From: Ignavibacteriota bacterium
GTDB taxonomy: Bacteria > Bacteroidota > Ignavibacteria > UBA10030 > BY39
NCBI GenBank assembly: GCA_003327435.1
Contig: QOQV01000013.1
Span: forward strand, 1-64,000
Direction of reading: 5' to 3'
Length of the DNA: 64,000 nucleotides
Positions 1 to 64,000 of the stretch are shown piece by piece. Positions within the stretch are counted from its first letter, which is position 1, and each line of letters starts with the position of its first letter. A model generated the notes under the pieces. That model saw only the letters and a program-made list of their open reading frames with translations, ran no database searches and was not told where the DNA came from. Made by a program: the position numbers and the translations under genes.

Positions 1-346
1 AAGAAAAACAATACAAACAATGTTTTTTTTCATTAGAATCTCATTTGTTTTGACTTTACTTCCTCTAAATATATATCAAAGAACTATTTACAGCTATTTC
101 AGCCACACTTTTTGACTATTATACCCAACATGACAGGAAAAAAAAGCCGATTCCTTCCAAAGAAAAGAATCGGCTTAACAAGAATCAAAAAAATCTTCAA
201 ATCTCAAATCGGAAATTACTCAAGTTTAACAAAACAATCTTTTCAAGAGTTAGTGCAATTTCACAGAATTGCTTAAAATGGTGAAAAATAGGTAACTTGA
301 AAAACTCTAAAAATTTCATTGTAAGGAATTATTTAATTTTAATTAG
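1..346. other. Intergenic stretch at left edge
   Basis: No gene is seen here. The stretch holds the leftward terminator at 135-180. Positions 131-230 resemble the 3' flank of the type IX secreted gene at 50458-50560: the same order of a caggaaa tract, the hairpin and an A/T-rich tail with caaatcg. Positions 1-130 are AT-rich and show nothing convincing. Confidence 0.5.
135..180 (-). terminator. Rho-independent terminator, leftward
   Basis: A 10-bp stem (AAGCCGATTC at 144-153, GAATCGGCTT at 167-176) is followed, reading leftward, by a run of eight T. It probably ends the leftward deoC-SPOR transcript, about 170 bases after the SPOR gene. The same stem sequence recurs at 6266-6292 and 50475-50514. 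Confidence 0.75.
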
Positions 347-799
347 CTACTTCTTAACGACTTTATCAGGTACAACCCACGCACTTTTGTAACCTTTATC
401 AACAATATTTGGTAACATCCTATTTGCTGATTCTTTGTCAGTAAAATCTCCCAACCTGATTTTGTAATATGGTGATTCGAAAATTACATAAACATTCTGT
501 TCAGGAAACAAATTGATTAAATCGTTTTTAATTGTATTTGCTTCGTTAATTTCCTTTGTCATGGCAATCTGAATTCTAAAACCATTAATAATTTCTTGAT
601 TGACTTTTTCCTTTGGCTTGATTTCAACGCTTTCTTTCTTCTTTTCTTCTAATCGAATTTCTTCATCATAATCAGATGGATTAAATGACATTTCAAATTC
701 TGAAAGTAAATTTTCTCTATCACTATCGCTTCTTGTAGCATCTCTATGAGATGCACAACTTAAGATTAATAGTGGTATGATGAAAATTATTTTTTTCAT
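347..799 (-). CDS. SPOR-domain lipoprotein
   Basis: This is a 150-residue predicted outer- or inner-membrane lipoprotein. The first 15 residues form a short signal peptide ending in the lipobox LILSC, with Cys15 as the lipidation site. Residues about 16-70 are charged and look like a flexible linker. Residues about 72-146 match a SPOR domain (start NGFRIQIAM, then YYKIRLGDFTDKESANRML), a fold that in other bacteria binds denuded septal peptidoglycan glycans. The start overlaps the deoC stop (TAATG), so the two are probably cotranscribed, although no functional link is obvious. The SPOR assignment is firm; a role at the division site is inferred from the family only. Confidence 0.85.
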   Translation of the reverse strand: MKKIIFIIPLLILSCASHRDATRSDSDRENLLSEFEMSFNPSDYDEEIRLEEKKKESVEIKPKEKVNQEIINGFRIQIAMTKEINEANTIKNDLINLFPEQNVYVIFESPYYKIRLGDFTDKESANRMLPNIVDKGYKSAWVVPDKVVKK

Positions 800-1704
800 T
801 AATACATTTCCAAACTTTTCTTTGTATCTTTTTCGGCACTGATAATTTTAACACTTGCACTTGCGCCAATACGATCAGCTCCAGAGCGTACCATCTCAAG
901 TGCCTCTTCTCTTGTTCGAACACCTCCAGAAGCTTTAACTCCCATGGCACTACCAACAACTTTCCGCATCAATGCAATATCACCTGCAGTTGCACCGCCT
1001 TTTGAAAATCCAGTGGATGTTTTAACAAAGTCGGCTCCAGCCCTCTTAGCAAGCAAACATGCTTTTACTTTCTCTTCATCTGTTAGTAGTGCAGTTTCAA
1101 TTATTACTTTTACAAGTACATTGTTGCGTCTTGCGGTGCTCACAACTGCAAAGATATCGTTTTCAACATAATCATACATACCTGATTTGAGCATGCCAAT
1201 ATTAATAACCATATCAACTTCTGTAGCGCCATCTTCGATTGCTTGTTCTGTTTCAAAAGCTTTTGCTTTAGTTGAAGTTGCTCCAAGTGGAAAACCAATA
1301 ACCGTACAAACTTTTACGGATGTATCCTTCAATAATTTAGCACATAATGGAACATAAGAAGGGTTTACACAAACACTCGCAAAATTATATTTCTTTGCTT
1401 CCATACACAATTGTGTGACCTGCTCCACCGTTGCTTCTGGCTTTAGTAAAGTATGATCTATCATTCTAGCAAGTTCGCCCTCTACTCCACCTGCTGCATC
1501 AACACCAATACTCGCTGAAATACGGCTTGCACCTTCATCAACAATATTTTTAACTCCAGCTTTGTTGTGAATCACACATAATCCATCTGTGCATATCCCA
1601 TCTTTACAGGTAGAAGTACTAGATTGAGATTTTATACTTAATTTTTCAGGTGCATAATCTTTTAAAACCAGCTGAATTATGCGCTCTATTTCGGAATTTT
1701 CCAT
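799..1704 (-). CDS. deoC: Deoxyribose-phosphate aldolase, N-terminally extended
   Basis: DERA cleaves 2-deoxyribose-5-phosphate into acetaldehyde and glyceraldehyde-3-phosphate. Residues about 78-295 carry the class I aldolase TIM barrel: [19 protein letters not shown], and the Schiff-base lysine motif [13 protein letters not shown], followed by VKASGGVRT. At 301 residues it is about 75 longer than a typical bacterial DeoC. The extra N-terminus begins with a short amphipathic helix ([17 protein letters not shown]), followed by a flexible Ser/Thr-rich linker with Cys33, Cys38 and Cys43 (C-x4-C-x4-C). That layout resembles encapsulation peptides of bacterial microcompartment enzymes such as PduP. 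It is divergent from aspS. Function is firm; compartment targeting is a hypothesis. Confidence 0.93.
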
Positions 1705-1843
1705 AAAACAACTCTTTAATTTTTTTAATTTCTAACTAAATATATGAAAAAATTCCAAATTTTCAATCAATCTATATTTTTTTTGCAAAAGTAAGCTCTA
1801 TTTGCTATATTGCTGAAGCCCATTAATTTTACGAAATTTTTGA

Positions 1844-3610
1844 ATGAAATATAAAAAAAGAACACATACCTGCGGTGAATTAAACATCAATCATATCGAC
1901 CAAATTGTTACTTTAAATGGATGGGTTGATAGTAGAAGAGACCTGGGTGGAATAATTTTTATCTACATTCGGGATCGCTATGGAAAAACCCAGGTGGTTT
2001 TTAATCCGCAGGAAAATAAATCTTTACATGACCTCGCAAGCACACTCAGAAGCGAGTTTGTAATTTCCGTTACTGGAATCGTAAAAAGGAGACCAGCTGG
2101 ACAGGAGAATCGCGAAATTGCAACTGGAGAGATCGAGTTAATCGCAAGTGAACTAACAATTATCAATAAAGCCGATACTCCACCGTTTCCGATAGAAGAT
2201 GAAATTGATATTAGTGAAGAAACCCGTTTGAGATATAGATATCTTGATTTAAGGCGAGCAACATTACAAAGCAATTTGTTGACCCGTCATCGCTTATATC
2301 AGATAACAAGAAAATATTTTGACGAGAATAATTTTGTTGAAATTGAAACACCAATTTTGATGAAAAGCACACCTGAGGGTGCCAGAGATTATCTCGTTCC
2401 AAGTCGTGTACATCCTGGAAAATTCTATGCTTTACCACAATCCCCACAAACATACAAACAAATTCTGATGGTTGCGGGATTTGATAGATATTTTCAAATA
2501 GCAAAGTGTTTTCGTGATGAAGATTTAAGAGCTGATCGACAACCAGAGTTCACTCAAATTGATGTTGAAATGTCCTTCGTAGATGAACAGGATATTTTTA
2601 AGATTGTCGAAGGATTGATTGTCAGGATGTTTATGGAAATTAAGGGAATCCAGCTTCAAACGCCTTTTAAAATTTTAACTTACAAAGATGCAATTGAAAA
2701 ATATGGTTCTGATAAACCTGATTTAAGGTTTGATTTAAGTATAAAAAAATTAAACGAATTACTAACCGGTGTTGAATTTAAAGTTTTCAGTGATGTAATA
2801 AAAAAAGGTGGAGTTGTAAGTGGACTTGTTGCTCCCAATTGTGCAAATTATAGTCGAAGCCAGATTGATAATATTACAGAATTTGTAAAAAAACTTGGTG
2901 CGGCTGGATTGGTCTGGATAAAATATACAGATAAAGGAATTGATTCTCCAATTTCAAAATTCGTCTCCAGAGAAATTCTTGAATCCATAGTGAATCGAAT
3001 GGATGCCAGGTTTGGAGATTTAATTTTAATTGTTGCAGATGATTATTTAAAAGCACATAATATTCTGGGTGCATTGAGAATTGAAATTGCAAATAGACAG
3101 AATCTGATTGATGCAAACAGGTATGAATTACTATGGGTTGTGGATTTTCCTTTACTTGAGTACAGTCCAGAAGAATCACGCTACATTGCAGTTCACCATC
3201 CGTTTACATCTCCGAAGTTGGAAGATTTAGAATTGTTAGATACAAAACCAGAGAAAGTTCGTGCGCGTGCCTATGACCTTGTGTTAAACGGCAATGAAAT
3301 TGCAGGCGGAAGTATAAGAATTTTTAATAGAGAATTACAGAACAAAATGTTCTCGTTATTAGGTATTTCGGAATCTGAAGCGCAAAAGAAATTTGGATTT
3401 CTTTTAGATGCATTTAAATACGGTGCACCACCACATGGTGGAATTGCATTCGGATTTGATAGAATTGTTATGCTTCTTACTGGACAGAAATCCATCAGGG
3501 ATGTTATTGCATTTCCTAAAACCACAAGTGCAATGTCGTTGATGGATGATTCTCCATCTGAAGTCGATGAAGCACAACTTCGTGAACTTCATATAAAAAT
3601 TGAAAAATAA
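1844..3610 (+). CDS. aspS: Aspartyl-tRNA synthetase
   Basis: This class II aminoacyl-tRNA synthetase charges tRNA-Asp. An N-terminal OB-fold anticodon-binding domain occupies about residues 1-110. The catalytic core has motif 2 (FRDEDLRADRQPEFTQIDVE) and C-terminal motif 3 (GIAFGFDRIVMLLTG). The bacterial GAD insertion lies at about residues 285-410. Length 588 is normal for bacterial AspRS. The ATG at 1844 gives the expected N-terminus, although no strong Shine-Dalgarno precedes it. It is divergent from deoC with a 139-base gap. Whether it also charges tRNA-Asn cannot be told from this window. Confidence 0.97.
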   Translation: MKYKKRTHTCGELNINHIDQIVTLNGWVDSRRDLGGIIFIYIRDRYGKTQVVFNPQENKSLHDLASTLRSEFVISVTGIVKRRPAGQENREIATGEIELIASELTIINKADTPPFPIEDEIDISEETRLRYRYLDLRRATLQSNLLTRHRLYQITRKYFDENNFVEIETPILMKSTPEGARDYLVPSRVHPGKFYALPQSPQTYKQILMVAGFDRYFQIAKCFRDEDLRADRQPEFTQIDVEMSFVDEQDIFKIVEGLIVRMFMEIKGIQLQTPFKILTYKDAIEKYGSDKPDLRFDLSIKKLNELLTGVEFKVFSDVIKKGGVVSGLVAPNCANYSRSQIDNITEFVKKLGAAGLVWIKYTDKGIDSPISKFVSREILESIVNRMDARFGDLILIVADDYLKAHNILGALRIEIANRQNLIDANRYELLWVVDFPLLEYSPEESRYIAVHHPFTSPKLEDLELLDTKPEKVRARAYDLVLNGNEIAGGSIRIFNRELQNKMFSLLGISESEAQKKFGFLLDAFKYGAPPHGGIAFGFDRIVMLLTGQKSIRDVIAFPKTTSAMSLMDDSPSEVDEAQLRELHIKIEK

Positions 3611-3659
3611 AAACATCATTAATTAACAAAAGTTACATCAACAAATAAAAGGAGTTCTT

Positions 3660-4706
3660 ATGATTGGAATAGTGGGTTATGGGGCATATTTGCCAAGATA
3701 CAGGATCAAGGCTGAAACGATTGCCCAGCAGTGGGGAAGTGATCCTGAATCAATAAAGAGAGGATTATTATTAAACGAAAAAACTGTTCCCGGACAGGAT
3801 GAGGATACAATTACAATTTCTGTAGAAGCCGCAAAAAATGCACTTAAAAGAGCCAGAATAAATCCCCAGGAAATCGGAGCGGTTTATATTGGTTCAGAAT
3901 CGCATCCTTATGCTGTTAAACCAAGTGGTGCAACATTAGTTGATGCACTCGGAATTGGTCCTCATGTTCATGTCGCAAGTTACGAATTTGCCTGTAAAGC
4001 AGGTAGTGAAGCGATGTATGTTGCTTACAGTCATGTTAAAGCAGGTGAAATGAAATATGCATTAGGTATTGGCGCCGATACTTCACAGGGTGCACCTGGG
4101 GATGCTCTTGAATACTCCGCATCTGCTGGTGGGGCTGCTTTTATTATGGGAAAGGAAAATGTAATTGCTGAAATTTTATTTACACATTCCTTTACGACCG
4201 ATACACCGGATTTCTGGCGACGCGAAGGAGAATTTTATCCACGACATGCTGGAAGGTTCACCGGTGAACCGGCTTATTTCAAACATATCTTAGGTGCTGG
4301 ACGAGCATTACTTGAAAAATCAAAGCTCTCACCAAAAGATTTTAAGTATGCAGTTTTCCATATGCCAAACGGAAAGTTTCCACAGGAAGTTGGGAAGAAA
4401 TTGGGTTTCACGAAAGAACAGTTAGAAACGGGTTGGATTGTTCCCTGGATGGGTAATACCTATTCTGGTTCATCACCTACTGGTTTAGCAGCGATTTTAG
4501 ATGAAGCTAAGCCCGGTGATTTGATTTTTATGGTTTCGTTTGGCTCTGGTGCAGGTAGCGATGGATTTATTCTCAAAGCAACAGATGAATTACCGAAGGT
4601 TCAAAATCTCGCACCTAAAGTTAGAGATTTACTTAACAATAACAAGATTTACCTGAATTACGGCGAGTATGCAAAATTCCGTAAGAAAATAAAAGTAAAT
4701 GAATAG
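3660..4706 (+). CDS. Hydroxymethylglutaryl-CoA synthase, archaeal type
   Basis: The protein condenses acetoacetyl-CoA with acetyl-CoA to HMG-CoA. At 348 residues it matches archaeal HMG-CoA synthases rather than the longer eukaryotic or Gram-positive mvaS type. The start IGIVGYGAYLPRYRI is typical. The nucleophilic Cys sits in SYEFACKAGSEAM, and HMPNGKFPQ carries the expected histidine. The C-terminal FGSGAGSDGFI closes the thiolase fold. An AAAGGAG ribosome-binding site lies at 3650-3656. It is followed by a thiolase and a DUF35 gene in the order seen in archaeal mevalonate loci, where the three proteins form one substrate-channelling complex. Confidence 0.9.
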   Translation: MIGIVGYGAYLPRYRIKAETIAQQWGSDPESIKRGLLLNEKTVPGQDEDTITISVEAAKNALKRARINPQEIGAVYIGSESHPYAVKPSGATLVDALGIGPHVHVASYEFACKAGSEAMYVAYSHVKAGEMKYALGIGADTSQGAPGDALEYSASAGGAAFIMGKENVIAEILFTHSFTTDTPDFWRREGEFYPRHAGRFTGEPAYFKHILGAGRALLEKSKLSPKDFKYAVFHMPNGKFPQEVGKKLGFTKEQLETGWIVPWMGNTYSGSSPTGLAAILDEAKPGDLIFMVSFGSGAGSDGFILKATDELPKVQNLAPKVRDLLNNNKIYLNYGEYAKFRKKIKVNE

Positions 4707-4715
4707 GAGGAAATT

Positions 4716-5867
4716 ATGAGAGAAGTAGTCGTTATTGGAGCCGGAATGACAAAATTCGGAGAGCTCTGGAATAAATCAATAAGAGATATATTTGTTGAAG
4801 CTGCCTTAAAAGCAATCGAAGATGCTGGAGTTGATTATATAGATTCAATGTATATCGGTTCAATGTCGCCTGGATTATTTACTGAACAAGAACACATAGG
4901 TGCATTGATGGCTGATTATCTTGGTATAACACCTGTGCCTGCAACTCGAGTTGAATCAGCTTGTGCCTCTGGTGGTGCTGCATTCAGACAGGCCTTCCTT
5001 GAAGTGGCTTCAGGTGCAAGCAACATCGTCCTGGCTGGTGGTGTCGAAAAGATGACCGATGCCGAAGATGTTACCGCTGCACTGGCAACAGCTGCGGATC
5101 AGGAATATGAAGTTTATCAAGGTATAACATTTCCCGGACTTTATGCTTTGATTGCAAGAGCACATATGCATCAATATGGAACTACACGAAAGCAATTGGC
5201 TGAAGTTGCTGTAAAAAATCATCGTAATGGTGCAAAAAATCCAAATGCACAATTCGGGTTCGAAGTTACATTGGAGAATGTTGTTAATTCAACAATGGTT
5301 GCAGATCCATTAAGATTACTTGATTGTTCACCCGTTACAGATGGAGCTGCTGCTGTAATAGTTGCATCTGCTGAAGTAGCAAAGAATATTAAAAAGGATT
5401 TTGTAAGAGTTATTGCATCTGCTCAAGCGTCAGATACGATTGCACTTCACAGCAGGGAAAGTTTTACAAAACTTGGTTCGGTTGTTAAAGCAGCCGAAAA
5501 AGCATATCGTATGGCAGGCATAAAACCAAAGGATGTCAATTTAGTTGAAGTTCACGATTGCTTCACTATTGCAGAAATTGTTGTGAGTGAAGATCTGGGC
5601 TTTTTCGAAAAAGGTAAAGGTGGTGAAGCTGTCGAACAGGGCTTAACTTCAATCGAAGGTGGCAAAATCCCAATCAACACAAGTGGCGGACTTAAATCAA
5701 AAGGACATCCTGTTGGTGCGACTGGTATTGCACAGATTATAGAAGTATATGAGCAGCTTTTAGGTAAATCTGGTGCTCGTCAAGTTAAAAATGCTCGAAT
5801 TGGAATGACCCAGAATATGGGTGGTTCGGGCGCAAGTTGTGTAATTCATATATTGGAGGTAAAATGA
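4716..5867 (+). CDS. Acetyl-CoA acetyltransferase (SCP2-type thiolase)
   Basis: The thiolase probably makes acetoacetyl-CoA from two acetyl-CoA for the HMG-CoA synthase encoded just upstream. Residues seen: the nucleophile Cys in [16 protein letters not shown] (about residue 86), a histidine in [10 protein letters not shown] (about 335) and the C-terminal glycine-rich [11 protein letters not shown] motif. The classical second Cys loop (CxG) is replaced by this GGSGAS loop, as in SCP-x-like and archaeal thiolases. Length 383 fits. An AGGAGG site precedes the ATG, and the stop overlaps the next start (ATGA), so translation of the trio is coupled. Confidence 0.9.
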
Positions 5868-6256
5868 AAAATGTAGCAAGATATCACAGAGAAATTCCTC
5901 AGCGTTATCGGCTTGAGGCTGGTAAATGTACTAATTGTGGATACATTGCTTTTCCACCAAGATTAATTTGTCCAAAATGCAAGTCAAAAAAGTTTGAAAC
6001 AATTCGACTTTCTGATGAAGGGAAAATCTTGACATACACAATTATCCGCGTTTCGGCTGAGCAATTTTCAAAACAAACTCCTTTTGCAGTTGGTATAATA
6101 GAATTAAACGATGGCGTAAGACTTACCACTCAAATCGTTGATACTGATTTAAATAATATTGAGATTGGGAAAAAGGTGAAGATTGTGTTTAGAAAAGTTC
6201 AGGAGGATGGTAAAGCCGGAATTTTGTGCTACGGATATAAAGCTGTTTTAGTATAG
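5864..6256 (+). CDS. DUF35 zinc-ribbon/OB-fold acyl-CoA-binding protein
   Basis: This 130-residue partner of the thiolase and HMG-CoA synthase has an N-terminal rubredoxin-like zinc ribbon, C-T-N-C then C-P-K-C (C-x2-C-x11-C-x2-C), followed by an OB fold with [16 protein letters not shown] and PFAVGIIEL. In archaea the DUF35 protein holds the thiolase/HMGCS complex together and shares the CoA site. The start chosen is ATG 5864, because GGAGG (5855-5859) precedes it at normal spacing and it forms an ATGA overlap. A longer reading from TTG 5837 is unlikely. Confidence 0.9.
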
Positions 6257-6265
6257 GACAACTTC

Positions 6266-6297
6266 GAGCCGATTCAATTTTTGAATCGGCTCATTTT
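6266..6297 (+). terminator. Rho-independent terminator after DUF35
   Basis: A perfect 12-bp inverted repeat (GAGCCGATTCAA 6266-6277 with TTGAATCGGCTC 6281-6292) has a 3-base loop and is followed by a short T-rich tail. It ends the HMG-CoA trio transcript and shares its core stem with the hairpins at 144-176 and 50475-50514. Confidence 0.75.
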
Positions 6298-6312
6298 AAA
6301 TATTACGAATTT

Positions 6313-6666
6313 ATGTCAAAACTTAAAGAAATAAAAATTAAGGAAGGAATGCCTTCAGTTCAAGAAGCACGACAAAAATTAATTCAAATAATACAAAATT
6401 CGAGAAATGAAGGTAAAAGATTTTTAAAAATTATTCATGGTTACGGTTCAACAGGTATTGGAGGAAAACTTAGAGAGGCATTGCGTACATCTTTAATTAA
6501 TTTCAAAAGAAATGGAGTTGTTGAACATATTATTTTTGGCGAAAGATTTCATAGTGTTAACTCAGATTTAGATAAAATCTTAAAAGAATATCCGTTTCTT
6601 CGTGATGATGCTGATTACAATCAGAAAAACGAGGGAGTGACAATCGTTATCTTAAAAATAATGTAA
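6313..6666 (+). CDS. Smr-domain protein
   Basis: This 117-residue protein consists almost wholly of a small MutS-related (Smr) domain. The signature is the opening IKIKEGMPSVQEARQKL and the glycine-rich IIHGYGSTGIGGKLREALR loop. Smr domains act as nucleases or nucleic-acid-binding modules in MutS2 and ribosome-rescue proteins; this stand-alone form has no catalytic partner here. It sits right behind a terminator and is probably transcribed on its own. The fold is fairly sure, the role is unknown. Confidence 0.8.
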   Translation: MSKLKEIKIKEGMPSVQEARQKLIQIIQNSRNEGKRFLKIIHGYGSTGIGGKLREALRTSLINFKRNGVVEHIIFGERFHSVNSDLDKILKEYPFLRDDADYNQKNEGVTIVILKIM

Positions 6667-6801
6667 TAAAAAAAATTCATTTCCCCTGCAATTTTTACTT
6701 AATATTTCCAGAATATAAGAAAATAAGGAAGTATGTTTTTTCAATTTTGCAAAAAATAACTTGTATTTTTGGTGAAATCCCCCATTTTTCAAGAAATTAA
6801 G

Positions 6802-6817
6802 TGGCGCGTCGATTGTC
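6802..6817 (+). promoter_or_regulatory. Sigma-54-like -24/-12 element (degenerate)
   Basis: TGGCGCGTCGATTGTC matches the TGGCACG-N4-TTGCW layout with GG and the -12 dinucleotide at the right spacing, but the invariant -12 GC reads GT. It lies just ahead of the decayed kinase, so it may be the relic promoter of that gene. Confidence 0.35.
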
Positions 6818-6854
6818 TTTATGATGCCATATGAAAGGATAACACATTGAAAGT

Positions 6855-7110
6855 ATTTAAAAAATCAATTCGCTTTATAGCAAAATAGCATTTACAGTTA
6901 TAGTTGTATTGATATTATTCTTTTTGATTTTTGTTTTTAATGTAATTAGAATACAGAGCCGAAGGAAATAAATTATGAGGCAGAAGTTGATGAAAAACTG
7001 ATTCAACAGGTGATTTTTAATATTGTATTTAACTCAATGGATACCGTAAACGAAGGGGGAAATATAAAAATTCAATTGCACCCCAAATCTTTGTTTTTAA
7101 GCAATAGATT
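6855..7110 (+). pseudogene. Remnant of a sensor histidine kinase
   Basis: Two fragments in different frames remain. Frame one (6861-6971) reads INSLYSKIAFTVIVV followed by a hydrophobic stretch and VIRIQSRRK, like the first membrane helix of a sensor kinase. Frame two (from 6968) reads VDEKLIQQVIFNIVFNSMD then NEGGNIKIQL, like the N-box of a HATPase domain. The dimerization domain between them is missing, and the G1/G2 boxes do not follow. This is best explained by deletion and decay. The tail of frame two runs into the prfB start. No intact ORF remains, so the call rests on short motifs. Confidence 0.5.
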
Positions 7111-7143
7111 GATTAATTTAGTATTCAAAATATCGGAAAAAAT

Positions 7144-8257
7144 ATGTTTGAAACTCAAAAAAATAAAATTGAAGAATTAGATAATCGACTTAAAAATCTA
7201 CGGGGTTATCTTTGAATTGGATTTAAAAGAAAAAAAGGTTTCTGAATTGGAACTAAAAAGCCATTCCCCTGATTTCTGGAATGATAATATTTCAGCACAG
7301 AAAATAATGCAGGAAATCAGCTCATTGAAAGAATGGATTGAACCCTGGCACAATATTCATCATAAACTTTCAGATTTAAAAACTCTAATCGAGCTTGCAG
7401 AAGAATCGCAGGATGAGTCGTATGAAAAAGAAATTGATTCGGAAATCTATCTGATTGAAAATTTGCTTGGTGAACTGGAATTTAAAAACATGTTGAGCGG
7501 TGAAGATGATGGTAAGAATGCGATTCTAACAATACATTCAGGTGCAGGTGGAACCGAGGCACAGGATTGGGCAGAAATGTTGTTGCGTATGTATTTGCGA
7601 TGGTGTGAGAGGAAAGGTTATAAAACATTTTTACTTGATGAACTTGAAGGCGAAGGTGCCGGTATAAAAAGCGCAACAATTGAAGTTCAGGGACCTTATG
7701 CTTATGGTCATCTTAAAGCAGAAAGTGGTGTTCACCGACTTGTTCGTATTTCTCCTTTTGATGCCAATGCTCGCCGCCATACATCTTTTGCTTCGGTGTT
7801 TGTGTATCCAGAAATTGAGGATGATATTGAAATTGAAATCAATCCTGCTGATATTGAATTTGAGACATTTCGTTCAGGTGGCAAAGGTGGCCAGAATGTT
7901 AATAAAGTTGAAACAGCTGTTCGTATAAAACATATCCCAACTGGAATTGTTGTTGCATGCCAGCAGGAGCGTTCACAATTTCAGAATCGTGAAAGAGCGA
8001 TGAAGATGTTAAAATCTCGCCTCTATCAATTAAAAAAAGAGGAAGAGGAAGCACGACTTTCTGTTATCGAAAGTTCAAAGAAAAAAATTGAATGGGGAAG
8101 TCAAATTCGCTCTTATGTTTTTCATCCGTATAATTTGGTAAAGGATCATCGCACGAATTATGAAACCAGTAACGTTCAAGCTGTAATGGACGGAGAGATA
8201 GACGAGTTTATAAGAAGCTATTTAATGATGTTTTCTCAAAAAATAAGGAATATTTAA
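7144..8257 (+). CDS. prfB: Peptide chain release factor 2 (programmed +1 frameshift)
   Basis: RF2 ends translation at UGA and UAA. The reading starts at ATG 7144 and runs 23 codons to LRGYL, where an in-frame TGA at 7213-7215 follows CTT. A +1 slip (CTT T GAA) continues as ELDLKEKK to the stop at 8257, giving about 370 residues. This is the classical RF2 autoregulatory site, with an ACGGGG stretch just upstream acting as the weak internal Shine-Dalgarno. Family marks: SPF anticodon tripeptide in [13 protein letters not shown], and the catalytic GGQ in [13 protein letters not shown]. An annotation starting at TTG 7217 would lose the first 24 residues. Confidence 0.95.
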
Positions 8258-8258
8258 A

Positions 8259-8885
8259 ATGGATTCTTTTTCAACCTTAATTGTTTCTACAATAACAATT
8301 GGAATTGTACACGCACTTGCTCCTGATCACTGGTTACCCTTTGTAATGATAGGCAAAGCACAGAAATGGACAAAACCAAGACTTACTTTTGTTACATTTG
8401 TGGCTGGAATTGGTCATGTTGGCTCTTCGATAATACTTGGGACACTTGGTATTCTTGCAGGCATAACTTCAATAAAGTTGCAAGGTATAGAAGCAACAAG
8501 AGCCGAAATAGGTGTTTATCTTTTGATAGGTTTCGGTGTGGCTTATGCACTATGGGGACTTAAACATGCTAAACACCATCATTCTCATATACCTGATCTT
8601 TCACAGAAAAAAGTAGTAACTGTATGGACACTTTTTGCTGTTTTTGTACTGGGACCATGTGAACCGTTGATACCATTAATGTTTCTTGCTACTGCTTATG
8701 GTTGGGGAGGAATATTAACCGTTTCTTTAATATTCTCAATTATTACGCTTGTTATGATGATTCTTCAATCCCTGCTTGGTTATGCAGGAATTCAGTTGAT
8801 AAAACATGATTTTGCTGAAAGATATTCACATGCACTCGCTGGTGGTGTAATTGCTTTAACAGGTCTTTTTCTATATTTTATCTAA
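8259..8885 (+). CDS. NicO/UreH-like membrane transporter
   Basis: This 208-residue protein has about six hydrophobic segments. The motif HALAPDHWLPF in the first helix resembles the H-x-x-x-P/E-D-H signature of nickel/cobalt transporters of the NicO/RcnA and UreH type. A histidine-rich cytoplasmic or periplasmic loop (KHAKHHHSH, about residue 104) could bind metal. The second half carries GPCEPLIPLMFLA, a repeat-like Pro/Glu motif common in this family. It follows prfB by one base and overlaps the next gene (TAATG). Metal transport is likely; substrate and direction are not shown by the sequence. Confidence 0.65.
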   Translation: MDSFSTLIVSTITIGIVHALAPDHWLPFVMIGKAQKWTKPRLTFVTFVAGIGHVGSSIILGTLGILAGITSIKLQGIEATRAEIGVYLLIGFGVAYALWGLKHAKHHHSHIPDLSQKKVVTVWTLFAVFVLGPCEPLIPLMFLATAYGWGGILTVSLIFSIITLVMMILQSLLGYAGIQLIKHDFAERYSHALAGGVIALTGLFLYFI

Positions 8886-10096
8886 TGTCTTTCAGATATT
8901 TCATAACTCGCCGATATTTAACATACACGAGGAAATCAGGTTTTCTCTCCTTCATAACATCTTTTTCAATTGTCGGCATTTCTCTGGGAACAGCAGCACT
9001 AATAATTGCTCTCTCCATATTGGCTGGTTTTGAAAAAGAAATTAAAGAAAAAGTATTTAGCTTTATGACCCACATTCAAATTGAGGGTTATCAAAATCAA
9101 CCTTTAAAGAATTATAAAAATACTATTGAGTTAGTTCAAAAAAATGTAAATGGAATTAAAAAAATTGCTCCATATGTTTCTAAGGAAGCAATGATACGAG
9201 CAGGGGATTATGTAGATGGTGTATTTTTAAAGGGTATTGATGTGAATTTGGATGCTACAGCGATAAGAAAATATATGAAAGAAGGTAAGTACTTATCTGA
9301 AAACCCATATAAAGCGGAAATTGTTATTGGGAAGAAACTTGCATATAAACTTAATGTGAATATTGGTGATAAAGTAATTATTTTTGGTTTACCATATGAG
9401 CAAAAAAAGTATCAACCTAAATTTACCGTCTTACAGGTTACTGGAATATTTGAATCCGGTATGGCCGAATATGATGATATTTATGCGATTACAAACCTGT
9501 ACCAGGCTCAGAAATTATTTAATCTTGAAGATGCTGTTACTGGATACGATGTAATTGTTGATAGTGTTCAAAATATAAATTTAATTGCAAAAAATCTTCA
9601 AAATATTCTTGATTATCCACACTTTGTGAGAACTGCACCCCAACTTTACCATAATCTTTTCGCCTGGGTGGAATTACAGAAAAAACCGGCACCGATATTT
9701 TTAGGATTAATTATAATTGTTGCAGTTGTAAATATTATTGGTACGCTGTTGATGATGGTAATCGAAAAAATGCATGATATTGGTGTTTTAAAATCTCTTG
9801 GTGCAAGCTCGAGAGATATTAAAGCAATTTTTGTGGCTCAGGGATTAACTATAGCTATAATTGGAACTATTTTAGGAAATCTAATCGCATTTATATTGTG
9901 TGAAGCTCAGATTCGCTTCCAATTTTTTTCATTACCTTCAGATATTTATTTTATGAGTACTGTTCCAATTTTACTAAAGTATGAAAATTTTATTCTGGTA
10001 AGTTTGTTGGTGGTCATTCTCGCGTTTATATCATCTTTGATTCCATCACGGGCAGCTGCAAAACTTGATACTGTCAATATTTTGAGGTTTGGATAA
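8885..10096 (+). CDS. LolC/LolE-type ABC permease (first copy)
   Basis: A MacB/FtsX-family permease of 403 residues: one N-terminal helix (about 20-45), a large periplasmic domain, then three C-terminal helices (about 275-395). The opening SFRYFITRRYLTYTRK and the helix GISLGTAALIIALSILAGF are typical of LolC/E, which extract lipoproteins from the inner membrane for LolA. A helix pair ending VIEKMHDIGVLKSLGAS is the coupling segment to the ATPase. The next gene is a second permease, then LolD, so the three form one exporter. Which copy is LolC or LolE cannot be decided by eye. Confidence 0.88.
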   Translation: MSFRYFITRRYLTYTRKSGFLSFITSFSIVGISLGTAALIIALSILAGFEKEIKEKVFSFMTHIQIEGYQNQPLKNYKNTIELVQKNVNGIKKIAPYVSKEAMIRAGDYVDGVFLKGIDVNLDATAIRKYMKEGKYLSENPYKAEIVIGKKLAYKLNVNIGDKVIIFGLPYEQKKYQPKFTVLQVTGIFESGMAEYDDIYAITNLYQAQKLFNLEDAVTGYDVIVDSVQNINLIAKNLQNILDYPHFVRTAPQLYHNLFAWVELQKKPAPIFLGLIIIVAVVNIIGTLLMMVIEKMHDIGVLKSLGASSRDIKAIFVAQGLTIAIIGTILGNLIAFILCEAQIRFQFFSLPSDIYFMSTVPILLKYENFILVSLLVVILAFISSLIPSRAAAKLDTVNILRFG

Positions 10097-11313
10097 TGGG
10101 TATCGAACTTTTTATTGCAAAGCGTTATCTGGCTTCGAAAAGGAAAATACAATTTGTAAATATTATCAACTTAATTTCTATAATTGGAATTACAGTTGGT
10201 GTAGCTGCACTGCTGATAATTCTTTCCGTGTTTAATGGTTTTACTGGAATCGTAACTTCAATTTTAATAAATTTTGATCCGCATATACGGATTACCCAGA
10301 AAGGTGGTATCGAAAATTCTGATTATCAAAAAACAGTTGAAGTTCTTAAGCAGGAACAGCTTAAATATGCACCCTTTATCTCTGGTAAAGCAATGATTAT
10401 TTCCAGCGAAAAGAATAAAGTTGTATTTGTAAAAGGAGTTGATGAAAAAATAGCAGATGTTTCAGGTCTTAAAGAAAAAATTGTTCTCGGAAGTTTTAGT
10501 ATTGATGAGAGTAATGATGTCGCAAAAATTCTTATTGGACTTAATCTTGCTGATCGTCTTGGAGTAGTAGTCGGTGATGAGATTGATATTTTAAGTCCAT
10601 ACTCAATTGCTATTTCCCCGTCTCCTTTAAAAATACCGACCATAATGAGATTTAAAGTAACTGGAATTTATGAATCGAATAATAAAGAATATGATTTGTA
10701 TTATGCATATATTCCAATTAAATCTGCGCAAATTTTGTTCGCAACAAATAAAATCACTGGTATTGATATTAGGGCTAAAGATATTTCCTACTCTGAAAAA
10801 TTAAAATCAATTTTACAAAATAAACTTGGTGATAAGTATAATATTGCTACCTGGTATGATTTACATTCTGATTTATATTCTATGATGAAGGTGGAAAGAT
10901 GGGTAGCATATATCTTGTTGTGTCTTATTATAATTGTTGCAAGTTTCAATTTGATTGGCTCTTTGTATATGACTGTTCTTGAAAAGCGGAGAGATATTGG
11001 TGTACTACAATCTATGGGTGCTCATAAAAGTAGTATAGTCAAAATATTTATGTTTGAGGGTATTTTGATTGGTTTAATTGGTAATTTTCTTGGTATAATA
11101 ATTGGGTTAATATTAATTATGCTTCAGAAAGAGTATCATATTTTTCCACTTGACCCAACAGTTTATATTATACCAGCGATACCTGTAGAGATTCATTTTG
11201 TTGATTTCATAGTAGTCACATTTGCGACTATGCTGCTAACTATAATTGCTTCATATATTCCTGCTAAACAGGCATCGAAAATAATTCCAATAGAAACTAT
11301 AAGATGGGAGTAA
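10096..11313 (+). CDS. LolC/LolE-type ABC permease (second copy)
   Basis: The second permease of the pair (405 residues) starts inside the stop of the first (TAATG). It has the same topology: helix one GITVGVAALLIILSVFNGF, a periplasmic domain, then three helices and the coupling segment VLEKRRDIGVLQSMGAHKS. The two copies are clearly paralogous but well diverged, as in LolC/LolE heterodimers. The gene order permease-permease-ATPase differs from the E. coli lolC-lolD-lolE order. Confidence 0.88.
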   Translation: MGIELFIAKRYLASKRKIQFVNIINLISIIGITVGVAALLIILSVFNGFTGIVTSILINFDPHIRITQKGGIENSDYQKTVEVLKQEQLKYAPFISGKAMIISSEKNKVVFVKGVDEKIADVSGLKEKIVLGSFSIDESNDVAKILIGLNLADRLGVVVGDEIDILSPYSIAISPSPLKIPTIMRFKVTGIYESNNKEYDLYYAYIPIKSAQILFATNKITGIDIRAKDISYSEKLKSILQNKLGDKYNIATWYDLHSDLYSMMKVERWVAYILLCLIIIVASFNLIGSLYMTVLEKRRDIGVLQSMGAHKSSIVKIFMFEGILIGLIGNFLGIIIGLILIMLQKEYHIFPLDPTVYIIPAIPVEIHFVDFIVVTFATMLLTIIASYIPAKQASKIIPIETIRWE

Positions 11314-11315
11314 AA

Positions 11316-12008
11316 ATGGGTGATATAATTTTACAGGCAGAAAATGTTCATAAAAAATTCATGATAGATAAAAAAAGTAATATTCAATTGCATGTGTTGA
11401 AAGGGATCAGTTTAAAAATTTTTCAGGGTCAAATAGTAGCAATTGTGGGTGCATCCGGCGCTGGAAAAAGTACTTTATTACATATCCTTGGTGGTTTAGA
11501 TAGACCAAATATTGGAGAAGTTTACTGGGGAGAAAAAAATATTTTCAAAATGAATGATGATGAACTATCTAAACTTAGAACTCGTGAAGTAGGGTTTGTT
11601 TTTCAATTTCATCACCTTTTAAATGAATTTACAGCTATTGAAAATGTAGCCATACCTAAAATGATTACTGGTGTTTCTTTGGTAGAGGCATTGAAGGATG
11701 CAGAGAATATTATGAAACTGGTAGGTTTATCGGAAAGAATTCATCATAAACCTAATGAACTGTCCGGTGGTGAGCAACAAAGAGTTGCCATTGCCAGAGC
11801 TATGGTTAATAATCCAAGAATAATTCTTGCTGATGAACCCACAGGAAATTTGGATTCAAAAACCTCTGATGAGTTATTTGAATTAATTAAGACTTTGAAT
11901 CGCGATAAAGGGCAAACATTTATAATTGCGACTCATAACGAGAAATTAGCTGAGCGCTCTGATAGAATTTTAAAAATTGTGGATGGTTACATTACTTCCG
12001 AAACTTAA
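11316..12008 (+). CDS. lolD: LolD-type ABC ATPase
   Basis: The ATP-binding subunit energizes the two permeases upstream. Walker A is GASGAGKST, followed by Q-loop FVFQFHHLLNEFT, signature LSGGEQQR, Walker B IILADEPTGNLDS and H-loop IATHNEK. The DEPTGNLDSKTS stretch is typical of the LolD/MacB class. ATG 11316 is preferred over ATG 11304 because GGGAG (11306-11310) stands at good spacing; the longer start would add four residues. Confidence 0.9.
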   Translation: MGDIILQAENVHKKFMIDKKSNIQLHVLKGISLKIFQGQIVAIVGASGAGKSTLLHILGGLDRPNIGEVYWGEKNIFKMNDDELSKLRTREVGFVFQFHHLLNEFTAIENVAIPKMITGVSLVEALKDAENIMKLVGLSERIHHKPNELSGGEQQRVAIARAMVNNPRIILADEPTGNLDSKTSDELFELIKTLNRDKGQTFIIATHNEKLAERSDRILKIVDGYITSET

Positions 12009-12065
12009 AATTGGTTTTTATCGAGAAAATAATTAAATTTGCAATGTTAAATTTAAGAAAGAAAG

Positions 12066-12347
12066 ATGGCAAAAGTTAAAAAGAAAATTGGCAAGAAAGC
12101 CGAATTAATATTCCCTCTGGAAAAATCCAATTATATAATAATTGGAATTGGAATTCTGGTAATAATTGCAGGCTATATTGCATTATCTGTACCTGCTGTT
12201 GAAGGATTTTTTCCTTTGGTTTTAGCTCCAATTCTGCTTGTATTGGGATATTGTGTAATCATTCCATTTGGTATTCTTTACAGCAAAAAGAGAAAAGAAG
12301 CGCAGATTTCGGCAAAACAGCCTGGTGGAGAGAGCCAAGGAGCTTAA
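12066..12347 (+). CDS. Small two-helix membrane protein (DUF3098-like)
   Basis: A basic N-terminus (AKVKKKIGKKAEL) is followed by two hydrophobic helices (about residues 26-47 and 53-74) and a charged tail. The phrase FPLEKSNYIIIGIGILVII followed by LVLAPILLVLGYCVIIP resembles DUF3098 proteins, small membrane proteins common in Bacteroidota-related genomes and of unknown role. An AGAAAGA stretch precedes the ATG. It may share the lol transcript (58-base gap). Confidence 0.7.
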   Translation: MAKVKKKIGKKAELIFPLEKSNYIIIGIGILVIIAGYIALSVPAVEGFFPLVLAPILLVLGYCVIIPFGILYSKKRKEAQISAKQPGGESQGA

Positions 12348-12407
12348 GATTTTTTGAAAAGTTTGTAAATCTTCCCAATTATTCTTATATTTTTCCGAAA
12401 AAGTTGT

Positions 12408-12479
12408 GGGCCTGTAGCTCAGGGGTAGAGCATCTGCCTTTTAAGCAGAGGGCCGGTGGTTCGAGCCCACCCAGGCTCA
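12408..12479 (+). tRNA. tRNA-Lys (TTT)
   Basis: A 72-base cloverleaf: acceptor GGGCCTG pairs with CAGGCTC (one G-T), anticodon arm TCTGC-CTTTTAA-GCAGA, T arm GGTGG-TTCGAGC-CCACC. The anticodon is TTT. The discriminator is A, and CCA is not encoded. Confidence 0.95.
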
Positions 12480-12507
12480 CTAATATTTAACCAGTTTTAC
12501 GAATTTT

Positions 12508-12591
12508 GCGCGAGTGGTGGAACTGGCAGACACACCATCTTGAGGGGGTGGCGCCCGGAAGGGCATGCGAGTTCAAGTCTCGCCTCGCGCA
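12508..12591 (+). tRNA. tRNA-Leu (GAG)
   Basis: An 84-base class II tRNA: acceptor GCGCGAG pairs perfectly with CTCGCGC, anticodon arm CCATC-TTGAGGG-GGTGG gives anticodon GAG, and a long variable arm (GCCCGGAAGGGC) is followed by a normal T arm. CCA is not encoded. It lies 28 bases after tRNA-Lys. Confidence 0.95.
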
Positions 12592-12635
12592 CTAAAACTT
12601 GACTTTATCAGAATAAAAACTTATCTTAACAATAA

Positions 12636-13055
12636 ATGAAAACAAATTTATATATGAAATTATCTGTCTTGTTAGTGCTATTGCTTATAAGCACTTCGTT
12701 TGTTTTCAACCAGATAATTAAACCCAGTTCTCTACAAGCATTTAGCGACGGTTCTGTAATAACAATAAAATTTAATACTGAATCCGAATTAAATGTTGAA
12801 AAATTTTATATCGAAAGAAGACAGGGAACTGATGGTGCATTTATTAGAATTGCCTCATTAAACCCTAAAGGACCATCCTTATACGAATATATAGACCAGA
12901 CAGCTTTTAAATCCAGCGCTAATATTTACCAGTATCAGATCAGAGTTACATTCTCTAATGGCAATGTTGATGAGGTAGTTGGTCCGATTACTGTCTCTCA
13001 TTCAGTAAACAGTGTAAAACGAACCTGGGGTAGTATTAAAGCAATGTTCAGGTAA
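12636..13055 (+). CDS. Small secreted protein, fibronectin-III-like
   Basis: The 139-residue product has a Sec signal peptide (about residues 1-26, core LSVLLVLLLISTSFVF). The mature part reads like one beta-sandwich: VITIKFNTESELNVEKFYIERR, then YEYIDQTAF and YQYQIRVTFSNG, the strand pattern of fibronectin type III modules that follow sorting-domain proteins in this phylum. No catalytic motif and no type IX sorting signal are seen. It stands alone between the tRNAs and a strong terminator. Fold is a reading by eye. Confidence 0.65.
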   Translation: MKTNLYMKLSVLLVLLLISTSFVFNQIIKPSSLQAFSDGSVITIKFNTESELNVEKFYIERRQGTDGAFIRIASLNPKGPSLYEYIDQTAFKSSANIYQYQIRVTFSNGNVDEVVGPITVSHSVNSVKRTWGSIKAMFR

Positions 13056-13074
13056 AATGGAGTTTAGAGTATTT

Positions 13075-13108
13075 AAAAAAGCGACATTATTATTGTCGCT
13101 TTTTTTTT
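13075..13108 (+). terminator. Rho-independent terminator (bidirectional)
   Basis: Six A, the stem GCGACA (13081-13086)/TGTCGC (13094-13099), and nine T. It terminates the small secreted gene; the following Maf gene starts only 8 bases later, so part of the hairpin lies in or near its leader. Confidence 0.85.
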
Positions 13109-13115
13109 GATTATT

Positions 13116-13700
13116 ATGAAATTCAAGAAGAAAATAATATTAGCATCATCATCACCAAGACGGTACAATCTGCTTAATCAGATAGGTGTAGATTTTGAAA
13201 TTCAACCAAGTGAAATAGAAGAAATTTTCGATCCTTCTAAATCACCAATTGAAAATGCTGTTTTTCTTTCAGAAGCAAAAGCTCAACAAGTAGCAGGGAA
13301 TATAGACAACGGTTTTGTGGTTGGAGCTGACACAATTGTAGTTCTAAATGGTGAATTAATGGGTAAACCAGGTAGCGAAAGAGATGCCTTTCAAATGCTT
13401 AGGAAACTAAGTAACAAAGAACATAAGGTGATTACTGGATTTACTATCATTGATAAACCGAGTAATAAAAAAGTTTCGGACTATGAATTGACATTAGTAA
13501 AATTCAGAGAGATTGAGGATGAGGAAATAATGGAATATATTACCACACAATCTCCAATCGACAAAGCTGGCGCATATGGCATTCAGGATGATTTTGGTGC
13601 AATCTTTGTCGAAAAAATTAATGGTTGTTTCTATAATGTAGTTGGTTTTCCTTTAACAAAATTTTATCTGACATTAAAAAAATTCCAGAAAGAAATTTAA
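13116..13700 (+). CDS. maf: Maf-like nucleotide pyrophosphatase
   Basis: Maf/YhdE enzymes hydrolyse non-canonical or modified nucleoside triphosphates (dTTP/UTP or m7GTP types). The N-terminal [13 protein letters not shown] is the signature P-loop-like motif. [20 protein letters not shown] carries the catalytic Asp, and [13 protein letters not shown] with NVVGFPL completes the site. Length 194 from ATG 13116 is typical; the longer ORF start at 13107 would lie inside the terminator T-run. The DKAGAYGIQ variant favours the dTTP/UTP subgroup, but this is tentative. Confidence 0.92.
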
Positions 13701-13711
13701 TAGGCAAAAAT

Positions 13712-14116
13712 ATGGAGAAAAAAATTAGAGTAATTGTAGCTAAAGCAGGGCTTGATGGTCACGATCGCGGAGCTAAAGTAATAGCAGCTGCATTAAGGGA
13801 CGCTGGAATGGAAGTGATTTATACTGGCCTACGAAAAACACCCGAAATGATTGTAGAAGCTGCTCTTCAGGAAGATGTGGATGCAATTGGAGTCAGTATT
13901 CTAAGTGGCGCCCATATGACAATATTTCCCAAAATTTTGAAACTTATGAAGGAAAAAAATCTTGATAATGTTTTACTCTTTGGTGGTGGGATTATTCCTG
14001 AAGAGGATATCATAGAATTAAATAAGATGGGTGTTGGAAAATTATTTACACCAGGTTCCTCTACTGCAGAAATTGTTAATTATGTGCGCGATTGGGTTCT
14101 AAAAAATCGTAAATGA
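13712..14116 (+). CDS. Methylmalonyl-CoA mutase B12-binding subunit
   Basis: This 134-residue protein is a stand-alone B12-binding domain. [18 protein letters not shown] contains the D-x-H-x-x-G motif whose His is the lower axial cobalt ligand; [11 protein letters not shown] and [13 protein letters not shown] complete the fold. Split methylmalonyl-CoA mutases in many bacteria and archaea use such a small subunit with a separate catalytic subunit, here not in the window. The pathway is succinyl-CoA/methylmalonyl-CoA interconversion. It ends five bases from the converging polymerase gene. Confidence 0.88.
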
Positions 14117-14121
14117 GTTGT

Positions 14122-16440
14122 CTATTCTTCTGAAAGCCAGATTTTGTATTCAGGTTCATCTTTTTCTTCTATTTCTGAAATAATTTCTTTACCTACTTTC
14201 TTTGTTAACAATCTTATAGTTTTAAAACTTTCTTTCTTTTGTTCAGAAGTTGAAAATATCTTAGAAAAATCTTCCTTGGAAAAATATATCTCAAATTTTC
14301 TTGTGTACTCTTCTAATCTCTTTAAATAATATGCAATATTTTCGTCAGGGAAATTTGGATCCCATTCCTCAGCAAATTTGCAATTTTCGTATGCTTTTAC
14401 ATTTGCATCAGAACCTGTAACATAGTATGCAACTCTATCTCCTACATTCCAATCCAAGCCTGACCTTATTGCTAATTCATATGCAGCATTTCTGTTTCTC
14501 TGATCTCTTTGAATGTCGTTAGAATATTTATAAAGCGGATCTTTCAATGTTTCGACTCTCATAAAATCCTGGATATTCCATTTGTGATTTACAATTTTGT
14601 CGTACAAATTTTTGTAAAATATGTGTAATTCGTAGAATTCTTCTCTTAAAATACAACTTATGCAGTTTTGTATCAGTACTTTACCAAATTTTTCAAGATT
14701 TTTAGAAATAAGTGCAGACCCTTTTATTTGAACACTATCATCATATTTTAATACTGCATAATTTTTCTTTTTATAACTCAGAAATCTCTTGTATTTACCT
14801 CCTAAAATTATATTTATTTCTTCGGGTAAGTAATTTGTAATTTCTTTTATTAACTTTTCTACTGCCTCACCAGATTCCATTTTATAAGGTGGCACAAAAT
14901 ATACACCATCTGTGTCAACTTCTATTACAGTACCATTTTGTGATTGTATGTGGTAAATAATCTTTTTCAGAATTTCCTGCCCTAACTCGGTAATTTTATT
15001 CGCCTTGTCGTAATCATTAAACAATCCTTTGTGATAAGCAAGGTATCCAAAATAGGTATTTATCAGAATTTTAAAATCTTCCTGAATGTAAAAGAGATAT
15101 TTTTTATCTTTGTTTTTTAGAAACTCATTTTTGTAATGAATTCTTAACCTTGCTAATTCTTTTAAAGAATCTATAAATACATTAATATAATCTGTAGATG
15201 GATTTAGATTGTACATCAAAATTAGGGTTGGATACATAGATTCAATATCGATATAATAGACATTATCAAATACACCTATGTAAAACAAATCTGTATATCC
15301 ACCAGAAATTTGTCTAGATGATTGTGGCGCTGGTAATGAATATTTTTTATGCACATATTCTCTCACAAACAATAACTCAATTTTGTGAGAAGATGGGAAT
15401 TCAATTATCTTTCCAGGATTTAATGGGAAAATCCTTGCTTGCTCGATAAATGACGGAAGGAAAAGCTCGCAGAGGTATTTAACGAAATAATTTTTCTCAA
15501 TACATAATGTTGCTGCATCAGAAGTGGTTTCCGGGTTATTTTGAAATTTAAATTTAAAATGTTCAGCAACTGTTTTAATATCATAGTTGTAAAATATTCT
15601 TCTATTTGGATCATAATCCTGAAGCAAATCTACAACATCAATTAGGTTTCTGCCAGCAACTGAGTATTTTGCTTTCTGGAGTGATTCTCTACTCTGTAAA
15701 GGATGTTCTATTAATTTAACATTTGAATTATCTCTACCGATTGCAAAATTTATATTATGCAGTTCGCATCTGGTTAAAATATAATAAATTATATCGTTGT
15801 GAAGCTCAAAACCTTCAATAATATCAGGGTTTAGTTTATTTATGATATTTATCAATTTTTGTAATATTGCTTTTTCGGATTTTTCTGTTTTTCCTAAGAT
15901 TGCTTCAAATCCTCTATTATCGGTTAATGCGATATAAGTTATTCTATCAGATTCCCTTCGTGGGTTGCTTGTTTTTTTCCCTGGTGTAATTACCTTGTCG
16001 ATGCTTATCTGTAAGCGGTGAATTTCATCATGTCCGATATTTTTAAAATGTGTAATCCCAGATTGAATTAAAAATTGAGTTTGACGATCAGGAATGAGAT
16101 AAATAATAGGCAGGTCTTCATAGGTTAAAGCTTTTTTAAGACTGGATTTATTGTACATTTCAAGAATGTTATGAATGCAATCCCACATATCAGACCACTT
16201 GTCGAAAGCTATAATATATTGGAAAAAATTATTCCCCTCTAATTTTCTTTTATAGTATCTCCTTTTAAAATTCTCGAGGTATTGCAAATCGTGGAGAAAA
16301 AAGAAAGGATAGAAATTGTAGTCGATATTTTCAGTGGAATTCTCTTTACGGACATAAATCCGCATTTTATTATCTTCGGTTGGATGAAGTCCGACGACTT
16401 TTTCTTGCGGATTATGTCCGTAAACTAATGTTTCTTGCAA
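14122..16440 (-). CDS. Divergent family-B DNA polymerase
   Basis: This 772-residue protein has intact polymerase motifs: A, YYIDIESMYPTLIL (Asp near residue 398); B, KILINTYFGYLAY (near 456); C, VIEVDTDGVYF (near 508). The N-terminal half resembles the DEDD exonuclease region (IALTDNRGFEAI, NPDIIEGFELHNDIIYY), but the exo I site that usually reads LQLDIE is here LQISID (residues 143-148), so the first catalytic Asp is Ser and the Glu is Asp. Proofreading is probably weak or absent. It differs from E. coli Pol II in length and motif context. It is the third gene of an nfeD-slipin-polB series, 3 bases after slipin. A repair or lesion-bypass role is inferred. Confidence 0.85.
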   Translation of the reverse strand: MQETLVYGHNPQEKVVGLHPTEDNKMRIYVRKENSTENIDYNFYPFFFLHDLQYLENFKRRYYKRKLEGNNFFQYIIAFDKWSDMWDCIHNILEMYNKSSLKKALTYEDLPIIYLIPDRQTQFLIQSGITHFKNIGHDEIHRLQISIDKVITPGKKTSNPRRESDRITYIALTDNRGFEAILGKTEKSEKAILQKLINIINKLNPDIIEGFELHNDIIYYILTRCELHNINFAIGRDNSNVKLIEHPLQSRESLQKAKYSVAGRNLIDVVDLLQDYDPNRRIFYNYDIKTVAEHFKFKFQNNPETTSDAATLCIEKNYFVKYLCELFLPSFIEQARIFPLNPGKIIEFPSSHKIELLFVREYVHKKYSLPAPQSSRQISGGYTDLFYIGVFDNVYYIDIESMYPTLILMYNLNPSTDYINVFIDSLKELARLRIHYKNEFLKNKDKKYLFYIQEDFKILINTYFGYLAYHKGLFNDYDKANKITELGQEILKKIIYHIQSQNGTVIEVDTDGVYFVPPYKMESGEAVEKLIKEITNYLPEEINIILGGKYKRFLSYKKKNYAVLKYDDSVQIKGSALISKNLEKFGKVLIQNCISCILREEFYELHIFYKNLYDKIVNHKWNIQDFMRVETLKDPLYKYSNDIQRDQRNRNAAYELAIRSGLDWNVGDRVAYYVTGSDANVKAYENCKFAEEWDPNFPDENIAYYLKRLEEYTRKFEIYFSKEDFSKIFSTSEQKKESFKTIRLLTKKVGKEIISEIEEKDEPEYKIWLSEE

Positions 16441-16443
16441 AAA

Positions 16444-17202
16444 TTACTTCTTATCTTTTTGAATAAACGGTGTTAATAAATCTATCGGTACAGGGAATAT
16501 TGTAGTCGAGTTTTTCTCTGAAGCAATTTCAGAAAGTGTTTGTAAGAATCTTAGTTGTAGCGACATTGCATTTTTGCTTAATTCGTTTGCTGCTTCAGCC
16601 AATCTCTGACTTGCCTGGAATTCACCTTCGGCATGAATTACTTTTGCTCTTCTTTCTCTCTCAGCTTCGGCTTGTTTTGCCATAGCCCTCTGCATCTCCT
16701 GTGGTAAATCAATGTGTTTTACTTCTACATTCGAAACTTTAATGCCCCAGGGTTCTGTTTGATGGTCTATGATTTTTTGTAACTCTCTGTTAATCTTTTC
16801 TCTTTCGGCAAGTAACTCATCTAATTCTGATTGTCCCAATACACTGCGCAAAGTTGTCTGAGAAAGCTGAGAAGTAGCAAACAGGTAATTTTCTACCTCA
16901 ACGATTGCTTTATCTGGATGCATTACTCTAAAATATACAACCGCATTTACTTTTATTGAAACATTATCTTTTGTTATTACATCCTGAGGGGGTACATCCA
17001 TTACAACAGTTCGTAAACTTACTTTTACCATACGATCAATAATTGGAATCAGTAAAATTAAACCTGGTCCTTTTACTGCTATTAATCTTCCCAGACGAAA
17101 TATCACGCCTCTTTCGTATTCTCTTAAGATTTTTATTGCATTTGAAAGAATGATGAGAAAGAATACAACAGCCATAATAATTAATGTTAATAACGGTTGC
17201 AT
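16444..17202 (-). CDS. Slipin/stomatin-like SPFH protein
   Basis: A 252-residue membrane protein: one N-terminal helix (about 5-24), then an SPFH domain beginning [12 protein letters not shown] with [12 protein letters not shown], and a C-terminal coiled coil rich in Glu/Arg/Ala ([20 protein letters not shown]). SPFH proteins oligomerize on membranes, and bacterial slipins are typically partnered by an NfeD protease, which is the gene just upstream in transcription. The family length and motifs are normal. Confidence 0.93.
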
Positions 17203-17219
17203 AGGTTGCTCCTTTTTTA

Positions 17220-18542
17220 TTAGTTATCTATTTTTCTAACTTTGAGCTTTAAGTTTAGAATTTCTTCGACTTTAATTTTTGATCCACGGTTTATGAATCC
17301 TTCAATACTTACTGCATTCCAGAGCTCGCCATGAACGCGTACCTGTCCTTCTGGATTTAAATCCTCAAGTGCTTCTCCAATTTCTCCAATTAATCCCTCA
17401 ATTCCTGTAGCTGGTTTTCTTAGTTGAGCTTTTATTCCATAACTAATTGCAAAAATGAAAAAGGCAGTTGTTAGTACAACCGCTATTAAAATAACTTGCC
17501 AGGATATTTCTATTACTTCCAAGGTCGACTCCGTATCTATTAACATTATTGAACCTAAAATTAATGATATTACTCCACCAATGGTCAATATACCATGGCT
17601 GACAATTTTTATTTCTAATATAAACAAAATTATTGCAAATATTATAAGTGCTAAACCTGCATAATTAATTGGCAATGTATGAAGCGAATAAAATGCAAGT
17701 ATTAAACTAATCACGCCAATCACACCGGGGAATATCGCACCTGGATTATAGAGCTCGAACATTATTCCATAAATTCCAATCATCATTAAAATGTATGCAA
17801 TATTTGGATCGCTAAGCAAATCAAGTATCTTCTGTTGGAAGTTCATTTCCAAATTGATTATCTCAGCACTTTTTGTGTTGAGCTTTTTAATTTTTCCATT
17901 AACATCAATTTCTTTTCCATCAAGGATGCTCTGTATTTCATAAACATTTGCTGCAATTGTATCGATAACTTTAAGTTTTAGTGCTTCCGTTTCTGTTATT
18001 GATAAGCTTTTTCTTACAGCATCTTCTGCCCATTGAATATTCCTTGCTCTTTTCTCACTAATTGTGCGAATAAAAGCAGCGGCATCATTTGTTGCTTTTT
18101 CATTCATAATTGAATCCTGTTCACCTTGAAGTGTAACTGGATGTGCAGCGCCAATATTTGTTCCGGGGGACATAATTGCTATGTGTGCTGCAAGAGTCAC
18201 AAACACTCCAGCTGATGCAGCTTGTGAACCTGATGGTGCAACATAAACAACTACTGGAATATCTGAGTTTAATATATCGCTTACAATTACCCTTGTTGAC
18301 TTTAGCAATCCACCAGGTGTGTTAAGTTTGATTACCAAACATTCAGCATTTTGTTCTTTAGCTTTTTTTATCCCTGAATTAATGTATTCTGCACTTGCAG
18401 GATTGATAGAACCATCGATGGTGATGACGATTATTTTAGATTTCAAATAATTATCACTTACGACACTTTGAATAGTTGAAAAAACTGAAGCTATCAGGAT
18501 AATAATTGAAAATATTAAATATTTTTGTTTTAATACATTCAT
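17220..18542 (-). CDS. NfeD-family membrane serine protease
   Basis: The long NfeD form (440 residues). After a signal/anchor helix, residues about 30-230 form a ClpP/SppA-like protease domain: [15 protein letters not shown], then [16 protein letters not shown], which contains the nucleophilic Ser, and [11 protein letters not shown]. Four to five membrane helices follow (about 245-370), and a C-terminal OB-fold (about 380-440; [10 protein letters not shown] ... [13 protein letters not shown]). In Pyrococcus the orthologue cleaves the slipin C-terminus, which supports a functional pair with the next gene. Confidence 0.93.
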
Positions 18543-18574
18543 AGTTTCCTAAATAAAAATAAAGAAAATAATCC

Positions 18575-18603
18575 TATATTGCAATTTTGAAAAATGCAAT
18601 ATA
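18575..18603. promoter_or_regulatory. Inverted repeat in nfeD-kor divergent region
   Basis: TATATTGCA (18575-18583) and TGCAATATA (18595-18603) form a perfect 9-bp inverted repeat with an 11-base spacer, 33 bases upstream of the nfeD start. It may be an operator for either direction; the arms are AT-rich, so it may also be chance. Confidence 0.35.
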
Positions 18604-18683
18604 AAAATTTCCGAAAAATGAAATTAAATAAAAATTTCGTATATTAAGCTTGATTTTTTGAAGAAATTTCAAAAATTTCGTTC

Positions 18684-18699
18684 TGGCTTGATATTTGCA
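18684..18699 (+). promoter_or_regulatory. Sigma-54 promoter upstream of korDABC
   Basis: TGGCTTGATATTTGCA fits the -24/-12 consensus TGGCACG-N4-TTGCW, with GG and GC separated by the required ten bases. It lies 40 bases before the korD start. Upstream (18604-18680) the motif AAATTTC recurs four times and could be activator sites. Confidence 0.65.
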
Positions 18700-18738
18700 A
18701 TAATTTTTAATCATACTTATTAATCTAAAGGATACAAA

Positions 18739-18975
18739 ATGCCAACAACAACTGAAAAAAAGATAAAAGGTACAGTAGTAATTACTGTCGAAAGATGTAA
18801 GGGTTGTGGATTCTGTGTGGAGTTTTGCCCTTCGAAAGCTCTAAAACTTTCAGAGCAATTTAATTCGAAAGGTTATCATCCACCGGTGTTAATATCACAG
18901 GAGCTTTGTAATGGATGTGATATGTGTGGACTGTTATGTCCTGACTTCGCAATCTATGGAATTAGAATAAAATAA
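18739..18975 (+). CDS. korD: 2-oxoglutarate:ferredoxin oxidoreductase delta subunit
   Basis: A 78-residue ferredoxin with two 4Fe-4S motifs, CKGCGFCVEFCP and CNGCDMCGLLCP (C-x2-C-x2-C-x3-C each). It passes electrons between the KorAB active site and external ferredoxin. AAAGGA stands before the ATG. It leads the korDABC operon with gaps of 12, 0 and 11 bases. Confidence 0.92.
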   Translation: MPTTTEKKIKGTVVITVERCKGCGFCVEFCPSKALKLSEQFNSKGYHPPVLISQELCNGCDMCGLLCPDFAIYGIRIK

Positions 18976-18987
18976 TTAGGAGATAAG

Positions 18988-20151
18988 ATGAAATCAGATC
19001 CAAAAGCAGTCTTAACCGGTGCACATTTTCTTGATGGAGATCATGCTTGCAGCGAAGGTGCTATCGCTGCTGGTTGTAGATTTGTAGCTGGTTATCCCAT
19101 CACACCTTCAACTGAAGTGGTTGAAAGAATTGCAGAACGCTTCCCACTTATTGGTGGAGTGTTCATTCAGATGGAAGATGAAATTGCTTCTTCAATTGCA
19201 ATTCAAGGCGCTGTTTGGGCTGGGAAAAAAGCTATGACTGTTACTTCAGGTCCTGGCTTCTCGCTGATGATGGAACATATTGGTTTGGCAGCAATGACTG
19301 AGACACCCTGTGTTTTTGTTGATGTTCAGCGTGCAGGTCCTTCGACTGGCTTACCAACTCAACCAGCTCAGGGCGATATGATGCAGGCGCGTTGGGGATC
19401 ACACGGAGATTATGGTATCATCGCAATTTCTCCAAATTCACCTCAGGAATGTTTTGATTTAACTATAAAAGCATTTAACCTCTCTGAACAATATAGAGTC
19501 CCAGTATTGTTAATGATGGATGAATGTGTGGGACATATGACTGAACGCGTCATTATTCCACCAGCTGAAGAAATTGAAATATTTCCCAGGCGGTTTTACG
19601 ATGGTCCAAAAGATGAGTATCTACCATTTAAACCGGATGAAGACCTTGTACCAAAAATTGTAAAAGCAGGTGATGGCTATAGAATTCATATTACAGGATT
19701 AACTCACGATGAAAAAGGTTATCCTGTTATGACAGCTGCTGCGCAAGAGAAATTAATTCCAAGATTGGTTAATAAAATTAAATTCAATGCGGAAAAGATA
19801 ATAGAGTATAAAGAAGACAATATTGATGATGCTGATGTTGTAATTGTCTCATATGGAATTACATCTCGAGTTGCTATACCTGCAATTGAACAGGCAAGAA
19901 AAGAAGGTATAAAAGTTGGACATCTGAGATTAATTGTTGTCTGGCCATTTCCAGAAAAAAGAATTACTCAACTTGCCGGTCGAGTGAAAAGCTTTGTTGT
20001 ACCTGAATTGAATCAGGGACAGATATTTTATGAAGTCGAAAGGAATGCTTATGGTAAAGCACCTGTTTATTTAGTACCTCATGCTGGAGGTACTGTTCAT
20101 AATCCAAAAGATATTTATAACACAATCTTAAAAAGTTTAAAAGGTAAATAA
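18988..20151 (+). CDS. korA: 2-oxoglutarate:ferredoxin oxidoreductase alpha subunit
   Basis: The alpha subunit (387 residues) carries the pyrimidine-binding half of the enzyme. The region AGYPITPSTEVVERIAERFP is the family signature; EDEIASSIAIQGAVWAGKKA and TSGPGFSLMMEHIGL follow. The C-terminal domain (about 260-385) is transketolase-C-like. The four-subunit set oxidatively decarboxylates 2-oxoglutarate to succinyl-CoA, or runs in reverse in the reductive TCA cycle. Substrate assignment rests on overall similarity to KorA rather than on a diagnostic residue. Confidence 0.9.
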   Translation: MKSDPKAVLTGAHFLDGDHACSEGAIAAGCRFVAGYPITPSTEVVERIAERFPLIGGVFIQMEDEIASSIAIQGAVWAGKKAMTVTSGPGFSLMMEHIGLAAMTETPCVFVDVQRAGPSTGLPTQPAQGDMMQARWGSHGDYGIIAISPNSPQECFDLTIKAFNLSEQYRVPVLLMMDECVGHMTERVIIPPAEEIEIFPRRFYDGPKDEYLPFKPDEDLVPKIVKAGDGYRIHITGLTHDEKGYPVMTAAAQEKLIPRLVNKIKFNAEKIIEYKEDNIDDADVVIVSYGITSRVAIPAIEQARKEGIKVGHLRLIVVWPFPEKRITQLAGRVKSFVVPELNQGQIFYEVERNAYGKAPVYLVPHAGGTVHNPKDIYNTILKSLKGK

Positions 20152-21027
20152 ATGGACGAACAAATTTTAGAAATTGAAGAATCAATTCCTGTTAACCCTA
20201 TCGAATCGTTCTTAAGAACTGATCGTATGCCGCATATCTGGTGCCCGGGTTGCGGAATTGGAACAACCGTAAATTGTTTTACACGAGCCCTTGAAACAAG
20301 TGGATTGGATTTAAACAAAGTTAGTGTCGTTTCAGGCATTGGATGTACTGGAAGAGTAGCAGGTTATTTAAATTTAGATTCTTTCCATACGACACATGGC
20401 AGACCAATTCCTTTTGCTACAGGTTTGAAATTAGCAAATCCAGAATTGAAAGTGGTTGTATATAGTGGTGATGGAGATTTATTCGCAATTGGGGGAAATC
20501 ATTTTATTCATGCAGCAAGAAGGAACCTGGATATGACAGTAATTTGCGTAAATAATTCGATCTATGGTATGACTGGTGGTCAAGTCGCTCCAACCACACC
20601 GATTTCAGCGACTGCAAGTACAACTCCTCACGGAAATTTTGAACAACCTTTCAATTTGCCTTATCTTGCTGATTCATGTGGAGCGGTTTATGTGGCTCGC
20701 TGGACTGCATTTCATGTTCGTCATCTAACCAAATCGATTAAAGAAGCTCTGGCAAAAAAAGGGTTTTCATTCATAGAAATTTTAGCTCCTTGTCCGACTC
20801 TCTATAGTAGAAGAAATAAATTAGGTGATGGTTTAGACCAGATGATTTATTATAAAGAAAATAGTGAGATTAAACACGGTGCAGACACAAAAAGTGTTGC
20901 ACTTGATTTTCAGAGTAAAATTATTGTTGGAAAATTTGTAGATCGTGATAGACCGGATTACCTTACTCTAATGAATGAACATTACCAGAAAAAATTTGGC
21001 GATAAATATACACCGTATAAAGGATAA
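20152..21027 (+). CDS. korB: 2-oxoglutarate:ferredoxin oxidoreductase beta subunit
   Basis: The TPP-binding subunit (291 residues). HIWCPGCGIGTTVNCF begins the domain; GIGCTGRVAGY and YSGDGDLFAIGGNHFIHAAR carry the diphosphate/Mg site, ending with NNSIYGMTGGQVAPTTP. The ATG follows the korA stop directly. Confidence 0.92.
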   Translation: MDEQILEIEESIPVNPIESFLRTDRMPHIWCPGCGIGTTVNCFTRALETSGLDLNKVSVVSGIGCTGRVAGYLNLDSFHTTHGRPIPFATGLKLANPELKVVVYSGDGDLFAIGGNHFIHAARRNLDMTVICVNNSIYGMTGGQVAPTTPISATASTTPHGNFEQPFNLPYLADSCGAVYVARWTAFHVRHLTKSIKEALAKKGFSFIEILAPCPTLYSRRNKLGDGLDQMIYYKENSEIKHGADTKSVALDFQSKIIVGKFVDRDRPDYLTLMNEHYQKKFGDKYTPYKG

Positions 21028-21038
21028 AGGAATCGATT

Positions 21039-21593
21039 ATGAGAACTGAAATTAAAATAGGTGGATTTGGTGGACAGGGTGTAATCTTGAGTGGTTATAT
21101 CATTGGCAGGGCTGCCTCAATTTACGACAACAAATACGCCACAATGATACAATCGTTTGGTCCTGAAGCTCGAGGTAGTGCCTGTAGCGCTCAGGTAATT
21201 GTAGACCCTAATGAAATTGCTTACCCTTATATCGTACAGCCTCAAATCCTGATTGTTATGTCGCAAGAGGCATATACAAAATTTTCTACTGAACTTGCAC
21301 CTGGCGGAATATTAATCACAGAGGAGGAATTGGTTAATCCGATAAACCTGAGGAAAGATGTTATACATTATTCCATCCCTGCTACAAGATTTGCTGAAGA
21401 ACTCGGTAAAAGGTTGGTCGTAAATATAGTAATGATTGGATTTATGACAGCTGTTACAGAGCTTATTGACCCAGAAGCAATGCAAAAAGCTGTTATAGCA
21501 TCAGTTCCCAAAGGTACTGAAGATCTGAACTTAAAAGCGTTTAATAAAGGTTATGATTACGGTTTGAAATTAAAAAAGGAAAAAGCTAGCTAA
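21039..21593 (+). CDS. korC: 2-oxoglutarate:ferredoxin oxidoreductase gamma subunit
   Basis: The gamma subunit (184 residues) opens with IKIGGFGGQGVILSGYIIGR, the CoA-associated glycine-rich signature, followed by SFGPEARGSACSAQVIV. AAAGGA precedes the start. It completes the korDABC set and the operon probably ends here. Confidence 0.92.
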   Translation: MRTEIKIGGFGGQGVILSGYIIGRAASIYDNKYATMIQSFGPEARGSACSAQVIVDPNEIAYPYIVQPQILIVMSQEAYTKFSTELAPGGILITEEELVNPINLRKDVIHYSIPATRFAEELGKRLVVNIVMIGFMTAVTELIDPEAMQKAVIASVPKGTEDLNLKAFNKGYDYGLKLKKEKAS

Positions 21594-21629
21594 ATTGTTT
21601 AAATAATTGAAAGGAATATCAAAACTTTA

Positions 21630-23249
21630 ATGAGAATTTTTGTCTTCATCGAAAAAGATTTTCCATATCTTGTTAATGTTCTTAAAAATAATTTTCCAGA
21701 TAGTGAAATTAAAGGTACTAACACTAAAAGTGATTTATTGGAAGAGATAGAGAAATTTAAACCTCAATTAGTAATTGCTAATTTTTATACTAACTCAGAT
21801 GTAGATTTAGTAAAGAAAATCACATCAAATTATCCTCTAATAATTATCTCGGATTATATTGAACCTGATACTGTTATTAATTTCCAGAAATCTGGAATTG
21901 TAGATTGGATACTATTCAGATATATCGATAGGATAGTCTTTACAATTAAAATAATCCAGAAAAAATTATTTTCTCCTTTGTTGGGAGAGATACACTATAA
22001 TAGGTTTACTGAAATAATTAATAGGGTTACTGATTATTCTATAATAATAGACACAAAGGGAAATATATTATCCTATAATGAATCGTTTGCTAAGAATTTC
22101 TCTAATGCTGAGATTTTACAAAAGAGGGATTTTTATTCATTAATTTTTTCTGAGGATCGAGAAAATTTTAGAAAAGTAATTAATGATGCTTTGTCTATAA
22201 ATATAATTGATTTCCCGGAATTACGACTTGAAATTGAGGGAAAGCTTATTTATACACAAGCTTTAGGACATTGTATACATAATGAAAGAAAAGAGGTTGA
22301 AAAAATTGTCCTTTTATTACACGATATAAGTCAACAAAAGGAATCTGAAAGCAAACTTAAAGAAAGTGAAAGGTTATTCAGAGCTATTGCAGAAACAGCT
22401 GCATTTTCTGTGTTTATTTATCAAGATAATAAATTTGTTTATATAAATCCTACAGCTGTTAAATTTCTCGGTTATTCAGAACAAGAATTAATGCAGATGA
22501 ATTTTTGGGATGTGGTGCATCCAGATTTTATTGATTTGGTGAAGGAAAGGGGATTAAGGCGATTAAAGGGAGAGCTAGTACCCGCAAGATACGAATTTAA
22601 AATTTTAAAAAAAGATAAAACGGAAAGATGGATCGACTTTAGTGCTACATTTATCGAATATAAGGGTAAACCTGCTGCTCTTGGAATAGCATTCGATATT
22701 ACAGACAGAAAGATAGCTGATGAAAAATTGAAGAGTTCACACGACTTTTATTTAAAACTGTTTAATGAATTTCCAACACTTTTATGGAGAACTGATCCAG
22801 ATGGCAATATGATTTTCTTCAATAAAACATGGTTAGATTTTCGTGGTAAAAAATTAGAAGAAGAAATAGCTGGTGGTTGGATCAGAGACATTCATCCTGA
22901 TGATGTTAAACTTGTTGTTGATGATTTCGAAATATCTTTTCATCAAAGGAAATCCTTTGAAATGGAGTATCGTATCAAAAATAGTCAAAATGTTTATAGA
23001 TGGGTGTATATTATTGGCTGCCCTTTTTATGATCCAGATAAAAAGTTCTCCGGTTTTATAGGTTCTGGCTACGATATAACTGACAAGAAGGAATACGAAG
23101 AAAAAATTAATAACCTGAATAAGGATTTACAAGATAAAATAAAAAATCTTGAAGATTTTAAATCTGTGGCAATTGAACGCGAACTTAAAATGATGGAATT
23201 AAAAGAAATTATAAAAAGAATTACTCAAAAAGAAAATGAGATTCTTTAG
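21630..23249 (+). CDS. Pseudo-receiver and triple-PAS signalling protein
   Basis: A 539-residue soluble protein without a catalytic domain. Residues 1-115 fold like a response-regulator receiver, but the phosphoacceptor position reads VIANFYT (Asn in place of Asp) and the conserved Lys is missing. Three PAS domains follow at about 130-232, 245-358 and 365-485, each ending with the usual DI(S/T)-x-(Q/R/K)K linker. The C-terminus is a coiled coil ending ERELKMMELKEIIKRI, a closing motif seen in complete PAS proteins, so this is not a truncated kinase. The last 14 bases overlap the next gene. It likely signals to the hybrid kinase two genes downstream. Confidence 0.85.
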   Translation: MRIFVFIEKDFPYLVNVLKNNFPDSEIKGTNTKSDLLEEIEKFKPQLVIANFYTNSDVDLVKKITSNYPLIIISDYIEPDTVINFQKSGIVDWILFRYIDRIVFTIKIIQKKLFSPLLGEIHYNRFTEIINRVTDYSIIIDTKGNILSYNESFAKNFSNAEILQKRDFYSLIFSEDRENFRKVINDALSINIIDFPELRLEIEGKLIYTQALGHCIHNERKEVEKIVLLLHDISQQKESESKLKESERLFRAIAETAAFSVFIYQDNKFVYINPTAVKFLGYSEQELMQMNFWDVVHPDFIDLVKERGLRRLKGELVPARYEFKILKKDKTERWIDFSATFIEYKGKPAALGIAFDITDRKIADEKLKSSHDFYLKLFNEFPTLLWRTDPDGNMIFFNKTWLDFRGKKLEEEIAGGWIRDIHPDDVKLVVDDFEISFHQRKSFEMEYRIKNSQNVYRWVYIIGCPFYDPDKKFSGFIGSGYDITDKKEYEEKINNLNKDLQDKIKNLEDFKSVAIERELKMMELKEIIKRITQKENEIL

Positions 23250-24819
23250 AATAATATTACCAGTTATCTTTTTTTTGCTTGTATTCTCCACATGTAATAA
23301 AAGAGATGAAAAAAAGCATCAAGAAGATAAATCAAAATATGGTGGAACATTACGCTTAATGCAAGATGTTCCTTACTCCCTTGATCCACTCTTTATGAGA
23401 AATGTTTATGAAAGTACAATTTTAAATCAGATTTTTAATGGACTTCTGGATTTGGATGATAATCTGAACATCGTTCCAGATATTGCAAAATATTGGGAGA
23501 TTTCGGGGGATAGAAAAATTTATAAATTTTATTTACAGGATAATGTATTTTTTCATAATGGAAGAAAAGTTACAGCAAAAGATTTCGTATACACATTCAA
23601 AAGAATCTTAAATTTTAGTAAAAAGGAGGATTTTCTTGGTATCGAATATCTTCAATTAATAGAAGGTGCACAGGATTTTTTAAATAATAAAACCAAGGAA
23701 ATATCAGGTTTAAAAATAATAGATTCTTTAACCTTAGAAATAATATTAACAGAACCCTGTACTCCCTTTCTTACGGTTTTATCAATGAACAATTTTAGTG
23801 TTGTTCCCAAAGAAGAAGTTGAGAATAATCCAAATTTTTCTTCCTCACCGGTTGGTACAGGTCCGTTTAAATTTAGTAGCTGGAAGGAGAATGAATATAT
23901 AATTCTTGAAGCATATGAAAAATATTTTGAGGGGCGCCCGTTTTTAGACACTCTAATCTTTTATATTCCTCAACATTTTACTTATGATGAGGAAATAGAT
24001 AAGTTTATCCGGGGCGAATTAGATGTAACGTATGTCTCAAGCAAAAGATTGGGTGAAATAAAGAATTCAAAAAGATATAAAGTTTTTAATCGTCCAGAAC
24101 TTTCAATTTATTTTTTAGGTATTAACCGTAATATCGCACCCTTTAATGATGAAAAATTACGTAAAGCAATTTTTTATGCAATAGATAATAAGAAATTTGA
24201 TGTAATATATGGCACAAGCAGATTAAGTGCGCACGGATTTATACCACCAGGACTTTTAGGCTATGATCCAGCCCATACTCACAAATATTATAATCTTGAT
24301 TCTGCTAAAAAGTTTTTAGAAGAATTTAAAATTAACTTTAATGGTAAGATTCCACGATTGAAACTCTTTACAGTATCAGGAAATGAAGAAAATGAAATCA
24401 AAAAGGATCTTGCAGGGATAGGTTTAGAAGTTGATGTTGTTGGTTTAAAATGGATTGAGCTTACAAAAAGTCTGGATAAGAAATCTTTGCCAATGTTTAC
24501 GCTCGGCTGGGTTGCTGATTTCCCTGATCCAGATGCATTCTTCTATAGTTTGATACATTCTTCTGGGAGTGCAAATTTCTTTCATCTAAAAAACAAAAAG
24601 ATAGATAGTTTATTGGTTTTAGGTAAAAAAGAAAACAATACCAACTATAGAGTTGATATCTATCAAAAAATTGAAAAAGAACTAGAATCTGAAGCAGTTA
24701 TTATACCTCTATATTATGGAATGAATACAGTTGCTACACATAATTATGTAAATGATTTTAATATAACGTCACTTGGTTTTATGAACATTAACCTCAAAAA
24801 GGTGTGGATACAGAAATGA
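23236..24819 (+). CDS. Family 5 substrate-binding lipoprotein (DppA/OppA-like)
   Basis: A 527-residue extracytoplasmic binding protein. The signal peptide ends in the lipobox VFSTC (Cys20). Family 5 marks: YGGTLRLMQDVPYSLDPLF, FHNGRKVTAKDFVYTFKRIL, VGTGPFKFSSW, and LRKAIFYAIDNKKF. Such proteins usually feed peptide/nickel ABC transporters, but no permease or ATPase gene is nearby. Instead it sits between a PAS protein and a sensor kinase, overlapping both, so it may deliver a ligand signal to the kinase's extracytoplasmic domain. That role is inferred from position only. Confidence 0.88.
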   Translation: MRFFRIILPVIFFLLVFSTCNKRDEKKHQEDKSKYGGTLRLMQDVPYSLDPLFMRNVYESTILNQIFNGLLDLDDNLNIVPDIAKYWEISGDRKIYKFYLQDNVFFHNGRKVTAKDFVYTFKRILNFSKKEDFLGIEYLQLIEGAQDFLNNKTKEISGLKIIDSLTLEIILTEPCTPFLTVLSMNNFSVVPKEEVENNPNFSSSPVGTGPFKFSSWKENEYIILEAYEKYFEGRPFLDTLIFYIPQHFTYDEEIDKFIRGELDVTYVSSKRLGEIKNSKRYKVFNRPELSIYFLGINRNIAPFNDEKLRKAIFYAIDNKKFDVIYGTSRLSAHGFIPPGLLGYDPAHTHKYYNLDSAKKFLEEFKINFNGKIPRLKLFTVSGNEENEIKKDLAGIGLEVDVVGLKWIELTKSLDKKSLPMFTLGWVADFPDPDAFFYSLIHSSGSANFFHLKNKKIDSLLVLGKKENNTNYRVDIYQKIEKELESEAVIIPLYYGMNTVATHNYVNDFNITSLGFMNINLKKVWIQK

Positions 24820-27203
24820 AGCTTATAAAATATTTCAGGCATTTAAATCTTCAAAATAAACTAATATTTTCAATCAGTTCTCTTTTTGTTTTAATATTTA
24901 TAACTTTGTTAGTAATTTTCAGGATTCAGATTTCAAATCAGTTATTTAATTTTGAGAAGGAAACTTTATTATCATTGGGAAATAGTATAGCATCTTCAAG
25001 CCTCAGGTCTTTATATATATATGACTATATAACAATTCAGAGGGATATTAGTAATATATCAGGAATTGGAGATTTAAGTTATGTAATAATTTATGATAGA
25101 AATAATATTCCAGTTGCGTCAACTTATTATTCGGAAAATTATAGAGAATTGCTTGAAAAAGTTCTTGAAGAAAAAAGTGAGTATTCTGAATCTTACAACA
25201 TAAATGAAAAAAGTGTGGTTATAAATAAAATTGAGTATAACTTAAGGGAGTTAACTCTACCTATTAAACATAAAGATCAAATATGGGGAAGTTTAAGATT
25301 GGCTGTTTCTTTAGACAATTTATATTCTTCGATTCGAAATGTTGAATATTTATTAATAGGTATAGGTTTGTTTGTTATAATATTAGTGGTTATGGGTTCA
25401 AGATATTTAACCAGAATAGTTTTTGAACCATTAAATCGTATGATTGATGCAACTGAAAAAATTGCTGGTGGTGATTTGAATGTTAAAGTCGATATTGATG
25501 CAGATGATGAAATAGGAAAACTTGCAAGGTCATTTAATAAAATGGTTGAGGATTTAAGAAATTCTCGAGAAGAAATAGAAAGGTGGGGAAAGGAACTTGA
25601 ACAGAAAGTACACGAAAGAACTATCCAACTTGAAAAATCTGAAAAAGCACTTTTGAATATTTTAATGGATATCAAAGAAGCTAATGAAAAATTAAAAGCT
25701 TCTGAAGAAAAATATAGACGGTTTTTTGAAGATGATTTAACAGGCGATTTTATCGCCACTCCTGATGGGAAACTTTTGGATTGTAATCCCGCATATGCTA
25801 AAATATTCGGTTATGATTCGGTAGAAGAGATAAAGAAAGAAAATACCCATCAGAGATATCCATCTCCTCAGGCAAGAGAAGAATTTTTGAAATTGCTAAA
25901 AGAGAAAAAACAGTTATACAATTACGAAATAGAACTAAGAAAAAAAGATGGCTCACCATTGTATATTATAGAAAATGTTTTTGCTGAATTAAGCGAGAAT
26001 GGTGAAATTAAAACTATCAGAGGTTATTTGTTTGATAATACAGAAAGAAAAAAACTGGAAGAAAAATTATTACATTCTCAAAAAATGGAAGCAATTGGAA
26101 CTCTTGCTGGTGGAATTGCACACGACTTTAACAATGTTATGGGAATTGTATTGGGTGTATTGGATATGATTGGGATGAAGGTTCAATCGAATGAAATACA
26201 AAAATTGTTGGATATGGGAAAGAAAGCAATAGAAAGAGGTGCCGGAGTTGCTAAACAACTACTTTTGTTTGCAAGAGCAGAGAAAGGAAAGTTTTCTGCT
26301 GTTAAATTTTCAACTATTATAAAAGAAGTTGTTAATATATTAAGGCATTCTTTTCCAAAGAATATTGAGATAGAAGTAATTCTTAAAGCTCAGAATGAAA
26401 ATGTTTATGCAGATAGTACCCAACTCCATATGGTTTTACTTAATTTATGTGTAAATTCCAGGGATGCAATGCCAGGTGGGGGCAAATTGACAATCTCAAT
26501 CTATAATGTTTCCGGACAAGAACTCAGTAATAAATTTGTACAGGCAAATAAAGATCAATATGTTGCACTTGAAGTAAAAGATACTGGTATCGGGATGACA
26601 AAAGAAGTGATGGGCAGAATTTTTGATCCCTTCTTTACCACAAAAGAAATAGGAAAAGGTACTGGATTAGGACTTTCTATAATATATGGAATTGTAAATG
26701 CACACAATGCATTCATTGACGTTGAATCTGAACCAGGAAAAGGAACTACATTTAGGGTTTATTTCCCAGCCCTGGAAATAGTTGAAACACAACCACAGGA
26801 TATTACCACCGTTTATAATTTAAAAGGTTCAGAGACAATACTACTTGTTGAAGATGAAGAATTTTTATTATCAACAGTAAAGAATTTATTGCAGGAAGCT
26901 GGCTATACCGTGCTCACAGCATCCAATGGTTATGAAGGTTTGAAGGTTTACATGGATAATTACAAAAATATTGATCTCGTTATCACAGACCTGGGACTAC
27001 CTAAAATGACGGGAGATGAAATGTTTCTCGAAATAAAAAAAATAAATCCAAATGTATTTACCATTATAATGACTGGTTATATACAACTGGAAAAAAGATC
27101 AGAACTTTATAAACTTGGGATAAAAGAGATTCTTTCCAAACCTTTGCACTTTGATCAAATACTTAAAACAGTACGTACAACACTTGATATGGTTAAAAAA
27201 TAG
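24816..27203 (+). CDS. Hybrid sensor histidine kinase
   Basis: The protein of about 795 residues has two membrane helices (about 13-35 and 178-200) flanking an extracytoplasmic sensor region, then HAMP (about 200-253), a coiled coil, PAS (about 290-405), HisKA with the phospho-His in GGIAHDFNNVMGI, HATPase (NLCVNSRDAMPGGG, DTGIGM, GKGTGLGLSI) and a C-terminal receiver (ILLVEDEE, phosphoacceptor in VITDLGLPKMTG, SKPL). The chosen start ATG 24816 overlaps the upstream stop (ATGA); GTG 24804 would add four residues. No partner regulator follows it. Confidence 0.93.
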   Translation: MKLIKYFRHLNLQNKLIFSISSLFVLIFITLLVIFRIQISNQLFNFEKETLLSLGNSIASSSLRSLYIYDYITIQRDISNISGIGDLSYVIIYDRNNIPVASTYYSENYRELLEKVLEEKSEYSESYNINEKSVVINKIEYNLRELTLPIKHKDQIWGSLRLAVSLDNLYSSIRNVEYLLIGIGLFVIILVVMGSRYLTRIVFEPLNRMIDATEKIAGGDLNVKVDIDADDEIGKLARSFNKMVEDLRNSREEIERWGKELEQKVHERTIQLEKSEKALLNILMDIKEANEKLKASEEKYRRFFEDDLTGDFIATPDGKLLDCNPAYAKIFGYDSVEEIKKENTHQRYPSPQAREEFLKLLKEKKQLYNYEIELRKKDGSPLYIIENVFAELSENGEIKTIRGYLFDNTERKKLEEKLLHSQKMEAIGTLAGGIAHDFNNVMGIVLGVLDMIGMKVQSNEIQKLLDMGKKAIERGAGVAKQLLLFARAEKGKFSAVKFSTIIKEVVNILRHSFPKNIEIEVILKAQNENVYADSTQLHMVLLNLCVNSRDAMPGGGKLTISIYNVSGQELSNKFVQANKDQYVALEVKDTGIGMTKEVMGRIFDPFFTTKEIGKGTGLGLSIIYGIVNAHNAFIDVESEPGKGTTFRVYFPALEIVETQPQDITTVYNLKGSETILLVEDEEFLLSTVKNLLQEAGYTVLTASNGYEGLKVYMDNYKNIDLVITDLGLPKMTGDEMFLEIKKINPNVFTIIMTGYIQLEKRSELYKLGIKEILSKPLHFDQILKTVRTTLDMVKK

Positions 27204-27253
27204 CTCCTTATTTCGAGTTTTTCCATAGAGTTATTTTTTATATATTTATTTAA

Positions 27254-29407
27254 ATGAATGAAATTAAACGCATAGCTAAAGGGTTTTTCTGGAACCAGGT
27301 CGGAAGATCACTTGAATATGTTTTAATCTTCCTCCTTTCTATAATAATTGCAAAATTCCTGGGTTCCCAGTTAAACGGAATATATGCATCAATCCTCAGT
27401 CTTGTATTTTTCTTTAGTGCAATATCTTCCTTAGGAATTGAAACCGCAGTAAATTCTACATTTCCAAAATATTTTGGAGCTGAAATATCCAGAGCTGCTT
27501 CTGCAATCAGAAAACTATTATTATTCCGAATATTATCAACAATACTTATCGGTGGCATACTATATATATTTCAAATCTACATTTCTAAAGCACTTAATAT
27601 TTCAGATTATGTAATTGAATATTTTCTTTATGTAATCTGTTTTTATGCTTTGAAAAATATTATATCTCTACTTAATTCTTTTTTGATTTCTTTTTTTAAA
27701 ACCAAAGCTGGATATACAATAGCTGTTGCCATCAGGATTTTTGAAGTTGTAAGTGTCTACTTTCTTATAATTTATGGATATGGGCTAAGAGAAATATTTA
27801 TCTTACTTGTTGTTTCCAATCTTCTTCAATTAATAGCTTTATTTACTTATTTACATAAATCAATTTGGCATAAAAATGCTCAAGAGGTAGAAATAAAAGA
27901 TATTATTTTTCTTGGCATAAAATTCTGGCTTAACTCAATGCTCGAATTTTTGTTCGGTAAGCAAGCAGTGATTCTTATTTTAGGAATTTTCTCTATCGGT
28001 TTTTATGATATCGGTAATTTAGATGTATCTTTCAGTTTTGCCCAGGCAATTAACATTGGACTAACAATTGGTTTATATGGGGTATCTGTTGCCGCATTTT
28101 CAACTATTGAAGAAAAAGGGAAAAAAGTCTTAAGCGAATATTGGATAACAATTAACAGGTTTATATTAATTATATTAATTCCTGCATTTATATTTTTTAT
28201 CATATTTGCAAAAAGCATCGTCCTGACTGTTTATTCTGAACAATATCTGAAAAGCGTTTTATGGTTTCAGATTTTTGCATTTGTATTTATTGTAACAAGA
28301 GTTTTTGGTGGTGGTGTTGCCGCTGATTACTTGCAATCCAGACAAATGGTCCGAGCACTTCTTGTCTCAAGTTTAATCTGCGGAGTCGTAACTGTTGCTT
28401 TAACTCCAATCTTAATTTATTATTTTGGGATTTATGGAGCAGTAGGTGCTCTTGTTATCTCAAATTTACTAATTGCTCTGTTACATTTTCATTTTGTCAG
28501 GAAAGTGTTTGATGCAAAAATTGATGTGAGTTTTACTATAAAAATCTTACTAATAAGTGTAATTTCAGCTTTTGCCGTCGTTCAGTTTAATAGTATTTTA
28601 AATTATTCAAATATTCCTGTTTCTATTGTAACTTATCTTATGTTTGCACTTGTTGTATTTAGAATTATAAAACCGCTTAACTTTCGTGATATTGAAATAA
28701 TAAATAAAATTAATCCTCGTATAGCAAATATCGCAAAGAAATTTGCCTCCGTGTGTATTCCATTAACAGACAGGCAAAAATGGGCATTTAACTGGTTAGA
28801 GGAATCAGAAATTGTTCTTGATATCGGATGTTCAAATACACCTTTGATTAATTATCTTTCTGCAAAGAGTAAAATTGTGATAGGAATTGATAGTGATTTA
28901 CAGGCTTTAAGATCTATCAATAAAGGTAAATTTTATTTGATTTCTGCATCTGCTGAAAATCTTCCAATTGATTCCGAAGTTGTTGATACTGTATTAATGC
29001 TTGATGTGTTAGAACATTTAGATAACGATAAAATGGCATTAGCAGAGGCATGGCGTGTGTTAAAGAAAGATGGTGTGTTGATCTTATCCGTTCCTTATAA
29101 GGGTTTGTTTAAATTTCTTGATCCAGAAAACCTCTCTCGAAAAATAAAAAACAAAAAAAATACAAAGTACCATAAACATTATTCCTACAGGGATCTGAGA
29201 AGATTACTTTTCAGATTGTTCAAAATAGAGAAACTTCACTACGGTGGTTTATTCTTGTATCCAATTACCTTCGGAATTAATAATTTTATGAAGAGACATT
29301 TTGGAATTGACCTGAGTAATTTCTGGAAAAAAATAGGAGACATAGATAATGATATCTCCTGGGGTAGATTAAGTTATAATGTGATTTTAAAAGCAAGAAA
29401 AATATGA
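27254..29407 (+). CDS. Polysaccharide flippase fused to a methyltransferase
   Basis: Residues 1 to about 490 are a MATE/Wzx-type flippase with about 12-14 hydrophobic helices, beginning KRIAKGFFWNQVGRSLEYVL. Residues about 500-717 are a class I SAM methyltransferase: motif I VLDIGCSNTPLINYL (near 521), IGIDSD, then MLDVLEHLDND and AWRVLKKDGVLILSVP. The two parts are usually separate genes in O-antigen or exopolysaccharide clusters. There is no stop or frameshift at the junction. It probably moves and modifies a lipid-linked glycan. The stop overlaps the next glycosyltransferase gene (ATGA). Confidence 0.88.
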   Translation: MNEIKRIAKGFFWNQVGRSLEYVLIFLLSIIIAKFLGSQLNGIYASILSLVFFFSAISSLGIETAVNSTFPKYFGAEISRAASAIRKLLLFRILSTILIGGILYIFQIYISKALNISDYVIEYFLYVICFYALKNIISLLNSFLISFFKTKAGYTIAVAIRIFEVVSVYFLIIYGYGLREIFILLVVSNLLQLIALFTYLHKSIWHKNAQEVEIKDIIFLGIKFWLNSMLEFLFGKQAVILILGIFSIGFYDIGNLDVSFSFAQAINIGLTIGLYGVSVAAFSTIEEKGKKVLSEYWITINRFILIILIPAFIFFIIFAKSIVLTVYSEQYLKSVLWFQIFAFVFIVTRVFGGGVAADYLQSRQMVRALLVSSLICGVVTVALTPILIYYFGIYGAVGALVISNLLIALLHFHFVRKVFDAKIDVSFTIKILLISVISAFAVVQFNSILNYSNIPVSIVTYLMFALVVFRIIKPLNFRDIEIINKINPRIANIAKKFASVCIPLTDRQKWAFNWLEESEIVLDIGCSNTPLINYLSAKSKIVIGIDSDLQALRSINKGKFYLISASAENLPIDSEVVDTVLMLDVLEHLDNDKMALAEAWRVLKKDGVLILSVPYKGLFKFLDPENLSRKIKNKKNTKYHKHYSYRDLRRLLFRLFKIEKLHYGGLFLYPITFGINNFMKRHFGIDLSNFWKKIGDIDNDISWGRLSYNVILKARKI

Positions 29408-30528
29408 AAATATTAATAATTGATAATCTTGCAGTTAAATCGAGCAGAAGAGAAATTTATCGGGAATTGGCAAAGAAAAATGGTGAAGCCATTTCACTGT
29501 TAGTTCCAGATAGCTGGAAAGAACAGGGAATATTAACAAAATATGAAGAAGAAAAAAGTGATTTATTAAAAGTTTATGCCAGTCCATTTTTATTTGGTTA
29601 TCGGCATCAGAGGATTATCTATACAAAATTAAAATCTATTCTTGAACTTGTGCAGCCAGAAGTCGTTTTTATCAGCAGTGAACCAGAAAATTTTAATACA
29701 TACCATCTTGTAAGATTGGTTAATAAATATTTTCAAAATATAAAAATCGTTTGTGCCACCTGGCGAAATATTGATTATCGGTTTAATGCCTATCCTTACA
29801 AATTAGGTTTTTTAAACAAAATCATCGAAAGATACACGATTAAGAAAATAAATTTGTGTGTTGCGCATTCTTATTCGGCTGTTGATATAATGCAACAAAT
29901 TTCCAGTTGGGAAATCGTTTTTGTTCCGCCAGCAATAGATTTGAAAATATTTACTTTTAATCCATTGGGAAGAAAGGATTATGTGGTTGGTTATATTGGA
30001 CGACTTTCAAAAGAAAAGGGTGTTGATATATTAATAAAAGCAATTTCAAAGTTGGATATTACTTGTTTGATAGTTGGAAGAGGTGCAGAAAAAAATTATT
30101 TAAAAAGTTTAGCTTCTGACTTAGGAATTGCAGATAAAATAACCTGGGTTGATGCAGTTCAGTATGAAGAAGTTCCTCTGTATTTAAATCAAATACAGAT
30201 ACTGGTGTTGCCATCACGGACAACAAGAAAGTGGAAGGAACAATTTGGTAGAATATTAATTGAAGCAATGGCAAGTGGTGTTTATGTTATCGGGGCAAAT
30301 TCTGGTGATATTCCAAAAGTCGTGGGTGAATACGGTTTCTTATTCAAAGAAGAAGATGTTGATGAATTGTCAAATTTAATCGAAAGGATAAAAAATAATC
30401 AGGTACCAGATGAACTCCTTTTAAAAGCCAGAAAAATGGTGGAAGAAAATTACAGTATTGAAAAAGCGGTTAATGTAATGTATGAATCTTTTAGAAAACT
30501 TGTACAGAAAAATATGAATTCCTTATGA
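29404..30528 (+). CDS. GT4-family glycosyltransferase
   Basis: 374 residues with two Rossmann-like halves. The donor-binding C-terminal half reads VVGYIGRLSKEKGVDILIKA, then IQILVLPSRTTRKWKEQFGR and ILIEAMASGVYVIGANSGD. The E-x7-E motif of retaining GT4 enzymes is present (EQFGRILIE). It transfers a sugar onto a surface glycan; the donor is unknown. It overlaps both neighbours by four bases. Confidence 0.88.
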   Translation: MKILIIDNLAVKSSRREIYRELAKKNGEAISLLVPDSWKEQGILTKYEEEKSDLLKVYASPFLFGYRHQRIIYTKLKSILELVQPEVVFISSEPENFNTYHLVRLVNKYFQNIKIVCATWRNIDYRFNAYPYKLGFLNKIIERYTIKKINLCVAHSYSAVDIMQQISSWEIVFVPPAIDLKIFTFNPLGRKDYVVGYIGRLSKEKGVDILIKAISKLDITCLIVGRGAEKNYLKSLASDLGIADKITWVDAVQYEEVPLYLNQIQILVLPSRTTRKWKEQFGRILIEAMASGVYVIGANSGDIPKVVGEYGFLFKEEDVDELSNLIERIKNNQVPDELLLKARKMVEENYSIEKAVNVMYESFRKLVQKNMNSL

Positions 30529-31688
30529 AAATAGTATTGGACATAAGTTATTTCCAGGTTAAACGTGCTGGTTATGGTCATCATACAACCGAGCTTTTGA
30601 ATACATTATTAAAATATGATAATGAAAATGAATACACCTTATGGGGTTGGTCATTTGGAATTGATAAAGAAACAATAAATCACATTAATAAAGAAAATAT
30701 CCAAATCAAAATATCGCGAATACCTGGATTTGTCAAAAGATTTTATTTTAACAAATTGAAATTCCCTGATATTAAATTTATCGTAGGAAATTATGATGTT
30801 TTTCATAGTTGTGAACCATTAATGCCTTCAGTAAAAAATAAAAAATCTATCATAACAATTCATGATCTTGCATATCGAAAATATCCGCAATTTTTTGAAT
30901 CAAATGTACTTAAGTGGGATAAAATTATATCTCTTAATGTACATAAAGCTGATGCTATAATTGTACCATCTCAACAAACAAAAATTGATGTTATAAGCAT
31001 TTTTAAAGTACCAGAAGATAAAGTATATGTTTTATATCTACCTGTGAATGAAAAGTTTTATTCTTATCAGGATATTGCATTAATGGAAAAAATAAGGGAA
31101 AAATATAAGCTTTATTTTCCATTCATTTTATTTGTTGGAACAATCGAGCCAAGAAAAAATATTGAGGTTTTAGTTGAGGCATTTGAAAAGTTTCACAATT
31201 CCCAAAAATCTGATTTAGATTTAGTCTTGGTTGGTAAGTTTGGATGGTTATATAAACCAATCATTGAAAGAATTAATAAATCACCAATCAAGAACAGAAT
31301 ACACCTTCTAAATTATGTTCCTTTAGATGATCTTGTGAGGATTTATAAACTTGCAGAGTTTTTGGTCTATCCTTCAATTTATGAAGGTTATGGTGTTCCT
31401 GTTCTGGAAGCGATGGCATCAGGAACAGCTGTTATTACATCAAATTCTTCATCACTTGTTGAAATTGCAGGTGATTCAGCAATGTTTTTTGATCCATCTA
31501 ATTCAGAACAACTTAAAGATCAAATGATTATGCTGAGTAAGGATTCAACTTTGAGAAAGTTCTTAATTGATAAAGGATTAGAAAGAATTAAAATATTTGA
31601 TCGTAAGAAAGCTGCAGAAAATGTTTTAGCTCTCTATAAAAAACTTCTTAGTTTTGATAATAACAAAATCTTTAATACATTTCATTAG
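30525..31688 (+). CDS. GT4-family glycosyltransferase
   Basis: 387 residues. IILVGTIEPRKNIEVLVEAF-type donor site (here FVGTIEPRKNIEVLVEAF), then LAEFLVYPSIYEGYGVPVLE and AMASGTAVITSNSSS. The E-x7-E motif is EGYGVPVLE. It resembles mannosyl- or rhamnosyltransferases of the WbaZ/MtfB kind, though the sugar cannot be named from sequence. Last gene of the glycan module. Confidence 0.88.
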   Translation: MKIVLDISYFQVKRAGYGHHTTELLNTLLKYDNENEYTLWGWSFGIDKETINHINKENIQIKISRIPGFVKRFYFNKLKFPDIKFIVGNYDVFHSCEPLMPSVKNKKSIITIHDLAYRKYPQFFESNVLKWDKIISLNVHKADAIIVPSQQTKIDVISIFKVPEDKVYVLYLPVNEKFYSYQDIALMEKIREKYKLYFPFILFVGTIEPRKNIEVLVEAFEKFHNSQKSDLDLVLVGKFGWLYKPIIERINKSPIKNRIHLLNYVPLDDLVRIYKLAEFLVYPSIYEGYGVPVLEAMASGTAVITSNSSSLVEIAGDSAMFFDPSNSEQLKDQMIMLSKDSTLRKFLIDKGLERIKIFDRKKAAENVLALYKKLLSFDNNKIFNTFH

Positions 31689-31711
31689 ATTCTTAAAAAA
31701 GGATATTAGAA

Positions 31712-32353
31712 ATGGATTTAATTTATCATAAAATAATACAACCACAGGAAAAAAAGGATTCTAAACCACCGTGTCTGATACTTTTACATGGTAGAGGTGC
31801 AGATGAAAACGATTTAATTGGTTTGAGTGATTATTTAGATAAACGTTTTCTAATTTTAAGCTTAAGAGCACCGTTTAAGTGGGAATTCGGTATTGGTTAT
31901 ACCTGGTTTGATATGCAATCAGATTTTTCTCCTGAGAAAAATGATTTAAAACATAGTTTAAAATTATTGAATGAATTTCTGTCGCAGGTAAGCAAACTAT
32001 ATGATGTTGATTCAAGCAGGATATTTATTTTTGGTTTCAGTATGGGGGCAATGATAGGTAATTTATTTTCCACAATTTACCCTGAAAAAGTATTTGCCAA
32101 TATTTCCCATAGTGGTTACTTGCCAGCAGTTTCAGATTTTCAGTATAAAAAAATTCCTAACAAACCTGTATTTGTGGCTCATGGAATTTATGATCCAATT
32201 GTCCCAATTGCATTAGGTAGAGAAACTGAAAAAGTATTGAAAGAACTTGAAGCCAATGTGACATATAAAGAATATCCGATAGAACATCACATTTGCGAAG
32301 AAAGCATAGGTGATATTTCAAAATGGATAACAGATTTGTTGGATAAGCAATGA
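31712..32353 (+). CDS. Carboxylesterase/phospholipase family hydrolase
   Basis: A 213-residue alpha/beta hydrolase. LILLHGRGADENDLIGL is the oxyanion loop, IFIFGFSMGAMIGN holds the nucleophilic Ser, KPVFVAHGIYDPIVPI the Asp, and YPIEHHICEESI the His. It resembles the Est/YpfH type of acyl-esterase. The start of the next gene overlaps its stop (ATGA). Confidence 0.88.
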   Translation: MDLIYHKIIQPQEKKDSKPPCLILLHGRGADENDLIGLSDYLDKRFLILSLRAPFKWEFGIGYTWFDMQSDFSPEKNDLKHSLKLLNEFLSQVSKLYDVDSSRIFIFGFSMGAMIGNLFSTIYPEKVFANISHSGYLPAVSDFQYKKIPNKPVFVAHGIYDPIVPIALGRETEKVLKELEANVTYKEYPIEHHICEESIGDISKWITDLLDKQ

Positions 32354-33036
32354 TACCTTTGCGCGATACAAATCCGAGATACACATTTCCAATTGTAAAC
32401 TATACTCTGATAACAGTTAATGTGTTGGTATTTTTATTTCAAATTTCACTTGGAAAAAACTTTGAAAGTTTTATATATACATTTGGACTGGTGCCATATC
32501 GTTTAACTGAACAAATCCAGTTTTTTGATCTTGGTTTAAGGACATTTTTGCCAGTATTCAGTTCAATGTTTATGCATGGTGGCTGGATGCACCTTATTGG
32601 TAATATGCTTTTTTTGCATATTTTTGGAGATAATGTTGAAGATCGAATTGGACATATTAAATATTTGGCTTTTTATTTACTATCAGGAATTGGTGCAGCA
32701 ATGTCACAATATTTCATAAATCCATATTCGGAAATCCCTATGGTTGGAGCAAGTGGCGCAATTGCTGGAGTTTTAGGAGCTTATATAGTGATGTTCCCGC
32801 GTGCTAAAGTTCTTACACTGGTTCCAATTTTTTATTTTATCCAGTTTGTCGAATTACCTGCTTACATTTTTTTAGGTATCTGGTTTTTTATGCAGATGTT
32901 GAGTGGCGTGATGATGCTCGGTATTGCTAGTGACGCCGGGGGTGTTGCCTGGTGGGCACATATAGGCGGCTTTGTGACTGGTTTATTATTGTTATCCATC
33001 TTCAGGAAAAGAAAAATCTATAGAAGTTATTACTAA
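32350..33036 (+). CDS. Rhomboid intramembrane serine protease
   Basis: 228 residues, about six to seven helices. The catalytic Ser lies in GASGAIAGVLGAYIVMF and the catalytic His in VAWWAHIGGFVTGLL. MHGGWMHLIGNMLFLHIFGD is the family loop L1 motif. It cleaves substrates inside the membrane; the target is unknown. Confidence 0.93.
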   Translation: MIPLRDTNPRYTFPIVNYTLITVNVLVFLFQISLGKNFESFIYTFGLVPYRLTEQIQFFDLGLRTFLPVFSSMFMHGGWMHLIGNMLFLHIFGDNVEDRIGHIKYLAFYLLSGIGAAMSQYFINPYSEIPMVGASGAIAGVLGAYIVMFPRAKVLTLVPIFYFIQFVELPAYIFLGIWFFMQMLSGVMMLGIASDAGGVAWWAHIGGFVTGLLLLSIFRKRKIYRSYY

Positions 33037-33037
33037 A

Positions 33038-34201
33038 ATGAAACCAATAATTGTTGTACATCATCACGAAATTGGGCTAAAGGGGAAAAATAGAAGCTAC
33101 TTTGAAAAACATTTGCTGAGAAATGTTCGATTGGCACTCAGAGATTTATTACCGCAAAACAATATCACAGGCGGTTATGGAAGGTTTATAATATATCTAA
33201 CCGAAAAAAATCAGGAAGAAATTATCGAACGATTGAAAAAAATATTCGGCTTATCGAACATCTGCTTTGGATTCGAGACGGAACAATCGATTGAAAAATT
33301 TATTCAAGTAGCGAAAATACTTTTAAAGGATAAAAGTTTTAATACTATTAAAGTGCATGCTTCAAGAGCAGATAAAAATTTTCCGCTAAATTCTATGCAA
33401 ATTAATTCTGAAGTTGGAAAGTTTTTGTGTGATAGATTTAAAGTAAGAGCCAACCTTTCTCAACCAGATATAACAATTTACATTGAACTGGCAAATAAAT
33501 TAGCTTACATATATCTTTCCAAAATTGAAGGTGCTGGTGGCTTACCTGCCGGAATCAGTGGGAGAGTTGTATCTTTGATTTCAGCAGGATTTGATTCACC
33601 TGTTGCTTCTTATAAGTTGATGAAACGCGGTGCTTATATAATATTTGTCCACTTTCACAGTTATCCTTATGTCTCAAACAGTTCAATTGAACAGGTGCAA
33701 TCAATAGTCAAAAAATTAACTTCATACCAGTTTTATTCAAAACTTTATTTAGTACCTTTCGCAGAATGTCAGAAAGAAATCGTTCTTAAAACTGATCAAA
33801 AGCTTAGAGTAATCCTTTATCGTCGAATGATGATAAGGGTTGCAGAAAAAATTGCTGAAATGGAAAAAGCAAACGCTCTTGTAACTGGGGAGGCACTTGG
33901 ACAGGTAGCATCACAAACACTTCAAAATATTAAAGTCATCGATGCTGTTTCAAATTTACCGATACTTAGACCATTAATTGGTTCAGACAAAGAAGAAATC
34001 ATTAAAGTTGCAAATTTAATTGGAACTTACGAGATTTCTAAAGAACCTTATGATGATTGTTGTTCTTTCTTAAATCCTAAAAACCCAGAAACCTGGGCTG
34101 ATTATAATGAAGTTTTAAATGCAGAAAAAAACTTAAATATTGATGAAATGCTAAAATCTTTAATTGAGAGTTTAGAAAAGAAAGAATTTAAATATCCATA
34201 A
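33038..34201 (+). CDS. thiI: tRNA 4-thiouridine synthase ThiI (no rhodanese domain)
   Basis: 387 residues: a ferredoxin-like/THUMP region (about 1-165), then a PP-loop ATPase with SAGFDSPVASYKLMKRG (about 185) and ALVTGEALGQVASQTLQN. ThiI sulfurates U8 of tRNA and may supply sulfur for thiamine. The C-terminal rhodanese domain of the E. coli enzyme is absent, as in many bacteria; the tail contains an adjacent Cys pair (DDCCSFL) whose function is unknown. Confidence 0.92.
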   Translation: MKPIIVVHHHEIGLKGKNRSYFEKHLLRNVRLALRDLLPQNNITGGYGRFIIYLTEKNQEEIIERLKKIFGLSNICFGFETEQSIEKFIQVAKILLKDKSFNTIKVHASRADKNFPLNSMQINSEVGKFLCDRFKVRANLSQPDITIYIELANKLAYIYLSKIEGAGGLPAGISGRVVSLISAGFDSPVASYKLMKRGAYIIFVHFHSYPYVSNSSIEQVQSIVKKLTSYQFYSKLYLVPFAECQKEIVLKTDQKLRVILYRRMMIRVAEKIAEMEKANALVTGEALGQVASQTLQNIKVIDAVSNLPILRPLIGSDKEEIIKVANLIGTYEISKEPYDDCCSFLNPKNPETWADYNEVLNAEKNLNIDEMLKSLIESLEKKEFKYP

Positions 34202-34211
34202 GGAGAAAAAT

Positions 34212-34523
34212 ATGAACAGGAGGAATTTCAGTAAGCTAATTGGAGCTACAGCATTTCTACCAGCATTTATTCAACCACCATTCAATCTACTTAAATTGGA
34301 TGCAAAGCAAACAAATGGAGAAATAAAGTTTTTACCTGATGAGTTATACGGTAGAAAATTATCAGCTGAAGAAAAAATCTGGCTGGAGAATTTTTATAAA
34401 AATTATGAAAAAAGTAAAGCTGAATTACAAAATATTGAGTTGCCAATTGAACTTCTTCCCGCATTTATTCCTAAGTATCCAATGAAAAGTTCAAGGACGA
34501 AGAAGCAAACAGATGAGGATTGA
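34212..34523 (+). CDS. Small protein with Tat-like leader
   Basis: A 103-residue protein with a twin-arginine start (MNRRNFSKLIGATAFLPAFI), i.e. RR-x-F-x-K followed by a mild hydrophobic stretch. The mature part is helical and charged (AEEKIWLENFYKNYEKSKAEL) and shows no known domain. AAGGAGAAA precedes the ATG. It overlaps the amidase gene by 11 bases, so it may be its exported partner or the separated leader of an exported amidase. Confidence 0.65.
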   Translation: MNRRNFSKLIGATAFLPAFIQPPFNLLKLDAKQTNGEIKFLPDELYGRKLSAEEKIWLENFYKNYEKSKAELQNIELPIELLPAFIPKYPMKSSRTKKQTDED

Positions 34524-35919
34524 ATTTATGAATAGGGAGCTTTTGTTTAAAACAATTCCAGAACTTGCTAAATTATTAAAGGCAAAAAAACTTTCACCTG
34601 TTGAATTAACAAAAAGTTATCTTAGTGTAATAGAAAAATTTTCTCAGAAACTTAATGCTTTTGCAACAGTCACACCAGAACTTGCATTGAGTGAAGCAAA
34701 AGTTGCAGAAGCTGAAATTGTTAATGGAAATTACAGAAGCAAATTACATGGAATTCCATATGCAGCAAAAGATTTGTTTGCTCTCAAAGGTTACCCAACA
34801 GCTTGGGGTTCAAATGTTTTTAAGGGGCAAATTTTTGATTATGATGCAGAAGTTGTGAAACGACTTCGTAACTCAGGTGCAATTATTGTTGGGAAAGCTG
34901 CAATGAGCGAGTTAGCTGGGGGTCCACCTTTTGCAACTGCTACGGGTGCCTGTAAAAATCCATGGGATTTAAATCGCTGGTCTGGAGGATCTTCAAGTGG
35001 TTCAGGTGCTGCTGTTGCGGCAGGTCTCTGCACTTTTGCTCTTGGTACTGAAACCTGGGGCTCAATAATGACACCATCTTCATATTGCGGTGTGTCTGGG
35101 CTCAGGCCAACTTTTGGAAGAATTCCCCGCACTGGTGCCATGCCATTATCCTGGTCGATGGATAAAATTGGCATTATGGCTCGTACTGCTGAAGATTGTG
35201 CTATTGTGTTCAAAGAAATTATTGGTGAGTCAAGTGATGACCCGTTTAGCATCAACGCACCTTTTAACTTTAACCGTAAGAAACTTTTAGAAAGAATTTC
35301 GCAATTGAAGTTATGCTATGTCAGAGAAGATTACGAAAATTTTGGTGAGGTTGAAGTTGGAAAAGCTTTTGAAGCTGCTTTAAATGTTTTTAAAACATTC
35401 GGCGTGAAAATTGAGGAATTAGCTTTACCTGATTATCCGTATGAAACAATAGCAACTACAATAATTGTAGTGGAAGAGGCGTCTATATTTGAAGGTCTGG
35501 TTAGAGGTGGAAGAGTAAAGGATTTAATTGATCCCGAAAGGCGGGGTGAAATGTTAGGTGGTCATACTATTTCTGCAGTTGATTATTTAAAGTGTTTAAG
35601 ATTGAAGCAAAAGATGATGTATGATTTTGATAAAATATTTGAAAAATACGATGCAATACTTGGTTCAAGCACTCTCACAACTGCCCCACCAGTTGAAGCA
35701 AAGATGAGTGAAGTTTTCAAGGGTGGTAATGTGATTGAAGCTGCAGAAAATATTTTAGGCATTCCCGCAATTTCAGTTCCCTGTGGCTTTGATAAGAAAA
35801 AATTACCAATTGGATTAAAAATAATTGGAAAACATTTTGATGAAAAAACCATTTTAGAACTTGCAACAGCATATCAAAATGCAACCACCTGGCATAAAAT
35901 GCATCCAGATTTGAAATAA
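34513..35919 (+). CDS. Amidase signature family hydrolase
   Basis: 468 residues of the GatA-like amidase family. The Ser-cisSer-Lys triad is visible: Lys in IPYAAKDLFALKGYPTAWGS, the Gly/Ser loop GGSSSGSGAAVAAG, and Ser in ETWGSIMTPSSYCGVSGLRP. It is not clearly GatA because no gatB or gatC is adjacent and the substrate is open. Start choice: ATG 34513 overlaps the upstream gene, while ATG 34528 would shorten it by five residues. Confidence 0.88.
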   Translation: MRIEFMNRELLFKTIPELAKLLKAKKLSPVELTKSYLSVIEKFSQKLNAFATVTPELALSEAKVAEAEIVNGNYRSKLHGIPYAAKDLFALKGYPTAWGSNVFKGQIFDYDAEVVKRLRNSGAIIVGKAAMSELAGGPPFATATGACKNPWDLNRWSGGSSSGSGAAVAAGLCTFALGTETWGSIMTPSSYCGVSGLRPTFGRIPRTGAMPLSWSMDKIGIMARTAEDCAIVFKEIIGESSDDPFSINAPFNFNRKKLLERISQLKLCYVREDYENFGEVEVGKAFEAALNVFKTFGVKIEELALPDYPYETIATTIIVVEEASIFEGLVRGGRVKDLIDPERRGEMLGGHTISAVDYLKCLRLKQKMMYDFDKIFEKYDAILGSSTLTTAPPVEAKMSEVFKGGNVIEAAENILGIPAISVPCGFDKKKLPIGLKIIGKHFDEKTILELATAYQNATTWHKMHPDLK

Positions 35920-35931
35920 TTAAGAGGTAAA

Positions 35932-36660
35932 ATGATGAAAAATTTGGAAATACTTTATGAAGATGATGATTTTGTGATTATAAACAAACCAGCAGGTATG
36001 CTTTCGGTACCTGATCGTTTTAATCAGGAGATTCCGAATCTATATAATATTTTGAAATTAAAATATGGAAATATTTTTATAGTTCATCGACTTGATGCTG
36101 ACACAAGTGGAGTAATTGTTTTTGCAAAGAATCAGGCTGCACACAGAGATTTGTCCATAAAGTTTGAAAAAAGAGATGTGAAAAAAAATTATGTGGCAAT
36201 TGTAAATGGCAAAATTGAAAAACAGGATAACTCAATAAACTTGCCAGTTGCAGAAAGAAAAGGCAAGCCCGGGACGATGAAAATTTATCGTTATGCAGGA
36301 AAGAAAGCAATTACAAACTACAAAGTACTGGAGTCATTTAAAAGATTTACACTTGTTGAGGTTGAACTTCTCACAGGCAGAATGCATCAGATACGAGTTC
36401 ATTTTCAGGCAATTGGACATCCTCTTGCCGTGGATCCTGTATATGGAGGAAGGGAAGCACTTTTTCTTTCTGAAATTAAATCCAGATACCAAAAAAAAGA
36501 GGATGAAGAGGAAAAACCTCTAATAAGACGACTAACACTCCATGCGAAGTCAATCGAGTTTAAACATTATCGTACAAACAAAATTATAAGAGTTGAAGCA
36601 CAAATGCCAAAGGATTTTAAGGCATTACTTAATCAATTGAGAAAAAACGATAAATTATAA
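35932..36660 (+). CDS. RluA-family pseudouridine synthase
   Basis: 242 residues without an S4 domain. The catalytic Asp lies in VHRLDADTSGVIVFAK; LLTGRMHQIRVHFQAIGHPL is the second family motif. It isomerizes uridines in rRNA or tRNA; the target site cannot be told. Two start codons are adjacent (35932, 35935). Confidence 0.9.
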   Translation: MMKNLEILYEDDDFVIINKPAGMLSVPDRFNQEIPNLYNILKLKYGNIFIVHRLDADTSGVIVFAKNQAAHRDLSIKFEKRDVKKNYVAIVNGKIEKQDNSINLPVAERKGKPGTMKIYRYAGKKAITNYKVLESFKRFTLVEVELLTGRMHQIRVHFQAIGHPLAVDPVYGGREALFLSEIKSRYQKKEDEEEKPLIRRLTLHAKSIEFKHYRTNKIIRVEAQMPKDFKALLNQLRKNDKL

Positions 36661-36670
36661 GGAGATAAAA

Positions 36671-36997
36671 ATGGATAATTTACATACAAAAAAATGCGCG
36701 CCTTGCGAAGGTGGCGTAGAACCAATGAAACCAGAAGAGTTCTCAACATACTTATCAATGGTAGCAAATTGGTTTGTTGTAGATAACAAAATGATTGAAA
36801 AAATATTTATACTGAAAGATTTTCAATCAGCTATAAACTTTATAAACCAGATTGCGAAAATTGCTGAAGAAGAAGGACACCATCCAGATATTTTGCTCTA
36901 TAACTGGAACAAAGTCAAAATTATGCTAACAACTCATGCCATTGGCGGCTTATCAATTAACGATTTTATCATTGCTTCGAAAATAGATAGGTTATGA
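36671..36997 (+). CDS. phhB: Pterin-4a-carbinolamine dehydratase
   Basis: A 108-residue PCD/DCoH protein. The signature EEEGHHPDILLYNWNKVKI followed by LTTHAIGGLSINDF provides the three catalytic histidines. It recycles the tetrahydropterin cofactor of aromatic amino acid hydroxylases, or in other bacteria serves molybdopterin-related reactions. AAGGAGAT precedes the ATG. No hydroxylase gene is in the window. Confidence 0.92.
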   Translation: MDNLHTKKCAPCEGGVEPMKPEEFSTYLSMVANWFVVDNKMIEKIFILKDFQSAINFINQIAKIAEEEGHHPDILLYNWNKVKIMLTTHAIGGLSINDFIIASKIDRL

Positions 36998-37626
36998 AAC
37001 AAATCGGAATCAATCCGTTAGTTACTATCATAATTGCAACATATAATCGTGCTAAATTGCTAAAGCGGGCAATTGAATCAGTAATTGCACAAACTTATAC
37101 TAACTGGGAATTGATAATAGTTGATGATGGATCAACAGATAAAACTTTTCAACTTGTAGATAAATTTTTTCCCAAGATTAGCAATTTGAAATATATCAAA
37201 CAACACAATTCAAAACTCTGGTCCGCAAGAAATATCGGAATAAAATTGGCATCAGGTGATTATATAACATTTCTTGATAGTGATGATATGTATAAGAAAA
37301 ATCACCTGAAATTAAGAGTAAATTTTATGAATGCAAATCCAGATTATGATTTACTTTATGGTGGATTTAAAATTATTGGGGATGCATTTGTTCCGGATAA
37401 GTATGATAAAAGAAGGAAAATTCATATAAATAAATGTGTGGTCGGTGCTACATTCTTTGGTAAAAGAAAAGTATTTAAACTGCTTAAAGGGTTTAAGGAT
37501 ATTGATTACAGCGAAGATTCGGAATTTTTCGAAAGAGCTAAAAAAAGGTTTAAAGTCACTAAAGTTGATTACCCAACTTATATTTATAACCGAACATCAA
37601 AGCAAAGTATAACAAAAAATATTTAA
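36994..37626 (+). CDS. Short GT2-family glycosyltransferase
   Basis: 210 residues, GT-A fold: VTIIIATYNRAKLLKRAIES, IIVDDGSTD (nucleotide-binding Asp pair) and TFLDSDDMYKKN (DxD-like). Length is short; the C-terminal acceptor part is small. It overlaps the previous stop (ATGA). Confidence 0.85.
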   Translation: MKQIGINPLVTIIIATYNRAKLLKRAIESVIAQTYTNWELIIVDDGSTDKTFQLVDKFFPKISNLKYIKQHNSKLWSARNIGIKLASGDYITFLDSDDMYKKNHLKLRVNFMNANPDYDLLYGGFKIIGDAFVPDKYDKRRKIHINKCVVGATFFGKRKVFKLLKGFKDIDYSEDSEFFERAKKRFKVTKVDYPTYIYNRTSKQSITKNI

Positions 37627-37647
37627 CAACAAAATCTAAAAGTAAAT

Positions 37648-38424
37648 ATGATCAACACTGCTTTAATCACCGGTGCCTCCACAGGAATAGGTCTTGAGTT
37701 TGCCAAAATCTTTGCAAAAGAAAATTATGATTTGATACTTGTCTCGCGTAACGAAAAAAAATTGAATGAAATTAAAAATTCAATTGAAAAAGATTATAGA
37801 GTAAAAGTTAAAATAATTCCAAAAGATTTAGCTGAAAAAAATTCTGCTTTTGAGATTTATGATGAAATATGTAAAGAGAACCTGAAAGTGGATGTCTTAA
37901 TCAACAATGCGGGATTTGGAGCATTAGGAAATTTTGAAAAAATCGACTGGAAAACTCAAGCTGATATGCTGGAAGTAAATATAACAGCACTAACTTATCT
38001 AACTCATTTATTTCTGAAGCATATGAAAGAGCGGGGAGAGGGGAAAATTTTAAATGTTGCTTCAACAGCTGCATTTCAACCTGGTCCGCTTATGGCTGTT
38101 TATTATGCTACAAAAGCCTATGTTTTGAGCTTCTCCCTGGCATTAGCGGAAGAAACAAAAAATTCCAATGTGACTGTAACTGTTCTTTGTCCAGGACCTA
38201 CTACGACTGAATTTCAGGAACGGGCAGGTATGAAACAAACAAAAATTATGCGCTTGATGAAGTTTTTACCAGCTGATTATGTGGCAAATTATGGTTTTAA
38301 AGCTTTAATGAAAAGCAAGCGACTTGCAATACCTGGCTGGTTAAACAAAATTTCAGTTTCGATGGTGAAATTTCTACCTCAGAATTTTATTGTGAAGATA
38401 ATTAAATACCTAAAAAGCCATTAA
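37648..38424 (+). CDS. Short-chain dehydrogenase/reductase
   Basis: 258 residues of classical SDR: nucleotide site TGASTGIGLEFAKIF, NNAGFG, catalytic Ser in LNVASTAAFQPGP and Y-x3-K in AVYYATKAYVLSFS. A C-terminal hydrophobic region (about 225-255) resembles DltE/YqjQ-like SDRs. Substrate unknown. Confidence 0.9.
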   Translation: MINTALITGASTGIGLEFAKIFAKENYDLILVSRNEKKLNEIKNSIEKDYRVKVKIIPKDLAEKNSAFEIYDEICKENLKVDVLINNAGFGALGNFEKIDWKTQADMLEVNITALTYLTHLFLKHMKERGEGKILNVASTAAFQPGPLMAVYYATKAYVLSFSLALAEETKNSNVTVTVLCPGPTTTEFQERAGMKQTKIMRLMKFLPADYVANYGFKALMKSKRLAIPGWLNKISVSMVKFLPQNFIVKIIKYLKSH

Positions 38425-38436
38425 TCCAGGAAATAA

Positions 38437-39801
38437 TCATTTATCTTTTCTTTCAAGTCCGTATTTTTTCATTTTGTTGTAGAGATGTGCTCTTTCTATA
38501 TCCATCGATTCTGCTGCTTTACTTATATTCCAGTTATGCACCTCAAGCTGATGTTTTATATAAGCTGCTTCCGCTCGATCTTTGAATTCTTGAAATGTCT
38601 TGCTCGTAAAAATAATGTCGTCTATCAAAGATGCTTTTGTCGCACTGGTAAATTCAATGTCCTGTATATCGATTATATTTTTTCGCGTTAGTATTATTAA
38701 TCGCTCTATCATATTTTTCAACTCTCTAACATTTCCACTCCATTCCAGACCCTTTAAATAGTTTATTGCGCGTTCTGAAAAATTCTTTAATGGAATACCA
38801 TTCCTTTTACATATCTCCTCAGTAAAAGCTTTTATTAAAATTGGTATATCCTCTCTTCTTTCGCGGAGTGGTGGAACCTGTATCGGAATCACATTTAATC
38901 TATGATAAAGATCCTCTCTAAAATTCCCCTTTTTAATTTCTTCAATTAAGTTTTTATTTGTAGCAGCAATAACTCTTACATCTACTTCTATTAACCTGTT
39001 GCCGCCTACTCTTTCAATTTTTCCCTCCTCGAGTGTACGCAATACTTTAGCCTGAGCTGATAAGTTCATATCACCAACTTCGTCTAGGAAAATTGTACCA
39101 CCATCGGCTTGTTCAAATTTACCAATTCTCTGTGATGTTGCACCAGTGAAGGCGCCTTTCTCGTGCCCGAACAATTCCGATTCAATTAGCTCATTTGGAA
39201 TTGCAGCGCAGTTCACCTCAATGAAAGGTTTATCTCTGCGCTTGCTCATTCTGTAGATAGCTTTTGCCACGAGTTCTTTACCTGTGCCGTTTTCACCAGT
39301 TATTAAGACACGCGATTCAGTTGGTGCAATACGTTCAATTAACTCAAGAATTTCCTTGATTTTCTGACTTTCCCCTAAAATTCTTTCCTTTCCCTCAAGT
39401 TGAATCTTTATCTTCTCTACCTCTGCAAGCAATTTTTTGTGTTCCAATGCGTTACGCAGGGTAATAAGCAGTTTATCGCGATCAAGCGGTTTCGTTAAAA
39501 AGTCGTATGCTCCTAACTTTGTAGCTTCAACAGCTGTTTCAATTGTGCCATGGCCCGATATCATAATCACAGGTAAATCATTATTACTCTTTTTGATCTC
39601 CTGTAAAACTTCAATTCCGTCCATCACCGGCATCTTGACATCGAGTATAACCGCATCAATGGTTATCTCTGGTTCATTGAGAATTGTTAATCCTTTCTTT
39701 CCATCCTCAGCATTTATGATATTATAATTCTCATAGCTTAGAATCATGCTAATTGCATCTCTAACACTTTTTTCGTCATCAATTATTAGTACTGTTTTCA
39801 T
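38437..39801 (-). CDS. Sigma-54-dependent response regulator (NtrC family)
   Basis: 454 residues: receiver (about 1-120; VLIIDDEKSV, phospho-Asp in VILDVKMPVMDG, TKPLD), AAA+ domain (Walker A GENGTGKELV, the sigma-54 contact loop ESELFGHEKGAFTGAT, Walker B GGTIFLDEVGDM) and a Fis-type helix-turn-helix (about 412-450; NWNISKAAESMDIERAHLYN). It activates sigma-54 promoters such as the one proposed at 18684. No kinase gene is next to it; the transcript also contains the acyl-CoA genes upstream. Confidence 0.95.
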   Translation of the reverse strand: MKTVLIIDDEKSVRDAISMILSYENYNIINAEDGKKGLTILNEPEITIDAVILDVKMPVMDGIEVLQEIKKSNNDLPVIMISGHGTIETAVEATKLGAYDFLTKPLDRDKLLITLRNALEHKKLLAEVEKIKIQLEGKERILGESQKIKEILELIERIAPTESRVLITGENGTGKELVAKAIYRMSKRRDKPFIEVNCAAIPNELIESELFGHEKGAFTGATSQRIGKFEQADGGTIFLDEVGDMNLSAQAKVLRTLEEGKIERVGGNRLIEVDVRVIAATNKNLIEEIKKGNFREDLYHRLNVIPIQVPPLRERREDIPILIKAFTEEICKRNGIPLKNFSERAINYLKGLEWSGNVRELKNMIERLIILTRKNIIDIQDIEFTSATKASLIDDIIFTSKTFQEFKDRAEAAYIKHQLEVHNWNISKAAESMDIERAHLYNKMKKYGLERKDK

Positions 39802-40487
39802 CTTTCTTTATAATGATTGTTAATAGCTTCTGAAGGTTTTGCACTTTGGTTTTTTAATAACATAAATCCAAATTCCTGACCAATTTGATTTGCTCTTAAA
39901 TCGCGTAAATCGTAAGAGCCATCACTAATATATCTATCTTCAAACTTTTCTACAAAAATTGAGTAATTGTTGCCCAGCGATTTTGATTCAAATGCAAAGA
40001 TTAAAAATGCTGACCCAAAAATGTGCTGGAGTTTGTCTTTATCACCGTATGGATATTTTGGCGAATCAGGTAAAAAATGTGACGGAAGGTTATCCAATCT
40101 TTTTTGAAATTCTAACTTTGTTTCGTTTGAAATTGGAATCTTTAAATCTAAAAATTTAATCTTAAAACTTAATGAATAATGGTCAAAAGTTGATAGGGTT
40201 GAAATTAGCAAAGCAAATCCTGTGTTACCGTTTGTTAATTCTAAAGCTTTTTGAAAAATTGCATCAACTGCTGCAAGATCTCCATTATTTTTCCTTATCT
40301 CCAAAAATTCGTCCTTTCTGATATAATCCTTTAACAGGTAAACATTTTTTAAAAAGAATGGTGGTAAGGCAGTAAGTAAAGATTTGAATGAAAAAGTGTG
40401 TTGATTTTTTAGTGAATCACAAAGTGATAAGGAACTAATATTCATAAATAAAACAAGTAGTAAAATTTTGTTCAATGATCTGAACAT
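39798..40487 (-). CDS. Exported protein of unknown function
   Basis: 229 residues with a signal peptide (core KILLLVLFMNISSLSLC; cleavage or lipobox-like Cys near residue 23). The mature part is helical; a notable stretch is DKLQHIFGSAFLIFAFESK, and conserved-looking Asp/Arg clusters follow (DGSYDLRDLRANQIG). I do not recognise a family. It is tied by ATGA/TAATG overlaps to the response regulator and the carboxylase subunit, so it may be a sensor input or envelope partner of that operon. Confidence 0.65.
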   Translation of the reverse strand: MFRSLNKILLLVLFMNISSLSLCDSLKNQHTFSFKSLLTALPPFFLKNVYLLKDYIRKDEFLEIRKNNGDLAAVDAIFQKALELTNGNTGFALLISTLSTFDHYSLSFKIKFLDLKIPISNETKLEFQKRLDNLPSHFLPDSPKYPYGDKDKLQHIFGSAFLIFAFESKSLGNNYSIFVEKFEDRYISDGSYDLRDLRANQIGQEFGFMLLKNQSAKPSEAINNHYKER

Positions 40488-42139
40488 TATGTCTGGATTA
40501 CGCCGGGATTAAATCGTGGGATTTCTGGATTGTTGGCTGCAATTTCTATGCAATAGGAAATGATCTTCCTTGTATCTAGCGGATCAACAATTTCATCAAC
40601 CCATAAACGAGCAGCAGCGTATAGGGGATCCAGTTGTGAATTGTAACGGTTTTGAATTTCACTCAATAATTTTTGTTTATCTTCTTCAGATATTTGCTCT
40701 TTTTTAGAGCTGGATTGCAATCTGATACTTAACAATGTTTCACTTGCCTGCTTACCTCCCATTACAGCAATTTGAGCTGTAGGCCAGGCAAAGATGAATC
40801 TTGGATCATATGCTTTTCCACACATTGCGTAATTACCAGCACCGTAGCTGTTTCCGATTATAAAAGTTATCTTTGGTACAACACTGTTTGCAACAGCATT
40901 AACCATTTTTGCGCCATCTTTAATTATTCCACCCTGTTCGGCACGGGTGCCAACCATAAATCCAGTTACATCCTGGAAAAATATCAGTGGTATCAATTTC
41001 TGATTGCAATTCATTATAAACCTTGTAGCTTTATCTGCACTATCGCTGTAGATAACGCCACCAAACTGCATTTCGCCTTTTTTGTTTTTTACAATTGCCC
41101 TCTGATTTGCAACAATACCAACAGCCCAGCCATCAATTCGAGCATAAGCGGTGATGATTGTTTTACCATATCCTGCTTTGTATTCATCGAATGAACCAGC
41201 ATCAACAATTCTTGCTAAAAGTTGATAAGTGTCAAAGGGTTTTGTTCTATCATCTGGAATTATTCCATAAATTTCCTGAGGGTCAAATTCAGGAAACTTT
41301 GGTTCAATTCTGTCGAATCCGGCTTTTGGTTTGGAGCCGAGTTTTGAAATTATATTTCGTATGGTTTCAAGACACACCTCATCATTCGGCATTTTATAAT
41401 CTGTTACACCGCTTATTTCGCAATGCATTGTGGCACCGCCAAGTTCCTCGATATCCGCATCTTCGCCAATTGCTGCTTTAACAAGATATGGACCTGCAAG
41501 AAAAACACTTCCAGTTTTATCAACAATCAAAGCTTCGTCGCTCATAATTGGTAAATATGCGCCACCTGCTACACAAGGTCCCATTATTGCTGCAATTTGA
41601 GTAATTCCCATTGAAGACATTATTGCATTGTTTCTAAAAATTCTACCAAAGTGTTCTTTATCTGGAAATATCTCATCCTGCATTGGAAGAAAAACTCCAG
41701 CAGAATCTACGAGATAAACAATTGGTAATCGATTTTCAATAGAAATTTCCTGAGCTCGCAGATTTTTTTTGCAGGTGATAGGGAACCAGGCGCCTGCTTT
41801 TACAGTAGCATCGTTTGCTACGATTACAACATCGCGATTATGTATCTTGCCGATTCCAAAAATTGTACCTGATGCTGGTGCACCGCCGTATTCTTCATAC
41901 ATACCATAAGCTGCGAAAAGTCCCAATTCCATAAAATAACTTCCTGGATCAATCAATTTTGCAATTCTTTCTCTTGCAGTTAATTTGCCACGCTTATGTT
42001 GTTTTTCGATCGCTTCCTGACCTCCTCCAAGTTTGATTGCCTCTGCTTTTACTTTAAGCTTTCTGAGTAAATTCTTTAAAAAATCTTCGTTCCTGTTGAA
42101 GTTAATATCTTTTTGAATTTGCGTTCCTATTTTTGCCAT
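40487..42139 (-). CDS. Acyl-CoA carboxylase carboxyltransferase subunit (MCC beta-like)
   Basis: 550 residues of the biotin-dependent carboxyltransferase family with two crotonase-like halves. Marks are GGAYLPIMSDEALIVDKTG, KNLRAQEISIENRLPIVYL, TGFMVGTRAEQGGIIK and the C-terminal ARLWVDEIVDPLDTRKII. The wording is closest to methylcrotonyl-CoA carboxylase beta (leucine breakdown); a propionyl-CoA or geranyl-CoA role cannot be excluded. No biotin carboxylase/carrier subunit lies nearby. It follows an acyl-CoA dehydrogenase gene by 19 bases. Confidence 0.9.
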   Translation of the reverse strand: MAKIGTQIQKDINFNRNEDFLKNLLRKLKVKAEAIKLGGGQEAIEKQHKRGKLTARERIAKLIDPGSYFMELGLFAAYGMYEEYGGAPASGTIFGIGKIHNRDVVIVANDATVKAGAWFPITCKKNLRAQEISIENRLPIVYLVDSAGVFLPMQDEIFPDKEHFGRIFRNNAIMSSMGITQIAAIMGPCVAGGAYLPIMSDEALIVDKTGSVFLAGPYLVKAAIGEDADIEELGGATMHCEISGVTDYKMPNDEVCLETIRNIISKLGSKPKAGFDRIEPKFPEFDPQEIYGIIPDDRTKPFDTYQLLARIVDAGSFDEYKAGYGKTIITAYARIDGWAVGIVANQRAIVKNKKGEMQFGGVIYSDSADKATRFIMNCNQKLIPLIFFQDVTGFMVGTRAEQGGIIKDGAKMVNAVANSVVPKITFIIGNSYGAGNYAMCGKAYDPRFIFAWPTAQIAVMGGKQASETLLSIRLQSSSKKEQISEEDKQKLLSEIQNRYNSQLDPLYAAARLWVDEIVDPLDTRKIISYCIEIAANNPEIPRFNPGVIQT

Positions 42140-42158
42140 AAAGATTTTGTATTGTTGT

Positions 42159-43331
42159 TTATGATACCAATCCTAATAACATTCTTGATATAACAAGTTT
42201 TTGTATTTCTGAGGTACCTTCACCGATGGTTACTAATTTCACATCTCTATAAAATTTTTCAACTGGAAAATCTTTTATAAATCCGTATCCACCATGTATC
42301 TGAACAGCTTCGTTGGTTACCATCACAGCAACTTCACCAGCGTAGTATTTTGCCATTGAGGATTCAAGTATCACTTCTTTACCAAGATTTTTTAGATAAG
42401 CTGCTTTCATTGTTAGGAGTCGGGCTGCTTCAATTTGTACAGCCATCTCTGATAATTTCCATTGAATTGCCTGGAATTCACCAATCGGTTTACCGAATTG
42501 TTGCCTCTCCTTTGCATATTTTAAACTTGCTTCATACGCGCCCTGAGCAATTCCGAGTGCATTTGCTGCAATACTGATTCTTCCACCATCAAGAATAGTA
42601 AGTGCCTGTCTAAAACCTGTTCCTTCTTCACCGATAAGATTTTCAGCCGGAACCCTGCAGTTATCAAAAGCAATTGCTGCTGTATCGGATGAACGCATTC
42701 CCAATTTGTTCTCTTTTTTACTTACTATAAATCCTGGAGTGTCATTCTCAACAATGAATGCTGATATTCCTTTTTTACCTTTCGATTTATCTGTTAATGC
42801 CAGTACAACAGTTATTTTTCCAACCGAGCCATGAGTAATGAAATTTTTACTTCCATTTAATACATAATAATCACCGTCGCGTGTTGCGGTTGTTTTTAAG
42901 CTTCCAGCATCGCTACCTGAGGTTGGTTCTGTAAGTGCCCATGCACCAATCTTTTTGCCGCTTGTTAAATCAGGTAAATATTTTTTCTTCTGTTCTTCAT
43001 TGCCAAATGTATAAATATGATTTGTGCATAAACTATTGTGAGCTGCAATTGTTAATCCAAGTGAGGGATCAACTTTTGAGATTTCCTCTATGATTGTAAC
43101 ATATTCAAGATACCCGAATCCTGCACCTCCGAATTCTTCTGGAAAGATTATTCCCATAAATCCTAACTGCGACATTTTTTCAACAATCTCGAAAGGGAAT
43201 TCCTGTGATTCGTCATATTTAGCTATTACAGGTCTAATTTCCTTCTCTGCAAAATCCCTCGCCATCTGTTGTACCATCTTCTGATTTTCAGTCAGCTGAA
43301 AATTTGGGAGATTCTCAAAATTGCTTTCCAT
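42159..43331 (-). CDS. Acyl-CoA dehydrogenase
   Basis: 390 residues of the FAD-dependent family. [19 protein letters not shown] and [16 protein letters not shown] are the two signatures; the Glu in [15 protein letters not shown] is the expected catalytic base for short/branched-chain enzymes. With the MCC-like gene it would fit isovaleryl-CoA breakdown, but butyryl-CoA is equally possible. Start ATG 43331 is chosen because AGGAG precedes it (reverse of 43335-43341); the longer frame to 43382 lacks such a site. Confidence 0.92.
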
Positions 43332-43562
43332 TTTGGCTCCTGTTTTTTTATAGATTATACTTAAAGTTAAAATCTCTTTCAAGTATATGATTATTTTTGA
43401 AAATTTACAAGTTTATCGAATAAAAGATTTAAATTCATACATTTTTTTTATTAATATTTCAATGCTTACATCGCATCGAATTTTGAACTAAATTCTTTTG
43501 GCAACTGTTAAGAAAGTGCATTAATTGTAAAATTTTTATTTTTAATTTATAAAGGAGACTTT

Positions 43563-43769
43563 ATGAAGATTAAAAATAAGTACATTAAAACTGCAAATTA
43601 CATTTCATGGGCAGGAAACTCTAAAGGGTATCTTAAATATTGTTTTTATTGTGCAAATTTAATATATTTACACTGTGATTGCGACGGCGTGTGGAGACCT
43701 TATGAGTCGTGGGTTGCCGGAAATGCAAAATATGGTGAATTTATAAGGCATAATTGCTCATATTGGTAA
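43563..43769 (+). CDS. Small zinc-ribbon-like protein
   Basis: A 68-residue basic protein with a strong AAAGGAG site before the ATG. It has the pattern C-x2-C (CFYC) ... IYL ... DGVWRPYES ... G ... H-x-C (HNC), a layout shared by small single-domain zinc ribbons. Function is unknown. No homologous domain partner is fused to it, and the gene sits alone between an acyl-CoA operon and the ARPP-1 gene. Confidence 0.6.
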   Translation: MKIKNKYIKTANYISWAGNSKGYLKYCFYCANLIYLHCDCDGVWRPYESWVAGNAKYGEFIRHNCSYW

Positions 43770-44034
43770 ACTTTCGGGTGGTTTAAGAATGGAATTTTTG
43801 ACATTCTTCGTGTGTTATACTGGTGAATTTAAATTAATAATTAAAAAGGAGAAAGAGTCAAAAAGGTTACCAAAAACAAAAATTAGTGCATTTTTAAGTA
43901 AATAATAATTAATAGCAGGAGGAAGCTAAAGATAAGTAATAATTTTTAAGCAATATTCAAAAATTAAGCTAGCGCTATTTGTTGTTTTTTAATTAACAAA
44001 AATCATTAACTTTAATTAAATAAGGGGAATTTTT
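43770..44034. other. Intergenic stretch with orphan ribosome-binding-like motifs
   Basis: No gene is seen. AAAAAGGAGAAA (43843-43853) and CAGGAGGAAG (43916-43925) look like ribosome-binding sites, but no ATG ORF follows either. The stretch ends in the leader of the ARPP-1 gene (AAGGGGAA before ATG 44035). Confidence 0.4.
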
Positions 44035-44985
44035 ATGCAAATTAACAAAAATTCATTTGTTCAACACAATCGTTTATCAATTTTACAGTTCTCAACTGAT
44101 GGGAAAAATTCTTTCGACTACATCTCTGGAACAGAAGCTATTAAATCGGGCTTGGTTAAAGTAACAGAAATAAGTGAGTCCGGGAGTGTAAATAATCTTA
44201 TAGTTGATAATCCGCTCGATAAATATTTGTTCTTCAGTGATGGAGATATTTTAATAGGAGCCAAGCAGAATCGGGTGATTAATGTCTCGATGTTGTTAAA
44301 ACCAAATTCAAAAACAAACATACCTGTCAGTTGCATAGAGCGCGGCAGATGGCGACATTCTACATTTTCATTTTCTCCTTCAGAATATTATGTTCCACAT
44401 TCAGTGAGAGCAGGTAAACATCGTTCCCTGGATATGAATTTGAGGATGCACAAAACATTTTATGCGAATCAGGCTAGAGTTTGGGGCGATGTGGATAGCT
44501 ATTCTGAGCGTATTGATCATTTTTCACCAACTGGGGATCTTGAATCGGGTTTAAAATCCAGTAGGGAATCATATGACGAATATCTAAGACACTTTAAATC
44601 GGATGAAGAAGCTAACGGAATGGCAATATTTTTTGATGACAAGATTGTGAGTATTGATGTCTTTAATAGAGATGATATTTATAAGATTTATTTCCCAAGA
44701 CTTATCCAGAGTGCAGCTTCGGAAACTTTCTACTTAAAAGAGAAACAGTTTGATCTGAATGAAGAAATTGCAAAAGAAAAAACCTACAGGTTGTTTTCGA
44801 AATTAGATGAACAGCAATATGTTGTTGAGAATAGTCCTGGTGCTGGAGTGTTGAAAAGCTTCTGCGATGATAGAATTTCTGGCTTTATGTTAGCATATGA
44901 ACATCATCTAATCCACCTTGCAATATTGAATCTACTTAATGGGGAGAATAACAGATTTCAAAGATTCCGCGAATTCCGACCGTAA
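44035..44985 (+). CDS. ARPP-1 domain family protein
   Basis: 316 residues matching the ARPP-1 (ARG and Rhodanese-Phosphatase-superfamily-associated Protein) domain: EISESGSVNNLIVDNPLDKY, then LIGAKQNRVINVSMLL, IPVSCIERGRWRH, and later WGDVDSYSERIDHFSPTG. The family occurs in many bacterial and eukaryotic genomes; its biochemical activity is not established as far as I know. The gene is single, bounded by a strong terminator at 45030. Confidence 0.85.
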   Translation: MQINKNSFVQHNRLSILQFSTDGKNSFDYISGTEAIKSGLVKVTEISESGSVNNLIVDNPLDKYLFFSDGDILIGAKQNRVINVSMLLKPNSKTNIPVSCIERGRWRHSTFSFSPSEYYVPHSVRAGKHRSLDMNLRMHKTFYANQARVWGDVDSYSERIDHFSPTGDLESGLKSSRESYDEYLRHFKSDEEANGMAIFFDDKIVSIDVFNRDDIYKIYFPRLIQSAASETFYLKEKQFDLNEEIAKEKTYRLFSKLDEQQYVVENSPGAGVLKSFCDDRISGFMLAYEHHLIHLAILNLLNGENNRFQRFREFRP

Positions 44986-45029
44986 TAAGCAAGGTAAATA
45001 AGAACTAAATTTTGTTGTAGAACTTTAAG

Positions 45030-45084
45030 CTTCATCCCGAATTGATTATCTAATTTTTAGGAATTCGGGATGAAGTAGTTTTTT
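45030..45084 (+). terminator. Rho-independent terminator after ARPP-1 gene
   Basis: A perfect 14-bp stem, CTTCATCCCGAATT (45030-45043) with AATTCGGGATGAAG (45062-45075), closed by an 18-base loop and followed by a T6 run. It ends the ARPP-1 transcript. Confidence 0.8.
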
Positions 45085-45154
45085 AACCGGGAAAAATTGA
45101 TTGGAATTACTACTGACTTGAATAAAGGATTGAGACATAGATATAAACAAAATA

Positions 45155-45173
45155 CTCGTCAATGTAGGACGAG
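45155..45173 (+). other. Hairpin CTCGTC/GACGAG
   Basis: A 6-bp stem with a 7-base loop just upstream of the ribosome-binding site (45177-45183) of the 26-residue ORF. Position would allow it to affect translation of that ORF, but there is no direct evidence. Confidence 0.35.
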
Positions 45174-45194
45174 TAGAAAGGAGAATTAAATAAT

Positions 45195-45275
45195 ATGAAA
45201 GGTAAGAATATCTCAATATCAATAATATTCACATTATTATTATTGATATTATTTTTATTAGCACTCCTAAAATAA
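45195..45275 (+). CDS. Possible 26-residue membrane peptide
   Basis: The ORF reads MKGKNISISIIFTLLLLILF then a short hydrophobic tail ending LLK: a basic N-terminus followed by one transmembrane helix, the layout of small membrane peptides and of type I toxins. AAAGGAG (45177-45183) stands 11 bases before the ATG. It lies between two CRISPR-like repeats. A short hydrophobic ORF can arise by chance in AT-rich DNA, so this is a candidate only. Confidence 0.4.
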   Translation: MKGKNISISIIFTLLLLILFLLALLK

Positions 45276-45414
45276 AACTATAATAATTAACTAAAACAAA
45301 AAAAGGAGAAAAAATAATTGGAATTGCTACTGACTTGAATAAAGGATTGAGACCTTAGGGTGTTAAGTGATAGGTGAGTTGGAATTACTATCTATTTGAA
45401 TAATGAATTGAGAC

Positions 45415-45696
45415 GATCACTGGCTAAAAAAATAGAAAAAAAGATTTATTAACTTCGTATATTTTTTTAAAGCTCCACCCGCACTCTATATATATCAATT
45501 GTAAAAATATCCAGACTAAATTCGATAAAAAGAATTTGCTTGAATTTTTTAAAAATATTTCTTAAAATTTATCTGGATAAATCGGTGGTGTGGCTACATC
45601 TTCGCCTCGTAGCTATAACTGTTAAATAATCATATTAAAAATTGTTTTTTAAATGTTCTTTTACATCAAATATTAAAAACAGCCACCGATTTTTCC
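45415..45696. other. Intergenic stretch rich in inverted repeats
   Basis: No ORF of note. TATCCAGA (45508-45515) faces TCTGGATA (45572-45579), and ATCGGTGG (about 45581-45588) faces CCACCGAT (about 45683-45690) at long range. Together they could fold a structured RNA or a long-range hairpin ahead of the leftward deoA stop. The region is AT-rich apart from these arms. Confidence 0.35.
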
Positions 45697-47028
45697 CTAT
45701 TGTTTCCATTCGTGTATACCCATCTCATCAATCATCGCATAAATTAACTTCGGCGGCGTGCACGGCTCGGTCGCTACTAAAATAGCCCTCTCAAGCCGCT
45801 TCTCAGCTTGCTTCAACTTCTCCTCATCATCACAATATAAAATTGCTATCGTATCCCCCTTCTCAACCGAATCCCCAACTTTTTTATAAAACACTATCCC
45901 CGCCTTCGGATCAATTACATCATCTACCTTCATCCTGCCTGCCCCAAGTATTATGCCCACTAACCCAACTTCAAGCGCATCAATCTTAACAATATCACCA
46001 TCAGATTTGCTTACAATCGATTTAGAATACTTGCTCTTTGGATACTTTGAGAGCTCCTCAATGTATTCTTTCTTCCCTCCCTGATGTTCTACCATCTCAA
46101 GGAATTTTTTGTATGCTCTTCCTGATGTAATTGCTTCCTTACAAATTTTAATTCCATCTTCAATCGAACTGGCTTTTTTCCCAAGCATCAACATTGCACC
46201 ACCAAGTAAGTAAGTTACTTCCATTAAATCAGGAACATCTTTACCTCTTAAGCATTCCACACATTCTGCTATTTCGAGCCAGTTACCAACTGCATTACCA
46301 AGCGGTTGCGACATATCAGTCAGAAATCCAATTGTTTTTTTGCCAAATCTGTTTCCAATTGCAATCAAAGTTTTTGCAAGTTCAATTGCATCCTCCTTGG
46401 ATTGCATAAATGCACCTCTGCCCGTTTTGATATCAAGTACAAGTGCATCAATACCCTCTGCAAGTTTTTTGCTCATTATGCTTCCAGCAATGAGTGGTAT
46501 ACATTCCACAGTCCCGGTTACATCCCTGAGGGCATACATTTTTTTGTCGGCAGGTGCTATTTCTTTTGTTTGCCCAATCATTACAATCCCGATCTTTGAA
46601 ATTACCTCCTTGTATTCACCAAGCGAAAGGTTTGTTCTGAATCCCGGAATTGAATCTAATTTGTCCAGAGTTCCACCTGTATGTCCAAGTCCTCTACCCG
46701 AAATCATAGGAACAGGCACACCACACGATGCAACCATCGGTGCAAGTATTATCGAAACTTTATCTCCTATTCCGCCAGTCGAGTGTTTATCAACTTTAAC
46801 TCCTGGTATATCCGATAAATCCACAACAACTCCAGAATTTAGCATTATATCTGTGAATACAACAGTTTCATCAAAATCCATTTTGTTAAAATAGATAGCC
46901 ATCAGAAATGCTGACATCTGATAATCTGGAATTTTTCCATCAACATAACCTTTAATGAAAAATTCCATTTCCTCACGAGTTAGTTTTTGTTTGTCGCGTT
47001 TTTTTCTGATTATCTCGACTGGATTCAT
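45697..47028 (-). CDS. deoA: Thymidine/pyrimidine-nucleoside phosphorylase
   Basis: 443 residues. The N-terminal helical domain (ADFLMAI-like SAFLMAIYFNKM) is followed by the nucleoside/phosphate site VDKHSTGGIGDKVSIILAP and ISGRGLGHTGGTLDKLDSIP. The C-terminal PYNP domain ends EGDTIAILYCDD-like (here EKGDTIAILYCDDEEKL). It converts thymidine, deoxyuridine or uridine to base and (deoxy)ribose-1-phosphate. The family split between DeoA and Pdp is not decided here; length 443 fits both. With DeoC at 0.8-1.7 kb it marks deoxynucleoside salvage. Confidence 0.92.
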   Translation of the reverse strand: MNPVEIIRKKRDKQKLTREEMEFFIKGYVDGKIPDYQMSAFLMAIYFNKMDFDETVVFTDIMLNSGVVVDLSDIPGVKVDKHSTGGIGDKVSIILAPMVASCGVPVPMISGRGLGHTGGTLDKLDSIPGFRTNLSLGEYKEVISKIGIVMIGQTKEIAPADKKMYALRDVTGTVECIPLIAGSIMSKKLAEGIDALVLDIKTGRGAFMQSKEDAIELAKTLIAIGNRFGKKTIGFLTDMSQPLGNAVGNWLEIAECVECLRGKDVPDLMEVTYLLGGAMLMLGKKASSIEDGIKICKEAITSGRAYKKFLEMVEHQGGKKEYIEELSKYPKSKYSKSIVSKSDGDIVKIDALEVGLVGIILGAGRMKVDDVIDPKAGIVFYKKVGDSVEKGDTIAILYCDDEEKLKQAEKRLERAILVATEPCTPPKLIYAMIDEMGIHEWKQ

Positions 47029-47039
47029 ATAATTCGACT

Positions 47040-47594
47040 CTATTTTTTGTATTTGTTTATTTTATGATAACCAAGCATTATACCACAAATTGTTTTACCG
47101 TCCACAATTTCCTGGTTTTCAATCATATCAATTGCTTTTTGAATTGGTACGATTTCAAGGGTCATAGTTAATTCGCCTTCTTCTAAATTTCTTCCGTTTT
47201 CAGAAAGTTGAAGCTCGGTCGCAAGGAAAATGTGTAATTGTTCGCTGCAGAAACCGGGAGTTGTGTAAATTGCCGTAAGTTTTTCCCAGTTATAAGCCAT
47301 ATAACCTGTTTCCTCTTCAAGTTCTCTTTTAGCACAATCGAGAGGATCTTCGCCTTTATTTAATTTACCTGCAGGAAGTTCATAAATAAATTTATCGATC
47401 GGATAACGGTGTTGTTTTATCAATAGAATTTTTTCATCGGGGAAGATTGCGAGAATAACCGCACCGCCTGGATGTTTTGCAACCTCTCTGATTGAACGGT
47501 TGCCTGATGGATATTCAACATCATCCACTATGGTTGTAAAAACTTTGCCTTCGTAAATTATATTTCTTTTAAGTAGTTTTAGATTCATCTTCAT
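47040..47594 (-). CDS. NUDIX hydrolase (ADP-ribose pyrophosphatase type)
   Basis: 184 residues. The NUDIX box is GKLNKGEDPLDCAKRELEEE then TGY (G-x5-E-x7-RE-x2-EE-x-G). N-terminal ADP-ribose-pyrophosphatase features: IREVAKHPGGAVILAI and IYELPAGKL; tail YTTPGFCSEQLHIFLA. It likely hydrolyses ADP-ribose. The first 26 bases overlap the MscS gene; ATG 47588 is an alternative start. Confidence 0.92.
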   Translation of the reverse strand: MKMNLKLLKRNIIYEGKVFTTIVDDVEYPSGNRSIREVAKHPGGAVILAIFPDEKILLIKQHRYPIDKFIYELPAGKLNKGEDPLDCAKRELEEETGYMAYNWEKLTAIYTTPGFCSEQLHIFLATELQLSENGRNLEEGELTMTLEIVPIQKAIDMIENQEIVDGKTICGIMLGYHKINKYKK

Positions 47595-48648
47595 TAACTA
47601 TTTTTACAATTTGTTGTGGGAGTGGAATTACAATACCTTCTTCCTGGAATTTTTTATAAATTAGTTCTCTCAATGAAGTTTCCACCACCCATTTCTTTTT
47701 GAATTCATCAGTTCGAGTATTTAAGCGAAGCACAATTCCATAGGGTGCGAGGTCGATGACGAAAACCTCTGGCATTGGCTCCTTTAGAACATCCGGATGG
47801 CTATTTGCCAGGTTAAGTAGTACTTCTCGTGCTTTCTCGATGTTTGTTCCATAAGCAACACTTACATCAACAAATGCACGGATTGATTCAAAAGGAAAAG
47901 CATAATTTATAATTTTGGATTTAATTAAATCAGCATTTGGTGCTATGATATAGTTATTATCAAAGTTTAAAATTCTGGTACTGCGTAATCCAATTTCAAC
48001 CACATCTCCAGTTTCGCCGGTTGGTAGTTGAATTCGATCCCCGACTCTAAAAGGTCTATCCAGCATTATTACAAATCCGGCAATCATATTTGCCAGAGTA
48101 TCCTGAGCGGCGAGAGCAATTGCAAGTGAACCAACTCCGAGTGAGACGAGTAAACTTCCGATGTTGATTCCGAAATGATCAAGTATTACAATGATACCGA
48201 TGAGAAATATTACTACTCTAATGAGTTTATTTGTAAGTGGTGCAATTGTTGCTGAAACATTTGAACGAGTTCTATCAGAAACTTCATCCATGTACCACTT
48301 AAAAATGGTCTCAATCAGTCGGCTAACGAATCTTGCAATTGCAAGGACTGCAACAATATAAAGAATGATTTCAGAATATTTTAATATCTGACTGGTTGTT
48401 GTGTCGGTGGGAAGAATTGCTTTATATAATTCCTGAATTGCGAAATAAATTCCAAGAAGTACACATAAAAGTGTAATGTGTTTTCGTGCTTCATTTATAA
48501 TTTGGTCGTCGAGTGTATTTTTTGTTCTACTCGATATATATTTTGAGATAAATTTTAACAGATATTTTAGGATTTTTCCAATTATATAGGAAGATAAAAT
48601 TATTATAAAAGCAATTACTATATGGTTCAGAATCTTATTTTCGAACAT
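47569..48648 (-). CDS. MscS-family mechanosensitive channel
   Basis: 359 residues with about four membrane helices (residues about 7-30, 60-75, 88-108, 135-185) and a cytoplasmic beta/vestibule domain. The pore helix region LVSLGVGSLAIALAAQDTLA and the signature DRPFRVGDRIQLPTGETGDV are typical. It protects against hypoosmotic shock. A GGAGG site (reverse of about 48654-48659) precedes the ATG and lies inside the end of pyrE. Confidence 0.92.
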   Translation of the reverse strand: MFENKILNHIVIAFIIILSSYIIGKILKYLLKFISKYISSRTKNTLDDQIINEARKHITLLCVLLGIYFAIQELYKAILPTDTTTSQILKYSEIILYIVAVLAIARFVSRLIETIFKWYMDEVSDRTRSNVSATIAPLTNKLIRVVIFLIGIIVILDHFGINIGSLLVSLGVGSLAIALAAQDTLANMIAGFVIMLDRPFRVGDRIQLPTGETGDVVEIGLRSTRILNFDNNYIIAPNADLIKSKIINYAFPFESIRAFVDVSVAYGTNIEKAREVLLNLANSHPDVLKEPMPEVFVIDLAPYGIVLRLNTRTDEFKKKWVVETSLRELIYKKFQEEGIVIPLPQQIVKIVNEDESKTT

Positions 48649-49237
48649 TTCTATCCTCCGTTGATGTTACTCGGCTACCTGGTTTAACAAGTGGAATGTT
48701 TTCTTTGCATAGTGGACAATTTTCAGGTTGATAGTTTTCAATTTCAAGTGTAAGGATTGAGAATTGAAAAGGGGCATCAAGTTTAACTTTACCTCCACTT
48801 CTATCTACGATGCTTGCAGCACCGGCAACATTACCTTTCATAGATTTCACGAGTTCGATGACTTCAACAATTGAACCACCGGTTGTAATTACATCTTCGC
48901 AGACCAGGACATTTTCGCCTTCGAAGATTTGAAATCCACGGCGGAATTGCATATTTCCTTCGGTTCGTTCTGCAAAAATTGTTCTGGCGTTTAACTGTCT
49001 GCCAATCTCCTGGGCAACCACAATACCACCTAATGCAGGTGCAGCAACAACATCAATTTTATGGTTAGAAAATTTTTCTACAATAATTTTGCAAAGTGCT
49101 TCGTTGTATTCAGGGTATTGTAAAACTTTTGCACATTGGAAATACTGTGCGCTATGAAGTCCTGAACTTAGCTTAAAATGTCCTTCAAGCAACGCACCTG
49201 TAGATTTGAATATTGATAAAATTTCTTCGTTTGTCAT
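48635..49237 (-). CDS. pyrE: Orotate phosphoribosyltransferase
   Basis: About 200 residues from ATG 49237 (MTNEEILSIF). It makes OMP from orotate and PRPP. LVCEDVITTGGSIVEVI is the PRPP-binding motif; LLEGHFKLSSGLHSAQYF is the N-terminal family block. The C-terminus has CPLCKENIPL (C-x2-C) of unknown meaning, seen in some PyrE. An ORF extension to 49285 lacks family sequence. No upstream SD is visible. Confidence 0.92.
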   Translation of the reverse strand: MTNEEILSIFKSTGALLEGHFKLSSGLHSAQYFQCAKVLQYPEYNEALCKIIVEKFSNHKIDVVAAPALGGIVVAQEIGRQLNARTIFAERTEGNMQFRRGFQIFEGENVLVCEDVITTGGSIVEVIELVKSMKGNVAGAASIVDRSGGKVKLDAPFQFSILTLEIENYQPENCPLCKENIPLVKPGSRVTSTEDRNVRK

Positions 49238-49289
49238 TTGTAAAAATATAATGAAAAAGCAAGAGAGTTCAAAAGAGGGAAGCAATATA

Positions 49290-50087
49290 CTATAGGTGTA
49301 CTACTTTCACTTTACCCATTTTTTTCCCAAGGAATCGCTCACCGATTTCTGTGAACTTGTGGGGAAGGTCACTTACATAAAATTCTAAATTTGCTTTTAA
49401 TTTGCTTAGGTTTTTTAATCCAGTTTCTTCTAAAACTTTTTTTACCTGATGTGCTGCACATTCTCCCGAATCAATCAAATTTACATTATCTCCAATTACC
49501 TTCTGGATAATTTTTGATAGAATAGGATAATGTGTGCAACCCAATATCAATGTATCAATTTTTTTTAATTTCAAATCAAATAAATATTCTTTTGCAATTA
49601 ATTCAGTGGCTGGGTGTTCTATAAAACCTTCTTCAGCTAATGGTACAAAGAGCGGACATGCTCGAGAAAAAGTTTCTATGGATGAATCAATCTGTCTGAT
49701 TGTATTTGTGTATGTATTGCTTAAAATGGTTGCAGGTGTTCCTATCACTCCAATTCTTTTATTTTTTGTGCTTTTAACTGCGGTTTCAGCACCAGGTTGG
49801 ATAACTCCAATAACCGGCAATTTTGATCTTTTAATAACTACATCCAATGCGACCGATGAAACTGTGTTGCAAGCTATAACAATCATTTTAACATTTTTCG
49901 AAAGCAAAAATTCAGTATCCTGAATTGCATATTCGCGAATTACCTGTGAGGATTTTGAGCCATAGGGGACTCTTGCGGTGTCGCCAAAATAAATAAGGTT
50001 TTCGTGTGGGAGGTGTTCCATTAATGACCTAACCACAGTCAAACCACCAATACCTGAATCAAATACGCCTATTGGTTGAGAATTCAT
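49290..50087 (-). CDS. murI: Glutamate racemase
   Basis: 265 residues from ATG 50087 (MNSQPIGVFDSG). It supplies D-glutamate for peptidoglycan. The two catalytic cysteines lie in VIACNTVSSVAL and LILGCTHYPIL; FDSGIGGLTVVRSL contains the Asp-Ser pair of the family. The longer ORF start at 50117 has no supporting site. Confidence 0.93.
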   Translation of the reverse strand: MNSQPIGVFDSGIGGLTVVRSLMEHLPHENLIYFGDTARVPYGSKSSQVIREYAIQDTEFLLSKNVKMIVIACNTVSSVALDVVIKRSKLPVIGVIQPGAETAVKSTKNKRIGVIGTPATILSNTYTNTIRQIDSSIETFSRACPLFVPLAEEGFIEHPATELIAKEYLFDLKLKKIDTLILGCTHYPILSKIIQKVIGDNVNLIDSGECAAHQVKKVLEETGLKNLSKLKANLEFYVSDLPHKFTEIGERFLGKKMGKVKVVHL

Positions 50088-50544
50088 TATCGATATTTTT
50101 TTGTATAAATTAAACAAATTTGGAGAATAATAAAAACTTATGCTTGAAAGATTAATGATTTAATTGAACTTTACTTCGGACGAGTTGGATGATAGTATGT
50201 TTTCGCGATTCTCTTCTTGCAGAGGTAATTGGGAGATGGATGGGCAGGAATGTCGTTCTTAACGAGCCCGTCGATAGGCGAACGAACGAAGAATCTGACT
50301 GAATGTAGTCAGATGCTTCGCTGACGCTCAGCATGACCTGCCGACTGTCTTTCTGAGTGAGTCCGTTGGTAAACGGACGAACGAAGAATCTGATTGAAGC
50401 ACTGCCAGATGTTTCGCTTCGCTCAGGAGTTAATTACAGATGCTTCGCTAACGCTCAGCATGGCAGGAAAAACGAAGCCGATTCCTTCCACTTTTTGATG
50501 AAAAGAATCGGCTTAATAAAAATCCATAAATCACAAATCGAAAA
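50088..50544. repeat. GC-richer intergenic repeat (two imperfect tandem units)
   Basis: About 200 bases (50263-50465) hold two similar units: each starts GAG(C/T)CCGT, then a CGAACGAAGAATCTGA stretch, then CAGATGCTTCGCT-type and ACGCTCAGCATG(A/G)C arms that can pair with each other. A third half-unit (CAGATGCTTCGCTAACGCTC) ends at 50458. The base composition and CTTCGCT/AGCGAAG palindromes differ sharply from the AT-rich neighbours. It resembles the small palindromic intergenic elements scattered through genomes of this phylum. Spurious ORFs across it (50152-50334) are part of the repeat. Confidence 0.6.
50461..50520 (-). terminator. Terminator after the type IX secreted gene
   Basis: Stem AAGCCGATTC (50475-50484)/GAATCGGCTT (50505-50514), with TTTTTCC following leftward. 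The hairpin and its flanks match the one at 144-176, which suggests one duplicated terminator cassette. Confidence 0.7.
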
Positions 50545-53500
50545 TTATTTCATCAGCAACATTTTTTTGGATGAAATGAAATTGCCTGTGTGAAGTTTGT
50601 AAAAATAAACACCACTCGATAAATCGGATGCATCGAAAATAACTTTATAACTTCCAGCTTTTAATTCTTGATCAATGAGAGTTGCAACTTCCTGTCCAAG
50701 AATGTTATAAACCTTAAGATTAACAGGACTTGCAACAGGAATACTAAATTCAATTGTAGTGTTTGGATTGAACGGATTTGGATAATTTTGTTTAAGATTA
50801 TATGTAGTTGGTAATTCATTGATTTGTTCTACACTTACACGGATTGAATCGCTTCCACCTGCTTCGTAATATCTTGCAGCAAATTCCTGTAGATATAAAT
50901 TTGCCACACGGTTGTCCTTTATGATAATTGTATTTTCATCATTTCGGTTTTCAGCCGAACTTGACCAGTTGTGTGAACCGGTTAATAGATAAGATTGATA
51001 ACCAAACAGTTCTGCGTCGATGATTGCATATTTGTGATGGAAAAGTCCAGTTCCGCCCTTCAATCTGACATCCACACCATTGGAAAGCAAATAAGTGTAT
51101 TGATTGCCAGTATCAGTGTTGTTGTCCATAATAACTCGAACTTTCTTGCTTAGATTTTTCTTTGAGATTAAAGTATCGGCAAATTCTTTCCATGTAAATG
51201 TAAGCATTCCAACATTAATAGAATGTTGAGTTTTTCCAAGAGTAGTGGCAATTGCCTTCGAAGTTTTATCGCTTGGACTGAAGTAGCATTCTAAATATTT
51301 ACCCGCAATATAAAACTTATGAGGTGTGTTGTTCAGTTTACGTGCGCCAAAGCGTGCATTGTTTGCATTCGGTGTTTCTGTTGAACTTCCAAACATCTCT
51401 TCAAATTCCCTTGTATATGTTGCAGCAAGAGCAACATCCTGAATCTCGATAACATTTTGACGGTCATCGTTTGTACCTGGATCAGTTGGATTCCAAGAAC
51501 CAGTCCACACCCAGATGCTATCTGGTTTTCCACCTCTATAATCGAAGACAAAAAATTTGTTGTGCATTAAACCTGTTCCATCATTCGCACCAGAAGAATC
51601 GTATAGTACTGGAATCCCATTTGTAATTAATGTTGAAAAAGGTGCATTGTTTCGACTGTCATATTCAGCAACAACTCGCACTTTAACACCGCGATTTTTT
51701 GCATTTACTAATGCAGATGCAACTGTTGCACCAACCGTACCACTAATATTGTAAATTGCTGCATCAATTGAATATTTACTGTTATTTATTCTTTCGATTA
51801 ATTTGTTTGTTAAATTAAAGTTTCCTAATGCATTCTCACCAATAGATATAGAAGTGTTTACACTTTTGTTAAAATATACATTTATTTTTCCAGTTGTTGG
51901 TGAGGCAGAAGTAGTACTTACAATTAAATTACCCGCAAAACTTGTATCAGTTCCGGAAACTGAAAATGCTTGCATATTGTAGATTGTTGCAGGTAATAAA
52001 CCACTCACAGATACATTATGCTCGGTTGTTAGATCATTCGAATTTCCCGCTACACCTAATTCATAATTGGTTGTAATCCCGTATCTGACTCGAGAAGTCC
52101 CTGGATTTAAAGTTTTCCAGGAAATTGTAATTGAGTTAGAATCGATATAAGTTTCTTCGGGAAAGTAGGTTATTATCGGACCTGAAGAAATTATATCCGC
52201 TTTTGATCTTGGCATCAGCTGGTATCCACCTATAAATGGTGAAGTTGTTTTATATTGACCTAAAACACCTATAACATCAAACGGTCCTGCGGGTGCGGGT
52301 TCTCCAACTAAATCAGTGTTGTTATCAATTCTTAGCTGTAATGTATCAGATGGAGAAGTGCCCGTCAATCTATAATTTGTATTTGCTGCCCAGGTGCTTA
52401 CTGGCGCACCATTCAACTGGGTTACTGTTACATTGTTTACTTGAACAAGTTTTCCTTCGTACATTTCTATACCATTTACTCCATCAAAATTTAAAACACT
52501 TGGTGTAGTAATAATTGGTTCCACAGGATTACCACTGCTAATAATTTGATGTAAAGTCGGATACTCAATCTGGTTAAGGCCGTTAAATTGTGTTATCCTT
52601 CCACTCACAAGCACTTCGTCACCAATATTTACCAGACCTGAAAATATTGTGCCATATACAGACATACCTGCTGAATTATCCTGAATAAAACTTGGACTAC
52701 CAAATTGATTTGCAACTGTTATAATTCCGCGTACGGTTACAAGGTCTCCCATTCTTAAAGATATTCCGTTGATATCATTCACTTTGGCTTCTGCAATTGG
52801 TATAGGGGCTCCATATACGGTCAATACTGGAGTTGGTGCAACATCTCCATATGTACCATCAATACCAGATTGAACTTTTATTTTATAATATCCAGTATAT
52901 AAAGGTGTATGAATATTCGTGATTGTTATAATCGTCGAATCAACGATTGAAGCATTAAGAAAATATATAGTATCTCCTGATATTATAACATTTGCTGTCA
53001 TTCCAATAAAAGAGATATAGTTTGAATTCTGAGACCATGTGATTTCTGCTGGAAATATGATTCTCAAACTATTAATTGTAAAAGCCTGATCACGAGTGTA
53101 TGTGATATTCAGAGTTGTATCAGTATTGCCATTTACCACAGATGGGTTTAAAGAAACTGCACCGGAACCCTCAGGCCTTGCTCTTAATGCTGCTATCCAG
53201 GCAGAATTTGCAGGAGTGTTTCCTGTACCTCTTGTAATGGTTGTCGTATTTTGAGCCCAATTTGCAACATTCGTTAGCTTCGCCAGGGCATCTTCCTTAA
53301 ATGCTGTTGCTGTGTTGGAAGTAGATGAACCTGTAAAATGTACTTTTGGTTCTGGCAAACTCCCTGCATTTCCAGACCCCCATGAAACCCCGAAGATGTG
53401 TGTTTGTGAAGAGTTTCGAATTTGAACAGCTTCACTTGCTCCAGCTAATGAAAATGGATTTCCTGAAAAATATGAGGAGTTATTTGTTTTTACTACCATC

Positions 53501-53814
53501 AAGTAATCTGAAGGATCTAAATCTTCTGAGAATGTATTTTCAGATCGAGCAACAATTATTAATGTTCCAGATTTTAAATTGCTCCATGCTGTATTACTGC
53601 TGAATACAAGTGGGGCTTGTGGTGAACCAGTACTTGAATAATCTCTTATATCCCAATTTCTAATATCCAAGCCATCCTGAACAACCAATAATTCTAACCA
53701 TTCATCACTACCACCAGAGTTATATAGTTCATTGATAATGATTGGTTGTGAAAAGATATTAGAATTGCATAAAAGTATGAATGCAATAATTAATAATGTT
53801 AATGTTCGTTTCAT
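50545..53814 (-). CDS. Type-IX-secreted phospholipase-D-family nuclease-like protein
   Basis: 1089 residues with a Sec signal peptide (about 1-22) and, at the C-terminus, a type IX sorting domain (NYPNPFNPNTTIEFSI near 1008, then VYNILGQEVATL and GVYFYKL, ending LLMK). Between them: a lamin-tail-like domain (IIINELYNSGGSDEWLELL), a DUF5689/OB-like region (LVTVRGIITVANQFGSPSFI), a fibronectin-III-like module, and two PLD motifs, HNKFFVFD (near 750) and HHKYAIID (near 926), each with the downstream TGSWN or TGSHNW. It is predicted to be an extracellular or surface nuclease/phospholipase. No immunity or export gene lies beside it. Confidence 0.9.
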   Translation of the reverse strand: MKRTLTLLIIAFILLCNSNIFSQPIIINELYNSGGSDEWLELLVVQDGLDIRNWDIRDYSSTGSPQAPLVFSSNTAWSNLKSGTLIIVARSENTFSEDLDPSDYLMVVKTNNSSYFSGNPFSLAGASEAVQIRNSSQTHIFGVSWGSGNAGSLPEPKVHFTGSSTSNTATAFKEDALAKLTNVANWAQNTTTITRGTGNTPANSAWIAALRARPEGSGAVSLNPSVVNGNTDTTLNITYTRDQAFTINSLRIIFPAEITWSQNSNYISFIGMTANVIISGDTIYFLNASIVDSTIITITNIHTPLYTGYYKIKVQSGIDGTYGDVAPTPVLTVYGAPIPIAEAKVNDINGISLRMGDLVTVRGIITVANQFGSPSFIQDNSAGMSVYGTIFSGLVNIGDEVLVSGRITQFNGLNQIEYPTLHQIISSGNPVEPIITTPSVLNFDGVNGIEMYEGKLVQVNNVTVTQLNGAPVSTWAANTNYRLTGTSPSDTLQLRIDNNTDLVGEPAPAGPFDVIGVLGQYKTTSPFIGGYQLMPRSKADIISSGPIITYFPEETYIDSNSITISWKTLNPGTSRVRYGITTNYELGVAGNSNDLTTEHNVSVSGLLPATIYNMQAFSVSGTDTSFAGNLIVSTTSASPTTGKINVYFNKSVNTSISIGENALGNFNLTNKLIERINNSKYSIDAAIYNISGTVGATVASALVNAKNRGVKVRVVAEYDSRNNAPFSTLITNGIPVLYDSSGANDGTGLMHNKFFVFDYRGGKPDSIWVWTGSWNPTDPGTNDDRQNVIEIQDVALAATYTREFEEMFGSSTETPNANNARFGARKLNNTPHKFYIAGKYLECYFSPSDKTSKAIATTLGKTQHSINVGMLTFTWKEFADTLISKKNLSKKVRVIMDNNTDTGNQYTYLLSNGVDVRLKGGTGLFHHKYAIIDAELFGYQSYLLTGSHNWSSSAENRNDENTIIIKDNRVANLYLQEFAARYYEAGGSDSIRVSVEQINELPTTYNLKQNYPNPFNPNTTIEFSIPVASPVNLKVYNILGQEVATLIDQELKAGSYKVIFDASDLSSGVYFYKLHTGNFISSKKMLLMK

Positions 53815-53846
53815 TACAGTACCTTTTTTTGTTAATAAATAATATA

Positions 53847-53867
53847 AAAGAGGCTCAATGCCTCTTT
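53847..53867 (-). terminator. Hairpin between repressor and secreted gene
   Basis: AAAGAGGC (53847-53854)/GCCTCTTT (53860-53867) with a 5-base loop. It could end the leftward repressor transcript before the secreted gene; its T-run is weak. Confidence 0.55.
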
Positions 53868-53920
53868 ATTTAAAAAACATTTGATACAAATCTAATGAAA
53901 AATAAACAATTATCAAATAA

Positions 53921-54574
53921 TCATAAGTTTTTAATTACTTTCACCACTTTCCAGATGAAGGCCACATCTTTCTTTTTAACAGAAACTGGTTCAAATTCTG
54001 GATTAAGTGGGATTAGATGAATATGTGTAGTATCAAATTTAACTTTTTTTAATACATCTTCATCATTGACCCTTACCACGCAGATATCTCCATTTCTGAC
54101 TTCTCTACGAGGGCTTACAACTACAATATCGCCATCTTCTATTTTAGGAGACATACTGGTACCTTTTACGATAAGTGCAAACGCATTTGGATCATTGATA
54201 TTATCTACTGCCACATATCGTTCGATATACTCAGGATGGAATATTGCGGTAGTTCTGCCAGCCGGTACGGATGATAAAACTGGGATATCAACTATTGGTA
54301 CTTTTCTGAGAATGGTTTCCTTTTGTAAAGAAATAATTTTTCCTTTTTCTGGTGGATAAGCATACATTTCACCTTCACCAGTTAACAACCATTCAGGTCG
54401 GACATTTGTTGCTTTGGCAATTTTCATTAGATAAATGCTATCGGGTACCTGTTCGCCCTTTTCCCATCTTTGCAATGTTCTTGTGGCAATGCCTAATTTT
54501 TGAGCAAGAGTATGTTGGTCTAATTCTTTATTAATTCGTGCTTCGTGTATTCGACTTCCAATTGTGATTTTCAT
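53921..54574 (-). CDS. XRE/S24 LexA-CI-like autocleaving repressor
   Basis: 217 residues: an N-terminal helix-turn-helix (about 8-62; ARINKELDQHTLAQKLGIAT, then LQRWEKGE) and a C-terminal S24 peptidase domain. The catalytic Ser is in IVKGTSMSPKIEDGD and the Lys in EDVLKKVKF; a candidate Ala-Gly cleavage site is SSVPAGRTT. Such proteins repress prophage or DNA-damage genes until RecA-triggered self-cleavage. It is divergent from the phosphoesterase gene, with candidate operators between. Confidence 0.9.
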   Translation of the reverse strand: MKITIGSRIHEARINKELDQHTLAQKLGIATRTLQRWEKGEQVPDSIYLMKIAKATNVRPEWLLTGEGEMYAYPPEKGKIISLQKETILRKVPIVDIPVLSSVPAGRTTAIFHPEYIERYVAVDNINDPNAFALIVKGTSMSPKIEDGDIVVVSPRREVRNGDICVVRVNDEDVLKKVKFDTTHIHLIPLNPEFEPVSVKKKDVAFIWKVVKVIKNL

Positions 54575-54595
54575 AATTATTTCCTTATTTTAATC

Positions 54596-54637
54596 GACAA
54601 ATATGTCTTTTAAATTATATCATATGTCATTTATGTC
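54596..54637. promoter_or_regulatory. Candidate operators for the LexA/CI-like repressor
   Basis: GACAAATATGTC (54596-54607) is a palindrome with arms GACA/TGTC. Further right TGTC occurs twice in direct orientation (54625-54628, 54634-54637). They lie 21-63 bases upstream of the repressor start, where autoregulatory sites are expected. No experiment supports them. Confidence 0.4.
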
Positions 54638-54724
54638 GTATTAAAGATACAAAATAAAATCCCCAATGTCAAATTTTTTGAATTTAATTTCATTTTTATT
54701 AGGTTTTATAAAAATTAATCTGGT

Positions 54725-55384
54725 ATGAGAATCTTAGCTTTTACTGATATACATTCAGCTTATGATAAAGTCGAGAATATAATAAAATCGGAAAAATTCG
54801 ATGTACTTATAATTGGTGGTGATATTACAAATGTTGGTAAAATGGATGAAGTAAAAAATAAGCTGAATCATTGGAAAAAACTTACTAATCATCTTTTGGC
54901 AGTCGTTGGAAATATGGATCTGCCACAACACGATGATTTGATTCTTGAGCTTGGCTATTCTATAAACGGACGGGGTGTTATCCTTGATGATGTAGGATTT
55001 TTTGGTTGTTCAGCTGCTCCAATCTCACCACTTCGAACTCCTTACGAGATTAGTGAGAACAAAATTTCGGAAATCTTACAAAAAGGATATCAACAGGTAA
55101 AAGCTGCTAAATATAAAATTTTGGTTTCTCATGCACCTCCATATGGAACAAAACTGGATATTGTCCATTCAGGAATTCATGTTGGAAGTACTGCAGTGAG
55201 AGAATTTATTGAAAATTATAAAGTAGATGTAGTAATATGTGGACATATTCACGAAAGTAGAGGAATCGATCAACTGAACGATACCAAAATCGTCAATTGT
55301 GGCTCAGCTGCAAAGATGCAATATGCAATTATTGAAATTGTGGATGAGCAAATTAATATCACTACTTATATAGGAAAAATTTGA
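54725..55384 (+). CDS. Metallophosphoesterase
   Basis: 219 residues of the calcineurin-like family: D-x-H at AFTDIHSAYDK, GGDIT, GNMD (the GNHD-like motif), VSHAPPYG and GHIHES. It resembles archaeal/bacterial YfcE-like phosphodiesterases and the substrate is unknown. It is the first gene rightward from the repressor. Confidence 0.88.
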   Translation: MRILAFTDIHSAYDKVENIIKSEKFDVLIIGGDITNVGKMDEVKNKLNHWKKLTNHLLAVVGNMDLPQHDDLILELGYSINGRGVILDDVGFFGCSAAPISPLRTPYEISENKISEILQKGYQQVKAAKYKILVSHAPPYGTKLDIVHSGIHVGSTAVREFIENYKVDVVICGHIHESRGIDQLNDTKIVNCGSAAKMQYAIIEIVDEQINITTYIGKI

Positions 55385-55388
55385 TTAA

Positions 55389-56012
55389 ATGATGAATAAT
55401 CAAATAAATAGTAAGGTTGAAGCTATAATTTTTGATTTAGGTAATGTTTTGGTTAAGATTGATTATCAAAAGTTTTTAGAAAATTTATCGTTGAATGGAA
55501 AATACACAGAGAGTGAAATATATAATCTACTTGCAGAACCAGCAATTTTATATGAAAAAGGAATTATCAACTCGAAAACTTTTTATGAAAAAGGCATTGA
55601 GAAAATTGCGTTAAGGATAGATTACAAACATTTTTATTATGCATGGTGCAGTGTGGTATCGGAATTGGTAGATGGTATCGATAAAGTTGTGGATAAATTA
55701 AATAAGAAATTTCCACTTTACTTGTTAAGTAATACTAATGAAGCTCATATGAAATATATTCAGGATAATTTTAAAATCTTAAAATATTTTAAAGAATATT
55801 TTCTCTCATACAAAATAGGAAGTATGAAACCCGAGAAAGAGATTTACGAGTACATGTTAGGAAAATTAAATTTCAAACCGGAAGAGTTATTTTATATTGA
55901 TGATAAATTAGAGAATGTGAAAGCCGCACAGGAATTTGGAATTCATTCATATAATTTCATAAATTCTAATGAATTAATTAAACATTTGCAATCAATAAAC
56001 TTAATGGAGTAA
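55389..56012 (+). CDS. HAD-family hydrolase
   Basis: 207 residues. Nucleophile Asp in IFDLGNVLVKID (DxxGN variant), motif II LLSNTNEAH, motif III Lys in GSMKPEKEIYEYM and Asp pair in FYIDDKLENV. It resembles YihX/DHH-like phosphatases. Substrate unknown. Confidence 0.88.
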   Translation: MMNNQINSKVEAIIFDLGNVLVKIDYQKFLENLSLNGKYTESEIYNLLAEPAILYEKGIINSKTFYEKGIEKIALRIDYKHFYYAWCSVVSELVDGIDKVVDKLNKKFPLYLLSNTNEAHMKYIQDNFKILKYFKEYFLSYKIGSMKPEKEIYEYMLGKLNFKPEELFYIDDKLENVKAAQEFGIHSYNFINSNELIKHLQSINLME

Positions 56013-56016
56013 TGAT

Positions 56017-56892
56017 ATGGTAAATAAAATTGGATTTATTGGTACCGGAATGATGGGTTTACCAATGGCTAAAAGATTAATCAACGCAAATTACAAACTT
56101 GTAGTTTTTAATAGAACAAAATCGAAGGCAAATGAATTAATTAATCTGGGCGCTTCATGGGCAGAAAGCCCTACTGAGGTTGCTAACCAATCTGAGATTG
56201 TAATTTCAATGATTTCGAATACCCAGGTTCTGGAGGAAATTTCACATGGTGAAAATGGAATTTTAAATGGACTCAGTATTAACGGGATTCATATAGATAT
56301 GAGCACTGTTTCACCTGAAGCTACATATCGATTGTATAATGAGTACAAAAAACAACAAAAACATTTTATGCATTCTCCTGTACTTGGGAGTGTTCAAAAT
56401 GTAGTTGAAGGTTCGTTATTAATTTTTGCTGGTGGGGATAAAAATGTTTTTGAAAAATGTAAAGATGTGTTTAATACACTTGGAAAGAAAACATATTTCT
56501 TTGAGGATATAAAAAAATCGGGTTACTTAAAATTACTGTCGAATCAATTTATTGCTACAATGATTATATCCCTGTCGCAAGGGCTCTTAATTGCAGAAAA
56601 TGCAGGTATACCTATTGACACAGTTTTAGATGTGTTGAGTGAATCAACTTTAAATTCTACAATGTATCAGATAAAAGGTAAATCAATAAAAGATAGAAAT
56701 TTCTCACCCAGATTTATGACAAAACATATTTTAAAGGACATAAATTTAATAATTGAAGCATCGCAGAAATTAAAAATTGATTTACCGATTATGGATAAAG
56801 TAAAAAAATTATTTGAGGAAGCTGTTGCAAATGGGTTTGCGGAGGAGGATTATTCATCTATATATAAAGTGCTAAAAAATGATTTGTGTTAG
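56017..56892 (+). CDS. Beta-hydroxyacid dehydrogenase family (3-hydroxyisobutyrate type)
   Basis: 291 residues. Rossmann GFIGTGMMGLPMAKRL, a Ser/Gly region SPVLGSVQNVVEGSLLIF and Lys in GYLKLLSNQF, the catalytic lysine of the family. It could reduce or oxidise 3-hydroxyisobutyrate, glyoxylate or tartronate semialdehyde; the exact substrate cannot be told. Upstream spacing is four bases. Confidence 0.88.
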   Translation: MVNKIGFIGTGMMGLPMAKRLINANYKLVVFNRTKSKANELINLGASWAESPTEVANQSEIVISMISNTQVLEEISHGENGILNGLSINGIHIDMSTVSPEATYRLYNEYKKQQKHFMHSPVLGSVQNVVEGSLLIFAGGDKNVFEKCKDVFNTLGKKTYFFEDIKKSGYLKLLSNQFIATMIISLSQGLLIAENAGIPIDTVLDVLSESTLNSTMYQIKGKSIKDRNFSPRFMTKHILKDINLIIEASQKLKIDLPIMDKVKKLFEEAVANGFAEEDYSSIYKVLKNDLC

Positions 56893-57094
56893 TAATAAAA
56901 AGCCTGAATTTTAAGAGAGGTGGCAAATTAGTATTATTCCTGGAGGAGTTATATTTTAAAAACCTTCAAAATTTGCTTATTTTAAGGGATTTTGATATTT
57001 AAAATTTTACCCACCAAAAAAAGTTCAAAAAATTGTTTTTTTTACTTGACTTTTACAAGAAAAATATTAAATTTAGAGTTAAATTAACTATAAA

Positions 57095-57110
57095 GTGGGT
57101 AAAAGTGTGT
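57095..57110 (+). promoter_or_regulatory. Candidate MraZ boxes
   Basis: GTGGGT (57095-57100) and GTGTGT (57105-57110) repeat at 10-bp spacing just upstream of mraZ, and a reverse copy ACCCAC lies near 57010. MraZ is known in other bacteria to bind tandem TGGGN-type boxes at about that spacing before its own operon. Confidence 0.5.
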
Positions 57111-57148
57111 AGAATTTTGCCCAGTTTTTAAACAAATATTTTTAAATT

Positions 57149-57598
57149 ATGGCTTCTTTTAAAGGAACATATAAGTATAGTGTCGATAATAAAGGTCGCA
57201 TCAACATACCGGCAAAGATGCGCAAACAATTATCTGACGACAGCAAAGATCACTTTGTCATAACCCGTGGACTTGACAAATGTTTGTTTTTATATCCTCA
57301 TGATGTTTGGTTGAAGGTTGAAGAAAAATTGCAGAGCCTTTCTGAATTTAATTCTGATCATAGATATCTTGAGCGACAAATATATTCAATTGCTGAAGAT
57401 GTAGTGTTAGATGTTCAGGCAAGAATAATAATTCCAAGTGAGTTAAGAGAGTACGCTCAAATAAAAAATGAAGTTTTGATTATTGGAGTCTCAAATAGAA
57501 TTGAAATCTGGAATCCAAAAGTTTATGAAGAATATCTCAATAACAGAACTTCATCATATGAGGATGTAGCTGAAAGAGTTATGACAAACTTAAAATGA
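57149..57598 (+). CDS. mraZ: Transcriptional regulator MraZ
   Basis: 149 residues with two AbrB-like halves: GTYKYSVDNKGRINIPAKMR (about 5-24) and DVQARIIIPSELREYAQI (about 93). It is the first gene of the division/cell-wall (dcw) cluster and represses it in other bacteria. Candidate boxes lie upstream. Confidence 0.95.
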   Translation: MASFKGTYKYSVDNKGRINIPAKMRKQLSDDSKDHFVITRGLDKCLFLYPHDVWLKVEEKLQSLSEFNSDHRYLERQIYSIAEDVVLDVQARIIIPSELREYAQIKNEVLIIGVSNRIEIWNPKVYEEYLNNRTSSYEDVAERVMTNLK

Positions 57599-57617
57599 TG
57601 TTCCTTGAAATAATCGA

Positions 57618-58493
57618 ATGAATTATGAATTTCATAATCCTGTATTGGTTGAAAAAGTACTTGATTTGTTGGTCAAGGATTTAGGTGGTACTTATGTAGA
57701 TGCTACAATTGGAGGTGGAGGGCACTCGGAAAGAATACTTCAAAAACTCCTCCCCACAGGAAAATTAATCGGAATAGATGCTGATGAAGATGCAGTCATT
57801 TTTTCAAGAAAGCGTTTTGGAGATAGAGTTTTAATTTTTCGCTGCAATTTTTCAAATCTTTCCGATTTACTTTCCGATCTCAAAATCTCCAGAATTGATG
57901 GTATCTTATTTGACTTAGGGATTTCTTCTTACCAGATCGATAATGCTGAAAAAGGATTCAGCTTTAGCAAAGAAGGTATTCTGGATATGCGCTTTGACAA
58001 AAATCAGTTTTTGAATGCTCGTTACATCGTTAACAATTATAATGAAGCAGAATTAACTCAGATATTTAGGATTTATGGTGAAGAAAAATTCTCTCGCAGA
58101 ATTGCAAAGGAAATAGTTCGGCAAAGAAAATTTAACCCGATTAATACCACCACAGAATTATCTGGTATCATTGGTAATGTTGTTAATAAAAGATTTATAA
58201 ACAAAACTCTTGCTCGGGTTTTTCAAGCATTACGCATTGAAGTGAATAAAGAAATGGATGTTTTGAAAAAAGGTATCACTGATGCACTAAATTTGTTAAG
58301 AAGTAATGGCAGAATTGTCGTGATTTCATATCATTCGCTTGAAGATCGTATTGTTAAAAATATTTTCAAAACCTATTCACAGCAGAATTTAATTAAGATT
58401 TTAACTAAAAAACCAATAGTTCCTGAAAAAAGTGAAATACAAACAAATCCACGCTCGAGGAGCGCTAAATTAAGAGCAGCTGAAAAGATTTAA
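57618..58493 (+). CDS. rsmH: 16S rRNA m4C1402 methyltransferase
   Basis: 291 residues of the MraW/RsmH family: DATIGGGGHSERILQKLLP is the SAM site, LFDLGISSYQIDNAEKGFSF and ISYHSLEDRIVKNIFK the family blocks. It methylates N4 of C1402 in 16S rRNA. Confidence 0.96.
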   Translation: MNYEFHNPVLVEKVLDLLVKDLGGTYVDATIGGGGHSERILQKLLPTGKLIGIDADEDAVIFSRKRFGDRVLIFRCNFSNLSDLLSDLKISRIDGILFDLGISSYQIDNAEKGFSFSKEGILDMRFDKNQFLNARYIVNNYNEAELTQIFRIYGEEKFSRRIAKEIVRQRKFNPINTTTELSGIIGNVVNKRFINKTLARVFQALRIEVNKEMDVLKKGITDALNLLRSNGRIVVISYHSLEDRIVKNIFKTYSQQNLIKILTKKPIVPEKSEIQTNPRSRSAKLRAAEKI

Positions 58494-58506
58494 AATAAAA
58501 AAATAG

Positions 58507-58863
58507 ATGCAAGTATATAATGATAAAAATAACGATTATTACTCTTCCGATTTACTGAGGAAGAATAAACCTGTTTTAAAAAAACGACCTTCTGTTTTTA
58601 AAATAATTTTGGTAATCTTTTTGATCACACTTACAGGGGTTTTGGTAATTAATAATATAATCGTCATAAACCAACTTGTAAAGACAAATTACGAATTGGA
58701 AAAAGAATATAAATTTATAAAAAGTATTAATGAAACTCTAATTGCAGAAATAAATAATAAAACCAGTTATGAAAAAATTATCCCAATAGCAGAAGCACAT
58801 TTGGGTATGAAAAAATTGTCGGCTACGCAGGTAATCTGGTTTGAATTAAGGAATAATAAATAG
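58507..58863 (+). CDS. ftsL: FtsL-like division protein
   Basis: 118 residues: cytoplasmic N-terminus (about 1-37), one helix (about 38-60; ILVIFLITLTGVLVINN) and an extracytoplasmic coiled coil. It sits in the normal ftsL place between rsmH and ftsI. Sequence similarity across FtsL proteins is low, so the name rests on position and topology. Confidence 0.75.
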   Translation: MQVYNDKNNDYYSSDLLRKNKPVLKKRPSVFKIILVIFLITLTGVLVINNIIVINQLVKTNYELEKEYKFIKSINETLIAEINNKTSYEKIIPIAEAHLGMKKLSATQVIWFELRNNK

Positions 58864-58866
58864 ATT

Positions 58867-61053
58867 ATGTATAATGTGTCTATAAATATAGAAAAGCAAA
58901 AATTTTTACGCGCTATAAAAAGAAGAAGCCTGTTAGTTAAGTTCCTTATACTATTTATGTTCTTAATTGTGGTTGTCCGTTTGATTCAACTTCAGGTTTT
59001 CAGGTCTAATGAACTTCAACAGGTAGCTCTGTCTCAATATGTTCGTCCAAGCAAATTGCCTGCTTTAAGAGGTAAAATATATGATGCAAATGGTAATATA
59101 TTGGCTTCGAGCACAACAGCATTAAAAGTGGCAATTGATCCAAAATCTATTAAAATTAAGCCTGAGGTTGTAGTTTCATTATCAAGATTTTTATCAAAAA
59201 TAACTTCTCGCCCACAAAAATATTACTTATCAAAATTTGATACATCAAAAAGTTATGTCTGTCTTGAAAAGGAATTAAGCCTGATATATAAAGATGAACT
59301 ATCTAAGCACAACTGTTTTGGTGTGATTGTTCAAGAAATGCAAAAGCGATTGTATCCATATGGAACGATTGCCGGACAAATTTTAGGTGGAATGTTATCT
59401 GAAAATCAAGGGAAGGATGGAATAGAAAGTTTTTTCAATAATGAATTAAAGGGAACTGATGGTAGCGTGATAAATTATCGGGATGGTAAGCGCGAAATAA
59501 AACGTGTTATTGATTATCCGAGAATTGAACCGAAAAATGGAAACAGTATATATCTGACAATTGATTTAACATATCAATCGATAGCTGAGGAAGAATTAAA
59601 AAAGGGGGCAAGAAAATATTCAGCTGAAAGCGGAATGGTAATTATTATGAATCCCAAAACAGGAGAAGTGCTTGCAATAGCACAATATCCTGAATTTGAC
59701 CCTTCGGATTCAAGTCCTGAAAATTTAGCTAATCGTTCAATTCGTGCAATAACAGATGCAGTTGAACCGGGTTCGATGTTTAAAATTGTAACCGCTGCTG
59801 CTGCACTTGAAAATAAAAAAGTAAAACCTGAGCAGGTATTTTATGCTGAGAACGGTAAATACAGATGTCAAATTGGTAAGAACAGTTTTGTTAACATTAC
59901 AGATACCCATCCTTATGATTATTTGACTTTTGAGCAAGCTTTAGAGGTATCAAGTAATATAGTATTTGCAAAAATTTCATATCTTGTCGGAAGCGAGTCG
60001 GTTTATAAAATGGCTCGGGATATGGGATTTGGAAGTAAAACAGGAATTGAATTGCCAGGTGAGACCAGGGGGAAATTGGTATCTCCAAATAAATGGTCAG
60101 GTAGTACTCTGCAGGCAATGTCAAGAGGTTACGAAGTTCAAACATCACCATTACAAATTATTACCGCTTATTCTGCAATAGCTAACAATGGAGTTCTTGT
60201 AAAACCATACATAGTAAAAAAGATTGTTGATCAAAATTCAGAAACTATTTTTGAAAATCAACCTTTGGTTATCCGTAGAGTTTTGAGTGAATCGAATGCA
60301 AAACTTCTTACAAAGATGCTGGTATCTGTGGTTGAGGGTAAACGTGGAACAGCTCGCTCAGCACAAATTGAAGGTATGCAAATTGCTGGAAAAACTGGAA
60401 CCGCTCGCTTGTTGGTGAATGGAAAGTATTCATCTGAAAATTTACTAGCCTCGTTTGTGGGTTATTTCCCTGCAGAAGATCCTAAAGTGGTTTGTCTTGT
60501 TATGTTGCGTAATCCTAAAATTAATGGAAGTATAGCAGGTATGGGAGGTTCTACAAGTGCACCAATATTTAAAGAAATTGCTGAACGAATCAGGACAAGC
60601 TTTGATTTAAATAAAAAGTCGATGGATATAAAATATGCTTTCGATTCAGATACATCTGATGGAATTAAAATTATGGATTTGCGTAACCTCTCGCGTTCCG
60701 TTGCTATTAACATTCTGGAAAAATTTCCTCTGAAGGTTACCGTAATTGGAGAAGGTCAACTTGTTATGGATCAAACTCCAACAGCTGGTTCAATAATTAA
60801 AAAGGGTTCTGAGATAAAATTATTCTGTTACTTAAGTCGAGAGAATAACACTTATGATTTAATCGAGGTGCCCAATGTTGTAGGTTTACCACTAAAAAGA
60901 GCAATTAATATTTTATTATCGGTTGGATTGCAATTTTCGGTTCACGGTAGTGGCACTGTAATTAGCCAATCACCGGATCCAGGAGTTAGTGCAGCTCCAA
61001 ATACAATTGTATCTCTATTGTGCGAAGAAAAGAAAATAGCAGAAGCATATTGA
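58867..61053 (+). CDS. ftsI: Division-specific penicillin-binding protein with PASTA domains
   Basis: 728 residues: N-terminal helix (about 20-42), PBP dimer domain, transpeptidase with SxxK in EPGSMFKIVTAAAALE, SxN in EVSSNIVFAKI and KTG in AGKTGTARLL. The C-terminus adds two PASTA modules (about 600-725; IEVPNVVGLPLKRAINILLS, then SQSPDPGVSAAPNTIV), as in Gram-positive PBP2x and in FtsI-like proteins of some diderms. It crosslinks septal peptidoglycan. Next gene overlaps the stop (TGATG). Confidence 0.93.
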   Translation: MYNVSINIEKQKFLRAIKRRSLLVKFLILFMFLIVVVRLIQLQVFRSNELQQVALSQYVRPSKLPALRGKIYDANGNILASSTTALKVAIDPKSIKIKPEVVVSLSRFLSKITSRPQKYYLSKFDTSKSYVCLEKELSLIYKDELSKHNCFGVIVQEMQKRLYPYGTIAGQILGGMLSENQGKDGIESFFNNELKGTDGSVINYRDGKREIKRVIDYPRIEPKNGNSIYLTIDLTYQSIAEEELKKGARKYSAESGMVIIMNPKTGEVLAIAQYPEFDPSDSSPENLANRSIRAITDAVEPGSMFKIVTAAAALENKKVKPEQVFYAENGKYRCQIGKNSFVNITDTHPYDYLTFEQALEVSSNIVFAKISYLVGSESVYKMARDMGFGSKTGIELPGETRGKLVSPNKWSGSTLQAMSRGYEVQTSPLQIITAYSAIANNGVLVKPYIVKKIVDQNSETIFENQPLVIRRVLSESNAKLLTKMLVSVVEGKRGTARSAQIEGMQIAGKTGTARLLVNGKYSSENLLASFVGYFPAEDPKVVCLVMLRNPKINGSIAGMGGSTSAPIFKEIAERIRTSFDLNKKSMDIKYAFDSDTSDGIKIMDLRNLSRSVAINILEKFPLKVTVIGEGQLVMDQTPTAGSIIKKGSEIKLFCYLSRENNTYDLIEVPNVVGLPLKRAINILLSVGLQFSVHGSGTVISQSPDPGVSAAPNTIVSLLCEEKKIAEAY

Positions 61054-61775
61054 TGAAATTATTTGCTTACATATTTATCCTGATAAGTTTTTTTGCTTCG
61101 GGTTTATCACAAAGTAAAATCGTGAAAAAGGAAACTCAGACAAGTTATATTCTGAATAAAGATGGTAAACTGATACCAGACGGTAATGTTATTGAAAAGC
61201 ATTATAACAAATCTGGTAAGGTTGTATATGAAAGTAATAAAACTTTCTGGCAAGAAGCAAATAGAGAAGTTAATTATATAAAAAAATACTTTTATACAAA
61301 TGAAGTAATTTTAGATTCTTCTTTCGTTTATGATGGAGATAAACTTTTGCTTAAAGTTGAACATAATAATGATTCTACTGGACTTGAAATCGGTGCGGTG
61401 GAGATCTTGCCAAGCGGTAAAAAATCTTTTAATGCAAAGTATCATTACAATGAAAAAAGACAAAAAGTAAAGGAACAATTATTTAGTTCGGATGGGATCC
61501 TTTTTACCTTAAAAGAATATTTTTATGATTCCAATGGAAAACTATCAGAAGAGCGTGGATATGATCGTGGTACTCCAAAATACAGATTTCTATTTAGATA
61601 TGATAAAAAAGGATTCCTTATCGAAAAAAAGCACTTTGATGGTAATAACAAACTGGTAAAGTTAATGAAATACAAAAATGATAAATACGGATTACCACTC
61701 GAATGCAAAGAAACAAGTTTTACAGGAAAAGAGAAATCTGTAAAAATAATAAAATACAGTTACGAATATTATTGA
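61053..61775 (+). CDS. Secreted protein with YD/RHS-like repeats
   Basis: 240 residues from ATG 61053. A Sec signal peptide (core FAYIFILISFFASGLSQS) precedes three to four degenerate repeats of the form Y-x-Y/F-D-x2-G-K/F-L (e.g. EYFYDSNGKLSEERGYD, RYDKKGFLIEKKHFDG), the style of YD and antitoxin-like beta-repeat proteins. No catalytic motif. It lies inside the dcw cluster between ftsI and murE, which is not the normal gene content there, and overlaps ftsI by three bases. Its role is unknown; a cell-wall or envelope scaffold is only a guess. Confidence 0.8.
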   Translation: MKLFAYIFILISFFASGLSQSKIVKKETQTSYILNKDGKLIPDGNVIEKHYNKSGKVVYESNKTFWQEANREVNYIKKYFYTNEVILDSSFVYDGDKLLLKVEHNNDSTGLEIGAVEILPSGKKSFNAKYHYNEKRQKVKEQLFSSDGILFTLKEYFYDSNGKLSEERGYDRGTPKYRFLFRYDKKGFLIEKKHFDGNNKLVKLMKYKNDKYGLPLECKETSFTGKEKSVKIIKYSYEYY

Positions 61776-61781
61776 GATTTT

Positions 61782-63311
61782 ATGTTGTTATCTGATTTGT
61801 TAAATAATCTGAGAGTGAAAAAAATATTCCAGACAAGGTATGGTAAATCTATACCTTTTCATGATATCCAAATTAATAAAGTTGAATATGATTCAAGAAA
61901 TGTAACTCATGGCGATTTATTCGTTGCAATCCGTGGTAATGTTGTTGATGGTCATAAATATATACCAGATGCACTCGCAAAAGGTGCACTTGTTGTTATT
62001 CTTGAGGATGATACACTTTATCCCGATTACTACTTTATGCATAATGATGTGGCAAAAATTGTAGTTGAAAACTCAAGGCAAGCATTAGCAGTCGTCGCCG
62101 CAAGTTACTACAGATATCCTGCTAAAAAATTGCAAATGATTGGTGTTACCGGTACTAATGGGAAGACTACAACTACATATATTTTAAAATCAATAATTGA
62201 AAACTATGCAAAATCACAAAATATTGGTGGGAAAGTTGGATTAATAGGAACGATTGCAAATCTTATAAACGACAAACAAATCCCATCAAGTTTGACGACA
62301 CCCGAATCACTCGAACTTCAAAAATTGCTGGCTGATTTTTATGACGAAGGTGCAAAGTGGGTTATTATGGAAGTTTCTTCTCATTCGCTTGTTCAGCAGA
62401 GGGTCTATGGTATCGATTTCCGATATGCCATTTTCACAAATCTTACTCCTGAGCACCTTGATTATCACGGTGATATGGAAAATTATTTCCAAGCTAAAAA
62501 AATATTATTTGATAATCTTGTTAGTAGTGCCTATGCTGTCTCAAATTTTGATGATATTTATGGTAAAAGGATTCTTGCGGATACTAAAGCTACTAAATTC
62601 TTTTATGGCTTGAATGAAGGAGCTGATATCTTTGCCTCTGATATTCAAATGAGTTTCGAGAATTTGAAGTTTAAATTACATTATGGTAAAGATATTATCG
62701 AGATTGAAACTCCACTGGTTGGAAAATTTAATGTATATAATTGTCTTGCTGCAGTTTCTGTGGCATTATTGTTAGGAATAGACTTTGATATCATAATAAA
62801 ATCTTTAAAAACAATAAAACTTGTTAATGGTAGGTTTGAAACATTAAGATATCCTAACGCACCGATTATAATCATTGACTATGCGCACACGCCTGATGCT
62901 CTTGAGAAATGTCTGAACACTGTAAAAGACATCATAACTGCAGGAAAAAATTATGGCAGGATAATTACAGTTTTTGGAGCTGGAGGCGATAGAGATAAAA
63001 CTAAAAGACCAATTATGGGAAAAGTCGTAAGTCAAATTTCAGACTTGGCTGTTGTAACTTCTGATAATCCAAGAACAGAAGACCCTAAAAAAATAATAGA
63101 TGATATTTTATCTGGAATATCGAATACACAAAATATTTTTATCGAAGTTGATAGAAAAAAAGCCATTGAAAAAGCTCTTGAAATTGCTCAGAATAACGAT
63201 GTAATTTTAATAGCAGGCAAAGGTCACGAAGAATATCAAATTATTGGTCAGGAGAAAATAAAATTTTCCGATAGAGAAGTTGTCGCAAGTTTAATTGGAA
63301 AAAATAAATGA
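61782..63311 (+). CDS. murE: UDP-MurNAc-tripeptide synthetase
   Basis: 509 residues. The ATP site is GVTGTNGKTTTTYIL; TTPESLELQ and MEVSSHSLVQQRV follow. TSDNPRTEDPKKIIDD holds the DNPR motif that marks the meso-diaminopimelate enzyme. Its stop overlaps the murF start (ATGA). Confidence 0.95.
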   Translation: MLLSDLLNNLRVKKIFQTRYGKSIPFHDIQINKVEYDSRNVTHGDLFVAIRGNVVDGHKYIPDALAKGALVVILEDDTLYPDYYFMHNDVAKIVVENSRQALAVVAASYYRYPAKKLQMIGVTGTNGKTTTTYILKSIIENYAKSQNIGGKVGLIGTIANLINDKQIPSSLTTPESLELQKLLADFYDEGAKWVIMEVSSHSLVQQRVYGIDFRYAIFTNLTPEHLDYHGDMENYFQAKKILFDNLVSSAYAVSNFDDIYGKRILADTKATKFFYGLNEGADIFASDIQMSFENLKFKLHYGKDIIEIETPLVGKFNVYNCLAAVSVALLLGIDFDIIIKSLKTIKLVNGRFETLRYPNAPIIIIDYAHTPDALEKCLNTVKDIITAGKNYGRIITVFGAGGDRDKTKRPIMGKVVSQISDLAVVTSDNPRTEDPKKIIDDILSGISNTQNIFIEVDRKKAIEKALEIAQNNDVILIAGKGHEEYQIIGQEKIKFSDREVVASLIGKNK

Positions 63312-64000
63312 ATATAAATTTAAACGACATATTAAAGATAAATTTTTTAGAAATTATTCATTTGAATGGACTTGAGCCACAGATATTTAAAGGAGTTTCA
63401 ATTGATTCTCGTAAAGTAAGAAAAGGTGAAATCTTTGTTGCGTTGCGTGGTAAAAATTCGGATGGGCACGATTATATTTTACAATCATATAGAAACGGAG
63501 CAGCGCTACTTGTGATTGATAAAAAGTATTTCAATAAAAATGAGAAGAAGCTTCTTGGTAAAGATAAAATTAACTCTCCAATAGTTGTTGTTGAGGATAC
63601 ATTAATTGCTTTAGGTGAGCTGGCAAATGTTTACAGAAGAAAATTTAATATCCCTTTCATTGCAATCGCTGGAAGTAATGGAAAGACCACAACAAAAGAA
63701 ATGATTGCAGCTGTATTATCACAAAAATTTAATGTTTTAGCCAGCGAAGGAAATTATAACAATCAAATTGGTGTACCTCTTACTTTGTTCAGGTTAAATG
63801 AAAAACATGATATCGGTGTAATCGAACTTGGAACGAACAAATTTGGTGAGATAAATTATCTCTGTAAAATTGTTGATCCCTCTTATGGATTAATTACTAA
63901 TATTGGTAATGAGCATCTTGAATTTTTCAAAGACAAAAAAGGTGTCGCAAAGGAGGAATTGTCCCTCTTCAATTATTTGGCTTCCAAAAATTATAGTAGT
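63308..64000 (+). CDS. murF: UDP-MurNAc-tripeptide:D-Ala-D-Ala ligase, cut by window end
   Basis: The first 231 residues are visible: the Mur N-terminal domain (VSIDSRKVRKGEIFVALRG) and the ATP site FIAIAGSNGKTTTKEMIAAV, then ASEGNYNNQIGVPLTLFRL and ITNIGNEHLEFF. It starts in the murE stop (ATGA), and the C-terminal half lies beyond the window. Confidence 0.93.
   Translation, partial: MNINLNDILKINFLEIIHLNGLEPQIFKGVSIDSRKVRKGEIFVALRGKNSDGHDYILQSYRNGAALLVIDKKYFNKNEKKLLGKDKINSPIVVVEDTLIALGELANVYRRKFNIPFIAIAGSNGKTTTKEMIAAVLSQKFNVLASEGNYNNQIGVPLTLFRLNEKHDIGVIELGTNKFGEINYLCKIVDPSYGLITNIGNEHLEFFKDKKGVAKEELSLFNYLASKNYSS

Follow-up and report, generated by a model that had tools for sequence, protein, structure and literature searches.

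Organization of the locus

The window, i.e., the whole analysed stretch of 64,000 nucleotides, contains a gene for a peptide-type binding lipoprotein of the SBP_bac_5 family, located between the genes for a PAS-domain protein and a hybrid histidine kinase. SBP_bac_5 proteins work with permeases of the OppBC type, and the question raised by this locus is whether the lipoprotein takes part in import or in signalling through the kinase encoded directly downstream, and whether the PAS protein belongs to the same system.

Three plus-strand open reading frames (21630-23249, 23236-24819 and 24804-27203) were found in the ORF list of the window, with the end-to-end overlaps described in the original prediction (Table 1). 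The predicted start of the kinase is most likely ATG 24816 rather than GTG 24804, because the kinase of the congener (G001, the only genome of the same genus compared) starts there with the same ATGA overlap; from this ATG, the kinase gene overlaps the stop codon of the lipoprotein gene by 4 bp (ATGA).

Table 1. Genes of the studied locus and of the kor cluster upstream of it.
Feature	Position	Strand	Characteristics
2-oxoacid:ferredoxin oxidoreductase (kor) cluster	18739-21593	+	domain matches; same order in the congener
kor ferredoxin-type subunit	18739-18975	+	translated ORF
kor alpha	18988-20151	+	domain match
kor beta	20152-21027	+	domain match
kor gamma	21039-21593	+	domain match
PAS-only protein, 539 aa	21630-23249	+	degenerate receiver, three PAS domains, C-terminal coiled coil
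SBP_bac_5 peptide-type (Opp/Dpp-type) binding lipoprotein, 527 aa	23236-24819	+	PF00496, lipobox Cys20
Hybrid histidine kinase, 795 aa from ATG 24816	24816-27203	+	TM-periplasmic-TM-HAMP-PAS-HisKA-HATPase_c-receiver

The kor cluster ends 36 bp before the PAS gene, and no terminator-like site was seen in a sequence scan of the plus strand between kor gamma and the PAS gene. The kor cluster and the sensor genes are likely to form a single transcript, in which kor is the context and lies outside the sensor. Promoter-like matches were fewer than in shuffled sequence (35 versus a mean of 43), so no promoter is claimed. Enzymes of the 2-oxoacid oxidoreductase type act on amino-acid-derived 2-oxoacids, and the location of the sensor genes behind kor would fit peptide or amino-acid catabolism; this link is only suggestive, the NCBIfam equivalog passed by kor alpha being generic.

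The minus strand adjoining kor (16444-18542) encodes a pair of a stomatin/SPFH-like protein and an NfeD/ClpP-like protease, an arrangement repeated in the congener. A family B DNA polymerase (PF00136 and an exonuclease domain), matched weakly by DNA polymerase II models, is encoded on this bacterial chromosome at 14122-16440 of the same strand. The 717-aa membrane protein encoded at 27254-29407 is flippase-like, has a methyltransferase part at its C-terminus and is kept in the congener beside glycosyltransferases.

The binding lipoprotein and the absence of a permease

The lipoprotein has a signal peptide with the lipobox FST/C20 and covers the full SBP_bac_5 domain (E=2.9e-72, positions 1-367 of 368); structures of OppA, DppA and DppE are among its best PDB matches. 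In the motif W425-V-A-D428, D428 aligns with Asp419 of OppA (1b05), the aspartate that holds the peptide amino terminus in OppA. Since D428 is kept, the ligand of the window lipoprotein is predicted to be a short peptide or a similar alpha-amino compound. The W-x-A-D motif was also found in stand-alone homologs and in the closer Opp-linked ones, with A sometimes replaced by G, S or V. No close homologs in named species were detected in the first scan, and the second gave only the congener (L116) and stand-alone relatives with 25-32% identity. The 79%-identical hit is CALCJK010000018.1; the named relatives of the SBP belong to Bacteroidota, a lead rather than a classification.

The window lipoprotein is encoded by the sole SBP_bac_5 gene of its genome, which is 98.6% complete. 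Two BPD_transp_1 genes are present in this genome, both of the MalFG type and directly preceded in their cluster by a binding lipoprotein of their own; the permeases of the congener are of the MalFG type and PstCA. No Opp/Dpp permease was detected in the window genome or in the congener by the PF00528 search, and the OppB-specific PF19300 is absent from both. The original description of a binding lipoprotein without transporter genes thus applies to the neighbourhood and, as regards Opp/Dpp permeases, to the whole genome. A cognate permease encoded elsewhere, which had been proposed as a check, was rejected, because the PF00528 and PF19300 searches of the 98.6%-complete genome revealed none of the Opp type. 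Accordingly, the only SBP_bac_5 protein of the genome has no known transporter to serve. In other genomes of the same order, most SBP_bac_5 matches adjoin OppB. The absence of the usual peptide importer and the gene unit shared with a kinase indicate that the lipoprotein probably senses its ligand and does not import it.

The hybrid kinase and the PAS protein

The kinase contains two transmembrane segments near residues 16-35 and 173-195, separated by a periplasmic domain of about 140 aa. Its cytoplasmic part is represented by HAMP and PAS domains, a weak HisKA match below the cut-off (0.0019), HATPase_c (1.4e-23) and a receiver (4.7e-22), with the phospho-accepting residues His436 (HDFNN) and Asp725 of the receiver. 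The periplasmic domain gave a weak match to sCache_3_2 (E=0.01), that of the congener ortholog gave a weak match to CHASE8 (E=0.03), and distant homologs match sCache_3_2 or CHASE8 at 1e-6 to 1e-11; the model of the domain, made from two sequences, was poor (pLDDT 47). The pair of transmembrane segments, Asp725 and the weak Cache/CHASE8 matches agree with the initial description of a hybrid kinase with an extracytoplasmic sensor domain. No gene for a DNA-binding output is present within the operon.

No kinase or output domain was found in the PAS protein by the Pfam domain search, and its N-terminus has no match in Pfam. The single-sequence model of the N-terminus has receiver topology (pLDDT 65 overall and 71-86 over residues 1-70), and the fold search with it gave matches to receivers such as the CheY-like domain of TadZ and Spo0A. 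The position of the phospho-accepting aspartate at the end of beta-3 is occupied by Asn52 (QLVIAN), so this receiver, having no phosphorylatable aspartate, cannot be phosphorylated in the usual way. On the basis of the model, the N-terminus may be assigned with moderate confidence to pseudo-receivers at the fold level, and the three PAS domains were found as predicted. Within the window genome, the PAS protein and the kinase share their best paralogous match, the ORF of a 1519-aa PAS-rich hybrid kinase (G000, contig C1:97733-99859); the picture in the congener is similar (C22).

Comparison with the congener

In the congener, the order kor-SBP-kinase-flippase is the same as in the window, with 78% identity for the SBP and 83% for the kinase. 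The SBP and the kinase are under purifying selection, with dN/dS (NG86) of about 0.11 and 0.08, respectively, at dS near saturation. The periplasmic domain of the kinase is 73% identical between the two species and the core 90%, i.e., the periplasmic part changes faster. The translational overlap of the SBP and kinase genes is kept in both species.

The space of about 305 bp between kor gamma and the SBP gene of the congener contains a remnant of the PAS gene (L019:10817-11120; blastn 76% over 119 bp, E=2e-20; tblastx E=5e-16), in which about 75 codons are followed by a stop. Given this location of the remnant, the PAS gene was most likely already present in the operon of the common ancestor and was lost in one lineage; its truncation makes the PAS protein at most an optional accessory. 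The exact three-gene set of the original prediction is therefore not retained: as for the separation of the genes in relatives, the SBP and kinase genes remain together, but the PAS gene has decayed. The SBP-kinase pair of the window type is known from these two genomes of one genus.

Distribution of SBP-kinase operons in the class

A census of 391 class-level genomes with the window-SBP profile at 1e-20, in which OppB was scored by PF19300, revealed an SBP_bac_5 match in 125 genomes. OppB is absent from six of these 125, namely, the two genomes of the window genus (G000 and G001), G072, G205, G278 and G337. The loci of the last four were inspected after the OppB-less list had been fixed, as a test of the predicted linkage to a kinase. 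The SBP gene is located directly upstream of a kinase gene in all four, overlapping or nearly abutting a gene of the TM-periplasmic-TM-HAMP-kinase type, and a gene for an NtrC-type regulator follows the kinase gene in each of the three loci with enough contig. The order SBP-kinase-NtrC is also present in G022, where it was seen before the OppB-less list. A profile built from four of these kinase-linked SBPs sets the group cleanly apart, with matches at 1e-160 or better and then at 1e-88, and added G313 and G227 with the same gene order. In G107, a partial SBP gene at the contig end is followed by kinase and NtrC genes. SBP-kinase-NtrC operons were thus found in eight genomes belonging to five families of the class (loci L130, L131, L132, L133, L096, L164, L165 and L166). 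Since G022, G227, G313 and G107 contain OppB, these operons are not confined to OppB-less genomes.

No kinase gene was found directly beside the SBP gene at about 28 stand-alone loci (mostly with flanks of 5-6 kb) or at about 30 Opp-linked or top-profile loci (flanks of 1.5 kb). In the class, SBP_bac_5 lipoproteins commonly stand alone with no permease gene next to them, and most such genomes contain OppB elsewhere; accordingly, the absence of a neighbouring permease alone does not imply sensing. At L099 and L115, the stand-alone SBP_bac_5 lipoproteins occur as tandem pairs, again with no permease beside them.

No PAS/pseudo-receiver gene was found beside the SBP-kinase-NtrC operons. The periplasmic domain is larger in the NtrC-linked kinases, which are non-hybrid, than in the hybrid kinase of the window with its short Cache/CHASE8-like domain. 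The five NtrC-linked SBPs that were aligned all have M-x-P-S/L at the W-x-A-D position, i.e., the equivalent of Asp419 is replaced, and from this alignment they are not predicted to bind peptides in the way of OppA Asp419. The motif is likewise absent from a more distant Opp-linked group of SBPs.

Origins of the SBP-kinase linkage

In the SBP tree of 57 rows, which included five SBPs of the NtrC type, these five cluster in one clade (100/100), and the SBPs of the window genus lie on a long branch of their own, closer to stand-alone and Opp-linked proteins. On this tree, two changes of the kinase-linked label are required, and one origin was obtained in 2% of bootstrap trees; the linkage of SBP and kinase probably arose twice, separately. 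A single origin of both groups was rejected on these grounds, an exclusion weakened by the long window branch. Chances are about even that, class-wide, lipoproteins of the Opp/Dpp type were recruited from import to signalling at least twice and independently, once for peptide sensing with a hybrid kinase in the window genus and once within an NtrC operon of five families for a different ligand. Within such a reading, the NtrC-linked SBPs would sense a different ligand because they have lost the aspartate for the peptide amine.

Possible function of the lipoprotein and the kinase

It is rather likely that the SBP_bac_5 lipoprotein and the hybrid kinase together form a sensor that depends on the binding protein. 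With its anchor in the envelope, the lipoprotein would bind a short peptide or a comparable alpha-amino compound. When loaded (or when empty), it would dock on the kinase's periplasmic domain of the Cache/CHASE8-like type, by analogy with LuxPQ, TorTS, CuaDSR and PgtCBA. Docking would alter the autophosphorylation of His436, from which the phosphate would reach Asp725 of the attached receiver and then a further regulator; the PAS protein would be an ancestral and dispensable member of the operon. Observed directly were the gene order and overlaps, the domains, the lack of an Opp/Dpp permease, the pair kept and the PAS gene lost in the congener, purifying selection and the like arrangement in a second SBP clade; the docking, the ligand class, the direction of signalling and co-transcription are inferred. 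The original idea of a binding-protein-assisted kinase gains from the lack of a permease, the pair kept in the congener and the four further OppB-less genomes, but does not extend to the three-gene set.

Adjacency is not proof of coupling: the SBPs encoded close to AgtS and AruS of Pseudomonas aeruginosa showed no role in activating them (PMC11113362). The lipoprotein could be a peptide scavenger, a chaperone or a relic of a lost Opp system, co-transcribed by chance with an unrelated kinase that senses a ligand of its own through the Cache-like domain. Many SBP_bac_5 lipoproteins of the class do stand alone, and kinase genes are so abundant (the kinase query gave 99 first-look candidates in its own genome) that chance adjacency of SBP and kinase in one genus is conceivable; moreover, the periplasmic domain resembles self-sufficient Cache/CHASE8 sensors, so the kinase might bind a ligand directly. 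However, the lipoprotein is under purifying selection though no Opp permease is present, both species retain the SBP-kinase overlap even though the adjoining PAS gene decayed, and a second SBP clade shows the same arrangement, all of which makes this explanation fairly unlikely.

The earlier full model, in which all three proteins form one sensor and the PAS/pseudo-receiver protein is a cytoplasmic modulator of the kinase, agrees with the overlap of the genes in the window, with the ancestral position of the PAS gene between kor gamma and SBP and with the paralogous match that each of the three proteins has in the C1:97733-99859 ORF, though PAS domains match promiscuously. It is improbable, as the only congener keeps the SBP and the kinase with a truncated remnant of the PAS gene, and no such gene lies beside the SBP and kinase genes of the second clade. 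That the lipoprotein serves a non-Opp transporter elsewhere, for example, the MalFG-type permease, with an incidental kinase neighbour, is highly improbable: one ABC importer permease pair is indeed present in the genome, but it has its own binding lipoprotein directly upstream, and the OppBC-type permeases used by SBP_bac_5 proteins are absent.

Comparison with known systems and significance

Kinases assisted by binding proteins are known for sugars, autoinducer-2, TMAO, citrate and phosphoglycerate. In the systems LuxP-LuxQ, TorT-TorS and XylFII-LytS, a periplasmic or extracellular binding protein signals via the outer domain of the kinase, LuxQ and TorS being hybrid. They differ from the window pair in that the binding proteins belong to other SBP families, the sensor domains are different and no SBP_bac_5 partner is involved. 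In E. coli, the SBP_bac_5 protein DppA presents dipeptides to the transmembrane chemoreceptor Tap; there, the receptor is a chemoreceptor and DppA also serves a permease, whereas a kinase is encoded in the window instead. XylFII-LytS and TorS are cited in PMC9602780, whose references also include, for DppA and Tap, Nature 321:253; LuxPQ is cited in PMC11113362.

In the CuaD-CuaS-CuaR system of Ruminiclostridium cellulolyticum, an extra SBP, which is not the importer's own, binds the kinase and improves ligand detection (PMC10384115). The likeness lies in the SBP encoded beside a two-component system, but CuaD-CuaS-CuaR has a cellobiose SBP, a separate response regulator and a partner importer, whereas the window encodes an SBP_bac_5 protein and a hybrid kinase without an importer. 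The closest layout to the SBP-kinase-NtrC operons is that of PgtC-PgtB-PgtA in Salmonella, in which the signal passes from the sensor PgtC to the kinase PgtB and the response regulator PgtA, a model domain of PgtA being predicted to contact sigma-54 (PMC11077982). One of the NtrC-linked kinases has a match of 6e-32 to the PgtB model, spanning the HAMP and kinase parts. PgtCBA differs from the window system in its ligand, 3-phosphoglycerate, and in that the window has a hybrid kinase and no NtrC gene in the operon.

The search of the open-access literature gave no account of a histidine kinase coupled to an SBP_bac_5 protein. Among the SBP families of model bacteria, SBP_bac_5 is one of the two with the most members (PMC9602780). 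If the proposed function is true, it would give a simple testable genomic rule, by which an SBP_bac_5 protein in a genome lacking OppB implies a kinase partner, and a means of separating sensing from importing members of SBP_bac_5 in environmental genomes.
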